From a virus, in IMG/VR virus record IMGVR_UViG_3300030019_000047, positions 1 through 51,603 of that record: 51,603 nucleotides of DNA; one strand, written 5' to 3'. A program made the translations under genes and the position numbers. Of the stretch, positions 1-51,603 are shown piece after piece. Every line of letters begins with the position of its first letter. The first letter of the stretch is position 1. The notes beneath the pieces were generated by a model. The model was not told the DNA's origin, did not search any database, and was given only the letters and a program-made list of their open reading frames with translations.

Positions 1-670
1 CCCACGCGGCCAAGTTAGCTACCATTGGGTCGCTTAATTTATAAGGGAAGACATAAGTTAAGGTCATATTCCCGGAATCCAAAACGTAGGGAGTCTGGCT
101 TATGGGGGCTGACACACCGCCCGACACGTTTAACTGACCAGTTATCTTAAAAACATCAGCTAAGGCCGCATTTAGGAATGGCACAGTGCAGTTGCCTATA
201 CTTCTGTAGTAAACCAGCTTAAGCATCTGCACTTTTTCAAGAATAGTCATCGCGGTGGCTATAGATGCCGGGGTAAAGTTACCGCCCAACCCCGAAACGG
301 CTGGGTCTTCCACTATACCGAAGTTTTCACGGGATGTGCCTGCCACTATAGTGGACCCTATGTTTTCAAAGGACCAAGGTTGTTTCATCCCATCCCTAGG
401 AATTAGGATAGGCTCCAGCGGAAAATCCAATATCATAGCCCAGATGACGCACCCAAACAGAGATGTGTGGACATGAGTCATGCTGGCCGGGTCATAATTG
501 ATTTCTAACCGGAAGACACCTTCCCTCCAATTAGACCAGAAGGTATCAAAGTATTCGGAGTACCAAGCGTCTTTCTGCTTAAGTAGCTTCAGAAATGGGT
601 CTGCGTTGTCGTACTGCCAGATGTTGGCCAGCAGACAACTACGCCTTTGGTTAAATGTTTGAGTTATCAT
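1..670 (-). CDS. DUF2612-type baseplate/tail protein, 3' end outside window
   Basis: The reading frame opens at an ATG at 670 that overlaps the stop of the baseplate J gene (ATGA) and stays open for 223 codons to the window edge, so the C-terminus is missing. The N-terminus has a WSNWREGVFRL stretch, then a VWAMILDFPL-like stretch, and near the edge YVLDSGNMTLTYVF. This pattern matches the DUF2612 family that follows gpJ in many myoviruses. The position after J and the coupled start support a role at the baseplate periphery, perhaps linking tail fibres. The exact function is unknown. The frame is certain; the family name is from recognition of the pattern. Confidence 0.75.
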   Translation of the reverse strand, partial: MITQTFNQRRSCLLANIWQYDNADPFLKLLKQKDAWYSEYFDTFWSNWREGVFRLEINYDPASMTHVHTSLFGCVIWAMILDFPLEPILIPRDGMKQPWSFENIGSTIVAGTSRENFGIVEDPAVSGLGGNFTPASIATAMTILEKVQMLKLVYYRSIGNCTVPFLNAALADVFKITGQLNVSGGVSAPISQTPYVLDSGNMTLTYVFPYKLSDPMVANLAAW

Positions 671-1920
671 CAGGCACCCCTTGGAACTACTACTATAGAA
701 CCAACAGGAAGGAGAGCCTGCTCCCATAGCTCAATAGGGATTTCCTGCCCCGCAGTCACTGTTTTGCCAGTCACTGTGACGCTTGAGATGTACAATCCGG
801 GGTACACTGCAGCTACAGCACCACTAAGCTCATATGCGGACAAATTTCTGCCGATAGTAAGACCCGGATCACCATTGATTAGACCGTTTTGATACTTGTT
901 TACAGCATCCTGAACTGCGAACTGTGGCTCATAATTACCGACCGACTGCGATGAATCATAGGTAACGACGCAGGTACAAGATACGATATCTGGCCTCGCG
1001 TGAAATATTGTGTAGGGCTGGCCGGATGCCGGTTCTATAAGTGAGGTAGTCACCGGAGTACCCTTGGCCGTCTGCCCTACTGTCCATGCTGCTCCTACTC
1101 CCTTAGCGGTCAAAAGAGCAGCGGCTATATCAGCATCGAGAGCGCCCTGTACACAAACATATATACTATTAGGGGGCATCGATATCCCATTTATGACCGC
1201 TATTGACGAGTCGTCATTATCTCGTATGGTCATGGACCGATATCCGGATAATGCGCTCACACCAGCTTTAATAGCTCTTATTGTATTACTTGATTGGGCC
1301 GCCAGTGTGCTTTTACGTCTTCTTCTGGCTGCTACATCAGACTCGGTGACTTGGCCCGTGGTCCCATCAAGAAGGTTAACTACTTTAGTAATATTAGATG
1401 GCGCAGTACTCGAAATCGACCATACTGTGTTAGCTAGAACTGGAATGGCCCCCGCAACAGCCGCCTGAAAAGTGGCTAGACCGTAATACGTGTTGGGAGT
1501 GACTGTGGTATCCACTTGGTTCAACACTACTGCGGTCTGCTGATTAAATATGTTGCCTGCCGAGTCATAGATAGCCAGCCCGGACGGGGATGTAGAGCCA
1601 TTGGTGCCGTACACCCTAGCGCCAAACACGGTGGGTGTGGATACGTAGGGGGTTCCCCCCATCAAAGAAAATAGCGAAGCTAGGAACACGCCGCCTGACT
1701 GGTCGGGATTTATCTGATTTGCGATCCCAGCAGTGTACGCAATTACGTTGGACCTAGCAGTTACTTCACCATCAACCAAACGACCTTGGGGGGTGGCATC
1801 AGTCAAGTCCATATTCGAGCCAAGAGCCAGCTTGAATTCACCTTGTACGTCAGATTTTAACGTACTTGTGTCCGGGACGATAAGACCAGTATCCCTGTCA
1901 TAATCGTAGTAATTAGCCAT
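670..1920 (-). CDS. Baseplate J-like protein
   Basis: 416 residues. The N-terminal half (MTD..TPQGRLVDGEV, then a repeated NQINPDQSGGVFLASL-type segment) and the later VTESDVAARRRR segment are characteristic of Baseplate_J proteins, which form the wedge arms of the contractile-tail baseplate and trigger sheath contraction. The start overlaps the end of the gp25-like gene by 8 bases and the stop overlaps the next ATG, so it sits in a tightly coupled baseplate operon. Length and context fit P2 gpJ/Mu gp47 relatives. Nothing is truncated. Confidence 0.9.
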   Translation of the reverse strand: MANYYDYDRDTGLIVPDTSTLKSDVQGEFKLALGSNMDLTDATPQGRLVDGEVTARSNVIAYTAGIANQINPDQSGGVFLASLFSLMGGTPYVSTPTVFGARVYGTNGSTSPSGLAIYDSAGNIFNQQTAVVLNQVDTTVTPNTYYGLATFQAAVAGAIPVLANTVWSISSTAPSNITKVVNLLDGTTGQVTESDVAARRRRKSTLAAQSSNTIRAIKAGVSALSGYRSMTIRDNDDSSIAVINGISMPPNSIYVCVQGALDADIAAALLTAKGVGAAWTVGQTAKGTPVTTSLIEPASGQPYTIFHARPDIVSCTCVVTYDSSQSVGNYEPQFAVQDAVNKYQNGLINGDPGLTIGRNLSAYELSGAVAAVYPGLYISSVTVTGKTVTAGQEIPIELWEQALLPVGSIVVVPRGA

Positions 1921-2254
1921 TTACCGACACCTTCCCGTATATTGAATTTATTTCTGCGCTGTAGGTCAAAACTTCACCATCGATATTTACTGTGAATGAA
2001 TTAACCCCCGTTACCTCAGGGTGCGAAAGAAATTCGTTGCGCATAGCCGCTTCAAACATCAGCACATCTTTAGTCAGAAAAATAGTGTCGGCGTATGGGA
2101 TTCCTCTGTCTATAGCGTACAGCATCTCAGCCCGTCTCGTTTTGCTCATTTGACCTAACGTCTGGGCCAATGCCTCCGCCCCTGACAAAATGGCTAGGTT
2201 GCCGGAGCTATCCAGATAGATGCTGTTGTTTCCATCTACTGCCAATGTAATCAT
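1913..2254 (-). CDS. gp25/gp46-like baseplate wedge protein
   Basis: 113 residues. It opens with a short beta-rich N-terminus (LDSSGNLAILSGAEALAQTL), followed by a segment around a DRGIPYADTIF motif and a C-terminal stretch with HPEVTGVNSFTVNIDGEVL. This is the layout of the GPW/gp25 and Mu gp46 wedge proteins that sit at the sheath-baseplate junction and start sheath polymerisation. It overlaps the plug gene upstream and the J gene downstream by a few bases. The family assignment comes from pattern and gene order immediately before J. Confidence 0.75.
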   Translation of the reverse strand: MITLAVDGNNSIYLDSSGNLAILSGAEALAQTLGQMSKTRRAEMLYAIDRGIPYADTIFLTKDVLMFEAAMRNEFLSHPEVTGVNSFTVNIDGEVLTYSAEINSIYGKVSVNG

Positions 2255-2577
2255 GATCGCACCGTAACTAAATCTGATGGGCTATAGTACGCAAGGAATG
2301 TAGTAACTCCGAAATCACTGTACAAAGGGTAATTCTCAGAGTCATTCCAATAGGCAAAATTTCCTCTCCCCGCTTCTTTGTATAAAGGGAGCAAGAAGTT
2401 AGGCAAAGGTCCTGACGTCACACATCTCAAACCAGTAACTAAAGCGACGCCGTTTCTGGATATGTCGACTGTCATAAAATTATTCACTGATTTAGGGACC
2501 ACTTCGTAAAAATCACTATCCTCAGTGAACGTCACTGATTGGTTAGGCAAAGTGCTTGTCAAAGACACTAATTTCAT
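2251..2577 (-). CDS. Baseplate plug protein (Pam3 gp18-like domain)
   Basis: 108 residues, almost all predicted beta strand. It contains VALVTGLRCVTSGPLPN in the middle, and GVTTFLAYYSPSDLV at the C-terminus corresponds to the conserved end of this small baseplate family. In the cyanophage Pam3 baseplate the equivalent protein fills or caps the central hub. The gene lies between the hub and gp25-like genes with ATGA-type overlaps on both sides, as expected for a minimal baseplate. I recognise the family from the C-terminal pattern; no distant search was possible. Confidence 0.65.
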   Translation of the reverse strand: MKLVSLTSTLPNQSVTFTEDSDFYEVVPKSVNNFMTVDISRNGVALVTGLRCVTSGPLPNFLLPLYKEAGRGNFAYWNDSENYPLYSDFGVTTFLAYYSPSDLVTVRS

Positions 2578-3455
2578 GCTGTGGCTGCCTTAGGATATGC
2601 TGTAAATGAAGCGTAAAAAGGAGTGTCACGGCAAGTGAGTTCATAGTCTATTTTGCCTACTACATAAGAACCATTTATTGATGGGTTCATAACGGACACT
2701 GCATTTACGGCGCACCCTAACTTCAATTCAGGTGTAAACAGAACCTTTCCCGCGATACCGAACTCTGTCCATTCAGGAATTCCTATGAATGGATTTTCGG
2801 ACCCGTACCCGATTTGAACAGTTCCCCTGGATGCCACCACTGCACCAATAGTCATGACTACCAGAGCGCTATCGTCGATAAAAGCTACTATTTGGTCCGG
2901 GTAATAACGCTGGATGTAAATCGGAATAGCCTCCAGCGTTATCATGTTGCCGCCCAAAAAATTGGTGACCGGAGCGTTGGCTAGGCTTGCTGGTAGATGT
3001 ATCTCGGGAGTCAGGCCCAAAACGCCAGCCGCCCACTGGCACAGCCCACTAAAAGTGGTTGGCAGTTTGGGCCAGTATTGGACCCATTTGGTTTTATCTA
3101 TTTGGTTTGTGGCCAAATCCATGATTACGCTGATATCTGGGGGGTTGCCCATGCTACATTTTATAACATTGCCTGTATACACCAGAGACGGCCCGTAGCT
3201 TTCACGGCCCGCTGATATATTTACAGGCAAAAAAGGCGTTTCTTGGGTTCTTAGCGCGAATTGGTTGAACCGGGTCATCATGTCTGCCCGTACTTCTCTA
3301 CGAACGTTTTTAATTTCCAACCTTGAGTTGTTTTGGATGCTAAAAACGTTCTTACCTGCTGAAAATGAGATCGCAAAATCCTCTTTATACTCCACTATAT
3401 CAGCTCCCGAGTTGAACAGGAATTGAGCGCGCAGAAGTCGAGGATCTATGATCAT
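2574..3455 (-). CDS. Baseplate hub protein (gp27/gpD-like)
   Basis: 293 residues. Order and size fit the hub that joins the tail tube to the baseplate: it follows the tape measure and a small unknown gene and precedes the plug and gp25-like genes. The protein has the beta-rich N-terminal half typical of these hubs (SAGKNVFSIQNN, RLEIKNVRREV) and a mixed C-terminal domain that ends in repeated strands. I see no cysteine or zinc motifs. The start is at the overlap with the preceding gene. Assignment is by context more than by motif. Confidence 0.6.
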   Translation of the reverse strand: MIIDPRLLRAQFLFNSGADIVEYKEDFAISFSAGKNVFSIQNNSRLEIKNVRREVRADMMTRFNQFALRTQETPFLPVNISAGRESYGPSLVYTGNVIKCSMGNPPDISVIMDLATNQIDKTKWVQYWPKLPTTFSGLCQWAAGVLGLTPEIHLPASLANAPVTNFLGGNMITLEAIPIYIQRYYPDQIVAFIDDSALVVMTIGAVVASRGTVQIGYGSENPFIGIPEWTEFGIAGKVLFTPELKLGCAVNAVSVMNPSINGSYVVGKIDYELTCRDTPFYASFTAYPKAATA

Positions 3456-3946
3456 TTTGCTCCTTTCATTTTCATGTATCTGTACTCATTCATTGCTTTT
3501 GTGAGTATTGAATCTTGCATCTCAAAAGCATCTTTCAATGAGCAGGTTGTTTTTAACTCTTGCAAAGTGGCGTAGTTATTTGTGATGATTGAATGAATAA
3601 AGGGACTTAATTGCCTAGGCTCCGTCCCCTCGAATCCATCGGTATTCGGCACACGCCAAATACGCCAACCCTGCAAGAACCCGAAATTTACATTATACAC
3701 TATCTCGGTTATCTTGTCAAGTGCCATCCAGTCATCGACATATCTGTCAATAATCTCTGGGTCTTCCAGATTTACCCATTCGTCGCCTACTTTAGCATCA
3801 ACAAAACTCATCAGGTAAATGATAGATTCCTCTGACGGCGGGCTTCCGTCATTTACCTCTTTGGACAGGTAATTTTGGGCATAATAAGCAGGAATCAGGT
3901 GAATCCTATATTTTTTATCACCCACCGTCTCTATTGTGGTGTTCAT
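3452..3946 (-). CDS. Unknown tail protein between tape measure and hub
   Basis: 164 residues. I chose the ATG at 3946 rather than an in-frame ATG at 3976 because an AAGGGG ribosome binding site lies 4-5 bases before it and it starts just after the tape-measure stop. The sequence is hydrophilic and acidic, with a tryptophan-rich middle (GFLQGWRIWRVPN). I do not recognise a family. The position suggests a baseplate or tail-tip assembly factor. A chaperone role is possible, but the usual tail chaperone slot is already filled upstream of the tape measure. Confidence 0.75.
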   Translation of the reverse strand: MNTTIETVGDKKYRIHLIPAYYAQNYLSKEVNDGSPPSEESIIYLMSFVDAKVGDEWVNLEDPEIIDRYVDDWMALDKITEIVYNVNFGFLQGWRIWRVPNTDGFEGTEPRQLSPFIHSIITNNYATLQELKTTCSLKDAFEMQDSILTKAMNEYRYMKMKGAK

Positions 3947-3947
3947 A

Positions 3948-6284
3948 CTACCCCTTAAATATGCCATCGTGCACATTAGCTATTTGCTTATTCATCGCCC
4001 CGATGACGTCGTTTATTTCTTTTCCCAGCCGTTCGCCAAAGTTTTTAGGCTCATCAGATTTGACATCCACATTAACTTCCCCGATATGGATCCCGCCCGG
4101 CTGCGGGGCATTTGCTGGCTGAGCCGATGCCCTACTTGCCTCTGTCATCCTGACCCCTTTAGCTGCCGCATCATTAGCATTTCGCATAGCATCATTAGCT
4201 CGGCTCATGGAGTCGGATGCTGATTCTCTAGACGGGGTATGTTCTGTCGGCGCGGCGGCTATAAAACGCGGTCCGGGGGCTTCAGGGACCGGCATCGCTC
4301 CGGCCTGCTTTTGAGCGTTCAAGCTAGACGCCATACCCATTCGCATAACTGCAGGATCAGGAGTGAACCGCAGCACCCGCGACCTTTTCTCAAAGTCAGC
4401 TCGGGACTGTCCTTCTATCCCGGCGTCGGGGGTGCCTAAACCGCCTGCCCTGCCGATGCCGCTGGCCCACATAGCTATTGCCTGCTCAAGCCCAACGGAT
4501 GTGTTTGTAACGATCTGGCTTAATTTCTCTTTCTCCACTTGGAATTGAGCGTCATTGGCTTGCAGCCCTTCTTTCGATGTCCCTACTAACGTTTGCAATG
4601 CGGATATCACAAGCTCATTATCGTTAAGGTTAACATCTCCCTTCTGAGCCATGTCGGCGAATTGCTTGCGTAGTTCGGCCATCTTGCTGTCATCAACTTT
4701 GCCGTAGCGTTTTTGGAACTCCCCGATGTTTTCATTGAACGACTCAGTAGCACTTTTTTGGTAATCGGCCTCTTTTTGTTTTGCTTGCGCTTCTTTTTCC
4801 TTTTTACGTAAGTCCTCGTATCCCTTCCCTTTTACATCTATCTCCTTATCCGCAGCATCTACTTCTTCTTGGGTCTTCCCTCCCAGCGCCGCAGGTATTT
4901 TACCCATCATGTGGTTTATGCCCTTCTCTAAGGAAAGACTCATGCGGTCACCCAACCCGTCCAGCATATCTGGGAGATCTTTTAATTTAGAACCAAGACT
5001 TACAATGCCCTCTATGGAGCTATTGAGCATGTGCAAAGCACCAGTCGACATGTCTATCATCAGCCTTTTAAGGACAGACATTAGAGTATTCACCGGGCGC
5101 ATATTCTTTTCGAGAGCTACTGTCTCCTTGGACCACGCCACCATGCCCGGAACGACTCTCGACCTGATAATAGTTTCTGTTTTTTCTTGTTCTACCTTTA
5201 GGCTTGCTTGCTCTGCCGTATAGTTTCTTGTTGATTGAGCCAAGATAGTTTCTTGTATGGCTTGCTGCTCAATCCCCTTGTTCATGTCCTTTACTTGATC
5301 GGACGTTGCTTCTATTATTTTGGATGCTTGATTGAAGTCAAGTCCGTACTGCTGCGTCGCTCTGGCCAGCGCGTAGTTTGTACCTTGCTTTTGAGCGGCT
5401 GTTCTGAGGTCGTCAACAATAACTTTCCAGATCTGGTCCATCCCTTCCAGATGCTTACCAGTCTGTATTTTGATACCTCTCGACCGCATTAATCTAGACA
5501 GAGGGTTGGTATCAATGCCTGTCCTCATGTCGATGCCGCCCATAGGCTGGGCGCGATGAAGAGCTACCTCTTTTATCTTTTCATTAAGCCCTGATAGCCC
5601 TTTTAAACTGTCCTCACGGCTTATACCTAGGTTCTCGCCAGCTATCTGGTGTTTTAGAAGCCCTTGGGTGTTCATACCTGCTGCCCAAGCGTCTTTTTTG
5701 GTGCTTCCGTATTTTTCTTCCGACGCTTTTGCTATGACATGACCTGACTTAACACCCCATGCGCCCGCAGCGGCTACAGCGGCAACAGCGGCAGCAATAA
5801 GGGCGACGGGGCCGCCAAGAAGGGCCAGAGACCGGGCCATGAGACCACCTGCCGTCATACCTCCTGACCCAGCTGCAGCCTCCGCCGCTGTGGCCCCCAC
5901 TTCTTCCCCTCCTGCGCCATAAGCGGCACTTGGCTTTCTCATAAGAGACTGTGCGTGTTCCATGCCAGCTGACAGGACCTTTTGAACCCCGCCCTTACTG
6001 ATCATGGATCCCACATCGCCTATCTGGCCTAAAATCCCTTTTACCTTTATCGCTCCATCTTTTACTTTTTCAAGTTTTTGATGGAATTTATCCGCTGAAT
6101 CCCCCGCCCTATTCATGGAGTCGGACGCGCCCTTGGCGGCATCTTCTACGCTTTTGATCCCTTTGTCACCAGCACTTTCGGTGGCTTTTCTAGCCTTTTC
6201 CGCTTTGTTGGTAACTGCGTCGATAGCTTTTTCGGTATCAGCCTTGTCTACTTCGTACTTTACATAGAATACATCAAATAGCAT
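3948..6284 (-). CDS. Tape measure protein
   Basis: 778 residues. The N-terminus is a long charged coiled-coil rich in K, A and E. A Gly/Ala-rich hydrophobic region around residues 140-180 (VALIAAAVAAVAAAGAWG) could insert in the host membrane. The rest is mainly helical with repeated KEKEAQAKQKEAD-type segments and a low-complexity Ala/Ser/Pro C-terminus. At about 0.15 nm per residue the tail would be close to 115-120 nm. It sits directly after the tail chaperone and second tube-like gene, the standard slot. No lytic transglycosylase or peptidase motif was seen. Confidence 0.92.
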   Translation of the reverse strand: MLFDVFYVKYEVDKADTEKAIDAVTNKAEKARKATESAGDKGIKSVEDAAKGASDSMNRAGDSADKFHQKLEKVKDGAIKVKGILGQIGDVGSMISKGGVQKVLSAGMEHAQSLMRKPSAAYGAGGEEVGATAAEAAAGSGGMTAGGLMARSLALLGGPVALIAAAVAAVAAAGAWGVKSGHVIAKASEEKYGSTKKDAWAAGMNTQGLLKHQIAGENLGISREDSLKGLSGLNEKIKEVALHRAQPMGGIDMRTGIDTNPLSRLMRSRGIKIQTGKHLEGMDQIWKVIVDDLRTAAQKQGTNYALARATQQYGLDFNQASKIIEATSDQVKDMNKGIEQQAIQETILAQSTRNYTAEQASLKVEQEKTETIIRSRVVPGMVAWSKETVALEKNMRPVNTLMSVLKRLMIDMSTGALHMLNSSIEGIVSLGSKLKDLPDMLDGLGDRMSLSLEKGINHMMGKIPAALGGKTQEEVDAADKEIDVKGKGYEDLRKKEKEAQAKQKEADYQKSATESFNENIGEFQKRYGKVDDSKMAELRKQFADMAQKGDVNLNDNELVISALQTLVGTSKEGLQANDAQFQVEKEKLSQIVTNTSVGLEQAIAMWASGIGRAGGLGTPDAGIEGQSRADFEKRSRVLRFTPDPAVMRMGMASSLNAQKQAGAMPVPEAPGPRFIAAAPTEHTPSRESASDSMSRANDAMRNANDAAAKGVRMTEASRASAQPANAPQPGGIHIGEVNVDVKSDEPKNFGERLGKEINDVIGAMNKQIANVHDGIFKG

Positions 6285-6293
6285 CTCGAAGCC

Positions 6294-6788
6294 TTAGAAT
6301 ATAGACAGAGCAGCGTTGGCCGCAGCTGATATTAAACCTTTTACTGAGGCTGTTGTGCACTCAGCAAATATGAACTCGAATTGCTTACCCTTTCCTCTGC
6401 CCGCTTCACTCATCGAAGTGCCTAACGGGCCGCTTCTGATGTACCCCCTATCTAACACGATAGGGGGCTGGTTAGGGAACAGGATGCTCATGATCATCAA
6501 GTCAGGAATACCGCCTATTCTGAAGATTGACTTGTTACTACTTAGCATAATAGTTAAGTTATCGTCATCTTCAGAACCGGCTATAACCCCTATTTTAACA
6601 GTGACCGCCGATGCTGTCTCAAATGATATGATGTCACCATCAACCAAGAATTCATGATCTGCTACCTGAGATTCACTGAACTCTATGGGGGAGACATCAT
6701 CCGAGAATTTAGATATCGTCAATCCTACCGGGAAGGTTTTAGTTGCAATTAGGCTGATAATAGTGCCAAAACCGCCGATATTATCCAT
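6294..6788 (-). CDS. Second tube-like protein (paralogue of the tail tube)
   Basis: 164 residues, clearly related to the 149-residue tube protein encoded at 8591-9040. Both start M(D/Q)N(I/V)..FG, share TFP.G(L/F).(I/M)F.DD..P near residue 20-35, share a VDGD/INGD motif before a strand, and share AGSEDDDN/PGSEDDEN in the centre. Both end in a KGKQFEFIFAE/KSKTYNFAFEG strand. A tube-fold protein placed between the tail chaperone and the tape measure might be a tube initiator or the ring that joins tube to hub. It overlaps the chaperone stop codon (TAATG), with an AGAGGA binding site. Confidence 0.7.
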   Translation of the reverse strand: MDNIGGFGTIISLIATKTFPVGLTISKFSDDVSPIEFSESQVADHEFLVDGDIISFETASAVTVKIGVIAGSEDDDNLTIMLSSNKSIFRIGGIPDLMIMSILFPNQPPIVLDRGYIRSGPLGTSMSEAGRGKGKQFEFIFAECTTASVKGLISAAANAALSIF

Positions 6789-7207
6789 TATTGATCCTCT
6801 TTGCCCTGATTAAGGACATCACGTAGATTTTCACCGATGGCGTCGCCCATTACTTTGGTCAACCGTACCGTGATCCACGACTCTACCTTTCCTAGGATCC
6901 CTTTGGCGGTGCCGTCGAAGAACTGCGGTGCGTTATATTTTAGGGACTCAATTTCAATAGCCACCAAATCCGACCAATCAGCGATGTGGTTGTCAATCAA
7001 GGAACGGGTGCTCAATGGCTGGGCAGTCCCGTCTGATAACACCACTTCAACATGAGTCATCAGACGCAGCATAACTTCTTCATTGCGCTCGTACTCTTTG
7101 CTGTGCAGCATCATGCTTAGTGGGTATTGCGCCACAATGGCCCTGCCTGCTAAAGCCCCGAATTTGTTGATGCGGTAAGTTTTCCCGTTGAGTATCAATT
7201 CTTTCAT
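6788..7207 (-). CDS. Tail assembly chaperone
   Basis: 139 residues. It starts with MKELILNGKTYRINKFGALA, the opening of a widespread family of phage tail assembly chaperones encoded just before the tape measure, which bind the nascent tape measure and recruit tube subunits. An AAGGAAA binding site precedes the ATG. I looked for a slippery heptamer near the 3' end that would give a longer -1 frameshift product and saw none that was convincing; the following ORF starts independently. The role is inferred from family pattern and position. Confidence 0.75.
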   Translation of the reverse strand: MKELILNGKTYRINKFGALAGRAIVAQYPLSMMLHSKEYERNEEVMLRLMTHVEVVLSDGTAQPLSTRSLIDNHIADWSDLVAIEIESLKYNAPQFFDGTAKGILGKVESWITVRLTKVMGDAIGENLRDVLNQGKEDQ

Positions 7208-7215
7208 GATTTTCC

Positions 7216-7761
7216 TTATTTACCTACGCCTGATGCCATCATAGTTCTGGCTTGATCGGCGGGAGGCATTGCTGTTTGAGTCTGCCCGCGTTTTACTGTG
7301 CTGGCATCACTTGGGGACTTTACTTTGTCCTGAGTCATCGTAGTTGATGACGCGGCCTGCGTTATTTCATGCATAGTAAAAGAAACGGGAATCGCATTTA
7401 AAACCTTAGAATCACGGACCGGAATAAACTCTCCGAACGTGCAATTTTCTACGATGATCTCTTTTATCTGTATTCCATATAGATTTTTTCGGTCATTAAA
7501 TAGTTGCTGCATTTTGCTGTATGAATCTTGGTCTATGCAGAAACCTTCTACCTGAACCGTCCTAGGCATGATGATCTTATGGTCTGTTAAAAAATCACCA
7601 TTTTCTGTAGGGTGCTGTGGGGTGTCAGCTTGGTGGGTGGCCTGTGCGCTTTTTATTTTAAGCCCTATCACCTCTGATAACGAAGGTGACAGCATATCAT
7701 ATATTTTGTATGCTTTCCGGTTTGTTAACGCAGCGCCTAATGTAGAGCCTACTTGAGCCAT
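7216..7761 (-). CDS. Dit-like tail/baseplate protein
   Basis: 181 residues. The central segment reads ADTPQHPTENGDFLTDHKI followed by IMPRTVQVEGF, the hallmark of the Dit-like N-terminal domain found in tail-tip and baseplate proteins of many siphoviruses and myoviruses: a conserved acid after HP, then TDH, then a proline-rich strand. The C-terminal third is Ser/Thr/Gln-rich and probably disordered. It lies unusually far upstream, between the spike and the chaperone, rather than beside the hub. Function as a hub adaptor is inferred. Confidence 0.65.
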   Translation of the reverse strand: MAQVGSTLGAALTNRKAYKIYDMLSPSLSEVIGLKIKSAQATHQADTPQHPTENGDFLTDHKIIMPRTVQVEGFCIDQDSYSKMQQLFNDRKNLYGIQIKEIIVENCTFGEFIPVRDSKVLNAIPVSFTMHEITQAASSTTMTQDKVKSPSDASTVKRGQTQTAMPPADQARTMMASGVGK

Positions 7762-7764
7762 AAT

Positions 7765-8526
7765 TTACGATCCAAATGGGCCTACGCGCCCACCTTCAGG
7801 GTTAGAGTGAGTGTGGCCGCCTACAGCCGTACCGGCCACAGTGAGACTATCAACAGATGAACCGCCTGCACCGCCGCTGGATGTAAAGCCAGATTGCATA
7901 ACAGTAGCCCCTGCTATGGTGACGTTCCCGGAAAAGCGGCTATCTGCCGATACCACATCAAGAAGGCCCATAGTGGTTAGAGTTATTTTACCATTTACTA
8001 ACTCGACGTAGGTTTCGCCTGCAGCTATTTTTACGCGACCTTGACCTATAGCCACCCTATTATTCCCGTCTACACTCTGCAGCACCATTTCATCCGCATG
8101 TTCTCCCCTAATCACATATCGACGCATCACGTCAGGTAAAAATAAACTATCCGAGAATGTGTGTGTTCTACATGTATTAGGAGCACCTTCAGATAGGCTA
8201 ATTTTAAAGGCGTCTAGATCGCGATCAGACGCCTTTATCCAGCCTAGGTCGCCAGCCACTAGAGGAAAGTTTAGGTGATAACCACCCCCGCCAAACGAGA
8301 AAACCTGCAGCCCTACTACTTGGTTCCTTGGTACTACTTGGTTGTCAACCGTGATCCGGCTTACTAGTGGTTTCACGGTTGCAGTGTTACTGACCCTGTC
8401 GTACGACATAATCACCGCCGGTAAACAGTCGTCGATGTTAAGAAAATAATCTCTTAACATTTTATTTAATGCCGATGGTGTCGACTCATGGTCCGATGGG
8501 TTTACTGCCGTAGCGGCGGTGGTCAT
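7765..8526 (-). CDS. Gp138-like membrane-puncturing spike
   Basis: 253 residues from the ATG at 8526, which has an AGGAGA site; the longer open frame upstream runs through a promoter and hairpin and is not used. The N-terminal part (LPAVIMSYDRVSNTATVKPL) matches the OB-fold of the phi92 gp138 spike family. The C-terminal half is a repetitive beta structure that ends in a Gly/Ser-rich region with GGHTHSNPEGG. The His-x-His motif is the iron-binding tip seen in P2 gpV and phi92 gp138 spikes. The gene is transcribed from its own strong promoter at 8566-8594. Confidence 0.8.
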   Translation of the reverse strand: MTTAATAVNPSDHESTPSALNKMLRDYFLNIDDCLPAVIMSYDRVSNTATVKPLVSRITVDNQVVPRNQVVGLQVFSFGGGGYHLNFPLVAGDLGWIKASDRDLDAFKISLSEGAPNTCRTHTFSDSLFLPDVMRRYVIRGEHADEMVLQSVDGNNRVAIGQGRVKIAAGETYVELVNGKITLTTMGLLDVVSADSRFSGNVTIAGATVMQSGFTSSGGAGGSSVDSLTVAGTAVGGHTHSNPEGGRVGPFGS

Positions 8527-8543
8527 TTTTCTTCTCCTAAAGA

Positions 8544-8565
8544 AAAGGACGGTTTCCCGTCCTTT
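8544..8565 (-). terminator. Hairpin just downstream of the spike promoter
   Basis: A perfect 9-bp stem (AAAGGACGG/CCGTCCTTT) with a GAAA tetraloop, followed on the minus strand by TCTTTA. It begins directly after the -10 box. It could be an intrinsic terminator for transcripts coming from the tube gene, a 5' stabilising hairpin for the spike transcript, or both. Confidence 0.6.
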
Positions 8566-8594
8566 ATTATACCATCCACACAACTTTCTGTCAA
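8566..8594 (-). promoter_or_regulatory. Sigma-70-type promoter for spike gene
   Basis: TTGACA (8594-8589), 17-bp spacer and TATAAT (8571-8566): a consensus match with an extended TGG before the -10. The TGA stop of the tube gene forms part of the -35 box. Confidence 0.85.
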
Positions 8595-9040
8595 GCCGAG
8601 GTGATGCCCTCAAATGCAAAGTTATATGTTTTTGACTTCTGACGTTGTGACTGCTGGATGCCATTGGTTGGCATGCCATCAGTCAGAATACCTTTGGACA
8701 GAGTGTAAGATCTTGCCCCGTCACCCGGATAAATGACAGAAATACTTATTTCATCACTGGCGATGGACTTACCTTTACCCGGTCGGTTGGCTTCGAACAG
8801 CACACGCATGTTCTCGTCGTCCTCGGAACCGGGGATGACGTTAAAACTAACGGTGATGGGATTAGCCTTTGACCAGTGAACCATGTCACCGTTGATACCC
8901 ATCCCTTTGTCAGCAATCTGGATGCTAGGCACATCAAAAGGGTCAGCATCATCTGCGAACATAGTCAGAGGGAAGCCATTCGGAAAGGTATTGCTAGCCT
9001 TAACTGTGGCCACAAAACCAAAAGCACTTACGTTTTGCAT
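8591..9040 (-). CDS. Tail tube protein (DUF3277-like)
   Basis: 149 residues, immediately after the sheath and preceded by AAGGAGATATAAATG. The compact beta-rich sequence with NGFPLTMFADDADPFDVPS, a NGDMVHWSKA segment and PGSEDDEN matches small tail tube proteins of the DUF3277 type, which stack as hexamers around the tape measure. Its paralogue at 6294-6788 has an extended C-terminus. Gene order of sheath then tube is standard for myoviruses. The last codon overlaps the -35 box of the spike promoter. Confidence 0.8.
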   Translation of the reverse strand: MQNVSAFGFVATVKASNTFPNGFPLTMFADDADPFDVPSIQIADKGMGINGDMVHWSKANPITVSFNVIPGSEDDENMRVLFEANRPGKGKSIASDEISISVIYPGDGARSYTLSKGILTDGMPTNGIQQSQRQKSKTYNFAFEGITSA

Positions 9041-9050
9041 TTATATCTCC

Positions 9051-10670
9051 TTAGATCAGCACATCAGAGCCAACCACACGGCGGATGACGTCGTCCTTGG
9101 AGTAAACCAAGGTGTAATTAAACTGCCATTCAGTCAATGACGACTGCGCATTAACCGTTGATGATAGGGTGGCGTTGATCCAGTACCCGGCGACCTGCAC
9201 TTGGTGCCACGCCTTGTCCGACCCTGTGATCTGCGTGATATATGCTTTCTGTGTTGCATTTAAAGGCTTACCCACAGAAATAGTACCATTCGTCAATGCG
9301 GTATCGATGGTGCTTTGCATATTAAGCAACAACTGGCCGCGTCCGATTTCATTGGCAGATACTTTCATAGCCAACAACAGACTGAGGATGTTGGACAGAA
9401 ATGCGTCCTTCAGCCACATCTCGTTAGCGTAGGTGTTCATGTCGGTGGCGGAGGTAGCGCCGCCCATCAAAACGCCACGTTGATAAAAGGCGATCTGCTG
9501 ACCGGCTGTCATAGTGACGCCTTGGTAGTTCACGCGGATCCCATCAAGGGCATCAGATACTGCAGTGTCCCCCACAGACCCGGCATTAGCAACCAAGTTG
9601 CCTTCTGAGTCAGCAGTGAAGCTACGGTCGGTGAACTGATAGTACATATAGCCCTGAGTACCATTGGTAGCCGTGTAGTCAGTCGCAGCCAAAATCTCCA
9701 TAGGAGACTGAGCTTGGAACAGCTCTGAGTCAGTAGATGGAGAGCCACCATTATCTTGGGTCAAAGTGAACCCGCAGCCGCCAATACCCATAAAAGTAGC
9801 GTACCATGCTTGGGTGGCCTGTGAGCGGGTCACGTAGTGGGAGAAGATAAATTTGTTGTTAAACGCAGCGTTCCACAAGGCCACGTCCTGCGGGCGGTTG
9901 CCCACTACAGAGGACTGCCAGTCATCAAGCGCATCGATAAAGGCAAATGAGCCAAAATTATCGCTCTTGTTGGTGGTTCGGTCCATTGTTTGCACAGCAT
10001 TATCGCCGACACGACCTGCTGAAGACGTAAAATCGCCATCTGCAAAGCCCAAAAGGACTGACGCATCATTAGACGCAGCTGCTGTGATGATGATCGACCC
10101 TGCAGTCGTACCCGTCGACCCGGTGATGATCAATCGGTTGGACGAGATGTTGTAAACAACCGTGGCCCCCGCAAGGGCAGAGATGCCAGCCGCTGCTGTT
10201 TGAATAGCTGTTTGGATGATCGGGGCAAGATCAAGAAAGCTTGATGCTGGGCGGGCATCAAATCGAACGGAGACTGCAGATGCAGAGCCGTATGTAATTT
10301 GAAATCCAGCATTAGCAGACATTGCTTGGATCTGGCTCAAAATAGTCGGTGTTTTCGGTGTTGAATTACCGGTAAACACTGGCGGAATGAACGTAGTCGT
10401 GTCCCAACGCACAAAAGACATCATCGGCGGTGACTTGACGTCTTTGTTTACGAATTTAAAGTAAGCCAATGCTCGGCGATATTCAGGTGACGAGACATCA
10501 TTGTTGAATTTAGCCAGAACCGCTGGTGCGCTTTTTGCCTCGAAGATGGTGTCCCGAGACAAAAAACTTGACTTAGTGATGAAACGGCCTACTAGCTGGC
10601 GCGTCGCCACGCCAGCCCCGGCACCCACACCGGACGTGATGTTGATATACTTAGTGATGTCGATTGACAT
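9051..10670 (-). CDS. Contractile tail sheath protein (DUF3383-like)
   Basis: 539 residues. It begins with the short beta segment MSIDITKYINITSGVG found in DUF3383 sheaths. The central region includes a DDWQSSVVGNRPQDVALWNA-like alpha/beta segment and a conserved MGIGGCGFTLTQDN stretch, and the C-terminus is beta-rich and ends in a SLTEWQFNYTLVYSKDDVIRR strand pattern. It forms the outer contractile tube, docked to the neck terminator at one end and the gp25-like wedge at the other. Position after the neck genes and before the tube gene confirms it. Length is in the normal range. Confidence 0.9.
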   Translation of the reverse strand: MSIDITKYINITSGVGAGAGVATRQLVGRFITKSSFLSRDTIFEAKSAPAVLAKFNNDVSSPEYRRALAYFKFVNKDVKSPPMMSFVRWDTTTFIPPVFTGNSTPKTPTILSQIQAMSANAGFQITYGSASAVSVRFDARPASSFLDLAPIIQTAIQTAAAGISALAGATVVYNISSNRLIITGSTGTTAGSIIITAAASNDASVLLGFADGDFTSSAGRVGDNAVQTMDRTTNKSDNFGSFAFIDALDDWQSSVVGNRPQDVALWNAAFNNKFIFSHYVTRSQATQAWYATFMGIGGCGFTLTQDNGGSPSTDSELFQAQSPMEILAATDYTATNGTQGYMYYQFTDRSFTADSEGNLVANAGSVGDTAVSDALDGIRVNYQGVTMTAGQQIAFYQRGVLMGGATSATDMNTYANEMWLKDAFLSNILSLLLAMKVSANEIGRGQLLLNMQSTIDTALTNGTISVGKPLNATQKAYITQITGSDKAWHQVQVAGYWINATLSSTVNAQSSLTEWQFNYTLVYSKDDVIRRVVGSDVLI

Positions 10671-10681
10671 ACATGTTTCTC

Positions 10682-11230
10682 CTAGTCGGGCACTTGATAT
10701 ACATTCAGCACCACTTTATCAGTGCTATCAACTACGACACTGGTTACGGTTTGGTGCGTAAGAACTACTTCAAAAGTAGGCCATGCTTCGTTGCGATGTC
10801 TGTCATCTTCAAAATAAGTGTTGTCTATTTTTTGGATTCTAAGCACGTTAACGTTACTTGAGGCCAACATCCTGCGTATTGTATCTCTTCGCTGAAGGAT
10901 ATTGGCCAAATAGTTTGATATATCGCTGGCGGTTACTTGATTTACCGTCATCGATGGAGTTAGGATAACTAAAGCGCTCACTTGAAAAGTAGTTTCCATG
11001 TGCTGCGTTGTTGTTTCTGTGTTCTGTGTTGGTGAAGGTCCTGCAGTGGTTACCATGCAGGGCATGCCATATCTGTTGTCAAACAGTTTTTGAAAATACA
11101 CAGCATTTTCTGTAGGTATGCCTTGTTGCGTTGATTGACTTCTCTGTACTACCGGGTAGTCCCACCCCACCATCGCCAGACCGCTTATAAGCGTCGAGCG
11201 GAACAGCCGAATTAGGTCAGCATCAAGCAC
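10682..11230 (-). CDS. Neck/tail terminator protein (gp12-like gateway)
   Basis: 182 residues. The N-terminus has LIRLFRSTLISGLAMVGWDYPVVQRSQ, then QQGIPTENAVYFQKL, and the C-terminal half is beta-rich with HMETTFQVSALVILTP. This pattern is shared by phage neck terminator proteins of the gp12-like/LIC_12616 type, which cap the tube and sheath before head attachment. The start overlaps the end of the previous neck gene by 8 bases, and the gene directly precedes the sheath. Confidence 0.7.
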   Translation of the reverse strand: MLDADLIRLFRSTLISGLAMVGWDYPVVQRSQSTQQGIPTENAVYFQKLFDNRYGMPCMVTTAGPSPTQNTETTTQHMETTFQVSALVILTPSMTVNQVTASDISNYLANILQRRDTIRRMLASSNVNVLRIQKIDNTYFEDDRHRNEAWPTFEVVLTHQTVTSVVVDSTDKVVLNVYQVPD

Positions 11231-11618
11231 TTAGTGGCTCCTTACCTATCTGCACGATATACAACTCCACCCACCCGTCAAAATCGTACCAAGGGACCTC
11301 AGATTCAAGCTGGTATCGATATTCGTTACCCGGCAGCCCTATCACAAATTGGTCGCCTGATTGGTCACGAGACAGGTCGATAGTGTCAGTGGAGACAAAA
11401 ACCTTTAAATAGTTCTTTTGCATGTCCAGACCATACTGGACATAGGTGTCTCGGTCGGGGGCTTGAACACTGGCCTCAACTATAACCATTGGCTCGTACG
11501 ATGTGACCCATACACCCTGATCGTTGATATCTCTTCCAGCATCTTTGTAATACTTGATATCTACAGTGTCAAGCAAAGCCATAGCATCAGAGAGAAGGTT
11601 ACTGCCCGGAATGATCAT
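11223..11618 (-). CDS. Neck/head-closure protein
   Basis: 131 residues, mostly beta strands, with QAPDRDTYVQYGLDMQKNYL in the middle and a PWYDFDGWVELYIVQIG C-terminus. The latter resembles small collar or head-closure proteins encoded between the gp10-like completion protein and the tail terminator. It overlaps both neighbours (20 bases upstream, 8 downstream), showing translational coupling in the neck operon. Assignment rests on order and on the aromatic-rich C-terminal strand; the precise role in closing the head or forming the collar is inferred. Confidence 0.6.
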   Translation of the reverse strand: MIIPGSNLLSDAMALLDTVDIKYYKDAGRDINDQGVWVTSYEPMVIVEASVQAPDRDTYVQYGLDMQKNYLKVFVSTDTIDLSRDQSGDQFVIGLPGNEYRYQLESEVPWYDFDGWVELYIVQIGKEPLSA

Positions 11619-12090
11619 TTTCTTCCACCCTCGATGTTAATGTCTGCCACAACAGGCCAGTGTCTATCAGTATTTGGGGTTCGTTGTGAAATTTCATTTT
11701 CCACCTTCTGTAATCCTCAGATAGAGCCTCGTAGTTTTGGGACTTAATATTTCTGATTATCAGCCCCTCGATGTAAAGCCCTATCTGCCCCATGGCCTCA
11801 TCTGTTGACAACTCCCCGTTGAGGACCTTTGACATCAACTTTCTAGCCAATGTCTTAACATTTTGCTCGTTTGTCATGATAGCATCGCTTACAAACGGCC
11901 TTGCAGGCATGTGGGGGGTCCCCTTATTGAGCCAGTACGCCACCGCTGCTACGTACTCCCCTCCTGCCCTACCACGTTTTTCATCAGCCGGGTAGCGCGC
12001 TGTCTCAAACCAACCTACCTTCACGACTTTCCGTGACATTTCGTCCATGGACTTTTTCAGTTGCTCTGACCCGGATAGATTTGACTTCAC
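11599..12090 (-). CDS. Tail completion/neck protein, HK97 gp10-like
   Basis: 163 residues. Diagnostic elements are KVGWFETARYP near residue 24, AAVAYWLNKGTPHMPARPF around 48-66, and LIDTGLLWQTLTSRV at the C-terminus. Together they give the HK97 gp10-like fold, a head-tail joining protein. The gene overlaps the DUF4054-like connector upstream by 4 bases. It is probably needed to complete the tail-proximal neck ring; its place in the ring is inferred from the family. Confidence 0.75.
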   Translation of the reverse strand: MKSNLSGSEQLKKSMDEMSRKVVKVGWFETARYPADEKRGRAGGEYVAAVAYWLNKGTPHMPARPFVSDAIMTNEQNVKTLARKLMSKVLNGELSTDEAMGQIGLYIEGLIIRNIKSQNYEALSEDYRRWKMKFHNEPQILIDTGLLWQTLTSRVEENDHSGQ

Positions 12091-12539
12091 CAGAATATAC
12101 CACCAGCTTTTCGAAAACCGCCGCGCTCATTCAAGCCACCGACAGAAAACCCACCCACCGACTTAATCTCAAGTAGGGCCAAAAGGGCTGCCCCGTAGTT
12201 GGTTTGGTTCATCCACCAGCTTAGTTGATCTTTATTCGGCGGGGCTAAGTACTGAACACTTATTTTGTCAATACCTGCCGACGTTTTATAGCCGCCTTGC
12301 TTGCTGGTTCCTTTAGTTTTATTTAGCTTGGCCAGCTCTAGAAAATGAGCTACCATATAGTTCATAGCCAATACTGTGCTGTCTCCCTGCAGCATGCCGT
12401 AGGTCCCGCCATCAACAATAAAACTCCCCACTTCATCCCAGTACATCTGTAGAACTACGGTGGGGTATGCCGTTATGTCAGCAAACGCTGGGCATTGCGC
12501 TCTAAACAGGTCTTCATTAAAGGTGATGGCGTTTGACAT
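12087..12539 (-). CDS. Head-tail connector (DUF4054-like)
   Basis: 150 residues. The N-terminus FNEDLFRAQCPAFADITAYP, then VVLQMYWDEVGSFI, then a helical AMNYMVAHFLELAKL, matches DUF4054 connectors that bind below the portal. A Gly-rich tail (VGGFSVGGLNERGGFRKAGG) follows. It has an AGAGG binding site and lies 10 bases after the previous gene. Position right after the capsid region and before the gp10-like gene fits an adaptor role. Confidence 0.75.
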   Translation of the reverse strand: MSNAITFNEDLFRAQCPAFADITAYPTVVLQMYWDEVGSFIVDGGTYGMLQGDSTVLAMNYMVAHFLELAKLNKTKGTSKQGGYKTSAGIDKISVQYLAPPNKDQLSWWMNQTNYGAALLALLEIKSVGGFSVGGLNERGGFRKAGGIFW

Positions 12540-12548
12540 TCAGTACCT

Positions 12549-13028
12549 CTATTTGATTTTAGGCATTGCGGCGAAATTGATTTCTTCGTCATCGCCCTTG
12601 CCAGTTGACACTTTAGGCATTTTAGACTTGATCTTATTGCCCACCGTAGCCTCTGTTAGCTGGGCTGAAGCATCGCGGGCTTCCATGTTGCGTACTTCTT
12701 TCGCGATCGCTTTCGCACTATCCGCAATGTCGCTATTCAGCACTTTGATGTGACCGTTGTCAATATGCTGTTTAAAAATTCGATGGTCTTTTAATTCCGC
12801 GTAAGCCGCATCTGTGATCGGAGTAACAACCCCTTCCGATGTCCACAGCGGGTGACCAGCGTCATCTTTTGACATTTCACCGACACCGCTGGTCAAACTG
12901 GGAAGACCTGCACCGCCTCGGATATAGATGCGTTTTCGTTCACTCGGAAGGTCGCCTTTACCAGCGTCACCACTGTAAAACGTGTACGCCACGTCGCCGG
13001 TCATGGTAGATAATACATATACAGTCAT
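12549..13028 (-). CDS. Unknown virion-module protein downstream of capsid promoter
   Basis: 159 residues. I do not recognise the family. The N-terminal 60 residues are Gly-rich and beta-like (KRIYIRGGAGLPSL). The middle is helical with an acidic-basic mix, and the C-terminus is a charged, probably disordered tail that ends MPKIK. It is the first gene after the promoter at 13110-13139 and has an AAGGAAT binding site. Candidates are a head vertex, decoration or connector-associated protein; nothing in the sequence decides this. Confidence 0.75.
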   Translation of the reverse strand: MTVYVLSTMTGDVAYTFYSGDAGKGDLPSERKRIYIRGGAGLPSLTSGVGEMSKDDAGHPLWTSEGVVTPITDAAYAELKDHRIFKQHIDNGHIKVLNSDIADSAKAIAKEVRNMEARDASAQLTEATVGNKIKSKMPKVSTGKGDDEEINFAAMPKIK

Positions 13029-13109
13029 TTTTATTCCTTTGTGGTCCTATTTATGTTATCCATTAGCCCCCACAGCCCAATGGATTTTTACTTTATTTCA
13101 TGCACCCTT

Positions 13110-13139
13110 ATTATACCACAAAGTTGGGTTTAGTGTCAA
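13110..13139 (-). promoter_or_regulatory. Promoter upstream of the neck/tail operon
   Basis: TTGACA (13139-13134), 18-bp spacer and TATAAT (13115-13110), with TGTGG before the -10. It lies in the 173-base gap after the capsid gene and can drive the genes from 13028 leftward. Confidence 0.8.
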
Positions 13140-13151
13140 TATGCACATATG

Positions 13152-13179
13152 CTGAAAGCCCCGGTTAGGAGGCTTTCAG
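13152..13179. terminator. Hairpin after the capsid gene
   Basis: A perfect 9-bp inverted repeat (CTGAAAGCC/GGCTTTCAG) with a 10-base loop, between the capsid stop and the next promoter. There is no U-tract on the minus strand, so it may be an RNA-processing or 3'-end protecting hairpin rather than a classic terminator. Confidence 0.45.
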
Positions 13180-13201
13180 AATTTATTTCAAACTGCTTAG
13201 C

Positions 13202-14347
13202 TTAGATACCCGTGTAGCGAATTACCGCCCATGGACGTTTCAGCATTACACCAGCTGTGGCGTTGGAAAAACCTTCGACATAGCTTTTGATGCGTTTTTC
13301 AACGCCCAGAGTATACAATTTGTTAGGAACTACCTGCACAAACGTTTGACCACCGTCACTTGAGCCATCTTCGGACGAGTCGATCTTATCCGCAAACAAC
13401 ACAAAACCATCAGCGCCGCCATTTGCACCATTAAGCTCTGGAGCTGAGATAATGGTGATCTTTTTGTAGGTCTGAGTCAGCCAATCACGAACTGAAATGC
13501 CGAAATCAGACGTTACGGTCAGGAAATCAACCTTGGCGGTAGGGAGAACCAAAGTTAGTTCGGTAGTTTCTGGGTCGATGATATCTTGGGACTGGGTGCG
13601 CAGCGCAGCCACAGCAACACGGATATCGGCAGTGATCTGCAGGAACGTCTTAGTGTTCCAAGTAGACCCTGATACTGACACCCAAGCCGGGAGGTTTGGA
13701 TCGTTAAGGAAACCAAACGTACGGTTGTTGCCGTTGTTCCAGCCATAGAAGCCCACTGCGTTTCGGAAAGTTTCCAAAGAGATGGAACAGGCTTGGCGTT
13801 TTTCTTCAGCGGATGACAGACGCATCGCAGCGGAACGGCCTTCTTCCAACATACCTACCTGAATACCTAACTCGCCGCGCACGATAGTACGGCGTTCAAA
13901 GTTGGTATTCCACGATGCCAGAGGGATGTTGGTGTAGTCGCCGTATTCCTGCACAGTGGCTGAACTTTCGACGATACCCTGAACTACTTCTTGATCTTCC
14001 CAAGAACCGACAGTGTTAACGCCGATGATCTTATCGATCTTACGGGCCGAAGTGATGATTTTTACAAAACCCGGCAGCCAATACTGCAGGAATTGAAGCG
14101 GGGTTGGGATGGATGAAGCAGTAGCCTGCGGGGTAAACGCGGCGTCCATTGCCAAACTATTGTTACCGTTGCCATTGCCGCCTCGGTACAGCCCCGCGAC
14201 TTGGTCACGCACGAATTGTGGGTCGATGAAAATGCCCAACTGATTCAGCTTGCGTACTGCAGCGTCGCCGATGTGTTTTTTCTCCAGCTCCAGCGCCCGA
14301 ATGGAACGTGGGGGCAAAGCTGAATGCGTTTTACTTACATTCGCCAT
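13202..14347 (-). CDS. Major capsid protein (DUF2184-like)
   Basis: 381 residues. The sequence has an N-terminal region of about 70 residues ending in a Gly/Asn-rich linker, then TPLQFLQYWLPGFVKIITSARKIDK, then IVESSATVQEYGDYTNIPLA. The ESSATVQEYGDY pattern and the C-terminal PNKLYTLGVEKR..SYVEGFSNATAGVMLKRPWAV segment are typical of DUF2184 capsid proteins with the HK97 fold. It follows the cement protein with a good ACAGGAGATTTATAATG start. No separate cleavage site is obvious, although the protease gene upstream suggests maturation. Confidence 0.88.
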   Translation of the reverse strand: MANVSKTHSALPPRSIRALELEKKHIGDAAVRKLNQLGIFIDPQFVRDQVAGLYRGGNGNGNNSLAMDAAFTPQATASSIPTPLQFLQYWLPGFVKIITSARKIDKIIGVNTVGSWEDQEVVQGIVESSATVQEYGDYTNIPLASWNTNFERRTIVRGELGIQVGMLEEGRSAAMRLSSAEEKRQACSISLETFRNAVGFYGWNNGNNRTFGFLNDPNLPAWVSVSGSTWNTKTFLQITADIRVAVAALRTQSQDIIDPETTELTLVLPTAKVDFLTVTSDFGISVRDWLTQTYKKITIISAPELNGANGGADGFVLFADKIDSSEDGSSDGGQTFVQVVPNKLYTLGVEKRIKSYVEGFSNATAGVMLKRPWAVIRYTGI

Positions 14348-14360
14348 TATAAATCTCCTG

Positions 14361-15023
14361 TTAACGGGTCAGTTGAGCACGGACGGTAACATTACCCGCG
14401 TCGAGGTTGTCGGTGCCATTCGGAGTTACTGATGCTACTCCCGTGACCACCGTTGTTACAATGCCGCCCGGTACTGGCAGCCATTTAGTTGAGGACGGTG
14501 TTTTGTTGGAGGCATCAGTAAACACGTACAGTCGGCCAACATCGCTGGCTGACGTAGCTGCGTAGCCTGATGCTGCAGCACCCGCTGCGATGCAGTAGTA
14601 AAGCTGGGCACTGTACACAACATCTTGTGTAGTATCATTGCCGTTAGCCACAGACAAAGTGACGATGCCCATATCCAGCAGTTCTGCCCCCAAACCGGCA
14701 GGGAGATCGACAGTGGGGGACAAAGGGCCGTTACTTCCGCCAAATAGAGCATAGCTTTTAGGGATGCCCAAGATACCGTAGTAGTTAGCACCGCCCACAA
14801 TCACAGCCGCGCCGACAGCCGGTGTTACTGAGTTGACCGGAGGGGTGCCGCCCATAGCTGGAAGGTCGGTTGACCAGCCGAACGCACGACCGATACGGTT
14901 GACGTTGGTGGAAAGAGCAGGCGCAGTCAAGGTGCCCGGTTTAACACGTACAGGGCCATCAGCGGCGATCTCGCCTACGAAGCCCTGAACATACTGGCGA
15001 TATACGCTTTTCTGAAAGCCCAT
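14361..15023 (-). CDS. Head decoration/cement protein
   Basis: 220 residues, Gly/Ala/Thr-rich and beta-like. The start QYVQGFVGEIAADGPVRVKPG resembles the N-terminal pattern of phage structural cement proteins (a GxxGDxASDGP-type motif). It lies between the protease/scaffold and the capsid, the usual location of a decoration or stabilising protein bound to the capsid surface. No catalytic motif is seen. A bacterial Ig or fibre domain was considered, but the N-terminal motif favours cement. Confidence 0.7.
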   Translation of the reverse strand: MGFQKSVYRQYVQGFVGEIAADGPVRVKPGTLTAPALSTNVNRIGRAFGWSTDLPAMGGTPPVNSVTPAVGAAVIVGGANYYGILGIPKSYALFGGSNGPLSPTVDLPAGLGAELLDMGIVTLSVANGNDTTQDVVYSAQLYYCIAAGAAASGYAATSASDVGRLYVFTDASNKTPSSTKWLPVPGGIVTTVVTGVASVTPNGTDNLDAGNVTVRAQLTR

Positions 15024-15025
15024 GA

Positions 15026-16396
15026 TCAGTTACCTTTCAAATAGTTATCGATAGGGTCAAACGAACCGAATGCGGCGTCGCCTGCATGAGTAACCGGTTT
15101 AGCAGCTACTTTACTGCGTTCTGCACCGGACAAGAAACTGTCAAGCGCAATGCTGGCAGATCCCTTAGGTACATTGATTTTCAGCTTTTTAGCTGCATAT
15201 GCGGCCATATCTTCGCAAGTCATAAGCGAATGGTCGAATGCGCCGATAACCGGCTTGACGCGGTTATATAATTTTTGCTTGCTGGCCATGTCTTTGTAGA
15301 TAGACTTACGGATAGCAGCATCGCCAGTAGCATGGATGCCTGACGCCGGACCGGGTGAAGCTTTGCCGTTGTTGTCGCAGTCACTAGCAACAGCTGGTTT
15401 TTCTTCGCCCTCTTCACCTTCATCGTTGCCGATGGCATGCTCGCCGCCTTCTTGCAGCCCTTCTGTGGCATCCTGGATCATCTCTTCGTCGGTTGCGGTG
15501 CCCATAGTTTTAAGCAAAGCAACAATTTGAGATAGGATGGCCGCAGGGTCAGTTCCTTCCGGTGCTTCAGCGGATTCTACATTTTCAGTAGCCTCACCGC
15601 CCTCAGGAACTTCTTCGCCTTCGTCACCCTCGGTGGCTCCGCCGACACCGCCTTCAGCTCCTGCGGATTCATTAACCGGCTCTTCGCCGTCTTGGTGCGC
15701 CGGTTCGGATGCTTCTTCGGACAAATACTGTTCGAGCGCTGGGATCAGTGATTTAAGCTGCTCTACTGCATTGTCCATCGCAACCGATTTACGTTTTGGT
15801 TTCATATCGATTCCTTTGGTCGGGTTGATTTTATTGAAAGAAAGACAGTCATAAATCAATGTCTTGCTATCCAGCACTTTAGCACCGGGGACACGACCAG
15901 CATCCACCAGAGCCAAATGATTGCCGCGCATGTTGATTTGTACAACTTCGTACGGTTTGCCCCGGAAGACACCTTTTTGAAAGATGAAGTCGCATGCATA
16001 ACCTGCACTAAGGTCGCACTTGCCGCTATCAATAGCGCGGCGCATACGGCGGGAGAATACTTTAACATCAGCGATCAACCAAGGGGCTGTATAGGAGACA
16101 TTGGTCATCACACCATCAACGCCCTTTTCCTCGGGGGACATGATATCATCATCTTCTTCAAAGCCTGACAAAAGATCGTGGTCATCAATCACCGGAAGGG
16201 TTTGAAATGACTTGATAGTGTCGGGATCAGTTAATGATGACTCAGGACGATATACGTTGACGATGCGGTCAGGATCGCCGGGTAGCCCTACTTGGGCGGC
16301 GCTGTATTCAAAGATGCCGTAGCTGGACACAGGTGTTGACCGAACATTCAAAAACCCGTTTTGGTCTATCGAGCGATGGCTTGCCGTGTCCGTCAT
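15026..16396 (-). CDS. Prohead protease fused to scaffold (DUF2213-like)
   Basis: 456 residues from the ATG at 16396, which has a GGGG site and lies downstream of the promoter; a GTG at 16423 would fall at about the transcription start. The N-terminal 190 residues carry the DUF2213 protease pattern, with a candidate serine in DLSAGYACDF and a histidine in the RGNHLALVDAGR segment. A long acidic, Glu/Gly-rich middle (about 230-350) and a helical C-terminus fit an internal scaffold domain. Fusion of protease and scaffold is common in this family. It should cleave itself and the capsid interior during maturation. Confidence 0.82.
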   Translation of the reverse strand: MTDTASHRSIDQNGFLNVRSTPVSSYGIFEYSAAQVGLPGDPDRIVNVYRPESSLTDPDTIKSFQTLPVIDDHDLLSGFEEDDDIMSPEEKGVDGVMTNVSYTAPWLIADVKVFSRRMRRAIDSGKCDLSAGYACDFIFQKGVFRGKPYEVVQINMRGNHLALVDAGRVPGAKVLDSKTLIYDCLSFNKINPTKGIDMKPKRKSVAMDNAVEQLKSLIPALEQYLSEEASEPAHQDGEEPVNESAGAEGGVGGATEGDEGEEVPEGGEATENVESAEAPEGTDPAAILSQIVALLKTMGTATDEEMIQDATEGLQEGGEHAIGNDEGEEGEEKPAVASDCDNNGKASPGPASGIHATGDAAIRKSIYKDMASKQKLYNRVKPVIGAFDHSLMTCEDMAAYAAKKLKINVPKGSASIALDSFLSGAERSKVAAKPVTHAGDAAFGSFDPIDNYLKGN

Positions 16397-16429
16397 TGTT
16401 GCCCCAGCTTTGGTTAACTCCACATTTGT

Positions 16430-16458
16430 ATTTTATCATAAAGAAAAATCCGCGTCAA
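16430..16458 (-). promoter_or_regulatory. Promoter for protease-cement-capsid genes
   Basis: TTGACG (16458-16453), 17-bp spacer and TAAAAT (16435-16430), with TGA before the -10. Just upstream of the protease gene; it would give extra transcripts for the major capsid proteins. Confidence 0.75.
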
Positions 16459-16492
16459 GTACCGGCGCTAGTTTTTCTTGACAGGAGTCTTT

Positions 16493-16693
16493 CTATTCAG
16501 TTATATTCAACATCTTTTTCAGCTTGGATATAAGATCTTTGTCAGATATGGTAACGCCGGAATCTTTACTCGCCGATCGTTTTTGTTGGTATGCCGCTGC
16601 TACCGCTTGTTTCTCCGGGTAGCCCGCATTGATCATCTCAGATACATTCTTTTCAAATGTTTTATCACTTTTCCCTTTAGCTAATGGCATCAT
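16493..16693 (-). CDS. Small conserved phage head-region protein
   Basis: 66 residues. MPLAKGKSDKTFEKNVSEMI..GYPEKQAVAAAY is a motif common to many tiny phage proteins encoded near the portal, MuF and protease genes (PLxKGKSxKTxxxN..E...GxPxKQAVAIA). Their function is not known. A GAGGTGTC site precedes the first of two adjacent ATG codons, and the gene follows the MuF-like gene by 6 bases. The basic helical composition suggests nucleic-acid or scaffold contacts; that is speculation. Confidence 0.75.
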   Translation of the reverse strand: MMPLAKGKSDKTFEKNVSEMINAGYPEKQAVAAAYQQKRSASKDSGVTISDKDLISKLKKMLNITE

Positions 16694-16699
16694 GACACC

Positions 16700-17578
16700 T
16701 CAATCGTCAGATATGTTAATTACTGGTATCGCCCGGCATCTACACCCTATAGCATGGCCCGGCTTACCGTCATCTTTTTTAGGTAGGTCTACTCTAGTAC
16801 CGTCCGGGTAGTACAATTCGCTGCCCGGACCTTTAGTCGAGAATGTTTTCCCGTCCAAATCCATGTGGGTATGTCTCGGCGTTTTGCCTGCCGAACTATG
16901 TGCCCACTCAAACTCATCCACCCCATTTTGGTTCATGCGAGCGTTATTTAATTCGCAAAATATCTTTTTGGTCTGGTCCATTGCTATAAAATCAGCACGC
17001 TCTTTCGACGCACCAAGGGTATCCTTTAGATAAGCGCTTAGACCATATGCCCCCTGTTCGGTTCCTTGTGGAGACGTCAAAGAATTCCACACCGATTTCT
17101 CTATCTTGTCGTGGAATTCTTGGCCTACGCTTTTTATCAACGCCACGTTTTGCTGGACGGCCAGCTCCATGGAGCTTTCCCACTCTGGTTTGGGAATGTT
17201 TTTAGGCTGTTTTATGCCTAGCGACTTAAGAGATGACCCAACAGAAGAAAATGAATGTTTATCCACCTGCATGGCAAATGACTCAGGGACTTTCCCGGTC
17301 AATTTAGCTATTTTTGACTGCCACCGCTTCGCTAGTTTCATAAAAGCGGCTTTAAATCTATTTATAGGCAGCTTTGCATCGGCAGCATAATGCTCTTTGG
17401 TCCCCTCTAAGGACATTAAGGCCATTATCTCAGATTTGTAATCGGCGGCCATGCTGTCCAGCATTTCCTTAATTTGGTTGGCATACCATTCCTCTATGGC
17501 TACCGATGGGATCAGAGGCTTACCCCTGATCACTTTGTCCATTTTACGCCCGCGTTTTTTGGATGCTTTAAACACCAT
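16700..17578 (-). CDS. MuF-like phage head morphogenesis protein
   Basis: 292 residues from an ATG at 17578 that overlaps the previous stop (TAATG); a GTG two codons earlier is possible. The C-terminal 110 residues hold the Mu F/SPP1 gp7 signature: GASKERADFIAMDQTKKI, then EWAHSSAGKTPRHTHMDLDG and the terminal HAIGCRCRAIPV. The N-terminal half is helical with many lysines. These minor head proteins bind near the portal, enter the capsid and may be ejected with DNA. It sits in the usual portal-MuF-protease order. Confidence 0.82.
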   Translation of the reverse strand: MVFKASKKRGRKMDKVIRGKPLIPSVAIEEWYANQIKEMLDSMAADYKSEIMALMSLEGTKEHYAADAKLPINRFKAAFMKLAKRWQSKIAKLTGKVPESFAMQVDKHSFSSVGSSLKSLGIKQPKNIPKPEWESSMELAVQQNVALIKSVGQEFHDKIEKSVWNSLTSPQGTEQGAYGLSAYLKDTLGASKERADFIAMDQTKKIFCELNNARMNQNGVDEFEWAHSSAGKTPRHTHMDLDGKTFSTKGPGSELYYPDGTRVDLPKKDDGKPGHAIGCRCRAIPVINISDD

Positions 17579-17910
17579 TACCACTGCCCAGCTGTTGCTT
17601 TCTGTTTATGGCCTTTTGCCTTGGTCTCTAAATTAGCAGCCTTTTTCAAGTCCCCGCTTCGTCTAGCTACAGATGCTTGTTTGGTTAAATGAGATGCCAT
17701 AATCGCGTGCTCGCTTTTTGTCCTAGGTCCGTTTTTAATAATACTTTGGAGGCGCACTGCTTGATTGCTGGTATTTGCTGGCATTTTAGCAGCGGTTGCC
17801 CCCCCGCCACCTGATGAAAATTTGCCGCTGTTGTCCCGTTTTACTTCGTCCATAGCAACACTCAGCGCCGTTATAGTATCAGCAATTTTTTTACCCATTT
17901 CTTTGTTCAT
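17578..17910 (-). CDS. Small basic protein between portal and MuF
   Basis: 110 residues. Lysine- and alanine-rich, with a KRDNSGKFSSGGGGATAA linker and a basic helical C-terminus (KKAANLETKAKGHKQKATAG). The ATG overlaps the portal stop (ATGA) and the stop overlaps the MuF start, so it is translationally coupled to both. I do not recognise a family. The linker and C-terminal pattern occur in scaffold-like or DNA-associated head proteins; the function is unknown. Confidence 0.75.
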   Translation of the reverse strand: MNKEMGKKIADTITALSVAMDEVKRDNSGKFSSGGGGATAAKMPANTSNQAVRLQSIIKNGPRTKSEHAIMASHLTKQASVARRSGDLKKAANLETKAKGHKQKATAGQW

Positions 17911-20186
17911 TGTGCAGTTCCTTCATTGGTGGCCTCTGTTCTCCAGCCCATAGTATAAGGTTTCGTGTGGTCGCCGTTACCCATCCATTCTTTAAATCCC
18001 GGAACCGTGGCTACTTGTATATCGCCGAAACCATTCCAACCAGAGCCATATGCAGCATGGTACGCGTTTTCGGCGTCGCCCACGCTATTGAACCCGATAA
18101 ACGCTTTATGCTCATCAAAGGCACCCGTATCGGGGTCATTTTGGTTTACTATGTACACATTAGGGGCGTCAGGCATACGTCCCATAAACACATCCATGCC
18201 GTCACCATCAGCACCTAGTGTGTTCATTAAGTACCCATAATCATACTGCATTCGGGTAGACCATTTTGTATCGCCCAGTTGGCCCCTTCGGTAGGTCCCA
18301 GCTGGGTTTTCAATAGCGACTTGGTAGCCGTTCCACGCCACTTTAGGCATGTCTTTTTCTGACATGGAAGGCATGTCTCCCTTTAACGCCGACTCTATCT
18401 CAGGAATTACACTAGCTTGGACAGATGCATTGACACTAGGGAGGGTTATTCTTTTTGCCGGAGCTGACTTTTTGAGAAACGGCATCAACTGGTCTATAAG
18501 CCCGGCCAGTTCCGACATTTTCTCGTTTTCGTCGGTTTCTCCTTCATCTTCGGCACTGTCTCCCTCGCCCGGACCCTTTGTTTCTTCCTGTGGTTTTTCT
18601 GGCGCTCCCTCCAATGCTGCCTCGCCTTTTTCCGCATTGCCCGGATGGTCTAATTCCCCCGGCTCCAGCACTTCTTCCTCTGCATCATCTTCCTCATCCT
18701 TGATGTTGGAATACCCGGAGAATTTGTCGGCTCTCACACGTTTTCTTTCTTCATCAGGGCTGATAACCCCTGCGTTAATCAATCGCTCACCAGTGGCTGA
18801 TTTCTTATCATTGATATCTGCTTGGGTCTCTGCTGTTTTGGCGTCCGTAGGGTTCCAAGCCACTGTTACCTTGAAGTCCCACCCATTCGATTTAACCATA
18901 AGCTCATAGTGCCTACTCAGAAGAGGATCACATTCATCTGACTGGACGGTCTCTAGCTTCTCATGGTAACTCTTTTCTTCGAACTCGCCTGTAGCGTTAA
19001 ATCCTTTAGGGGACGTGCCCAATAGTTTAGTAGCGGGTGTCTCTGCGATAGCTGCCACTAATTGGTATTGACTCATTATGAGAGAGTCGAAGTCAGCCAG
19101 CGATGTGTCCGACTCTTCCATAGCTTCTTCCATCCCCAGCACTTTAATGGCGTGGTTATCCCGATAAGCTATCCACTGTTCTAGTCTCCCCTCAAATCCT
19201 TTTTGATCCGCTGCTACCTTTTTCAAGTCGACATGTAGTGCAGTTGTTCGTTTGGACATCGCCAGTAAAGGCGCTTCATTGGCGACGCGCTCTGCTGCAT
19301 AGACACGTTCATATATGCGCTGGACCAAAGAGAGGCCGCCGTAGTATATGGTGGGTTTTAAGATATCGGCCACTTCAGGCCCTAGCGCCACATGCAAATG
19401 GGTCCAGTGGTACTTTTTCCCGCCGACTACCCACCAAGTGGGCTTGTAAAATCGCATCGAGGCCGGGTCGGTGGCCGCTTTGGTGTCTAGAAGGGGAGAA
19501 CACCAATACGGGTCAATCTGGCGTATCCCTTTATATGACCCCTTACGGACCGCGTCGATATTGAATGGCATTTCTAAAGCGTCGGCGTCTTCGTAGTCGA
19601 CATCAAAAATTACTATACGAATGCCAAAGATATTTGTGAATTTTACCATATTGGAGAGATGGTTTTTAACCCCGTACTCCACATCAATTTGGTTTATTTC
19701 TTCCAACACCACAGGGTCGATATCAGTACCATCAGCGATATTTAAGTCCCACCCGTGGCGGACCGCATCTAGGCCAGATTGTTCACATGCCTTATTTATC
19801 AGCCATTGTTGCGCCATAATAGCACATGTTTGCCATCCGATAAACCCTTGGCTCATATACCATGATGTGATACCCTCGGGGACCCCATACATACCCATCG
19901 AGCCACCCTTAAGAGTGGACGCCCCGGTAGAATCATCACCCACAAATCCTTTGTGGACCACAGCAGAGTCCATGGCGATGCCTTTCGCGGATTCTTTCTC
20001 CTCGGGGGCGATATCATCCAAAGCAGATCGGAGAGCGGGAGTTTGACCGTCTTCCAAAGAGTCGTTTCGTCTGATGCGCGCAAATGGGCTTAGGGGATCT
20101 AACCGTTCGGGGTAGGGGTCCTGCGTAGGCGGCTTTTGTTCGCCTCGCAGGATGATCTTGATCGCAAGAGCAATTCTGTTAAACAT
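17907..20186 (-). CDS. Portal protein with C-terminal pyrophosphatase-like domain
   Basis: 759 residues, far longer than a normal portal. Residues 1 to about 480 are a DUF1073/HI1409-type portal that forms the dodecameric DNA gate (IGWQTCAIMAQQWLINKACE near 115; ATKLLGTSPKGFNATGEFE near 410). Residues about 490-600 are an acidic, proline- and glutamate-rich linker. Residues about 616-735 match the inorganic pyrophosphatase-like (InPase) domain of phage polyvalent proteins: YDYGYL, then GADGDGMDVF with Asp660, Asp662 and Asp665, then NVYIVNQNDPDTGAFDEHKA and GFKEWM. The D-G-D-x-x-D-V core is the family I pyrophosphatase metal-binding signature. First gene after its own promoter. Confidence 0.85.
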   Translation of the reverse strand: MFNRIALAIKIILRGEQKPPTQDPYPERLDPLSPFARIRRNDSLEDGQTPALRSALDDIAPEEKESAKGIAMDSAVVHKGFVGDDSTGASTLKGGSMGMYGVPEGITSWYMSQGFIGWQTCAIMAQQWLINKACEQSGLDAVRHGWDLNIADGTDIDPVVLEEINQIDVEYGVKNHLSNMVKFTNIFGIRIVIFDVDYEDADALEMPFNIDAVRKGSYKGIRQIDPYWCSPLLDTKAATDPASMRFYKPTWWVVGGKKYHWTHLHVALGPEVADILKPTIYYGGLSLVQRIYERVYAAERVANEAPLLAMSKRTTALHVDLKKVAADQKGFEGRLEQWIAYRDNHAIKVLGMEEAMEESDTSLADFDSLIMSQYQLVAAIAETPATKLLGTSPKGFNATGEFEEKSYHEKLETVQSDECDPLLSRHYELMVKSNGWDFKVTVAWNPTDAKTAETQADINDKKSATGERLINAGVISPDEERKRVRADKFSGYSNIKDEEDDAEEEVLEPGELDHPGNAEKGEAALEGAPEKPQEETKGPGEGDSAEDEGETDENEKMSELAGLIDQLMPFLKKSAPAKRITLPSVNASVQASVIPEIESALKGDMPSMSEKDMPKVAWNGYQVAIENPAGTYRRGQLGDTKWSTRMQYDYGYLMNTLGADGDGMDVFMGRMPDAPNVYIVNQNDPDTGAFDEHKAFIGFNSVGDAENAYHAAYGSGWNGFGDIQVATVPGFKEWMGNGDHTKPYTMGWRTEATNEGTAQ

Positions 20187-20219
20187 CGGTCGCGCCGCCT
20201 GTGATGTGGTTTAGCCCAC

Positions 20220-20249
20220 ATTATATCATGACGACGCCCCCAAAGTCAA
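20220..20249 (-). promoter_or_regulatory. Portal promoter
   Basis: TTGACT (20249-20244), 18-bp spacer and TATAAT (20225-20220), with TGA before the -10, in the 59-base gap between the large terminase stop and the portal start. Its -35 ends in T, as at the small terminase promoter. Confidence 0.7.
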
Positions 20250-21679
20250 TAGAAGCCAAACCCCGCCCCAAAACTCGGTGACGCGTCTTTTATCTCGTGG
20301 AATTTCTGGTCTTCCTCTGACCACTGCCAAGTAGCTAGGCTATCCGTGAAAGTAAAGAATGAATCTGGCTTTTGCGTAGATAGATGCTCCACTGCGTATC
20401 TTATCGCATCCCACAGATGGTCATTTCCCTTTTCAAATGTAGGTAATATTTTCCCCGTTCTAGCATCCACTTTCCAACGGTACTTTTTGGACTCGACTAT
20501 TAGATTAGCGCATCTAGGGTGGATGTATATCCGATCGAAGTTGTTTATGAACATCAGTCCATTCTCAACCGACCCTGCCGCCTTCTTAGCTGGCTCACAG
20601 TCTATCCCACATTCGTTCATCTTGTTTATAGCCAACGGCAAAGATGAATCAGCTCGAATTGTCGGCTGGGGCACCCCATGCATCTTAACAACTAATCCCG
20701 GCAATTCAGAAGAAAATAGGGGAGGTAGCTCGTCTAGACTATGATTATTTGTGTATAGCTCATAGTCCACCCATAAACAAGCCTTCCCCCGCTCATTCAG
20801 TGCTATGAACAGACGTACGCCTGCTGTGGGATCAGCGCCGCCATTGCTCCAGTCAGCCCCGAACAGAAATTCCTGTTTACCCCAAGGAGGAGCCTCAAAT
20901 TCTCTTTCTTCCGAACGTTTAATTACTGTATTACCTACGATGTGCTTAGTGTGGCCGAGCCATATCCAGCAGTAGTCAGCAATAGCTTGGTTTTTGGCAT
21001 CCTCTGTGGGGGCGTCAATTATTCTTTGAAGTGAGTTTAACCGGTCTGACTCCAGTGACTCAGTGAAGTACGGGTTGTCGTAATAGTTCACAACAACGGC
21101 TAATCTGTCCTCATACCCCGGCTGTCCTGCTTTAGCCACCAGTTCTTGGTACACAAAAGCATCTTCATCCTCGGGGTTCATTGTGAACAGCAATCTGTTC
21201 CCGGTAGTACGTATCGATGGTAGCAGCTTTTCCATTGTCTCTTTAGAAATACCTTGAGCCTCTTCCCCCCAAAATACCTTTATTCCCGCCACAGATTTAA
21301 GGGAATCGATGTTGGACCTCAGACCCTTAAATATTGCTACCGATCCTGTCTTCTTTGATTTAATGTATTTCTGGGCGGTGTCGAACATATGGTCCCGACC
21401 CTGACGGGCTATAGCCAGCTCCAGCTCTGCTTTGGATGAGTCCGCTATGGATACTTGAAGCTCACGCCCGCACAGTACTTTCATCGGGGATGAGTGCATG
21501 TACCGAGTTACCGCATCAGCTACATTGTACGTTTTCCCTGACCCTCGACCACCTACAAAGGTTATGATGCGGTAATTTCGTATCTCCCCGTTCACTGGGT
21601 CAAGCACTACAAAAGGGTTCGGCCTTGCCTTGGCTTCTTCAGGATCAAATGGCTTTAGTTCCTTGTCGATATCAAACAC
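20246..21679 (-). CDS. terL: Terminase large subunit
   Basis: 477 residues. ATPase motor: Walker A GGRGSGKT at 43-50, Walker B IKVFWGEEA at about 133-141, motif III FTMNP at 165-169. Nuclease: GADWSNGG with Asp276, IRADSS with Asp344, and HLWDAIRYAVE with Asp424, the three acids of the RNase H-like fold. This is the PBSX/Terminase_3-type large subunit, which cuts concatemeric DNA and pumps it through the portal. It starts at GTG with a GGAGG site overlapping the small-subunit stop. All motifs are intact. Confidence 0.95.
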   Translation of the reverse strand: MFDIDKELKPFDPEEAKARPNPFVVLDPVNGEIRNYRIITFVGGRGSGKTYNVADAVTRYMHSSPMKVLCGRELQVSIADSSKAELELAIARQGRDHMFDTAQKYIKSKKTGSVAIFKGLRSNIDSLKSVAGIKVFWGEEAQGISKETMEKLLPSIRTTGNRLLFTMNPEDEDAFVYQELVAKAGQPGYEDRLAVVVNYYDNPYFTESLESDRLNSLQRIIDAPTEDAKNQAIADYCWIWLGHTKHIVGNTVIKRSEEREFEAPPWGKQEFLFGADWSNGGADPTAGVRLFIALNERGKACLWVDYELYTNNHSLDELPPLFSSELPGLVVKMHGVPQPTIRADSSLPLAINKMNECGIDCEPAKKAAGSVENGLMFINNFDRIYIHPRCANLIVESKKYRWKVDARTGKILPTFEKGNDHLWDAIRYAVEHLSTQKPDSFFTFTDSLATWQWSEEDQKFHEIKDASPSFGAGFGFY

Positions 21680-22149
21680 TATCTAACCTCCCAAGGAGCT
21701 GGTGTTTTAGCCTCATCATCTGCGTTAGGATCATTGACATACTTTTCAGCCATTTCAAGCAACCTAGCCGCAGATGTCAGATCTACCACCCTACGGTGAT
21801 ACACATTACCTTCTTTATCATATACGGGTCTTTCAATCTCACCTAACGCCATATCGAGCGCTCTGGATAGCCTTGCCTGAAGCCCCACACGAGTAAATGT
21901 GGTAACTTCTGAGTATTGCTGACCCACGTCCGCTATTGCCGCTTGTGTTAATGGATCAGACAAGTACATGCTTACTTCTTGGTCGCTGATCCCCACATCA
22001 AGCATTTTGTGAGTAGAATACCCTGACCGTATGTACCAGCACACAAATAACTTTTTGTCGTTAGGTAGATTTATCCACTCTTCATCTTTGTGTTTCTCCA
22101 CCAACGCTTTAAAGTCCATGGCGTCGGTCATTGTCGGAATTGCTGTCAT
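21679..22149 (-). CDS. terS: Terminase small subunit
   Basis: 156 residues from the ATG at 22149, which has an AGAGGA site 5 bases upstream. A longer frame to 22179 would begin inside the -10 box, so it is rejected. The N-terminal region DKKLFVCWYIRSGYSTHKMLDVG..DQEVSMYLSDP has the helix-turn-helix DNA-binding pattern of small terminases, followed by a helical oligomerisation region (LQARLSRALDMALGEIERPV) and an acidic C-terminus for large-subunit contact. It selects phage DNA for packaging. Adjacent to terL in the standard order. Confidence 0.88.
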   Translation of the reverse strand: MTAIPTMTDAMDFKALVEKHKDEEWINLPNDKKLFVCWYIRSGYSTHKMLDVGISDQEVSMYLSDPLTQAAIADVGQQYSEVTTFTRVGLQARLSRALDMALGEIERPVYDKEGNVYHRRVVDLTSAARLLEMAEKYVNDPNADDEAKTPAPWEVR

Positions 22150-22178
22150 ATATTCCTCTGACATGGGTGATTTTTTCA

Positions 22179-22207
22179 ATTATACCACAGAAAACTTGTG
22201 AAGTCAA
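22179..22207 (-). promoter_or_regulatory. Promoter for terminase operon
   Basis: TTGACT (22207-22202), 17-bp spacer and TATAAT (22184-22179), with TGTGG before the -10. The spacer contains a CACA...TGTG dyad. Confidence 0.8.
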
Positions 22208-22559
22208 TGTGGGTTAGGGCATCCCTCCGAGGGTTAGATATAATGCCAACAAGTCCCAAGAAGCAAATTTAAAACTTAGAACCAAGAACACCGTCCGGCG
22301 CGGCCTCTTGGTTCCCTCTATTTCTTTTTATTTATTTTTAGGTTAGGGGTTAGGGTAGGATAGGGGTCCGGAGATTGGAAGAAGACCATTATTCTCCGAG
22401 ACAAAGCCGCTGGCTCTGGATCACCATGAACTATCTTGGTTCGAATATCCTCGGACCCCTAACCTATATCTCTAAAAAGTCCAGACATGGCTGAGGCCGC
22501 GTCGGTAGCGGCCTCAGGTGGGTTAGATGTGATTATGGCCCAGCGGATAGGTATGTCTA
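22208..22559. other. Non-coding structured region A, G-rich
   Basis: About 350 bases without a supported gene. It has GGGTTAG-type motifs at 22211, 22231, 22342-22355 and 22520, and a telomere-like tract GGTTAGGGGTTAGGGTAGG (22341-22359) continuing into TAGGGG. It also has a 9-bp stem GAACCAAGA/TCTTGGTTC (22279-22287, 22306-22314) followed by a T-rich run, a 12-bp inverted repeat (22339-22350 with 22455-22466) and a perfect 10-bp hairpin (22491-22500, 22508-22517). Two blocks recur in region B at 37,290 and 37,400: 23 of 26 and 19 of 20 bases match. Possible replication origin, regulatory RNA or packaging site; undecided. Confidence 0.6.
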
Positions 22560-23255
22560 TCAGTGAACAGTTGGGTCAATAGACATCGGTTTTGTGGGCT
22601 GTGTGGCGGCCATATCATCCCTATCAAACATGATGGCCTGTCCTTCATTTTCCCCCACTGCTTTGCAAATGTCAATATACGCTGCCATATGTGCGCATAT
22701 CATAACCCCTAACGATTGGCTGTTGTTCCACACTTCATCGCCATGAGTTTCAAAATATCGACCTAATTTACGAGAATGCATGCTAACAGCGATAACCGAC
22801 GACACACCTGCCGACGTCTCTTTATATTCCCCGGTAAAAGGGTCGTGGTCAGAATGCCCGTGCTTGATGGCCATCAACATCTCAAAACAAGATGGTCTCA
22901 CCTTTCCTGACAAAGCTATCTCCGCTGATTTTGCTCTTAGGTCATCATATCTGCGGGCATATTCTTCTTTAGAGGTGGCTTCAGATATGCCCAGATATTT
23001 GTTCATAGCAACCGCAAGCATCCCGGCAACTATGATACACCCATTTCTAACATCAGAAATAGCATAATCAGAAAAAGCTTGAGGCCCTTTCCGCGCTACT
23101 TCTGAAAGGATGATTCTCGCTTCAAGAGCCGAGGCAACTATGATGCCAACTCGGTCATCAAGGCGAATATCTTTATCAAGGTTTAAGCTGAGGGCTAGAC
23201 CGGCCACCACATGATAGATCAGGTTTTCTTTAAAAGGTTCTATATTGAGCTTCAT
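22560..23255 (-). CDS. Unknown protein, last gene of the leftward early block
   Basis: 231 residues, with a clear AGGAGA site before the ATG. Not recognised. It is mostly helical. IIVASALEARIILSEVARKG and CIIVAGMLAVAMNKYLG are amphipathic or hydrophobic helices but too short and interrupted for confident membrane spans. There is a His-rich AIKHGHSDHDPFTGEY segment and a C-terminal NEGQAIMFDRDD. The start overlaps the stop of the hexapeptide-repeat gene (ATGA-type), so they are co-translated. Function unknown. Confidence 0.75.
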   Translation of the reverse strand: MKLNIEPFKENLIYHVVAGLALSLNLDKDIRLDDRVGIIVASALEARIILSEVARKGPQAFSDYAISDVRNGCIIVAGMLAVAMNKYLGISEATSKEEYARRYDDLRAKSAEIALSGKVRPSCFEMLMAIKHGHSDHDPFTGEYKETSAGVSSVIAVSMHSRKLGRYFETHGDEVWNNSQSLGVMICAHMAAYIDICKAVGENEGQAIMFDRDDMAATQPTKPMSIDPTVH

Positions 23256-23752
23256 TTGGTTCTCCTGTGTGATTCTTTTTCTCGACGAATTACATCTTGG
23301 TGCGGGTCAACCGCTAAGTCGGGTCGTCCTGACAAAAACATGGACCCGACCCCCACAATAACTGGTCGCGTGAATGTGGGCCTATCACCGAACCAAGATT
23401 GGTCCCCGATGCGGATGTGGCTTCCCATAAACGAGCAACGATCCCCGAACGTACACTCACTGCCGAATGATGAGCCATTATTGAAGATAGCCCCTTTTAG
23501 GGTGTAGGTGTGGTGGCCGAAATAGCACCCTGCCCCGAACGATACGTCATTCTGGATTCTCGCCCGGTTCCCGATCACACAATGAGTGCCCACTAAAGAG
23601 TGGTGGCCGAACGACACACCATCCCCAAACCGGCATCTATTGCCGATGTGGCAGTGATGGCCTATCTCAGAATAGTTAGGGAAAATGGTGTCTTCACCCA
23701 CCATCGTAAACGGCGGAACGATATACCCGCCACGAAGATTTTTGTCGAACAT
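23252..23752 (-). CDS. Hexapeptide-repeat protein 1 (left-handed beta-helix)
   Basis: 166 residues. From about residue 30 to 125 it repeats a six-residue unit with (I/F)G at positions 2-3 (HIGNRC, RFGDGV, SFGHHS, LVGTHC, VIGNRA, ... SFGAGC, YFGHHT), the signature of left-handed beta-helix proteins such as acyl- and acetyltransferases. No catalytic loop is evident, and it is shorter than typical trimeric enzymes, so a structural or binding role is as likely. A related protein is encoded at 24345-25016. Good GAGGG site before ATG. Confidence 0.75.
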   Translation of the reverse strand: MFDKNLRGGYIVPPFTMVGEDTIFPNYSEIGHHCHIGNRCRFGDGVSFGHHSLVGTHCVIGNRARIQNDVSFGAGCYFGHHTYTLKGAIFNNGSSFGSECTFGDRCSFMGSHIRIGDQSWFGDRPTFTRPVIVGVGSMFLSGRPDLAVDPHQDVIRREKESHRRTK

Positions 23753-23929
23753 CTATTTGCCCTCGGAAATGTTGCTAAGCATTTTATTTATGTCGATGCA
23801 CATCGAGGCGTTTGCGGCTGCTTCTTCGTTGCTGTGGTCGCACATAAGCTGCAGAAGCAACTCATTTTGGAAGCTGATCAGAGCCATTTTAACAGTCAGT
23901 ATTTGGCTCGGCGTAAGGTCTAGTTTCAT
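23753..23929 (-). CDS. Small unknown protein
   Basis: 58 residues. The ATG at 23929 has a GGAGAG site and sits 29 bases after the promoter -10; a longer in-frame start at 23986 would precede the promoter and is not used. The sequence is one helical region (SQILTVKMALISFQNELLLQLM) followed by an acidic tail, compatible with a small dimer. No family recognised. Confidence 0.65.
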   Translation of the reverse strand: MKLDLTPSQILTVKMALISFQNELLLQLMCDHSNEEAAANASMCIDINKMLSNISEGK

Positions 23930-23957
23930 TATACTCTCCGGTGTGTTTGATGTAATC

Positions 23958-23986
23958 ATTATACCACATTTTTGAAATGCTGTCAA
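23958..23986 (-). promoter_or_regulatory. Promoter within the leftward early block
   Basis: TTGACA (23986-23981), 17-bp spacer and TATAAT (23963-23958), with TGTGG before the -10. The spacer has a GCATTT/AAATGT dyad. Confidence 0.82.
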
Positions 23987-24079
23987 TCATATATCGCATC
24001 AATGAGAGACACGGGAAGGCGTTTTGTATTTTTGAGGTATATCTGTGGGGATGTAGGTCAGAAAGACAAAGGGAGAAAG

Positions 24080-24106
24080 CCGGGGAAAGCTCGTTGGCCG
24101 CCCCGG
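24080..24106 (-). terminator. Probable terminator upstream of the 23958 promoter
   Basis: Stem CCGGGG/CCCCGG with a 15-base loop, followed on the minus strand by the pyrimidine run CTTTCTCCCTTTGTC. It lies in a 134-base gap after the gene that ends at 24121. The loop is long and the U-tract interrupted, so confidence is moderate. Confidence 0.45.
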
Positions 24107-24120
24107 AATAGTGCGCAGGT

Positions 24121-24348
24121 TTATTTGATTTGTGACGCCATGATCTCTTGGCGTTCGCTTTCTTTAAGGCCGAGCCACACTTTAGCTAACTGACGAGAAC
24201 GCTCTTTGCTGTGGCCTTTCTCCATAAACAGTTTAATCAATGTCTTTTTACTGCGACCCTTATAAAAACTGTTGGGACCCTTACGGGGCTGATGGCTATC
24301 GGCAGGCCACACCTCGGGCTTGTCTTGAACTATTTCATGCGGGATCAT
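24121..24348 (-). CDS. Small basic protein
   Basis: 75 residues. The C-terminal two-thirds is a helical basic segment (SKKTLIKLFMEKGHSKERSRQLAKVWLGL) that could form a helix-turn-helix-like DNA contact. The N-terminus is proline-rich. The start overlaps the stop of the second hexapeptide-repeat gene (ATGAATG context with an AGAGG site). No family recognised; a nucleic-acid binding role is only a guess from composition. Confidence 0.7.
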   Translation of the reverse strand: MIPHEIVQDKPEVWPADSHQPRKGPNSFYKGRSKKTLIKLFMEKGHSKERSRQLAKVWLGLKESERQEIMASQIK

Positions 24349-25016
24349 TCATCACCTCTGCTGCCAATGATGCATTTGCTCTGGACTACTGGATGTCTTC
24401 CCTTCCAGCCGTCCTCAATAGTGACACCTGTCTCCAAATGGACGGGGGCCTCAAACGTAGCTAAAACATCAACAACCGAGTCTTGGCCTATTCTGGCACT
24501 GCCGTGGAAACTGGAGTTAGCCCCGACATAACATCTGCTCCCCAAAACTCCCCCAAACCAGAAAGTAGCGCATTCTCCGATGACAGTGCGGCTCCCCACC
24601 ACTATTGCATTGAATTTGGAATGGCCGCCGATATTGCAGCGTTGACCGATGGTAGTATGCCCGCGAAACAGACATGAACAACCGATAAACACATCATCAG
24701 CCACGACCACACCATTGAAACCGCAAAAGCCCCCAATAACGCTTCTGAACCCGATAGAACAACCAATACCAAACGACGCGTAACTACCAATGCGGCATCT
24801 TGAACCAAATGAGCAATATGCTCCGAACGAACAATTAGTGCCGAAAACGACACCATCCATGAACGCGCAGTTGTCGCCGAATCTGGTGTCATCAGGAATG
24901 ACGCTGCCTGCGGGTATTACTGTACAATCCGGGATTTCATACCCATAAACATTTTCGTTTTGTGCGTTAGAGCTTACTACGCGCTTAGGGAATCTTGTGA
25001 CATCAAAATGACTCAT
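24345..25016 (-). CDS. Hexapeptide-repeat protein 2 (left-handed beta-helix)
   Basis: 223 residues from the ATG at 25016, preceded by GGAGAGATAAAATG. About residues 45-190 repeat a six-residue unit: VFGTNC, SFGAYC, SFGSRC, RIGSYA, SFGIGC, SIGFRS, VIGGFC, then later TIGQRC, NIGGHS. Cysteine is strikingly frequent at the sixth position. The fold should be a left-handed parallel beta-helix. It lacks the loops and histidine expected in acyltransferases of this fold. Related to the protein at 23252-23752 but with more coils. Function unknown. Confidence 0.75.
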   Translation of the reverse strand: MSHFDVTRFPKRVVSSNAQNENVYGYEIPDCTVIPAGSVIPDDTRFGDNCAFMDGVVFGTNCSFGAYCSFGSRCRIGSYASFGIGCSIGFRSVIGGFCGFNGVVVADDVFIGCSCLFRGHTTIGQRCNIGGHSKFNAIVVGSRTVIGECATFWFGGVLGSRCYVGANSSFHGSARIGQDSVVDVLATFEAPVHLETGVTIEDGWKGRHPVVQSKCIIGSRGDE

Positions 25017-25052
25017 TTTATCTCTCCAGACAACCACGTCCTTGTGGTCGCA

Positions 25053-25355
25053 TTACTTAATTAAAGTATAGCCGCGTTCAAAAATATGGGCAGGGGAGTA
25101 TGACACATAACCGTCATCATACGTTACTATGTAACCACCTACCTGCGGGTGATGCTTGTCCAGCCACCCCTGTTCCACATAGAAAGGAACATAACCTTCT
25201 TCAGCAGGAGTTACAACAGCACCATCAGAAAGACAGCCTACTGCGTTATTCACACGTTTAAATTGCAGGGTGATGACTTTGATTTGCAATGCCGAAACTT
25301 CTTTGTGGCACTTATATTTGGGCATTGCAACGCGCCCGATCAGATTATCAGCCAT
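25053..25355 (-). CDS. Conserved phage protein with MPKYKCHKEV motif
   Basis: 100 residues from the ATG at 25355 (AGGGG site), overlapping the preceding gene by 8 bases. The sequence KYKCHKEVSALQIKVITL, then AVVTPAEEGYVPFYV, then GGYIVTYDDGYVSYSPAHIFERGYT is a pattern I recognise from a widespread small protein of phages and prophages (CHKEVxALKI...GGYxVxYxDGYxSxSP). Its function is not known to me. A longer reading upstream of 25355 lacks a ribosome binding site and overlaps another gene, so it is rejected. Confidence 0.8.
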   Translation of the reverse strand: MADNLIGRVAMPKYKCHKEVSALQIKVITLQFKRVNNAVGCLSDGAVVTPAEEGYVPFYVEQGWLDKHHPQVGGYIVTYDDGYVSYSPAHIFERGYTLIK

Positions 25356-25650
25356 TTTGCGCCCCTGATGCAATAAATTTGGCGAATTCGAGATGGAGAT
25401 CGTCAAGATGCCACACAGCCATCCCGTCCAACATCCCACTCCTCCCGCTTTCAACTTCGCAGCCAAGCGCTTCAGCTGCTGCCTCTTTGGTGCTAAACAA
25501 AGGCAGGCTCCAAGCGCCGATGTCGCCGTTCTCTTCGACATACATCGTTTTAGCGAAGTCGATAACGCCGCGTTTTTTGTTGACTTTGCCGATCACAAAT
25601 TTAGGCAAATGATCGTAGTCAACATTTTCTACGTTGGTATTCTTTTCCAT
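25348..25650 (-). CDS. Unknown small acidic protein
   Basis: 100 residues, preceded by AGGAG. Acidic overall, with a helical segment STKEAAAEALGCEVES and a C-terminal WHLDDLHLEFAKFIASG helix. No family recognised. It is tightly placed between the zinc-ribbon gene and the conserved CHKEV gene (overlap of 8 bases downstream), so it belongs to the same transcription unit. Confidence 0.7.
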   Translation of the reverse strand: MEKNTNVENVDYDHLPKFVIGKVNKKRGVIDFAKTMYVEENGDIGAWSLPLFSTKEAAAEALGCEVESGRSGMLDGMAVWHLDDLHLEFAKFIASGAQNG

Positions 25651-25926
25651 TCAAAACTCCTCATATTTTACAAAAGGGTACTTGTTCATCGATGAGTGTT
25701 CACGTCCGCATTTGGGGCATTTGTGAATATAATAGTTAGGCATAGCCGCATCTCGCACATAAGGCATTGGTATTTGACACGGTTGGCAGATAATGCGGAC
25801 CCTGACGGGATATACGTCCATCACATCTTCAGCGACGTTCACGCCTACTCGCGGTGCGCCGGGGATATACCGTTTGGTGGGGGATTTCAAAAAATCTTTT
25901 ACCGCAGACACGATTTTATTGAGCAT
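25651..25926 (-). CDS. Small zinc-ribbon protein
   Basis: 91 residues from the ATG at 25926 (GGAGG site). The C-terminal half carries two cysteine knuckles, CQPC and CPKC, about 25 residues apart, followed by GREHSSMNKY: a probable zinc ribbon. The N-terminus is a basic helical KIVSAVKDFLKSPTKRY segment. Such proteins often bind nucleic acid or RNA polymerase, but nothing here identifies the partner. It lies just downstream of the promoter at 25950-25978. Confidence 0.7.
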   Translation of the reverse strand: MLNKIVSAVKDFLKSPTKRYIPGAPRVGVNVAEDVMDVYPVRVRIICQPCQIPMPYVRDAAMPNYYIHKCPKCGREHSSMNKYPFVKYEEF

Positions 25927-25949
25927 TTGAACCTCCAAGTTGAATTGAT

Positions 25950-25978
25950 ATTTTATCACATCACGGCGTTTTTGTCAA
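25950..25978 (-). promoter_or_regulatory. Promoter for the zinc-ribbon gene set
   Basis: TTGACA (25978-25973), 17-bp spacer and TAAAAT (25955-25950), with TGTGA before the -10. It overlaps the 3' end of the gene ending at 25956. Confidence 0.78.
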
Positions 25979-26474
25979 TATCTGCATGGGACACAGGGAC
26001 TAACTTAACCGCACGAGGAACGTTAGTGATATCCACAACTTTATGTAGGCTATATTCCCAACAACCCATACCATAAAGCCCTGACGACACAGAAGACATT
26101 ACGACACGGGAATCAGCTTCTTTGTTTTCTAGACGCCACACACCATTAAGGGTATTTCTTACAGGCATCTCGCTAAATGACCTGACACAACCATTCTTAT
26201 CCCAAGCCACGTAAGAATGGCTAAAGTGGACCATCTTTGCGATGCTATCAAGCGAGAATGGCGCACACTCAACTTCATTGCGCAGAACGGAGATGCCCTC
26301 AGTTGTGATATCCAGCGCCCCGGCGTATTTAGCTAGGGCGCTTACCGATAGGTCAAATGCTTCTTTATCCGACATAATGTTAATCGCCGCCATGCGCAGA
26401 AGGGAATTGATGTAATCTGTTACGCCATCTACTGTTGTCTCATCGAACATGGAATTACTTATACTTATTGCCAT
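25956..26474 (-). CDS. Unknown protein
   Basis: 172 residues from the ATG at 26474, which has a GGAGAATAG site; a longer frame upstream would overlap the mini-gene and lacks a binding site. Not recognised. The first 70 residues are helical, the central part is mixed and contains HFSHSYVAWDKNG, and the C-terminus is beta-rich, ending DIDKNAVM. No membrane segment, zinc motif or catalytic triad seen. Confidence 0.7.
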   Translation of the reverse strand: MAISISNSMFDETTVDGVTDYINSLLRMAAINIMSDKEAFDLSVSALAKYAGALDITTEGISVLRNEVECAPFSLDSIAKMVHFSHSYVAWDKNGCVRSFSEMPVRNTLNGVWRLENKEADSRVVMSSVSSGLYGMGCWEYSLHKVVDITNVPRAVKLVPVSHADIDKNAVM

Positions 26475-26487
26475 AGCTATTCTCCGA

Positions 26488-26586
26488 TCAATCTTCAGGT
26501 AGCAACAGGCCAAGAATGATAAGCGCCATCGCCACTACTAAACATGGAGGGACACCTAGAAGCGAACCTCTAATTGCCCAGTCCAT
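26488..26586 (-). CDS. Mini membrane protein, 32 residues
   Basis: A 32-codon frame starting 5 bases after the stop of the upstream gene and ending 13 bases before the next start, so it exactly fills the gap. The product has a short N-terminus and one hydrophobic span, CLVVAMALIILGLLLP, ending in PED. There is no strong Shine-Dalgarno, but coupling from the upstream stop is plausible. Single-span mini proteins in phages can be holins, pinholins or inhibitors of host membrane proteins. The reading frame alone is not proof of expression. Confidence 0.45.
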   Translation of the reverse strand: MDWAIRGSLLGVPPCLVVAMALIILGLLLPED

Positions 26587-26590
26587 GATT

Positions 26591-26884
26591 TCAAACAGTT
26601 GGATTTTTGCTGTTGTGTTTAACCACTGCAGCGTGTTCTCTACATAGTCCATGCGGTTTTTTCCCCAGCGGAGTGAACCGCACTGTTATTCTAGACCCCT
26701 GCTCTACCGGAAGGTTGCAAACCTGCTTAATCACACCGATAGACAGCATCATTTTAACATCACTATCAACAACAATAGAAACTTGCTCGGAGTTTTTGAT
26801 GCCGCCCATCACGGCGTTGGCTTGACGGCGCACCTGAGAATCGATATAGCGCCAAATGGTCCACTGCCTACGAGTCATTTGCAT
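26591..26884 (-). CDS. Unknown small basic protein
   Basis: 97 residues; the start could be the first or third codon (MQM). Basic, with a helical N-terminus (RRQWTIWRYIDSQVRRQANAV) and a beta-rich C-terminal half (GSRITVRFTPLGKKPHG). It has a 7-bp leader hairpin (26895-26914) and lies below a promoter at 26947-26975. No family recognised; the ribosome binding site is weak. Confidence 0.65.
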   Translation of the reverse strand: MQMTRRQWTIWRYIDSQVRRQANAVMGGIKNSEQVSIVVDSDVKMMLSIGVIKQVCNLPVEQGSRITVRFTPLGKKPHGLCREHAAVVKHNSKNPTV

Positions 26885-26894
26885 CTTTGCATCT

Positions 26895-26914
26895 CAGGTG
26901 GTTACGGCCACCTG
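26895..26914. other. Leader hairpin
   Basis: Perfect 7-bp inverted repeat (CAGGTGG/CCACCTG) with a 6-base loop in the 5' leader between promoter 26947 and the gene starting at 26884. It may affect translation because the right arm is close to the start region. Confidence 0.4.
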
Positions 26915-26946
26915 CCCGGCGATGGACAGCCCATTACGCAAAAAAC

Positions 26947-26975
26947 ATTATAACACAAAAGACACCGCCGCGCAA
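26947..26975 (-). promoter_or_regulatory. Promoter with weak -35
   Basis: TTGCGC (26975-26970), 17-bp spacer and TATAAT (26952-26947), preceded by TGTGT. The poor -35 is offset by a consensus extended -10. The same TTGCGC -35 occurs at the promoter at 44431. Confidence 0.65.
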
Positions 26976-27734
26976 TCACTTAAGCGCTAGACACATCTTT
27001 TGCACCAGAGCAAGGGAACCTTTTAGGCTCGTCTCTACGTCATCAATCCCTTGCCAAGAGTCCAAAGCTCCTGACTCAGCTATTTTGAGGACCCTCGAAA
27101 ATTTTTCGGCGTTCCATTTATATGACGTAAGGTCAATTCCAGTAGCTTCTTTTATTTTTACCAATGTATTAAGAGCGTCACACTGGCTTTCGCGCATTCT
27201 GTCGATTTGGCGCTTTAGGTTAGCGTCGATCATTGACCTCTCTTTATCAATGGCTTTGTTGATGATCTCCATATTGGCCTTTTCATCGGCCTTGGCCGCA
27301 GAACGCAACAGAGATGCTACAAAGGGCTTGCCCATGGTTATTGATAGTGTTTTAGCTGCGGGCAGTACCGTTGTCAACCTGCCTTTTTCATCCACTTCCA
27401 TCAACCCCCAAGTATCCGGGAGAGTGCCGGGGTTATCAACAAGGCCCGTAGGAGTGACCAGCCACCAGTAGTCGCAGTATTGAGCAACGCTTTCAGCTTT
27501 ATCGGGACACGCCAGCTCTTTTTTCAAATCACCGCGAGACACTTTTATTTCAAAGCCATGGACAGAAAGACCCCGGCTAGGGTACATATTCATCGCCAAC
27601 CCATCTGCCCAACGGCGTTGAGCGGCACCTGTACCATCAGCCACTTCGAAGAAAAGCGCCCATTCAGGCTGGACGTAGCGAGAACGAAGAGCAGCCCTTA
27701 TCTGAGCTGCGTTAAGTTTTAATATAGCCATCAT
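26976..27734 (-). CDS. Putative PD-(D/E)XK nuclease, MmcB-like
   Basis: 252 residues from the ATG at 27734 (ATGATGG overlap with the upstream stop). The N-terminal domain has FFEVADG (Glu30), then RRWADGLAMN (Asp44), then HGFEIKVSRGDLKKEL with Glu62 and Lys64, the D...E-x-K core of this nuclease fold, then YCDYWWLVTP and LPDTWGLMEV. This matches MmcB-type DNA-repair nuclease-like proteins of phages and proteobacteria. The C-terminal half is helical and charged. Activity is inferred; the role might be recombination or degradation of host DNA. Confidence 0.7.
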   Translation of the reverse strand: MMAILKLNAAQIRAALRSRYVQPEWALFFEVADGTGAAQRRWADGLAMNMYPSRGLSVHGFEIKVSRGDLKKELACPDKAESVAQYCDYWWLVTPTGLVDNPGTLPDTWGLMEVDEKGRLTTVLPAAKTLSITMGKPFVASLLRSAAKADEKANMEIINKAIDKERSMIDANLKRQIDRMRESQCDALNTLVKIKEATGIDLTSYKWNAEKFSRVLKIAESGALDSWQGIDDVETSLKGSLALVQKMCLALK

Positions 27735-28159
27735 TTCCCCGATAAGTCGAAGTGTAATTTTTCGATGTTTTTGTTGATAGCGGCTACACTGCATAATAAT
27801 GCAAGCCAAGTAGTAGCGTCGTTTTTAAGCCAATGTCCGGGGCCTATGCCATCTTCATCAAAGAAATGGAGATCGGAGGGTACTGCAAGATGTTTAACTA
27901 CATGCATAGGGACGGCGATAGTGTTGATGCCATCATTGAAATAATGAAGAGCGTTATTAACGGTTCGCGGTGAATATTCACCCGCAGTTTCGATACGACC
28001 CCGATACCCGCAGCAATTAGGCCCCCACATTTTGATATACTTATCATCAGACGCCGTATTCGCTACGCTGATGATAACATAATTGTAGGATAATTCTGTG
28101 GCTTTCTTTGCTATGTAAGAAGCGTCAATAATAATTTTAACCGTAGACTTACCCATCAT
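27731..28159 (-). CDS. Unknown protein
   Basis: 142 residues. Not recognised. The N-terminus is IIIDASYIAKKATELSYNYV, with a CCGYRGR pair of cysteines around residue 50, a NALHYFNDGINTIAVPMHV middle and a helical C-terminus containing WLALLCSVAAINKNI. It overlaps the upstream gene (28156) and the nuclease gene downstream (ATGATGG), so it is part of a co-translated set. No catalytic motif could be fixed. Confidence 0.7.
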   Translation of the reverse strand: MMGKSTVKIIIDASYIAKKATELSYNYVIISVANTASDDKYIKMWGPNCCGYRGRIETAGEYSPRTVNNALHYFNDGINTIAVPMHVVKHLAVPSDLHFFDEDGIGPGHWLKNDATTWLALLCSVAAINKNIEKLHFDLSGK

Positions 28160-28365
28160 TCGCTCCAGTGGGCATCATATGCCAGCTTTATAGCTTTTTC
28201 AAACGTATCGGCGTACTCAGACCACAATGTTTTACCATTGCAGGTGCTGCGGATAATATACACGCCAGTAGCGTCATCTTGGAACAGAGTTATTACGGTG
28301 TCGGTTCCGTTCTCAACATGTCCCATCAAATTCCGCAGCATGGCAATAGTAGTTTCAGTTCCCAT
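28156..28365 (-). CDS. Small unknown protein
   Basis: 69 residues with a strong AGGAGA site. A beta-hairpin region DTVITLFQDDATGVYIIRS followed by a helical KAIKLAYDAHWSE end. The short gene overlaps the one upstream by 11 bases and the one downstream by 4. It looks like a small alpha/beta protein; no family recognised. Confidence 0.7.
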   Translation of the reverse strand: MGTETTIAMLRNLMGHVENGTDTVITLFQDDATGVYIIRSTCNGKTLWSEYADTFEKAIKLAYDAHWSE

Positions 28366-28726
28366 TATCTTCTCCTATCTGGCGGTCACATTCATCAATC
28401 AGAGAATTAAGCATATCATTGTAGGCGTTCAATCCGGGGATGATACGCATAACTTGGCAAGGCATAAAGCACATCGCGGCATAATGCTCTGCGGCCTCTT
28501 TCGATTGAAATACCGAAAAATTTGCTAGCGACGCCGGGACAACACTACATACCATGCCTGCGTCCCATGGGTGTGTCCCCTTAGCGACGCGCATCAGGGT
28601 GGAGTTGCCTACTATTACGTAGTTTTCGCCGTACAGGCTTTTGTTAGTAGCTTTCAGATTAAACACCGCATCGCGACTTGCTTGTGTGGCCGCGCGTACC
28701 GCCTGTAAAAACTCTTTATGATCCAT
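28355..28726 (-). CDS. Unknown protein
   Basis: 123 residues from the ATG at 28726, preceded by AGAGG. The in-frame start at 28783 would lie inside the promoter, so it is not used. The N-terminus is helical (KEFLQAVRAATQASRDAVF), then a beta stretch (NYVIVGNSTLMRVAKG), a VVPASLANFSVFQSKEAAEHYA segment and a helical C-terminus. No family recognised. First gene after promoter 28755. Confidence 0.7.
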   Translation of the reverse strand: MDHKEFLQAVRAATQASRDAVFNLKATNKSLYGENYVIVGNSTLMRVAKGTHPWDAGMVCSVVPASLANFSVFQSKEAAEHYAAMCFMPCQVMRIIPGLNAYNDMLNSLIDECDRQIGEDNGN

Positions 28727-28754
28727 TTTAACCTCTACATTGAGCCAAAACACC

Positions 28755-28783
28755 ATTGTACCACGCTTTGGCCCCCATGTCAA
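28755..28783 (-). promoter_or_regulatory. Promoter for genes from 28726 leftward
   Basis: TTGACA (28783-28778), 17-bp spacer and TACAAT (28760-28755), with GTGG before the -10. It sits next to the stop codon of the zinc-finger gene ending at 28788. Confidence 0.78.
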
Positions 28784-28787
28784 TTAT

Positions 28788-29027
28788 TTAAATAAACTCG
28801 CCGATGTTTGACCGGGTGCCATCTTCAGCAACGTTGAATTTATGCTTACAATGACGGCAGCGGAAAAGAACGGGCCATTGTACCCACCCCAGCAACTGCA
28901 CTTGCTCGGTCCCACATTTGGGGCATAGCGGTTGAAGTTTCGATGCCGCGTCACGGCGCATCACCAGCTCCATCAGAGCCATCCCCTCAGGGGTCATCAC
29001 TATATTACCCATTACCAACTTTTTCAT
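28788..29027 (-). CDS. Small zinc-ribbon protein
   Basis: 79 residues. Two CxxC motifs, CPKC near residue 34 and CRHC near 57, flank LGWVQWPVLFR: a classic zinc ribbon. The N-terminus has MNPEGMAL-type helix (GMALMELVMRRDA). Similar short zinc-ribbon proteins are common in phage early regions and may bind nucleic acids or a host enzyme. GGAGATC site; the ATG overlaps the stop of the DUF3850-like gene. Confidence 0.7.
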   Translation of the reverse strand: MKKLVMGNIVMTPEGMALMELVMRRDAASKLQPLCPKCGTEQVQLLGWVQWPVLFRCRHCKHKFNVAEDGTRSNIGEFI

Positions 29028-29566
29028 ATATTGATCTCCACATATTTAATCGATTTAGCTGATGCCATCGATGGGGATGCCGACATCAACCACCGCCAAC
29101 CGTTCCCATTCACATAAGATACAGGCCAAAGATACAAGTAGCCATCTTGGTCGTCAGCCACTTGATTTGTATACCCGTAAAGGTAATGGCCCAATCTTCC
29201 CGCCCATGACGCGTCAAACCCATGGCTATCAAAAACTAAATTATACAGCTTATCTAACTCGGGGCTTTCAATGGCTGGCGACTTGAATTTAACACCTTTA
29301 GGGCAGGGTGTCGTCTCTATTCTAGGGGTTAAGTACGGAACGACGCTCAACAGCACATACCCCTCAATGATGAAATCTACCGGGCAGATGTGCTCAATTC
29401 TTCGGATGACATGATGCCCGGTAGATTTCCCGTCGACATACTCTTCAAGAAATAGCAAGTCATCCACACGGAAACCACGGTCATTTAGTCTCAGTTCTGC
29501 TGTCTTAAGACCCAACACAACGTCACGAAAATGCACTGGGGCAATCTTCAAATAGTGAGTTTTCAT
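29024..29566 (-). CDS. ASCH/DUF3850-like protein
   Basis: 180 residues. The N-terminal 90 residues match the DUF3850 pattern: HYLKIAPVHFRDVVLGLKT, then AELRLNDRGFRVDDLLFLEE, then TGHHVIRRIEHI, and GYVLLSVV. This is part of the ASCH/PUA-like group of RNA- or nucleotide-binding domains. The C-terminal half is unfamiliar, with a WRWLMSASPSMASAKSIKYVE end. Good GGAGG site. RNA binding is an inference from the fold. Confidence 0.7.
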   Translation of the reverse strand: MKTHYLKIAPVHFRDVVLGLKTAELRLNDRGFRVDDLLFLEEYVDGKSTGHHVIRRIEHICPVDFIIEGYVLLSVVPYLTPRIETTPCPKGVKFKSPAIESPELDKLYNLVFDSHGFDASWAGRLGHYLYGYTNQVADDQDGYLYLWPVSYVNGNGWRWLMSASPSMASAKSIKYVEINI

Positions 29567-29569
29567 ACG

Positions 29570-30280
29570 TTAATCCTCCAACACGTTAGTTATGGCCACT
29601 TCATCACCAGCATCCATACCCGCCAGAGCAGCCGCTAATTCATCCTCTTTGAGACGCTTTTTGCCCTTGGACTTGCTGTATTCCACCGAGCCAAAATAGT
29701 CAGACACGGCGGATGTTTTTAAAACGATGAGAGAAGTCCCAGCGGCCACTGCATCAGCCGCCCGTTCTTTTGTCATGTCTCTCAACCTTGACAGCATGCG
29801 GCTTGACATGGCTTCTTTAAATGCAGTCCCCACGCGGGCGTTGTAGCGAGTGTATCCTTTGGATCGCATGTAGGCGCTAGTGCAGGTGTCCACCACAGAG
29901 CACAGGTATTCATACATCTGTTTTGCAATTTTGGTGTCTTCTTTGAAACCCTGCCACTTGATGCGGTGGCCGTTATTCCCGCTGTCCCACTCGGAAACAG
30001 TTTGGCAGTCGTTAAAAACACCTACGCCAACTGACAGGCAGCTTTTCCACTGGGGCATGTACTTGTAGACATCTTCGGAATCAGACTCGCCGAAATGATC
30101 TTCACCAAACATTTTACCATCGGTAGATGATGCAATGTCCATTTCATCGATTTGATATTTGTCCATCAATTTGCGGGCCATTAGCGCTGCGGATGACGCT
30201 TCGTGCTCATTGGTGTTGTTGGTGGCGCGAGCTAACATCTTTGCGATGCGCTCTTTGACTTTGCTGAGGTCGATTGACAT
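29570..30280 (-). CDS. DUF2786-like protein
   Basis: 236 residues. The N-terminus VKERIAKMLARATNNTNEHEASSAALMARKLM, followed by DKYQIDE, is the DUF2786 helical domain (kIxKLLalAxs..nehEA..A...a..Lm..y.i). The rest contains a WKSCLSVGVGVFNDCQ segment and a helical KQMYEYLCSVVDTCTSAY region, the extended form often seen in phages and plasmids. Function unknown. GGAGCAA site before the ATG, below promoter 30323. Confidence 0.78.
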   Translation of the reverse strand: MSIDLSKVKERIAKMLARATNNTNEHEASSAALMARKLMDKYQIDEMDIASSTDGKMFGEDHFGESDSEDVYKYMPQWKSCLSVGVGVFNDCQTVSEWDSGNNGHRIKWQGFKEDTKIAKQMYEYLCSVVDTCTSAYMRSKGYTRYNARVGTAFKEAMSSRMLSRLRDMTKERAADAVAAGTSLIVLKTSAVSDYFGSVEYSKSKGKKRLKEDELAAALAGMDAGDEVAITNVLED

Positions 30281-30322
30281 TTCGTTGCTCCGGTGTGGTT
30301 GGGAACCGTTCCCTATGTACTT

Positions 30323-30351
30323 ATTGTACCACAGCCGGAGCTTGATGTCAA
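30323..30351 (-). promoter_or_regulatory. Promoter for genes from 30280 leftward
   Basis: TTGACA (30351-30346), 17-bp spacer and TACAAT (30328-30323), with TGTGG before the -10. The spacer contains AGCTCCGGCT, a short dyad. Confidence 0.8.
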
Positions 30352-30355
30352 TTAT

Positions 30356-30763
30356 TTAGAACCGACCAAAATAAGGAGCCTGCGAACATCGGCAGTTTGG
30401 GCTGTGCGCGGGGGACTTAAGCTCATCCAACTCCTTTCTGAGACGCACGATCTCATCGGTCTGAAGGGAAATCAAAGCGGCAGACGTCTCAGAGGCACTG
30501 CATGCCACCTGATAACGAGCTTTGTCCAACGCAGTGCCTCCCCCCGAGATTTTTTCGTTACTGCAACGAGATGATCCTGAACTCCCATTCTCAGTACATC
30601 CGTGCATGCTCATTATTTGATTAGCTACGTGCTCAATGACAGCATCAGAGCAGCTAAGTGCCTCCACAGCGGCGATCATATCTTCGCTGGACATCATTTC
30701 AATCAATGACCAAGGATCGGCAATTGAAATGGTAACACCGTCAACTGACTTAATTTCTATCAT
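30356..30763 (-). CDS. Unknown protein
   Basis: 135 residues from the ATG at 30763 (AGGAGAATTACC before it). N-terminal acidic helical region with PWSLIEMMSSEDMIAAVEAL, a cysteine- and serine-rich middle (CTENGSSGSSRCSNEK), then a coiled-coil-like LISLQTDEIVRLRKELDEL and a short CRCSQAP end. No family recognised. The middle may be flexible. Confidence 0.68.
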   Translation of the reverse strand: MIEIKSVDGVTISIADPWSLIEMMSSEDMIAAVEALSCSDAVIEHVANQIMSMHGCTENGSSGSSRCSNEKISGGGTALDKARYQVACSASETSAALISLQTDEIVRLRKELDELKSPAHSPNCRCSQAPYFGRF

Positions 30764-30777
30764 GGTAATTCTCCTGT

Positions 30778-31098
30778 TCAACGGGGTAGTGACGGTGGAT
30801 ACATAAAATGAGTAATGCAGTCGGGGTGGATGTCACCATAGCGAGAAAATGCTACCCATGGCTTTAAGGTAGCGCCTGCTTGACAATCACATATACCTAC
30901 TGTGTTTCCATCAGTCACTATCACACTGATGGACTCAAACTTGGTCACAGTAGCTACGTCGATAGGCATGCGGGTTTTAACGTCCACCCACTCCATTACA
31001 TTTGAACCAAGAAGGGCGCGGGCCATTTCGACGCCCTCCTCGGCTGACTGGCGTACGCTGCCATACCCTATCTCTTCAAGACGCTTTTTGGTCAGCAT
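30778..31098 (-). CDS. DUF551-like protein
   Basis: 106 residues. The pattern MEWVDVKTRMPIDVATV, then SISVIVTDGNTVGICDC, then HPDCITHFMYPPSLP matches DUF551 (WxxVxxRMPxx...VxVxxxxg...ITHWMPLPxxP), a small domain common in enterobacterial phages. Here the usual HWM is HFM. The GAGGG site precedes the ATG, and the gene overlaps the upstream gene by 23 bases. Function unknown. Confidence 0.75.
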   Translation of the reverse strand: MLTKKRLEEIGYGSVRQSAEEGVEMARALLGSNVMEWVDVKTRMPIDVATVTKFESISVIVTDGNTVGICDCQAGATLKPWVAFSRYGDIHPDCITHFMYPPSLPR

Positions 31099-31522
31099 CG
31101 TTTTCCCTCAAAGGTAGTATTTCTTCCAGATATTTAGCCAGCGCCCTACCCTCAGACCGGGCTAAACTCATGTTGTACTTATCCCCGCGGTTGTTTTGGT
31201 ACAGTAGGTCATTTACCGCCGACCAAAATTTCTCATCGACGGGAAAGTCACCGTTTTGAAGGTGTTCTGCTTTGCTCAATTGCGCCGGGGCTGTTACATT
31301 TGAGCAAAGCAGCATGAAGTCTTTCCAGCGCTGCAGCCCATCAGCCCGGTCGCGCTGGATTTTAACGTTCTTCTCGTTCTCAACACTAGTATCGCGGCGG
31401 GAACGAAGCTCGATAAGCAGCATCAATAGTTCGATGTCGTCGGCAAGCCCCTCTGATATCGCTTCCATCGTTTCAATCCAGCCAGCAAGGCCACCATCCG
31501 GCTTACGTTCAAAATCATTCAT
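31076..31522 (-). CDS. Unknown acidic helical protein
   Basis: 148 residues, nearly all helical, acidic. WIETMEAISEGLADDIELLMLLIEL suggests an amphipathic helical start, and FPVDEKFWSAVNDLLYQNN a second domain. No cysteines beyond one and no zinc motif. The start overlaps the upstream gene by 4 bases. No family recognised. Confidence 0.7.
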   Translation of the reverse strand: MNDFERKPDGGLAGWIETMEAISEGLADDIELLMLLIELRSRRDTSVENEKNVKIQRDRADGLQRWKDFMLLCSNVTAPAQLSKAEHLQNGDFPVDEKFWSAVNDLLYQNNRGDKYNMSLARSEGRALAKYLEEILPLRENDADQKAS

Positions 31523-32193
31523 AGTAGGCTTACCTTTTTAGATGCGAACCCTTCGACCGTGCAACCAGCGGCCTCAATTCGCTTTACGACATAACTGCGA
31601 CTCATTACAGCCGAAGAGTTCAAACGGACAACCGACTTTTGCGGGGCGGTGAATTTAGTAACGATTCGGTGCAGAGAGTTGAAATTGATAAACGGCACAG
31701 CACGATGCCCTTTGTCATTACATTCATGCCACTCTATTGGCAGACCTCCTGACATTTCCGCCACAGCATCGCGTAATGCATCCATCGTAACCGGCACCTG
31801 ATCGCCTTTCAGTGCTGCGATTTCCGCCACAAGCTGTTTTTGCAATTCTTGACCAGCAGCCAAGTCGCGGTATTGATTGCGGTTTGCACGCTCCGCATCG
31901 TCAGCCCGCTGGCATAGTTGGCGAGCACAATCCATCGGTGAATCACCGGTCTGGTCGCAGCGCTCTTTTGAGAAGCCGACGACCCCCGCCAATTCATCAA
32001 AGCTTGCGCGGATATCTTCAGCCTGCTGGCGTTCTGCTTCGAGCAGATTAAGTAAAGCAAAATATTCTTCTGCTTTTACCATTTGACCGTTTATGGCCGG
32101 TGCCCATATTGCAAAATGCTCGCCGTCGTGTACCTCAATTTCAGCGCCAAACTGTGTAATGTCACGCAGCTTCTCTTCAACATTTTTGTTCAT
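31519..32193 (-). CDS. Unknown coiled-coil protein, Ea22-like in layout
   Basis: 224 residues from the ATG at 32193 with a GGAG site. About residues 5-40 contain an acidic beta region (DGEHFAIWAPAINGQMVKAEE). A long coiled coil follows (LLNLLEAERQQAEDIRASFDELA, then QYRDLAAGQELQKQLVAEIAAL), and the C-terminal 80 residues carry WHECNDKGHRAVPFINFNSL. The coiled-coil plus small C-terminal domain layout resembles Ead/Ea22-type phage proteins, but I cannot confirm homology. Confidence 0.68.
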   Translation of the reverse strand: MNKNVEEKLRDITQFGAEIEVHDGEHFAIWAPAINGQMVKAEEYFALLNLLEAERQQAEDIRASFDELAGVVGFSKERCDQTGDSPMDCARQLCQRADDAERANRNQYRDLAAGQELQKQLVAEIAALKGDQVPVTMDALRDAVAEMSGGLPIEWHECNDKGHRAVPFINFNSLHRIVTKFTAPQKSVVRLNSSAVMSRSYVVKRIEAAGCTVEGFASKKVSLL

Positions 32194-32600
32194 GGTTTTC
32201 TCCATTCTTTCCATTTCCCAACATCGCTGATAGTAAAGGGGCTTACACCGCCGAACTGCTTGACATATGCCGTCTCATCCTTGATATCAGACCGCACCAT
32301 GCCTAGTTTTTCCTCAAGTTGAGCGATGCGTTGTGCGTCCATTTTAGTTTGCAATTCGGCTTGTTTGAGCATTTCTCTGAGCAACACTACCTCATCGATA
32401 ACGCCTTTGCTGCGGATGATGCGTAACCGGGAAGATAATTCACCGAACATGAGCTGAGAGATGCGGCTGTGTGCATAGAGATTAACGATGAACTCCTGCG
32501 CATTATCTTCGGTGATGTAGATCTCCGCCGCCCCATCTTTCTCGACAAGATCAAATTTAATTAAGCCGTTTTTGGCCTGGATAAAAACTTCTTTGTACAT
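32190..32600 (-). CDS. Unknown coiled-coil protein
   Basis: 136 residues; GGAGA site, below promoter 32629. A short N-terminal beta domain (YKEVFIQAKNGLIKFDLV) is followed by a helical and coiled-coil stretch (EVVLLREMLKQAELQTKMDA, AQLEEKLGM). The stop overlaps the start of the next gene by 4 bases. No family recognised. Confidence 0.7.
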   Translation of the reverse strand: MYKEVFIQAKNGLIKFDLVEKDGAAEIYITEDNAQEFIVNLYAHSRISQLMFGELSSRLRIIRSKGVIDEVVLLREMLKQAELQTKMDAQRIAQLEEKLGMVRSDIKDETAYVKQFGGVSPFTISDVGKWKEWRKP

Positions 32601-32628
32601 GATTTTTCTCCGGTTATTGAACCAAATA

Positions 32629-32657
32629 ATTATAGCACAGGCCGAAGCCTATGTCAA
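32629..32657 (-). promoter_or_regulatory. Promoter with hairpin in spacer
   Basis: TTGACA (32657-32652), 17-bp spacer and TATAAT (32634-32629), preceded by TGTGC. The spacer has ATAGGC-TTCG-GCCTGT, a stem with a UUCG-type loop. Confidence 0.82.
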
Positions 32658-32660
32658 GTA

Positions 32661-32885
32661 TTAATCCAGCTCCCGGTCAGGGTCCCATTTAGCGCGGCGC
32701 ACTGTCAGCAGGTCGAGTTTCACACCCAACAATTTGGCGCAGCGACCGTGCTTCTCTTTGCTGAATCGGGTCCCTGAACAGTTAATCCAATACTTAGGCG
32801 TTTCTCGGAGCCACGCTTTAATCCGGATGGTGCTGTTATCAGTTCGAACTACCAAAATTCCCATGTGAGTGGGCTGTTTAGCCAT
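32661..32885 (-). CDS. Small paralogous protein, MAKQPTH type, copy 1
   Basis: 74 residues, with a TAGGGAGATT ribosome site. Begins MAKQPTHMGILVVRTDNST, matching the start of the protein at 32896-33105 (MAKQPTHTGELIVTNRHGT). It has a tryptophan and an SKEKHGRCAKLLGVKLDLLTV ending, so both share a KxGxC..x..(K/R)LDL.T pattern. Related short proteins with an LDL end are common in phages. The two genes lie in tandem and probably arose by duplication. Confidence 0.72.
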   Translation of the reverse strand: MAKQPTHMGILVVRTDNSTIRIKAWLRETPKYWINCSGTRFSKEKHGRCAKLLGVKLDLLTVRRAKWDPDRELD

Positions 32886-32895
32886 TTTAATCTCC

Positions 32896-33105
32896 CTACG
32901 CTTGGTATCGTTTAATGGTGTTTAGGTCAAGCCGGGCGGCATTAGTGTATGAGCAATGCCCAATGGCCTTGTTATAGCAAACGCCTTGCGCGGTCTCCCA
33001 ATGGTCAACAAACTCATAAAGATGGACCTGTATACGACCAATATCGGTCCCGTGCCTATTTGTCACGATAAGCTCACCTGTGTGAGTGGGTTGTTTAGCC
33101 ATCAT
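32896..33105 (-). CDS. Small paralogous protein, MAKQPTH type, copy 2
   Basis: 69 residues; the ATG is in the ATGATGG overlap with the upstream stop, and an AGGAGT site precedes it. Starts MMAKQPTHTGELIVTNRHGT, then a beta-like QVHLYEFVDHWETAQGVCYNKAIGHCSYTNAARLDLNTI. Paralogue of the gene immediately downstream. Function unknown. Confidence 0.72.
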   Translation of the reverse strand: MMAKQPTHTGELIVTNRHGTDIGRIQVHLYEFVDHWETAQGVCYNKAIGHCSYTNAARLDLNTIKRYQA

Positions 33106-33545
33106 TTACTCCTGATGATATCGAATATAGCTACTAAATTTGAAGTGTACGACCCGAAATTCGATATATACTCGGACCTGCTTTCCGGGCCGCTATCATA
33201 CAGAAAATCATCACTAAGGGGAGTGAATTCACCTGCAGTCCGATGCTGTTCTGACCGGAAGAATCCTAGTGTGTGCCTAAACTCCTCCAGCGTGTACTCA
33301 TTTACTTCTTCATACATCCACGTGCTGGCGAATACGCGAATGACATCACCGGCCTTAGGCTTGTCCACACCATCCACGGCAATATTCAGCGCCGAAATCA
33401 TCTTGCGGGCTTCTGGAACGGATAGCTGGATGACTTCATTAAAGTCGGTGCTGATTGAGATGTTGCCGTGGTGGTTGTTAGTACCAAAAACAACATCGTC
33501 GCCACCGTACACATCTTTAAGCAACACAAAGTTATGCTTAGCCAT
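33102..33545 (-). CDS. Unknown protein
   Basis: 147 residues; GAGGTT site. No family recognised. The N-terminus is beta-rich (MAKHNFVLLKDVYGGDDVVF), the middle contains PEARKMISALNIAVDGVD and AGDVIRVFASTWMYEEVNEYTLEEF, and the C-terminus is mixed. Overlaps the start of the MAKQPTH protein by 4 bases. Confidence 0.7.
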   Translation of the reverse strand: MAKHNFVLLKDVYGGDDVVFGTNNHHGNISISTDFNEVIQLSVPEARKMISALNIAVDGVDKPKAGDVIRVFASTWMYEEVNEYTLEEFRHTLGFFRSEQHRTAGEFTPLSDDFLYDSGPESRSEYISNFGSYTSNLVAIFDIIRSK

Positions 33546-33574
33546 TATAACCTCATTTGGGGCCTAAGCCTCCG

Positions 33575-34147
33575 TTATTTAACCCTGAAAATGCGTGAAC
33601 CGAACAGCTCGCCTCCCGGCGTGAACGGCGTAAAGAATGATAAAACGGCCTTGCCTGTGGCATCAAAGTCAGTTACCTCTGATGTTTCATATTTGCACCA
33701 GTATTTGATGATGTCGTGCTCCGCCCAATGCTTGGGGAAGCGATCCAGAACGGCATTAAACGCCAATGCTTCAGAATGCGCGGCTTCTAAACCGCAACTA
33801 TCAATTACGCGTTGCAACACCTCAAGCGCCATTTTCAGGTTGGTTTCAAGCCACTCATCGCCTTGCCAAGTGTCCATGTTAGACTCTACATACGTTTCGA
33901 TAGCGTGGTGCATATCGCGGAAGCCGTGCTTACGCACAGCATCATGGAAGCCGGGGTGCATGACGCAACTTTCATTGAGGTAAGCATTTTTGATGCTATC
34001 AATAATCAGAACAGCCAGCGCATCCGCATTGCGCCATTTGCCTTCTTTGCGGAAATTTTTATCGGTGATGAAGTGCGTAAGCGCGGCCACTGGGTATTTT
34101 GCGATGTGGGCTGCTTTGGTCAATGCGGCGATTGCTGACTTGCTCAT
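33575..34147 (-). CDS. Unknown protein
   Basis: 190 residues from the ATG at 34147 (GAGGAAA site). A longer reading upstream passes through the promoter and hairpin at 34182-34210 and is rejected. The protein is helical, with a histidine-rich middle (MHPGFHDAVRKHGFRDMHHAIETY). The C-terminus FFTPFTPGGELFGSRIFRV is unusual. No family recognised, though the His-rich region could bind metal. Confidence 0.72.
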   Translation of the reverse strand: MSKSAIAALTKAAHIAKYPVAALTHFITDKNFRKEGKWRNADALAVLIIDSIKNAYLNESCVMHPGFHDAVRKHGFRDMHHAIETYVESNMDTWQGDEWLETNLKMALEVLQRVIDSCGLEAAHSEALAFNAVLDRFPKHWAEHDIIKYWCKYETSEVTDFDATGKAVLSFFTPFTPGGELFGSRIFRVK

Positions 34148-34181
34148 TTGTGTTTCCTCGTGCGGTAAACTTGATAAAAAT

Positions 34182-34210
34182 ATTATACCACGGGCCGAAG
34201 CCCGTGTCAA
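34182..34210 (-). promoter_or_regulatory. Promoter with perfect stem in spacer
   Basis: TTGACA (34210-34205), 17-bp spacer and TATAAT (34187-34182), with GTGG before the -10. The spacer region contains the 7-bp stem CACGGGC-TTCG-GCCCGTG, running to the extended -10. Confidence 0.88.
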
Positions 34211-34220
34211 GCATTGCACT

Positions 34221-34646
34221 TTAAAGAGCGACGATAACAGCGCCGGGAGTTTTAGCGGCCAGCTTTTCGGCCAAGTCTTTACGCCCGCAGTACCCCAGTA
34301 ATAACCAATCATCGCCCCAATCGCCAAGGCCCATTTCGTTAACGTAAGCGAGTCTCGCAGCAATTTGCTGGCGAACAAACTCATCTTTGTCTGTTGACGC
34401 TGCGCGGAGGTATAATTCTTTTAGCTCTTCTGTTCTGAAAGGCGTGTTAGGGTCGCGACGCACACAATCGGCATAGTGCGTGTGGTTACGTCCTTCCGTT
34501 TCTTCAGCAATCTTGCTTGTTGCCGCAATGCGCATTTCAGCAAGGTTAAGGCGGGTGAAAACAACGTGAGTGTAAACGCGGGCGGTAGTACGGGTGTGCT
34601 CAACGCCATTCGGGTCTTTTGCGGTGTAAGTGGTTTTAGCTGACAT
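34221..34646 (-). CDS. Unknown protein
   Basis: 141 residues; leader CAAGGAATTACAAAATG. N-terminus beta-like (TTYTAKDPNGVEHTRTTARVYTHV), then helical (LNLAEMRIAATSKIAEET). C-terminus GDDWLLLGYCGRKDLAEKLAAKT. No family recognised. The identical AAGGAATTACAAAATG leader also precedes the gene at 35672-35854, suggesting duplicated expression cassettes. Confidence 0.7.
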   Translation of the reverse strand: MSAKTTYTAKDPNGVEHTRTTARVYTHVVFTRLNLAEMRIAATSKIAEETEGRNHTHYADCVRRDPNTPFRTEELKELYLRAASTDKDEFVRQQIAARLAYVNEMGLGDWGDDWLLLGYCGRKDLAEKLAAKTPGAVIVAL

Positions 34647-34696
34647 TTTGTAATTCCTTGTGTTGTGGTGAGGGGCGACTGCCTCTCGATAAAACT

Positions 34697-34725
34697 ATTA
34701 TACCACGACCCGACATCCATGTCAA
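34697..34725 (-). promoter_or_regulatory. Promoter for the 34646 gene
   Basis: TTGACA (34725-34720), 17-bp spacer and TATAAT (34702-34697), with CGTGG before the -10. The spacer begins with a short ACAT-GG-ATGT dyad. Confidence 0.85.
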
Positions 34726-34756
34726 GTATTACACACATAGAAATTGTAATAAAATG

Positions 34757-35647
34757 TTACTTGCCTGTCACACCAACGCCGGGGATATCGCCTGCCGCAA
34801 TCGCGGCGTAGATCAAGTCTGCCGAATGGCCGTTACTTGCTGATGAGCGACACAGTTCTGCAATAGCATCTTTCGCTTTTTCCTCGGTGCTACGAAGCGC
34901 ACGAAAACTTGAGGGGGTGGGGTTAGCCAATATAAAATCACTGTGGCTACCGCAAGTCGGGTGAAGCCACACACCGCTGTGGTGGTGAATTACTTCGACT
35001 TCCATCCATGCACCGGCACCGACCTGTACCTCGCACACGAAGCCAGCGGGGGGAAGCCCTTCGATTGGCTGGCGGATTGCCTCAGCGGGTTTGGGGACGA
35101 TCCGGCGAGCCGCCTTTGTGTAATTGCCATGGCCATACATACCGTCCCACTTTTGGACAACTTTGCTCCATGAGAGGTTGAGGTATTTTTTGCCCACCGG
35201 GTCTAGCCAGTAGCAGAATGACTTATCGGTCCAGATGCATTCAGTAGCCCAGTCAGGAGCAACTGCAAAATCGTCGGCGCTGCCACTAATGATTTCAAAC
35301 ACCACCTCAACTGGCTCTTCAACGTCTGGGCGCTCGACCGTCCAATACTTTTTACTGCAATGGAAATCATCGCCATTTCGTTTAACGCCCGTAAAAGCGT
35401 CCTGAGTTTCTACGAGCGAGTCAGCTACGAATGGTGGTTTGCCAAGGTTGTTTTTCTTAGGCGCAATAATGATCGCATCTTCAGGCAAGACGTCAATCGT
35501 CCACAGGCCAGCGTCGCAATCAAAGCTATCCCCGCTAGCTTCCTCCCCCCTCCATCCAGTCGGAGTAATTTCAACCGACCGGGCTGCAAACGTCTTGCAG
35601 GGGCTGGCCGACCAGTGGTTTGTCTTTGGTGTAAAAATTGCTTTCAT
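34757..35647 (-). CDS. Unknown phage protein
   Basis: 296 residues; GGAGA site before the ATG. The sequence has two similar N-terminal segments, TGWRGEEASGDSFDCDAGLWTI and KRNGDDFHCSKKYWTVERP, so an internal repeat is possible. The C-terminal RSTEEKAKDAIAELCRS resembles the end of several enterobacterial phage early proteins (LRSxEEKARE.AI). Function unknown. It is the largest gene of this part of the accessory block. Confidence 0.7.
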   Translation of the reverse strand: MKAIFTPKTNHWSASPCKTFAARSVEITPTGWRGEEASGDSFDCDAGLWTIDVLPEDAIIIAPKKNNLGKPPFVADSLVETQDAFTGVKRNGDDFHCSKKYWTVERPDVEEPVEVVFEIISGSADDFAVAPDWATECIWTDKSFCYWLDPVGKKYLNLSWSKVVQKWDGMYGHGNYTKAARRIVPKPAEAIRQPIEGLPPAGFVCEVQVGAGAWMEVEVIHHHSGVWLHPTCGSHSDFILANPTPSSFRALRSTEEKAKDAIAELCRSSASNGHSADLIYAAIAAGDIPGVGVTGK

Positions 35648-35671
35648 ATGATGTCTCCGGGCCGGGAACGA

Positions 35672-35854
35672 CTATAGTGAAATAAGTTTCAAGTAGCGCT
35701 GGCAATTAGATAACTGTACGGGAGTGCAGCCGTTTGAATTTTTAATACTACGAACCGCACCTATGTCGCTACGGTAGTTTTTCACCACCCGAATACGACC
35801 CGCATAAACAACGTTTCCTGACTTGCGAATCGTAACTTTAGTTAATTTTGACAT
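35672..35854 (-). CDS. Small basic protein
   Basis: 60 residues. Basic N-terminus MSKLTKVTIRKSGNVVYAGRIRVVKNY, then NGCTPVQLSNCQRYLKL with two cysteines. The AAGGAATTACAAAATG leader is the same as for the 34221 gene, and the gene lies below promoter 35890. No family recognised. Confidence 0.65.
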   Translation of the reverse strand: MSKLTKVTIRKSGNVVYAGRIRVVKNYRSDIGAVRSIKNSNGCTPVQLSNCQRYLKLISL

Positions 35855-35889
35855 TTTGTAATTCCTTGTGTGATAAACCCAATAAAACT

Positions 35890-35918
35890 ATTGTATCACA
35901 ACTCGACGTCCCTGTCAA
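35890..35918 (-). promoter_or_regulatory. Promoter for the 35854 gene
   Basis: TTGACA (35918-35913), 17-bp spacer and TACAAT (35895-35890), with TTGTGA before the -10. It lies between the endolysin stop and the small basic gene. Confidence 0.78.
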
Positions 35919-35929
35919 GTGTTGCACAA

Positions 35930-36427
35930 CTACGCCGCAGCGCGTCCAGTCGCCTCTGCTTGGTCCCATGTAGCGCCGTCAAACAATGCTAACCGGCCCG
36001 CAGCACGACGCACTAGGCCGGGGAGAACTACACCGTTTTGCTTATTAAACTGAAGCAACTTAACACGTAGTGCAGGCACATCACCATCGCGAGCAGCGTC
36101 GTCAAAGTCACCTAAAACGCTATCCTTAGCGACCACTTGCTTCCCTACATTAAAGCATAAGTCGCAAATGGCATCAAACTGCGCCTGATTGAGGTTTTTA
36201 CTGACATTAGCATCTGCGAACGCCACCGCTTTAGCCATATCGGCGTTGAGCAGAGTATAAGCCTCATCCAGACGAATATTTACTTTCGGAGGAGTGGTGC
36301 CGGTGTGACCAAAGCCCCAAGTATAAAGACCCTTTGCGCGTTCATCCGCAGTAGCAAAATAAGGTGCGCTGCGAAAGGTTTCAAAAGCCGCTGTAAATTT
36401 CAAACCGTTAGTACTGATGTTACGCAT
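35930..36427 (-). CDS. Endolysin, GH24 T4-type lysozyme
   Basis: 165 residues, with AGGAGAAGTAAATG. Catalytic glutamate is likely Glu16 in FETFRSAPY, followed by the active-site loop TWGFGHTGT at 36-44, which holds the catalytic threonine, and a helical C-terminal domain (LNQAQFDAICDLCFNVG; PGLVRRAAGRLALF). This is the phage-type muramidase that cleaves the glycan strand between MurNAc and GlcNAc. There is no N-terminal signal anchor, so a holin is needed to release it. It lies in the accessory block, far from the spanins at 41.4 kb. Confidence 0.93.
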   Translation of the reverse strand: MRNISTNGLKFTAAFETFRSAPYFATADERAKGLYTWGFGHTGTTPPKVNIRLDEAYTLLNADMAKAVAFADANVSKNLNQAQFDAICDLCFNVGKQVVAKDSVLGDFDDAARDGDVPALRVKLLQFNKQNGVVLPGLVRRAAGRLALFDGATWDQAEATGRAAA

Positions 36428-36817
36428 TTACTTCTCCTGATTAGGGCTGGTTAGCCCGGATAGACGCTCGGCGGTTAAGTTGGTAGTCAATTTAATAGAT
36501 AATGCCCTTGAAAACAAAGGTCGACGCCATATATCCATCTTTTCTTTATGTGACACATAGTCGCCTACCTCGGCCACGCTGTTGCCCACCAACAAATGAG
36601 GATTTACAGATGATAAATAGATAAGGCGGTCAGCCAGATTGACGTAGCTGTGGCCATGAGGAACCCTATCAAATACATCATGCAGCAGTGAAGTGTAGTT
36701 AGTAACGACTTCAGCCGGGTCATACTTCAGCGAAGTAAGGTCAATAACAGCTTCAGCCACTATTTTGGTCATCACTTCAACATTGAGTCGGTAAACAGCT
36801 CCGGTATCTTCTTTCAT
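36428..36817 (-). CDS. Tandem paralogue, copy 2 (upstream of endolysin)
   Basis: 129 residues from the ATG at 36817 with GGAGAGAGAAATG. The N-terminal 70 residues are related to the neighbouring protein at 36838-37116: DLTSLKYDPAEVVTNYTSLL, then HDVFDRVPHGHSYVNLADRL. The C-terminus differs and is basic. The 5' leader is identical for about 30 bases to that of copy 1, so the pair is a recent duplication. No family recognised. Confidence 0.75.
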   Translation of the reverse strand: MKEDTGAVYRLNVEVMTKIVAEAVIDLTSLKYDPAEVVTNYTSLLHDVFDRVPHGHSYVNLADRLIYLSSVNPHLLVGNSVAEVGDYVSHKEKMDIWRRPLFSRALSIKLTTNLTAERLSGLTSPNQEK

Positions 36818-37140
36818 TTCTCTCTCCAGTTCAATGACTACAGCACCAACAAAACCACTTGGTGAGGTTCGCACATGGTACACCCATCGGCTCTGACGTA
36901 GGGGGCTGCGGAGGCCAAACAGATAAGCTTCTCGGCCAAATTAACATAATCATGGCCGTTGGGGACTTCGTCGAACACGTCGTGTAACAATGAGGTATAG
37001 TTAGCAACAATTTTTGCTGGGTCGTATTTCAGTGAATTCAAGTCGCCGATAGCTTTATTAACTATCTCACCAACCAGCCCAGAATAAAATCGGTATGCTT
37101 GTTCTGCCTCTTTCATTTCTCTCTCCAGTTCAATGACTAC
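36811..37140. repeat. Direct repeat of a gene leader
   Basis: The sequence CTTTCATTTCTCTCTCCAGT followed by TCAATGACTA occurs at 36811-36840 and again at 37113-37142 (plus strand), about 300 bases apart. Each copy holds the ribosome site and start of one paralogous gene. Confidence 0.85.
36838..37116 (-). CDS. Tandem paralogue, copy 1
   Basis: 92 residues, with GGAGAGAGAAATG. Residues 20-68 read IGDLNSLKYDPAKIVANYTS, then LLHDVFDEVPNGHDYVNLAE, related to copy 2 downstream. It ends early, in ADGCTMCEPHQVVLLVL, and its stop lies in the duplicated leader, as if the C-terminal region was lost by the duplication. First gene of the leftward early block, below promoter 37149. Confidence 0.72.
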   Translation of the reverse strand: MKEAEQAYRFYSGLVGEIVNKAIGDLNSLKYDPAKIVANYTSLLHDVFDEVPNGHDYVNLAEKLICLASAAPYVRADGCTMCEPHQVVLLVL

Positions 37141-37148
37141 GAATCCCC

Positions 37149-37177
37149 ATTATAGCACATCCGACCATCGATGTCAA
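37149..37177 (-). promoter_or_regulatory. Leftward early promoter
   Basis: TTGACA (37177-37172), 17-bp spacer and TATAAT (37154-37149), with ATGTGC before the -10. Starts the whole leftward early block; the spacer has an ACATC...GATGT dyad. Confidence 0.88.
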
Positions 37178-37634
37178 TTACTCAATCACCGACACCAATT
37201 ATTAACGATCGAGGAATGAACCAATAGCACGCTAATCATCTAGGATAGGGATCGGCTGACCTAACACATAGATCTAACCACTACCGTCCGAACCAAAAAT
37301 ACCGTCCGACGCGGCTTCTCCTCTTTTTTATTTTTTTAGGTTAGGGGGGTTAGGAGAAATAGGGGGTAGACGACATCGAAAGAGAAGCAGCCACAGCGGG
37401 ACAAAGCCGGTGGCTCTGGCTCGTTCATCTTTCTTTCTGGACGACGCGGATAGATATACCCCTAACCTATCCTGATATATGCCGACAGCCCCACAGCCCG
37501 CGTCCTTCGGGGCTTGGTCTTCTGCGAATTATCTAACCCGTGGCTGCCCTCGAATACCCAGCCTAACCCGTTTTTGGTTCTCCGGTAAGTGTTCCCTTAA
37601 CCCGTCATCTAACCTTCGGCGCTCGATGGAAGTA
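37178..37634. other. Non-coding structured region B between divergent promoters
   Basis: About 450 bases without a gene. It repeats elements of region A: GAACCAAAAATACCGTCCGA at 37290-37309, a T-rich tract then TAGGTTAGGGG (37337-37347), GACAAAGCCGGTGGCTCTGG at 37400-37419, and CCCCTAACCTA (37459-37469), which pairs perfectly with 37337-37347. GAACCAAAAA (37290-37299) can pair with TTTTTGGTTC (37571-37580). Four (T/A)(C/T)CTAACC-type motifs follow at about 37531-37613. It may hold a replication origin, a regulatory RNA or a control site for both early promoters; the sequence alone does not decide. Confidence 0.65.
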
Positions 37635-37663
37635 TTGACAATGGTCTAACTGCGTGTTAAAAT
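37635..37663 (+). promoter_or_regulatory. Rightward early promoter
   Basis: TTGACA (37635-37640), 17-bp spacer and TAAAAT (37658-37663), with GTGT before the -10. First promoter of the rightward half. Confidence 0.82.
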
Positions 37664-37689
37664 GGTCTTTTTGCTCTAGAGGTTCGAAA

Positions 37690-37731
37690 ATGAACATTTA
37701 TCGTGGGCGGGGGGTGCGGTGTGGTAACTAA
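37690..37731 (+). CDS. Possible 13-codon leader peptide
   Basis: ATG at 37690 with a good AGAGG site 7 bases upstream, 13 codons (MNIYRGRGVRCGN), then TAA. It overlaps the start of the next gene in another frame and contains a run of six G. A leader controlling the next gene is one reading; a G-run frameshift joining it to that gene is another. Confidence 0.35.
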   Translation: MNIYRGRGVRCGN

Positions 37732-38092
37732 AGTGCAATTATTGCATGTCGGATGTCAGCCTATAAGGTACGTCATACGACGTCATCTGCGTGAAACACG
37801 TAGCATTTCGATGCGGTCCGATCTTACAGTGCGTATAGCAGTAGACGACCTGTTTAGGTCAGCGGGGTATGAAGGTGAGTCGGTCACACACGACGAGTTA
37901 TTTGGGGTGCTTCATATTAAAACCAAGTTGGACCCTTTGATGATGGTCTACACGGTACGTCAAAAGGAGGCAATTAGGGCGCTAAAAGCGTGCGGGTATC
38001 CGGAGGATGTAATATCTGCGGTGGCCAAGATAAAAGAAGGGTTAAGCCCGGCTGCAGTTCTTGGTGCAATGGGCAGATATCTATTGACATAA
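37721..38092 (+). CDS. Unknown early protein
   Basis: About 123 residues from a GTG at 37721; another GTG at 37703 is possible, and neither start is strong. The product is basic and helical, with RYVIRRHLRETRSISMRSDL near the N-terminus and VRQKEAIRALKACGYPEDVISAVAKIKEG, a helix-turn-helix-like segment, towards the C-terminus. If the six-G run were one base shorter, the gene would start at the well-placed ATG at 37690. No family recognised; as the first rightward early gene it may regulate transcription. The stop overlaps the -35 of the next promoter. Confidence 0.6.
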   Translation: MVTKVQLLHVGCQPIRYVIRRHLRETRSISMRSDLTVRIAVDDLFRSAGYEGESVTHDELFGVLHIKTKLDPLMMVYTVRQKEAIRALKACGYPEDVISAVAKIKEGLSPAAVLGAMGRYLLT

Positions 38093-38113
38093 AGTTTTTG
38101 TGTGTGGTATAAT
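38084..38113 (+). promoter_or_regulatory. Promoter for the primase-polymerase operon
   Basis: TTGACA (38084-38089), 18-bp spacer and TATAAT (38108-38113), with TGTGG before the -10. Confidence 0.85.
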
Positions 38114-38121
38114 AGATCTAC

Positions 38122-38191
38122 CTCGCGGTCTATCGTAATAGCGAGTTGTTCGCTCTCAGAGCTGTTCCAACCGGAACGTTCCTTCGGGAAC
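38122..38191 (+). promoter_or_regulatory. Structured 5' leader
   Basis: Between promoter and gene, CTCGC (38122-38126) can pair with GCGAG (38141-38145), while GCGA (38141-38144) can instead pair with TCGC (38150-38153), giving alternative folds. Two adjacent hairpins with the same stem follow: GTTCC-AACC-GGAAC (38164-38177) and GTTCC-TTCG-GGAAC (38178-38191). They end just before the GGAG site. Confidence 0.55.
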
Positions 38192-38203
38192 TTGGAGTTA
38201 TTA

Positions 38204-38584
38204 ATGTTTAGAACTAAAGACTTTACCTGCCCGAAATCCCCGCAATCAAGCAAAAATCCGAATGTTGAAGTAGCGCTGGCCCACGCACGGCTGTTCAAAG
38301 GGTTGCCATCAAGCCTATTTGTGAAGCTCCATGTCCTTAATAAATCGTTGTGCTATATCAGAGGCGAATGTGACGACCGCAGGGTACGAATCCGATATAT
38401 CATCGTAATGCTGGACTTCCCTAATGGCAATACGTACCCGTGCATCTCATACAGAGACGCTATCAACGAATGTATCGCGGCTGATGACGCTGGTAATCTT
38501 TACGCCAGCGAGACACAGGTAATGCTGGAACGGGCGGCGTCGGCATGGATTGCAGAGCACGGAGCTAACGATGCACATCCTTAA
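38204..38584 (+). CDS. Unknown protein upstream of primase
   Basis: 126 residues from the ATG at 38204 with GGAG 8 bases upstream; the longer open frame starts inside the promoter. Mixed alpha/beta, with SLCYIRGECDDRRVRIRYIIVMLDF and a helical acidic C-terminus (MLERAASAWIAEHGANDAHP). It overlaps the primase gene by 14 bases, so it is translated with it. No family recognised; a replication accessory role is inferred from position. Confidence 0.7.
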   Translation: MFRTKDFTCPKSPQSSKNPNVEVALAHARLFKGLPSSLFVKLHVLNKSLCYIRGECDDRRVRIRYIIVMLDFPNGNTYPCISYRDAINECIAADDAGNLYASETQVMLERAASAWIAEHGANDAHP

Positions 38585-41165
38585 TGAAGAGCAATATGAT
38601 GAGCTATCAGATATAGCAGACCGATCGCAACAAGTATACCAAGCCGCAAGTAAGCTGGCATCACTGGGGTTGAGACTGTTCCCATCAAAACCGTTCGATA
38701 AGGATAAACTGGAAACCGCTTTAAATGCCTACGCCGCCGACAAGGCACGTGCTAAGGCAGAAGGTCGTAAGCAGGAGATGAAGCAGAGAGATTACCAGAT
38801 GTGGGGCGGTAAAGCGCCTGCGTTTAGTAATCAGTATGAAAAGGCGTCGTATGCGCAGGGTGAGATAGACGGGTGGTGGAATCCGGCCAGCGGGAAATAC
38901 CGAGGCTGTAACATCTGTTTGGCCACTGGCGAAGGGTCTGGCGTAATAGTTTTGGACTTGGACGTCAAGCTAGATAAAGACGGAAACGTAGCCGAGGACG
39001 GCTTCATTTGGTTCAATAAGGTGTCGGAGGGACATGAACCAATAGAGACGTTCAAAGTACGCACTGGCGGTGAGTCGGGTCAAGGCATGCACATCTATTT
39101 CAGATGGCGTGAGGACATCCCAGCCAAAAGCAACAAGAACAAATTCGCACCCGGCGTAGACTTCCGCGCTGATAATGGTCACGTGATGGCACCGTTCTCG
39201 AAGTGCTACTCAATGTACGACGCTATTGAACTGAACGAAGTAGCTGATATGCCCGATTGGCTATTCGACGCTATTTTCAATGTGGGGGCCTCCGCACAAC
39301 GTCCCGGAGCACAAAACGCACAGATGGGGGCTGACGTAGCCGACGCACCCGGTCCTGCGTTTTGTATTACGCCATTGGACCAGATATCCGACATGCTGGA
39401 CTGCATTGACCCGTCTGAGCATGAGGACTGGTGGCAAGATATTTGTTTCGCCATAAAGTCGGAGCATGACACCGACGACGGGTTTGACGTCCTAGATCGA
39501 TGGAGCGCCCGAGACCCGGAAGAGTACGACCATGCGATGAATTTAGACTTCTGGAATCGAGGTAGTTCCAAAAAGGCGGGCGGTGCGAATATATCAACGC
39601 TTTACTACTTTGCCGAGCAGTGCGGATGGATGAATCCGAAGCGAGGCGCGACCAAGCTTGATATTTCAAAAGCAGTCAGAATGATGAACCGGTCATTCGC
39701 GGTAATTGACCCCGACCGCTGGATGGTTGACATGGTTAAACGAGGTAAAACTCCGGATAGGCGAACCCTACCCCCGGTATTTATCCCTGCAATGACTGTG
39801 TTCAAGACGAGATACGCACTAACCGATGAAGGCAAGATGAAGCACGGGTATGCCAAGGTATCGGAAGTGTCCATCATGCAAATCAAGTTAATGGCAGCTG
39901 GGTATAAGGTCGAGATGCAACTGCAGAACGGGAAAATAGTCACTAAAGACTTGTTCGATGTGTGGCTGCAGAACCCGGCTCGTGTCTCATATGCATCGGC
40001 GGGCTTCTATATCGAGAACAGTCGATGTCCAAACGGCGTATTGAACCTGTTCCCCGGCTACAAGGTGCGACCGATAGAGGGTGCGCCGACAATGTTTTTG
40101 CGCCACCTAAATGAAATAGTGTGCTCAGGAGACTCCGACCGCTCTTTTTGGGTCATGAACCGTCTGGCCTACATGGTGCAATTCGGTGACACGGTAGTAC
40201 CTACTGCTTTAGCTATCACAGGGGACCAAGGGTCCGGTAAATCGATTTTGGCGGAATATGTTGGAAGTGCGCTAGGTGAGCTTAACTACAAATACCTGCA
40301 CAATGATGACGCCTTGGCCTCACGATTCTCTGAAGAGCTGGTGGGGAAATTTATGATATGCGCGGATGAAGCGATTTTTACTGGCGATCCAAAACTACGC
40401 AACAAGCTGAAATCATTGATATCGGCCCAGACGATGCGTGATGAGGGGAAGGGGAAGGCAGCCAGAGACGCACAGAATGTAATGTTTTTGGTGGCGTTGT
40501 CAAATGAAAACGAACCGGTGGCAGTTGAACGAGGCGATAGGCGGTGGACAGTTATGAAAACAGATAACAAATTCAGCAAGGAAAATAGGGACGCCAACAG
40601 AGAAGTAGACAAAGAAGCACGGCTATATTTCAAAGAATTGGCCACCGAGATGAAGGGCGACGGCCCAGCTAAATTGCTGCATATGCTACTGAACTGGGAA
40701 GTGGACTTCGAAGCGGCCCGGACATCGCTGACCACCAAAGAGAAAGCTGAAATGGCCGACACCCGTATGATGCGATGTGACTCGCTGGTGGCATATCTCT
40801 ACTACAACATGGTGAAAGGATTTGATGTAGAAGAGCAAGACGACGGCAATGGGACTGGGGAGGGATGGGGAGGGCGCAGCAGGATGGGCGACTTCTACGA
40901 AGCGTACGTCGCATGGGTCCACAGCAACCGTCAACGCAATAGTGAATGGCGGGCCGAGCCTGTACAGACGTTTCGCGACCGTCTACTCAATGATTTCTCG
41001 TGTCAGTTGGTTAAGCCCAAGAATAAAAGCACCATCGTGTGGCCTACATGCGCTACGATGAGAGACTGCTTAAGAGCGTGGATCCCCGAGCTTATCGAGG
41101 AACTTGATGCAGAAGATAGGGACAAGTTTGCGGAGTATGACGCAGATAAAGAACAGGATTTTTAG
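38571..41165 (+). CDS. Bifunctional primase-polymerase/D5-like helicase
   Basis: 864 residues from the ATG at 38571 (GGAG site). N-terminal primase-polymerase domain: VIVLDLDVK with Asp129 and Asp131, GQGMHIYFR with His174, FRADNGHVMAPF near 199-209. Residues about 265-350 look like a PriCT-2 domain (DWWQDICFAIKSEHD). The C-terminal half is a D5-like superfamily 3 helicase: Walker A GDQGSGKS at 551-558, Walker B MICADE with Asp599 and Glu600, and the FLVALSNENEPVAVERGDRR sensor-like stretch. It should prime and unwind phage DNA. All key residues are intact. Confidence 0.92.
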   Translation: MHILNEEQYDELSDIADRSQQVYQAASKLASLGLRLFPSKPFDKDKLETALNAYAADKARAKAEGRKQEMKQRDYQMWGGKAPAFSNQYEKASYAQGEIDGWWNPASGKYRGCNICLATGEGSGVIVLDLDVKLDKDGNVAEDGFIWFNKVSEGHEPIETFKVRTGGESGQGMHIYFRWREDIPAKSNKNKFAPGVDFRADNGHVMAPFSKCYSMYDAIELNEVADMPDWLFDAIFNVGASAQRPGAQNAQMGADVADAPGPAFCITPLDQISDMLDCIDPSEHEDWWQDICFAIKSEHDTDDGFDVLDRWSARDPEEYDHAMNLDFWNRGSSKKAGGANISTLYYFAEQCGWMNPKRGATKLDISKAVRMMNRSFAVIDPDRWMVDMVKRGKTPDRRTLPPVFIPAMTVFKTRYALTDEGKMKHGYAKVSEVSIMQIKLMAAGYKVEMQLQNGKIVTKDLFDVWLQNPARVSYASAGFYIENSRCPNGVLNLFPGYKVRPIEGAPTMFLRHLNEIVCSGDSDRSFWVMNRLAYMVQFGDTVVPTALAITGDQGSGKSILAEYVGSALGELNYKYLHNDDALASRFSEELVGKFMICADEAIFTGDPKLRNKLKSLISAQTMRDEGKGKAARDAQNVMFLVALSNENEPVAVERGDRRWTVMKTDNKFSKENRDANREVDKEARLYFKELATEMKGDGPAKLLHMLLNWEVDFEAARTSLTTKEKAEMADTRMMRCDSLVAYLYYNMVKGFDVEEQDDGNGTGEGWGGRSRMGDFYEAYVAWVHSNRQRNSEWRAEPVQTFRDRLLNDFSCQLVKPKNKSTIVWPTCATMRDCLRAWIPELIEELDAEDRDKFAEYDADKEQDF

Positions 41166-41168
41166 TGG

Positions 41169-41197
41169 TTGACGTAAGCACAAGGACGTGCTAAAAT
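41169..41197 (+). promoter_or_regulatory. Promoter for spanin and helicase genes
   Basis: TTGACG (41169-41174), 17-bp spacer and TAAAAT (41192-41197), with GTGC before the -10. The spacer contains AGCAC...GTGCT. Confidence 0.75.
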
Positions 41198-41234
41198 ATC
41201 GGTTTATTTCCATAGATGACAACAGAGGCAAATA

Positions 41235-41435
41235 ATGGCAATAGCGCCCAAAGTAGTGCCAAAAACAGTAGAGCAAACGGCGGTAGAGAATGTCGAACGC
41301 AACATGGTTATTACGCGAGGTATGATCGCTGCCAACAACGAGCATCCGAGTATTTCGGATATCATCCACCTCGCAGCAGCTATTTCGGCAGAGAAGTATG
41401 TAGTCATATCAGCAGCGGGAGTGCCAATCAAATGA
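41235..41435 (+). CDS. Small unknown protein upstream of spanins
   Basis: 66 residues with an AGAGG site. No membrane span is evident: SDIIHLAAAISAEKYVVISAAGVP is only mildly hydrophobic. The stop overlaps the start of the Rz-like gene (ATGA), placing it in the lysis cassette where a holin would be expected, but it does not look like one. Function unknown. Confidence 0.65.
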   Translation: MAIAPKVVPKTVEQTAVENVERNMVITRGMIAANNEHPSISDIIHLAAAISAEKYVVISAAGVPIK

Positions 41436-41815
41436 CCGGATTATATAAAGGTTTGTTGATCGCAGCAGCGGCGTTGCTTTATAGCGCTGTGTTGTTCGGG
41501 TCTGGATGGGTGGCCTGCGGGTGGCACACAGATAGCAAGGAGCTTTCAAAAGTAAACAGTGACGTGGTGAAAGTGCAGGAAGCGCAGTCCGACCTTTCAG
41601 GCGTGTATGAAAAACTGGGTGAGGCCAAGGCTAATATGACCACATCTAATCAAACCATCGACAAAGAGATCGTAAAATATGTTAAAACTCCCGGTCGTGT
41701 TTATTGCCCTCCTGATGCTGAGCGGTTGCGCATCAGAACCGAAGCAGCCAATGCAGCTAACAGTATCCAGCGACCTGATGGGGGAACCGTGTCTGGCGCA
41801 GCTCCCGTCAAGTGA
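41432..41815 (+). CDS. Inner-membrane spanin, Rz-like
   Basis: 127 residues from the ATG at 41432. One N-terminal membrane segment (LLIAAAALLYSAVLFGSGWVA) is followed by a periplasmic coiled coil (NSDVVKVQEAQSDLSGVYEKLGEA) and a short C-terminus containing PPDAERLRIRTEAAN, as in Rz-type i-spanins. It pairs with the lipoprotein encoded in an overlapping frame to fuse inner and outer membranes in the last step of lysis. The GGGAG site is 10 bases upstream. A host with an outer membrane is implied. Confidence 0.85.
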   Translation: MTGLYKGLLIAAAALLYSAVLFGSGWVACGWHTDSKELSKVNSDVVKVQEAQSDLSGVYEKLGEAKANMTTSNQTIDKEIVKYVKTPGRVYCPPDAERLRIRTEAANAANSIQRPDGGTVSGAAPVK

Positions 41816-41966
41816 TCCTGACGTCGACCTCACAATCGACAAAAGCAACATGGAATGTTTAGGGACGCTGAGATATATGGTGTTTGGGCTGCAAGAGTCA
41901 ATTAAGCGCATGAACAATCTGATGAAAAACAGCCCGGTTGTTCAAAGTTTAGGTGTGTCGCACTAA
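41679..41966 (+). CDS. Outer-membrane spanin, Rz1-like lipoprotein
   Basis: 95 residues; overlaps the end of the Rz-like gene in a +1-type frame, the nested arrangement of spanin genes. Signal peptide MLKLPVVFIALLMLSGC with lipobox LSGC and Cys17 as the lipid-anchored residue, followed by Ala-Ser rather than Asp, so it should go to the outer membrane. The mature part is longer than classic Rz1 and not very proline-rich, with a helical GLQESIKRMNNLMKN end. Confidence 0.85.
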   Translation: MLKLPVVFIALLMLSGCASEPKQPMQLTVSSDLMGEPCLAQLPSSDPDVDLTIDKSNMECLGTLRYMVFGLQESIKRMNNLMKNSPVVQSLGVSH

Positions 41967-41972
41967 CCACAA

Positions 41973-41995
41973 GGGAGCCTTAGGGTTCCCGTTTT
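41973..41995 (+). terminator. Probable terminator after spanins
   Basis: Stem GGGAGCC/GGTTCCC (7 bp with one G-U pair) and TTAG loop, followed by GTTTTACTG. The helicase gene downstream has no promoter of its own that I can see, so it may be reached by readthrough. Confidence 0.6.
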
Positions 41996-42014
41996 ACTGA
42001 CCCCGAGGGGAAAA

Positions 42015-43319
42015 ATGACAAGTTTAATCGCAGAAATCACCGTGGAACAAAAATTAGATGCTATGTTAGTGTCGGGCTACCCGTTAACGGCTGACCAAAA
42101 GGGTGGTATGCTGAAATTAGATGCGTGGCTCAAAACAGCTAAAGTGAAGTGTAAACAATACACCAACAAGCCACCAGTATTTAGGCTGTACGGGTTGGCT
42201 GGTACGGGTAAAACTACATGTAGTGTAGCAATAAGAAAACTAGGACTAAATCCCCTTTATGTGTCGTTCACCAACCGAGCAGTAAATGTGCTGGCGTCTA
42301 AGGGTTGCGTACCATGTGCCACAATACACAGCGTGTTGTATGACTGTGATGACAATGGTGCATTGCTTAGTCCTGAGGGTCTGGCGATGCAAAAAGAGTA
42401 TCTGGATGCCGTGGAAGCGGGCATCCCGCCATCAGAGCGGCCACCTCTACCGGTAGCCCGTAGTTCGGTGGGGTTCATCCGTCGAGAGTGGCGTGAGATA
42501 CGGGAGAAGGTAGCGGAGTACGACTGCATTGTAGTTGATGAAGCATCGATGGTGGGCCAGACCATGGGCGAAGATTTGGAATTCATCGGCTTGCCTATTA
42601 TCGGAATCGGCGACCCCGGACAATTGCCCCCGGTAGGTGACTGGCCATTTTTCGACCCAAAACGTCCGGATGTGCTGCTTAAGAAAGTGCTGCGTACTGA
42701 CGGTGATATTTTGGAAATCGCGGCCCATGTACGCCTAGGCGGGAAGTTTAATGATAAGCCCAAAGGAATTGACTACGAGGTCAGGCGCAGAGCCGACCCG
42801 TCTTGGTTCAATTGCCAACAAGTGCTGTGCGGGATCCACGACAAAAGGCGCGAACTAAATAAGCATATGCGCAAGTTGTTGGGCTATTGGGGCTTCGTGC
42901 CGAATATCGGTGAAAAGATATGCTGCGTGTCCAACAGTAAGGAGTATGGTGTAACCAATGGTAGTTTATGGACAGTTGCTGCAGTAGAGGTAGAAGGTGA
43001 TTACGCCATGTTAGACTTACTGGAATACTCACCATCAAAAGACCCAAAAGAGCTGGAGCTGGTGCCGGGTGTCCCAGTGCATATCACCTGTTTTGTTCAA
43101 GACATCAAAAACAGGGATGACTTGCCTATTAACGTCCGATGGGATTCAGTATTGGCCACGTGGGGCTACGCAATCACTGTACATAAAGCGCAGGGTTCTG
43201 AATGGGCGTCTGTGTTGCTGTTTGATGATAGTCACATATTCCGGGACGCGGCCCGACAATGGGCATATACCGGGGCGACGCGGGCCGCGAAGAAACTGTA
43301 TGTCGTATCCCGCACTTAG
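42015..43319 (+). CDS. RecD/Dda-like superfamily 1 helicase
   Basis: 434 residues; AGGGG site. Walker A GLAGTGKT at 60-67; motif Ia YVSFTNRAVNVL; motif II IVVDEASM with Asp174 and Glu175; motif III GDPGQLPPV at 198-206; motif V/VI ITVHKAQGSEW and TGATRA near the C-terminus. This is a 5'-3' DNA helicase of the RecD2/Dda type, used in phage replication or recombination. Length is close to Dda. All motifs are intact. Confidence 0.92.
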   Translation: MTSLIAEITVEQKLDAMLVSGYPLTADQKGGMLKLDAWLKTAKVKCKQYTNKPPVFRLYGLAGTGKTTCSVAIRKLGLNPLYVSFTNRAVNVLASKGCVPCATIHSVLYDCDDNGALLSPEGLAMQKEYLDAVEAGIPPSERPPLPVARSSVGFIRREWREIREKVAEYDCIVVDEASMVGQTMGEDLEFIGLPIIGIGDPGQLPPVGDWPFFDPKRPDVLLKKVLRTDGDILEIAAHVRLGGKFNDKPKGIDYEVRRRADPSWFNCQQVLCGIHDKRRELNKHMRKLLGYWGFVPNIGEKICCVSNSKEYGVTNGSLWTVAAVEVEGDYAMLDLLEYSPSKDPKELELVPGVPVHITCFVQDIKNRDDLPINVRWDSVLATWGYAITVHKAQGSEWASVLLFDDSHIFRDAARQWAYTGATRAAKKLYVVSRT

Positions 43320-43331
43320 GTAACGAGACAC

Positions 43332-43360
43332 TTGACGTAAACCAGTGGCTGTGGTATAAT
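43332..43360 (+). promoter_or_regulatory. Promoter for the Lys/Ala-rich protein
   Basis: TTGACG (43332-43337), 17-bp spacer and TATAAT (43355-43360), with TGTGG before the -10. The leader then forms GAGGGG/CCCCTC (43370-43395). Confidence 0.85.
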
Positions 43361-43424
43361 TGTGTTACTGAGGGGGAACGGGAAGACCGCCCCTCGTTTC
43401 CCTTAACTTAGAGGATTTACCACA

Positions 43425-44198
43425 ATGGAAAACGTACTTACTGAGCAAGAACAACGCAAAGGCGCGCGCATCAGCCTGCCTATCGACAACATGACCCGTA
43501 CCAAGTCAGCATCAGGCAGCGTGTCTTACCACTGCGGCGACCAAGTTGCCCGCGCATTGACCGGCCTGAATCTGGATCACATCAAATCGTTGGCTGCTGA
43601 TGCACTCGGTGTTGATGTCACTAAGTACGAGCACCTGAACCCCGGCCAACAGCGCATGACTCTCGGTAACGTTATTCGTAATGTACTGCGCCGTGATGAA
43701 ACGCTGGGCGCTTCTTTCCAAGAAGTTCTGAATGGCGTCCGTGAAGTTGCTGCCGTTGATCGCGAAAATTACGCTCTGAGGGTAGAACGTGAGAAAGAAG
43801 AGCGCGAATCGGCCAAGGCCCACAAAAAGCAGGCCGCGATCGATGCTAAAGCAGAAGCTTTAAAAGCCAAAGCTGAGGCTAAAGCCTTGAAAGAACAGGC
43901 CGCAGCCGATAAAAAAGCAGAGCGCGAAGCTACCAAAGCAGCTAAGGCCCAAGCAGCCGCTGCGGAAAAAGAAGAAAAGAACAAGGCTAAAGCCGATGCC
44001 CGCGCCGCTAAGATCCAAAAAGAACTGGATGAAAAAGCCGCTAAAGCTGAAGCCAAAGCCCAAGAAAAAGCTGAAAAATTGCAGGCCGACGCCGATAAAA
44101 AAGCAGCCAAAGCCCAAGCAGCCGCTGCAGCAAAATTGCTGAAAGCCCAAGCCGCAGAAGCGCATAAAGAAAACGACGATCTGAAAACCGCTGAATAA
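43425..44198 (+). CDS. HLNPGQQRMTLGN-domain protein with Lys/Ala-rich tail
   Basis: 257 residues with an AGAGG site. Residues about 51-90 form a small domain, LGVDVTKYEHLNPGQQRMTL followed by GNVIRN, related to two proteins encoded at 44487-44993 and 45086-45553. From about residue 125 the protein becomes an almost pure Lys/Ala/Glu helix (KAEAKALKEQAAADKKAERE and similar repeats) of about 130 residues, as in histone H1-like or TolA-like segments. The tail could bind DNA or span a distance as a coiled coil. Own promoter and strong leader suggest high expression. Confidence 0.78.
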   Translation: MENVLTEQEQRKGARISLPIDNMTRTKSASGSVSYHCGDQVARALTGLNLDHIKSLAADALGVDVTKYEHLNPGQQRMTLGNVIRNVLRRDETLGASFQEVLNGVREVAAVDRENYALRVEREKEERESAKAHKKQAAIDAKAEALKAKAEAKALKEQAAADKKAEREATKAAKAQAAAAEKEEKNKAKADARAAKIQKELDEKAAKAEAKAQEKAEKLQADADKKAAKAQAAAAAKLLKAQAAEAHKENDDLKTAE

Positions 44199-44204
44199 CC
44201 CGAT

Positions 44205-44326
44205 CTCTCCGGCCCAGCACGGGCAGTGCCAAGGGGGTGTGAAGCCCCCAACTAAAAAGCGCCAAGTGTTTTGGCTGCCACATTGAAGATAATGCTGGAC
44301 CAGTTAGAGCACTTGGCGCTTTTTAG
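44205..44326 (+). other. 3' structured region with 17-bp inverted repeat
   Basis: After the Lys/Ala-rich gene come GCAC-GGGCA-GTGC, then GGGGG...CCCCC, then a perfect 17-bp inverted repeat (44252-44268 with 44310-44326) whose arms read CTAAAAAGCGCCAAGTG and its complement, around a 41-base loop. The right arm ends in TTTTTAG. It could be a bidirectional terminator, or a small stable RNA with the loop exposed. Confidence 0.6.
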
Positions 44327-44392
44327 AGACAACTCCCGAAAGCATGAAACCCAGGAGTAAATTTTGTGAACGCATAAAACCTCTCCGAACCC

Positions 44393-44425
44393 ATAAGCCC
44401 TGACTCGCCCTCGGGGCTTATTTTT
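44393..44425 (+). terminator. Intrinsic terminator
   Basis: Stem ATAAGCCC/GGGCTTAT with a 13-base loop followed by TTTTTATG. Lies just before the promoter at 44431, so the two neighbouring units are insulated. Confidence 0.8.
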
Positions 44426-44430
44426 ATGTA

Positions 44431-44459
44431 TTGCGCCAGCATCCGGCCTGTGTTATAAT
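44431..44459 (+). promoter_or_regulatory. Promoter with weak -35
   Basis: TTGCGC (44431-44436), 17-bp spacer and TATAAT (44454-44459), with TGTGT before the -10. Confidence 0.7.
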
Positions 44460-44486
44460 CTACTTTTGTGTTTACATAGGTGGGAT

Positions 44487-44993
44487 ATGAAAGAGCTTAA
44501 AGTAGTAATAGCGGACCTAGTAGCGGAAGAGAAAGTCAAAATTGCGTGTGATCTTCTCGGTAAAGACCCAAAGAAATATGCGCATCTGGACCGTGGGCGA
44601 AAAGCAATGACTGGGGGGAACCTCCTAAGGCTGGCTGTGGCCAAGAAACCGGAGCTTATCCTTGAAATCGAGAAAGCCGCTGCTACTATCATAGCATCAA
44701 GGCCGTCTGATTTCAACCGCGAAAGCCCGGAAAAGTCGGATGACCCACAGCATGACCCGGCGTCCGCCCCTTCTTCGTTTCCGGAATACACCCCCACCGA
44801 GGAGGATGTGGCAAGGTGGGAAAGACACGCAGAGGAGCGAGAAGCAGGGCCTAAACCGCTCCTTTGGGGCGTCATGACCAAAGAGTTTACGATGATGTAC
44901 TATGGGCAGGCCCAGCCGGTGATGCATGTGATGCATGGTGATAAGGATCACAGTTCGATGCATGGTGTCATCCAAAACAAACGAAATAATTGA
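44487..44993 (+). CDS. YAHLD-domain protein, copy 2
   Basis: 168 residues from the ATG at 44487 (AGGTGG site); a TTG start seven codons earlier is possible but lacks a site. Residues about 11-50 hold CDLLGKDPKKYAHLDRGRK, then AMTGGNLLRLA, the same domain as in the flanking genes. The middle is low-complexity, with Ser/Pro/Asp (RESPEKSDDPQHDPASAPSS). The C-terminus contains a Met/His-rich segment (YYGQAQPVMHVMHGDKDHSS). No known family. Confidence 0.75.
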   Translation: MKELKVVIADLVAEEKVKIACDLLGKDPKKYAHLDRGRKAMTGGNLLRLAVAKKPELILEIEKAAATIIASRPSDFNRESPEKSDDPQHDPASAPSSFPEYTPTEEDVARWERHAEEREAGPKPLLWGVMTKEFTMMYYGQAQPVMHVMHGDKDHSSMHGVIQNKRNN

Positions 44994-45018
44994 CACAAGC
45001 TTAAAGCTATGGTATAAT
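44990..45018 (+). promoter_or_regulatory. Promoter for YAHLD copy 3
   Basis: TTGACA (44990-44995), 17-bp spacer and TATAAT (45013-45018), with ATGG before the -10. The preceding gene's TGA (44991-44993) lies within the -35. Two leader hairpins follow: CGTTCA-AGAG-TGAACG (45027-45042) and CGGGAAC/GTTCCCG (45044-45058). Confidence 0.88.
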
Positions 45019-45085
45019 TGTTTTATCGTTCAAGAGTGAACGGCGGGAACGGTTCCCGACCAACCGGAAATAGAGAGATAACAAA

Positions 45086-45553
45086 ATGAGCGCTAAAGGC
45101 CAAGGCACCAAAATCCACACTGAAACCGACTTCGCAGTTACCGCGTTGGTGATGGCGATCGATGGCGAACTTCGCATGATGGTAGCATGCCAGCTGTTGA
45201 ATAAGGACCCTGCCAATTACGCTCATCTTGATAAAGGCCGTCGCTCTATGACCGGTGCCAATTTGCTGCGCGGAGCTGCCCGCCATGGTGTGATCACTGC
45301 CCAGCAAGTGCGTGATGCAGTAGATAGTATTGCGCTGATGGACCGCATAGAAATAGAAGATGAGGCCAGCTACGTTAAGCAAATCCTTGACGAAGACGGT
45401 GAGAGCATGATGGAGGTCGAAATGGACACATCAGCAGCAGCCGCCAACAATCTGGTGTGGCCTAAATCAGCCCGGTTCAAATACGCACAGAAAATCGATG
45501 GTGAATTTAAATTTTACTACAACGCGCCTAAAGGCGATTATTTTTCACGCTAA
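45086..45553 (+). CDS. YAHLD-domain protein, copy 3
   Basis: 155 residues; GAGAG site. Residues about 20-63 hold ACQLLNKDPANYAHLDKGRR, then SMTGANLLRGA, matching the two upstream proteins. An acidic region follows (DEDGESMMEVEMD), and the C-terminus SARFKYAQKIDGEFKFYYNA is beta-like. The strongest promoter and leader of the three suggest high expression. Function unknown; the domain is shared but the C-termini differ. Confidence 0.75.
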   Translation: MSAKGQGTKIHTETDFAVTALVMAIDGELRMMVACQLLNKDPANYAHLDKGRRSMTGANLLRGAARHGVITAQQVRDAVDSIALMDRIEIEDEASYVKQILDEDGESMMEVEMDTSAAAANNLVWPKSARFKYAQKIDGEFKFYYNAPKGDYFSR

Positions 45554-45559
45554 ATAAAA

Positions 45560-45575
45560 AGGCCCTTCGGGGCCT
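45560..45575 (+). terminator. UUCG hairpin between genes
   Basis: AGGCCC-TTCG-GGGCCT right after the YAHLD copy 3 gene, without a T-run; the GGAGAG site of the next gene follows. May attenuate rather than stop transcription. Confidence 0.4.
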
Positions 45576-45588
45576 ATCGGAGAGTACA

Positions 45589-45867
45589 ATGTCAACATTA
45601 ATCATCTGCTTAGTTTGTCTGGTTGTATGGGTAGCCCCTGCTCTTATCGCGGCCAAGCGTAAACACCAAAGCAAACTGGCGATCGCCATGGCTAACCTCA
45701 TCAGTGTGGTGTCTCTGACCGGGTATGCACTTACCATAGCGTATATCGGCCACATGGATCACGGTACGTCATTGGTGGCCGGGTTGGGGGTAGTAGTCAT
45801 CTCGTTCATCTCGTTCATATTTTGGCTCATTGCGTTAATCTGGTCTTTGGCAGGCGTGAAGAAATGA
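45589..45867 (+). CDS. Imm-like superinfection immunity protein (or holin)
   Basis: 92 residues with GGAGAG. N-terminus LIICLVCLVVWVAPALIAAKRKHQSKLAIAMANLISVVSLTGYAL, then two more hydrophobic segments: GTSLVAGLGVVVISFISFIFW and an overlapping LIALIWSLAG end. The PALIAAKRKHQSKLAIAMANL motif resembles the T4 Imm superinfection immunity family (P..iAlkR.h.n..aI..lNl), which blocks DNA entry of a second phage. A three-span holin is the main alternative, since no other clear holin is present. Confidence 0.6.
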   Translation: MSTLIICLVCLVVWVAPALIAAKRKHQSKLAIAMANLISVVSLTGYALTIAYIGHMDHGTSLVAGLGVVVISFISFIFWLIALIWSLAGVKK

Positions 45868-46103
45868 AACATATCAATAATATCCGGGATGCTTTAATTA
45901 TCGCTGTTGTTATAATCGCTACTGTGAATGTGATCAGAGATACAAGTAGCACCCCGGAGATGTACACCAAAATGGAGGATGGAACTACTGTGTTGGTCAA
46001 AAAATCGAACGGGGACTCGAAGGGCCGTTACGAAGTGACTGTGTGTCAAATGAGGGTTGCCGATCGGCGCTGCGAAGTTAAGGGTCTAATCCCCTCTGAA
46101 TAA
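45864..46103 (+). CDS. Small single-span membrane protein
   Basis: 79 residues from the ATG at 45864, overlapping the previous stop (ATGA). One hydrophobic segment near the N-terminus (ALIIAVVIIATVNVI), then a soluble part with EMYTKMEDGTTVLVKKSNGD and two cysteines at the end. Translational coupling to the Imm-like gene suggests they act together, for instance as an exclusion pair or holin and regulator; unproven. Confidence 0.65.
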   Translation: MKHINNIRDALIIAVVIIATVNVIRDTSSTPEMYTKMEDGTTVLVKKSNGDSKGRYEVTVCQMRVADRRCEVKGLIPSE

Positions 46104-46115
46104 CCCGGTAAATAA

Positions 46116-46144
46116 TTGACAAGAGCCACGGCCTGTGTTAAAAT
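46116..46144 (+). promoter_or_regulatory. Promoter for SNF2-like helicase
   Basis: TTGACA (46116-46121), 17-bp spacer and TAAAAT (46139-46144), with TGTGT before the -10. Confidence 0.82.
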
Positions 46145-46176
46145 GGGCCGTGGCTCAAACATATCTGGAAAATACA

Positions 46177-47886
46177 ATGAAAGTTGACGTGTTAAACGGT
46201 AAGTTTGCAATAAAATGTAGTTACATGGAAAACCACCGCATCATGGAATTACCCAAGCGCGAGTTCAAGAAAAAATTCGCATTGTGGGCTGTGGCACCTA
46301 CGTACGACAATGCTGTGGCGTTGATAGCGGGTTTTTCTGATGATATGAGCGAGGAAGCTAAGAGATTAGCCAAAGAGATTGTGGCCGCAGCTACCCCCGT
46401 GACCATTGAAGGGGAACCCCCCGCTGTTATTTTTAACGGTCTACTTGAGCACCAAATCACAGCCATCAACAAAGCGTGGAATCACGAAGCGTACGCCATT
46501 CTACACCGTCCCCGACTGCGAAAAACATCAACCACTATCAGGCTGGCATGTGGCCGGTTTATCGCAGGACAGATTAACTCGCTATTGGTGGTATGCCCGA
46601 ACTCCATAAAGTCGGTTTGGGAGACTGAATTCGGGAAACGAGCTGTGTGCCCCTATAACCTGCATGTGTTAAATATCAAAAAAGACCCGAAGAAGAAGAA
46701 GATCGGGGCATGGCTGGAAGAGGTCAAAGCAAAAACCACCAAGGGTGAGCCAAAGCTACAAGTGCTGGTGGTGTCGGTCGAGGGTCAGGCGTCGTTAGGC
46801 GGGCAAGAGTTGGCAAGAGATTTTGTAAGCATCTATGGCTCGCGCACTATGGCCGCCGTGGATGAATCCACCCGTATCAAGAATCACAAGAGCCTCAGAA
46901 CTGAATCTATTTGGGACCTAGGTACAGTCGCAGGATTCAGGAACATTTTAACGGGGTCTGAGATAACGCGGTCTCCATCAGACTTGTTCGCCCAGTTCCG
47001 GTTCCTAGGGATCCACACGTTAGGCTATGACTCATTCCAATGCTTCCGTAATCATTTCGTTTTGATGGGAGGCTTCCAACGCAAAAAGGAGATTGGGGTA
47101 AAGAACGTAGAAGAGTTGATGGCTAAGCTGTCTAAATATGCACATCTAGTCAAGACGTCAGATGTGGTAGACCTCCCGGATAAGACATTTAACCAGAGGA
47201 TGGTCGAACCCACAGCCGAGCAAGTAAAAATGGTCAAAGAGCTACAAAAGACTCTTGAGACCTCTATGATAACGACTACGGATGAGCATGAGACCATAGT
47301 TAAAACAGCTATGACTCTACTTTTAAGAGCGCAGCAAATAGCAGGAGGGTTTTTCCCGTCGCTGCAGGAAGACGGAACTACCATACCTATCCCTTTAAAA
47401 GTTAACCCTAAACTTGACGAATTGATGGATGTCATTGCCGAGGAACCCGGAAAAGTCATCATTTGGGCGCGGTTTGTGCCTGAGATAGAGGCTATCCGGG
47501 ACGCGCTGTCTGATAGATACGGCCCCGAATCAGTGGTCACATTTTATGGTGGTCGAGACGAGGACGAAAGGGTAGTTGCTCGTACAACTTTCCAATCAGA
47601 TGAGCAGGTGAGATATTTTGTGGGCAACCCTACTTGCGGGTCCATGGGACTGGAGTTGAGCGCTGCTGATGTGATGGTCTATTATAGCATGGATTATCAA
47701 TATGAAAGTCGGGTGCAGAGTCTTGAACGGGCCACGAATCTCGAAAAAACGCAGGGAATAGGGGTGATAGATCTTACACTGGATATAAACGCCGACAGAT
47801 CTATCATGGAAGCCACAAACCAGAAAAAAGACATCTCCGAATGGGTTGAGGAAGCTGTGCACTCAGGAAAATTCTCTTTAATCTAG
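46177..47886 (+). CDS. SNF2-like superfamily 2 helicase with degenerate P-loop
   Basis: 569 residues from the ATG at 46177; an in-frame start upstream would precede the transcription start. LEHQITAINKAW is the Q-motif region. The site of Walker A reads RPRLRKTS (111-118), keeping Lys116 and Thr117 but lacking the usual glycines. Motif II is AAVDES with Asp229 and Glu230. Motif III is LTGSEI (258-263) instead of LTGTP. The C-terminal RecA domain has VIIWARFVPEIEAI, TFYGG and a motif VI region LERATNLEKTQ. It could be a DNA translocase in replication or recombination, but ATP binding is uncertain. Confidence 0.82.
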   Translation: MKVDVLNGKFAIKCSYMENHRIMELPKREFKKKFALWAVAPTYDNAVALIAGFSDDMSEEAKRLAKEIVAAATPVTIEGEPPAVIFNGLLEHQITAINKAWNHEAYAILHRPRLRKTSTTIRLACGRFIAGQINSLLVVCPNSIKSVWETEFGKRAVCPYNLHVLNIKKDPKKKKIGAWLEEVKAKTTKGEPKLQVLVVSVEGQASLGGQELARDFVSIYGSRTMAAVDESTRIKNHKSLRTESIWDLGTVAGFRNILTGSEITRSPSDLFAQFRFLGIHTLGYDSFQCFRNHFVLMGGFQRKKEIGVKNVEELMAKLSKYAHLVKTSDVVDLPDKTFNQRMVEPTAEQVKMVKELQKTLETSMITTTDEHETIVKTAMTLLLRAQQIAGGFFPSLQEDGTTIPIPLKVNPKLDELMDVIAEEPGKVIIWARFVPEIEAIRDALSDRYGPESVVTFYGGRDEDERVVARTTFQSDEQVRYFVGNPTCGSMGLELSAADVMVYYSMDYQYESRVQSLERATNLEKTQGIGVIDLTLDINADRSIMEATNQKKDISEWVEEAVHSGKFSLI

Positions 47887-47889
47887 TAA

Positions 47890-47918
47890 TTGACAAGACC
47901 ACAGGGATGTGGTAGAAT
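47890..47918 (+). promoter_or_regulatory. Promoter for the 47978 gene
   Basis: TTGACA (47890-47895), 17-bp spacer and TAGAAT (47913-47918), with TGTGG before the -10. The spacer contains CCACA-GGGA-TGTGG, the same dyad as at the 49164 promoter. Confidence 0.82.
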
Positions 47919-47977
47919 ATCAACATCGGGAAGCGGGGACCCCGAATCGAAACCCCACTTAAACACTGAGGTACATC

Positions 47978-48592
47978 ATGAGCGACATTCTATTGGTGGC
48001 TATCGAGCCGCCGCTAAGTTACACTAAAAAATATGCGGCATACTCCAAAGCGCACAGCGATTTCCATTCTATGCTAACATCAGTGGGCGTTGCCTATACT
48101 GTGTTGCTAAAGGAAAGAAGTGAAGAAGACATCAGTGATGACGTTGAATATCCCGGTTATTATCAGATATCCACTTTTGAAGCAGTCATATCGGTGGGTC
48201 AATTTTTGTCCCTGATAGACATGGGTGTCCAGCCTAAAATTAAATCACGTCACACACCCAAATCTGTCGACGCGACTCTGGTAAGTGTTGAAGCAGCCGT
48301 CCGAAAGCTAGAGTCTAGGCTGGCCGAGATGTCTGAAAAGATGCCGGAGCTGTCATACAACTCCAAGTGCGATGTTCATGTTCCGGGACTGGGGTTGATG
48401 ATTCTGAATGAGACGATGCTGCTCGAAGACTCATGTACCGACCAATTGCAAGTAGCTCTTGATAACGGTTGGCGTATAGTCGCCGCATGTCCACAACCCG
48501 ACAGCCGCCGCCCGGATTACATTTTGGGCCGATATAACCCCCAGCGCGAAGAAGCCAATACAGGAGCCACTCGACATGCAAACACTAAATGA
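47978..48592 (+). CDS. Unknown protein with GWRI..CPQPDSRRPDYILGR end
   Basis: 204 residues; GAGG site. The N-terminus is beta-rich with two helices (VEAAVRKLESRLAEMSEKM) in the middle. The C-terminal ALDNGWRIVAACPQPDSRR, then PDYILGRYNP resembles a domain found in several phage proteins (GWRIlAvcpQPdqRRPDYvLGR). Function unknown. Overlaps the next gene by 17 bases. Confidence 0.7.
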   Translation: MSDILLVAIEPPLSYTKKYAAYSKAHSDFHSMLTSVGVAYTVLLKERSEEDISDDVEYPGYYQISTFEAVISVGQFLSLIDMGVQPKIKSRHTPKSVDATLVSVEAAVRKLESRLAEMSEKMPELSYNSKCDVHVPGLGLMILNETMLLEDSCTDQLQVALDNGWRIVAACPQPDSRRPDYILGRYNPQREEANTGATRHANTK

Positions 48593-49163
48593 TCCAGATA
48601 ACAAAATGAGCCAAGAAACCACCATGGTAGGTACTGATGCCCGCGCACCCACTACTGAAGATGTGATCACTGTAATTGAGCGTGTCGGTCGCGGTCTGGA
48701 AGCAACAAAACCTAAGCGCTCCGGGGATCCAATCATGCTGCTTACCAACCTCGCCAAGCGCATTAAGCAACTGACTGAAATCCACGACGCGCTTGATTCG
48801 GTGCGTAAGCAATTGAATGCCGAATTCGACCAATTGAAATTAAAAGAGGTTCCCGATCTGATGATCGAGATGGAACTTCGAACCTTCACCGTGGAGGGAG
48901 TAGGGCGGGTCCAAGTGTCGGGGGATGTCTATGCATCTATTTCAGCCGAGAAACGCGAAGAAGCGTATAAATGGCTGCGAGATAACAACTATGGCGATAT
49001 GATCCAAGAAACGGTAAATGCGTCTTCATTAAAAGCGTGGCTGAAAGAGGGTATCCAATCTGGCCGCGCTACGCCGGAAGATCTGTTTAAATGCACCCCT
49101 TATTCCAAAGTTAGTCTGGTTAAAGTTGCTGCTAAAAAAGCAAAAGCGTCTAAATCAGAATAA
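48576..49163 (+). CDS. Conserved phage protein upstream of replication genes
   Basis: 195 residues from the ATG at 48576 with AGGAG. Contains a helical coiled-coil part (LTNLAKRIKQLTEIHDALDS), then a beta-rich FTVEGVGRVQVSGDVYASIS, then AYKWLRDNNYGDMIQETVNA, then SSLKAWLKEG, and a Lys-rich end. The middle pattern occurs in proteins encoded next to DNA polymerase and recombination genes in many phages. The function is not known to me; an ssDNA or recombination role is only suggested by location. Confidence 0.7.
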   Translation: MQTLNDPDNKMSQETTMVGTDARAPTTEDVITVIERVGRGLEATKPKRSGDPIMLLTNLAKRIKQLTEIHDALDSVRKQLNAEFDQLKLKEVPDLMIEMELRTFTVEGVGRVQVSGDVYASISAEKREEAYKWLRDNNYGDMIQETVNASSLKAWLKEGIQSGRATPEDLFKCTPYSKVSLVKVAAKKAKASKSE

Positions 49164-49192
49164 TTGACACCGCCACAGGGATGTGGTATAAT
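49164..49192 (+). promoter_or_regulatory. Promoter for the 49269 gene and polymerase
   Basis: TTGACA (49164-49169), 17-bp spacer and TATAAT (49187-49192), with TGTGG before the -10. The spacer contains CCACA-GGGA-TGTGG. The stop codon of the previous gene is just before it. Confidence 0.88.
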
Positions 49193-49268
49193 GTTCGATA
49201 TTGGGGATAGAGGACACCCTAAACCAAACCTCTAACTAATGAAACCTTTAACCATAGAGAGAACGAAA

Positions 49269-50042
49269 ATGTCAAAAACTCAAGTCGCCACAACCAACTC
49301 TGCTCTTCTGGCATCAGCTGACCAACTGCCAGAATGGCTTAAAAAGGGCGACGCTCGCGGTAATGAGCAGGTCGACTCAAACGACATCATGCTGCCCCGC
49401 ATCGGCATCATTCAGGCCATTTCTCCGCAGTTGAAGAAAAACGACCCGAAATACATTGCTGGCGCAGAGCAAGGCCGTTTGTATAACACCCTGACCGATG
49501 AGCTTTACGGCGATGAAGGCATTCTGTTTGTACCAGTGCTGTTCCGCAAAGAATGGATTGCATTCAAAGACCGTGAAAAAGGCGGCGGTTTCAAGGGTGC
49601 GTGGCCTTTCAGTGAAGAAGTCCGCGCACGTACTGAAATCGAAGCTATGGAAGACGGCGATGATGTCGAACTGATGGAAAGCCACTCGCACATTGGATTC
49701 GTTGTCAAGCCTGATGGCGGTTTGGACCAAGCTATTATCGCATGTACCAAATCCGCAATTAAATTTTCACGCAAGTTGAATTCTCTGGTTACTATGTCAG
49801 GCGTCGACCGTTTCGCCAAAGCATATACAGTATCAACAGTCGAAGCAAGTTCCGCGAAGGGTGACTACTACACCTACGATGCTCGCCCGGCTGGCTTTGT
49901 CAATCAAGGAACATACAAGGAAGCTGAAACATTGTATGAATTCCTGAAAGATAAAGCAGTGACCACCAACCACGAACCTGACGCGGAGGAAACTGGTCAG
50001 AAAGGCCAGAAATATTCCGCCGAAGAAGAAAAAGAATTCTAA
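49269..50042 (+). CDS. Conserved phage protein, possible DNA-binding replication factor
   Basis: 257 residues from the ATG at 49269 with a GAGAG site. NDIMLPRIGIIQAISPQLKK, then DELYGDEGILFVPVLFRKEW, then IAFKDREKGGGFKG is a pattern I recognise from proteins next to polymerase or ssDNA-binding genes in diverse phages. An acidic C-terminal tail (EEKEF) resembles the tails of ssDNA-binding proteins that recruit partners. The exact function is uncertain; an ssDNA-binding or annealing role is inferred from context. Confidence 0.68.
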   Translation: MSKTQVATTNSALLASADQLPEWLKKGDARGNEQVDSNDIMLPRIGIIQAISPQLKKNDPKYIAGAEQGRLYNTLTDELYGDEGILFVPVLFRKEWIAFKDREKGGGFKGAWPFSEEVRARTEIEAMEDGDDVELMESHSHIGFVVKPDGGLDQAIIACTKSAIKFSRKLNSLVTMSGVDRFAKAYTVSTVEASSAKGDYYTYDARPAGFVNQGTYKEAETLYEFLKDKAVTTNHEPDAEETGQKGQKYSAEEEKEF

Positions 50043-50050
50043 GAACCACC

Positions 50051-50074
50051 AAGGCCGGGAAATCTCCCGGCCTT
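50051..50074 (+). terminator. Hairpin after the 49269 gene
   Basis: Stem AAGGCCGGG/CCCGGCCTT with a 6-base loop, followed by TCAATATC. Strong stem but short T-run; transcription of the downstream polymerase may depend on readthrough. Confidence 0.55.
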
Positions 50075-50125
50075 TCAATATCCGCCATATTCGTATAGGG
50101 GCTAATGCCCAAAACAGGAAATAAG

Positions 50126-50365
50126 ATGGAAAACAAATCGTACGACCCCACCAACTCAGGTGCCTTGTTCCGCGCCAAAGAAAAACGCACTACAACAAGC
50201 CCGGACTACACCGGCAGCATCAACATTGAAGGTAAGGAATTTTTTATATCTGGCTGGAAGAAAATGAGCCGTGCTAGTGAGACATTTCTGTCGCTCAAAG
50301 TGACGGCCAAAACCCAGCCTTCGAACATCCCGACGTCTAATGGCCCTGATGATCAGCCGTTTTAA
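50126..50365 (+). CDS. Small conserved phage protein before polymerase
   Basis: 79 residues from the ATG at 50126 with AGGAA. SPDYTGSINIEGKEFFISGW, then KKMSRASETFLSLKV is a recognisable small beta-rich family (PDYxGxIxixGkxyxIsgW.k...g..fLSLk.k) found beside replication genes. It may be a small OB-fold-like factor. The C-terminus ends DDQPF, another acidic aromatic tail. Confidence 0.72.
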   Translation: MENKSYDPTNSGALFRAKEKRTTTSPDYTGSINIEGKEFFISGWKKMSRASETFLSLKVTAKTQPSNIPTSNGPDDQPF

Positions 50366-50374
50366 GGGGGCGTT

Positions 50375-51603
50375 ATGTACACACCTGAATTATTCCCCGA
50401 GCTATCCACATTCGACAAGATAGCTTTCGACACAGAGGCCACGGGCCTCTACTACCCCAGAGATAAAGTTTTCGGCATATCGGTGTCTACCCCTGATGGC
50501 AGTGATTATTACTGGGATGTTCGCCGACAGCCAGAGGTGAAGCGCTGGTTTAATAAGCAGATGAAGTCATACAAGGGCGTAATTGCAATGCATAATGCCC
50601 ACTTCGACTGCAAAATGGGCTATGGCATGGGGCTTGAAATCCCTTTGGGTCAAGTACGGTGTACTCAAATACAGGCATGCTTGATAAATGAGCACGAGAT
50701 GGAATATTCCCTCGACGCTCTGTCTAAAAAGTATTTGAAAGACAACAAAGTAGATGATATCTACGAAAAATTGGCAGCTATTTTCGGTGGCCGCGCCACT
50801 CGCGCCGCGCAAATGCCTAATCTCCATAAAGCGCCTCCCGAGCTGGTAAGCCCGTACGCCAAGCAGGATACCTCACTTACTCTGCGCCTATACGACTGGC
50901 AAGTAAATCACATCACAGAAGAAAAACTCCAAGAAGTAGTGGACTTTGAATTTGGGGTGTTCCCTACTCTGCAGCGCATGACCCGGCGTGGCGTTAGGGT
51001 AGATTTGGAAGCGGCTAACGCGGCTATCTTGGAGCTAGATGTCATCATTGCCGAAGACCAAACCAAAATCAATTCCTTGGTGGGGTTTGAGCTTAATGTC
51101 AATAGCGCCCCGCAAATCAAAAAGGTTTTTGATCCGCACAAAGAAGGCAATGTATGGATCGCCAACAACGGCTACCAAGTAGAAACCGCCAAGAAAACGG
51201 GAGGGCCGTCGATGCCCTCCCCTGTCTTACGTGAGATGGTGAATGACCCAAGAGCGCAATTGATAGTTGATATCCGTTCTAACATCAAAACGCGCGACAC
51301 ATTTTTAAAGGGCCACGTAATTGGGCATGCGGTTGGTGGCCGTGTGTATCCGTCCATCAACCAATGCAAGGGTGAGGACGGCGGTACAGGCACCGGAAGG
51401 CTGTCATACCAAGAGCCAGCACTGCAGCAGATTCCGAGCCGAAACAAACGTGTAGCTAAGATAGTTAAATCTTGTTTCCTTCCAGAGGTAGGACACCGCT
51501 GGGGCAGCACTGACATCATGTCGTGCGACGTTCGGGTGTTTGCTCATCTGGCGAATAACGAAGTGGTTATCGCAGCGTACGCCGAGAATCCAGAACTTAA
51601 CTT
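50375..51603 (+). CDS. Family A DNA polymerase, 3' end outside window
   Basis: Open from ATG 50375 (AAGGGGG site) for 409 codons to the edge. Exonuclease: FDTEATG with Asp19 and Glu21, then NAHFD, then YAKQDTSLTLRLYD. Polymerase: GTGRLSYQEPALQQIPSR, then motif A TDIMSCDVRVFAHL. Aligning with Klenow DYSQIELR, the catalytic Asp (Asp380) is kept but Tyr-Ser-Gln-Ile is replaced by Ile-Met-Ser-Cys, and the steric-gate glutamate is aspartate (Asp385). The palm and fingers beyond this are not in the window. It replicates the phage genome. Confidence 0.93.
   Translation, partial: MYTPELFPELSTFDKIAFDTEATGLYYPRDKVFGISVSTPDGSDYYWDVRRQPEVKRWFNKQMKSYKGVIAMHNAHFDCKMGYGMGLEIPLGQVRCTQIQACLINEHEMEYSLDALSKKYLKDNKVDDIYEKLAAIFGGRATRAAQMPNLHKAPPELVSPYAKQDTSLTLRLYDWQVNHITEEKLQEVVDFEFGVFPTLQRMTRRGVRVDLEAANAAILELDVIIAEDQTKINSLVGFELNVNSAPQIKKVFDPHKEGNVWIANNGYQVETAKKTGGPSMPSPVLREMVNDPRAQLIVDIRSNIKTRDTFLKGHVIGHAVGGRVYPSINQCKGEDGGTGTGRLSYQEPALQQIPSRNKRVAKIVKSCFLPEVGHRWGSTDIMSCDVRVFAHLANNEVVIAAYAENPELN

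Follow-up and report, generated by a model that had tools for sequence, protein, structure and literature searches.

A tail tube protein and a paralogue assigned as its probable baseplate tube ring in a 51,603-nucleotide virus record

Two members of one tail tube family are encoded on the minus strand of the window, i.e. the whole stretch of 51,603 nucleotides of IMG/VR record IMGVR_UViG_3300030019_000047. The first (149 aa, 8591..9040, hereafter tube-A) is very probably the tail tube protein, which builds the many stacked rings of the tube, and the second (164 aa, 6294..6788, hereafter tube-B) a paralogue of ancient origin that has taken on the role of baseplate tube ring, present as one hexamer. 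By sequence, tube-B is the orthologue of gp36 of phage E217 and gp37 of phage Pa193. The phage of the window represents a distant branch of a two-tube design already known, to which it adds a different gene order and the presence of one ripcord gene only.

Sequence comparison shows the two proteins to be true paralogues. BLASTP aligned them over their whole common length with 43/149 identities (29%, 52% positives, E 2e-25), and the shared N-terminus, GSEDD.N motif and end strand described in the sequence-only reading are all real in this alignment. Their Smith-Waterman score was 211 (2000 shuffles: mean 31, maximum 61); when either was aligned with six further tail and neck proteins from the window, the scores were 20-36. 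Both also pass the curated cut-off (27 bits) of PF22764, the E217_Gp32 tube family, with 184 bits (1.3e-54) for tube-A and 130 bits (6e-38) for tube-B. The family carries the misleading name "tail fiber protein gp32".

The type of each copy was assigned using PDB sequence searches, type-specific profiles and a protein tree. The best PDB matches of tube-A were the tail tubes Pa193 gp33 (2.1e-37) and E217 gp32 (2e-31), baseplate proteins being weaker. For tube-B the ranking was reversed: Pa193 gp37, named "baseplate tube" (PDB 9b45), came first (2.8e-29), followed by E217 gp36 (3.8e-29, 38% identity), and the tubes were found at 2.5e-17 and 8.2e-13, the baseplate-tube matches being at least 12 orders better. 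Tube-B scored 232 bits against the tube-B profile and 110 bits against the tube-A profile, and in all loci with two copies such profiles separate them by 68 bits or more. A tree of 35 proteins, with the long branch of Burkholderia phage Bm1 left out, places the 164-aa protein within a clade of 13 tube-Bs (support 97/96; 73/77 when this very long branch is included). The aligned tube-Bs, the 164-aa protein among them, continue for about 15-20 residues at the C-terminus, an extension that the tubes do not have.

Structure prediction of both copies, which had been proposed as a check, gave models that match tube-fold chains in each case. The tube-A model (pLDDT 82) has TM scores of 0.85-0.86 to the Pa193 and E217 tubes. 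The AlphaFold2 model of tube-B (pLDDT 71) has the main strand and helix order of the tube-A model, plus a weakly predicted C-terminal helix; the top matches in the fold search were the two baseplate chains of E217 and Pa193 (probability 1.00, TM 0.69-0.76, rmsd about 9), and plain tubes match it nearly as well. The predicted tube fold alone does not separate the two roles. Weak fold matches of the tube models to AFP and PVC baseplate chains were also observed.

In E217, the tube-like gp36 forms a hexameric ring that is concentric with the tube and holds gp37/gp38 (PMC10329688), and gp37 has the same layout in the baseplate of Pa193 (PMC11042391). In both phages the first protein alone makes up the 34 rings of the tube, and cryo-EM shows the second as one baseplate ring that sits at the junction of the last tube ring with the baseplate cap (PMC10329688, PMC11042391). 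For Pa193, the C-terminus of tube-B is stated to touch the sheath initiator, with numbers that may be those of E217 (PMC11042391), and the present assignment does not rest on this contact. By analogy with these cryo-EM structures, the 164-aa protein would be present in six copies, as a single hexameric ring at the baseplate. A ring at the tube end or a distal adaptor was the first option of the sequence-only reading, and this is the role of the orthologue in both structures. A heteromeric tube, whose shaft would contain both paralogues in mixed rings or in alternation, had been the other option; it would be in keeping with their common fold and family, but it is very improbable given the E217 and Pa193 shafts, made of the first protein alone, and the confinement of the second protein's orthologue to one ring.

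The assignment of tube-B as the baseplate ring leads to the following scheme. A hexamer of tube-B would top the ripcord/hub/spike assembly, as suggested by the E217 and Pa193 structures, and would adapt the repeating tube to the baseplate by offering a first tube-like surface, or start point. Hexamers of tube-A would stack onto this ring around the tape measure and inside the sheath, the stacking order being taken from general tail biology. Tube-fold ring(s) joining tube to baseplate are also known as the tube initiators Afp5/Pvc5 of extracellular injection systems and T4 gp48/gp54, but the likeness is one of role alone, no sequence match to them having been found in the PDB search with either paralogue.

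Homologues of E217 gp25-gp34, gp36, gp39 and gp41-gp45, and one gene matching both gp37 and gp38, were found in the window, which covers all of the cap/adaptor partners (gp33, gp34, gp37/38, gp41, gp43 and gp44). The order on the minus strand is tube-A, tail spike/tip (E217 gp43-like; 7765..8523, likely start 8523; PF18352 7.4e-14, E217 gp43 4.1e-42), ripcord/Dit-like baseplate protein (7216..7761; PF21821 1.4e-11, PF22760 8.3e-7, E217 gp37 8.6e-7 and gp38 5e-4, PDB 8eon_A and 9b45_S), tail assembly chaperone, tube-B and tape measure. The chaperone is of G type and E217 gp39-like (139 aa, 6788..7207; phmmer 2e-5 to gp39; a weak PF21822 Phage_TAC_15 match below the cut-off; hhalign 9.4e-27 to the chaperones of single-tube phages), and its stop overlaps the tube-B start. 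The putative tape measure (778 aa, 3948..6284) was recognised by position and size, and has homologues in the equivalently placed ORFs of Aeromonas phage Gekk3-15 (9e-24) and of Bm1 (3e-17). The second tube copy does lie directly before the tape measure, as had been noted. The two copies had also been described as flanking the chaperone, which is indeed between them, but so are two more genes (spike and ripcord/Dit-like).

The same strand carries an E217 gp42-like gene (3452..3976, 1e-8) that resembles the GT fusion of a frameshifted chaperone, the baseplate hub (E217 gp41-like; 2574..3455; PF22759 1.2e-53, gp41 1.7e-37), an adaptor/helical bundle protein (E217 gp33-like, Pam3 gp18 family; 2251..2577; PF22479 1.9e-10, Pa193 gp34 3.8e-7, E217 gp33 1.3e-6), the sheath initiator (E217 gp34-like; 1913..2254; 6.6e-15) and the 539-aa tail sheath (E217 gp31-like; 9051..10670; PF11863 1.9e-76, gp31 9.5e-99). 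Sheath family PF04984 was sought in the genome and gave no match, because the window sheath belongs to PF11863. The relative L014, located on a 63.7 kb contig, has the same gene order as the window. A role of the second tube copy near the head, in the tail terminator or a neck ring, would be in line with the tube fold common to many neck rings and with weak fold matches to neck chains; it is extremely improbable, since the window has a gene of its own for a homologue of E217 gp29, the tail terminator (10682-11230, 6.5e-29), and the second copy's orthologue has its place in the baseplate.

The closest known counterpart is E217 gp36, the "tail tube-B" of a Pbunavirus (PDB 8env, 8eon), which is likewise a tube paralogue of the same family and clade with a C-terminal extension; E217-type sheath, hub, spike and adaptors surround the window tube-B. 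However, gp36 lies between gp35 and gp37, whereas the window tube-B lies between chaperone and tape measure, and E217 has two ripcord genes (gp37 and gp38, forming a heterodimer below the ring) where the window has one, so that what lies beneath the ring differs between the two phages. Such a heterodimer is not what defines the ring. The same differences apply to Pa193. Bm1 and Gekk3-15 both agree with the window in having tube-B flanked immediately by chaperone and tape measure, and Bm1 also shares the spike right after tube-A and the single ripcord gene; its tube-B, however, is very diverged, and Gekk3-15 differs by two ripcord genes placed after the hub. A second gp37/gp38-like gene was looked for in the window and in L014, and only one such gene was found in each. 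A single ripcord gene is thus seen in the window and on the Bm1 branch (L008, 14576-15259), and two of the gp37/gp38 type in Gekk3-15, BcepF1, the wifceviruses and E217. The gp37/gp38 heterodimer may have arisen after tube-B.

Two alignable tube genes had been presented as unusual. This may hold for myoviruses generally, but not here: a protein search with tube-B matched 369 phage records at 724 places, and two copies, which had been proposed to be looked for in relatives, were present in 60/60 records among the matches listed. Nearly all of the 369 records hold two tube copies, and the two-tube design is ordinary for this phage group and already explained by E217 and Pa193. The tube was matched at one place only in, e.g., Yersinia phage vB_YenM_P744, Bordetella phage vB_BaM-IFTN1, Erwinia phage RF1 and Leptolyngbya phage Lbo-JY16. 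Such single-tube phages and their metagenomic relatives have the order sheath, tube, chaperone, tape measure, and no hidden tube-B came up when a tube-B profile was run against the ORFs of 12 loci, eight of them covering the stretch from sheath to baseplate J. Scans with the tube-Bs of Gekk3-15 and Bm1 found no viral contigs.

In an unrooted tree of five tail and head proteins, nine two-tube and eight single-tube genomes are split by one branch (support 100/100). As the root of this tree is not fixed, the split is compatible with gain as well as with loss of tube-B. Every two-tube phage in the sample lies to the same side of this branch, which makes the duplication older than their split. A recent redundant duplication without distinct role, to which membership of both copies in one Pfam family might point, has next to no probability and is refuted, unless the tree is seriously in error, by the 35-protein tree, each copy being nearest to copies of the same type in other phages and not to its neighbour, and by the position of the two-tube phages on one side of a single branch.

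The chaperone also appears to differ between the two groups. Single-tube loci were examined for a chaperone frameshift (L004-L007, L021, L022, L024 and L028): the minus-one frame that overlaps the chaperone end encodes a T-like segment in 8/8, with a T TTT TT(T/C) slippery site in the overlap in six of the eight. None of the two-tube chaperones at 10 loci searched for a frameshift has a T-rich slippery site together with a T-type overlapping ORF. When compared by hhalign with the G-T fusion as built from the predicted shift, the 174-aa product of 3452-3976 and related proteins align over 160 columns (2.7e-25); their alignment to the G-type chaperone is weaker (8.2e-9, 78 columns). Classical frameshifted G/GT in single-tube phages versus a G-only chaperone with a separate GT-like gene past the tape measure in two-tube phages may be the newer result, the putative gene split being supported by sequence and synteny. 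Tube number (one or two) and chaperone form (fused or split) change on the same single branch, and their association therefore counts as one event and not as repeated evidence. That tube and chaperone were duplicated together, with two chaperones sharing the assembly of tube, baseplate ring and tape measure, is a tentative idea that we regard as somewhat less probable than its contrary.

Directly after tube-A and before the baseplate genes, a predicted promoter and hairpin were found on the minus strand (8538..8594). The promoter (TTGACA-17-TATAAT, 8594-8566, with TG before the -10) matches the consensus at 12/12 positions, and is followed by a hairpin with a T-rich tract (about 8563-8538; RNA fold z -2.9). 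The hairpin was not among the predictions of the terminator scan. Both elements are kept in L014 (7199-7260), and an inverted repeat and a promoter-like TAAAAT occur at the matching place in Bm1 (L008, about 9460-9520). We infer that promoter and hairpin would uncouple the strongly needed tube from the downstream baseplate genes, and they may set the tube/baseplate expression ratio.

The window contains 11 perfect TTGACA-(17/18)-TATAAT sites (0.01 expected by chance), nearly all with TG before the -10, for example at 8566-8594, 34182-34210 and 49164-49192, and these are interpreted as a phage-wide set of predicted consensus promoters. One perfect site (3692-3720) precedes the hub gene and lies within the GT-like gene. 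Elsewhere, two ORFs of the window with 166 and 230 aa (23252-25037) consist of short repeats such as FGxxCxFG and resemble, by eye, left-handed beta-helix (hexapeptide) proteins.

The assignment of tube-A and tube-B corrects the database name "tail fiber protein" for both members of the tube family, and the two-tube design reaches well beyond Pbunavirus. The single-tube sister group is a natural comparison for the passage from tube protein to baseplate adaptor, and comparison of single-tube with two-tube phages could possibly show how tail chaperones lost or acquired programmed frameshifting.
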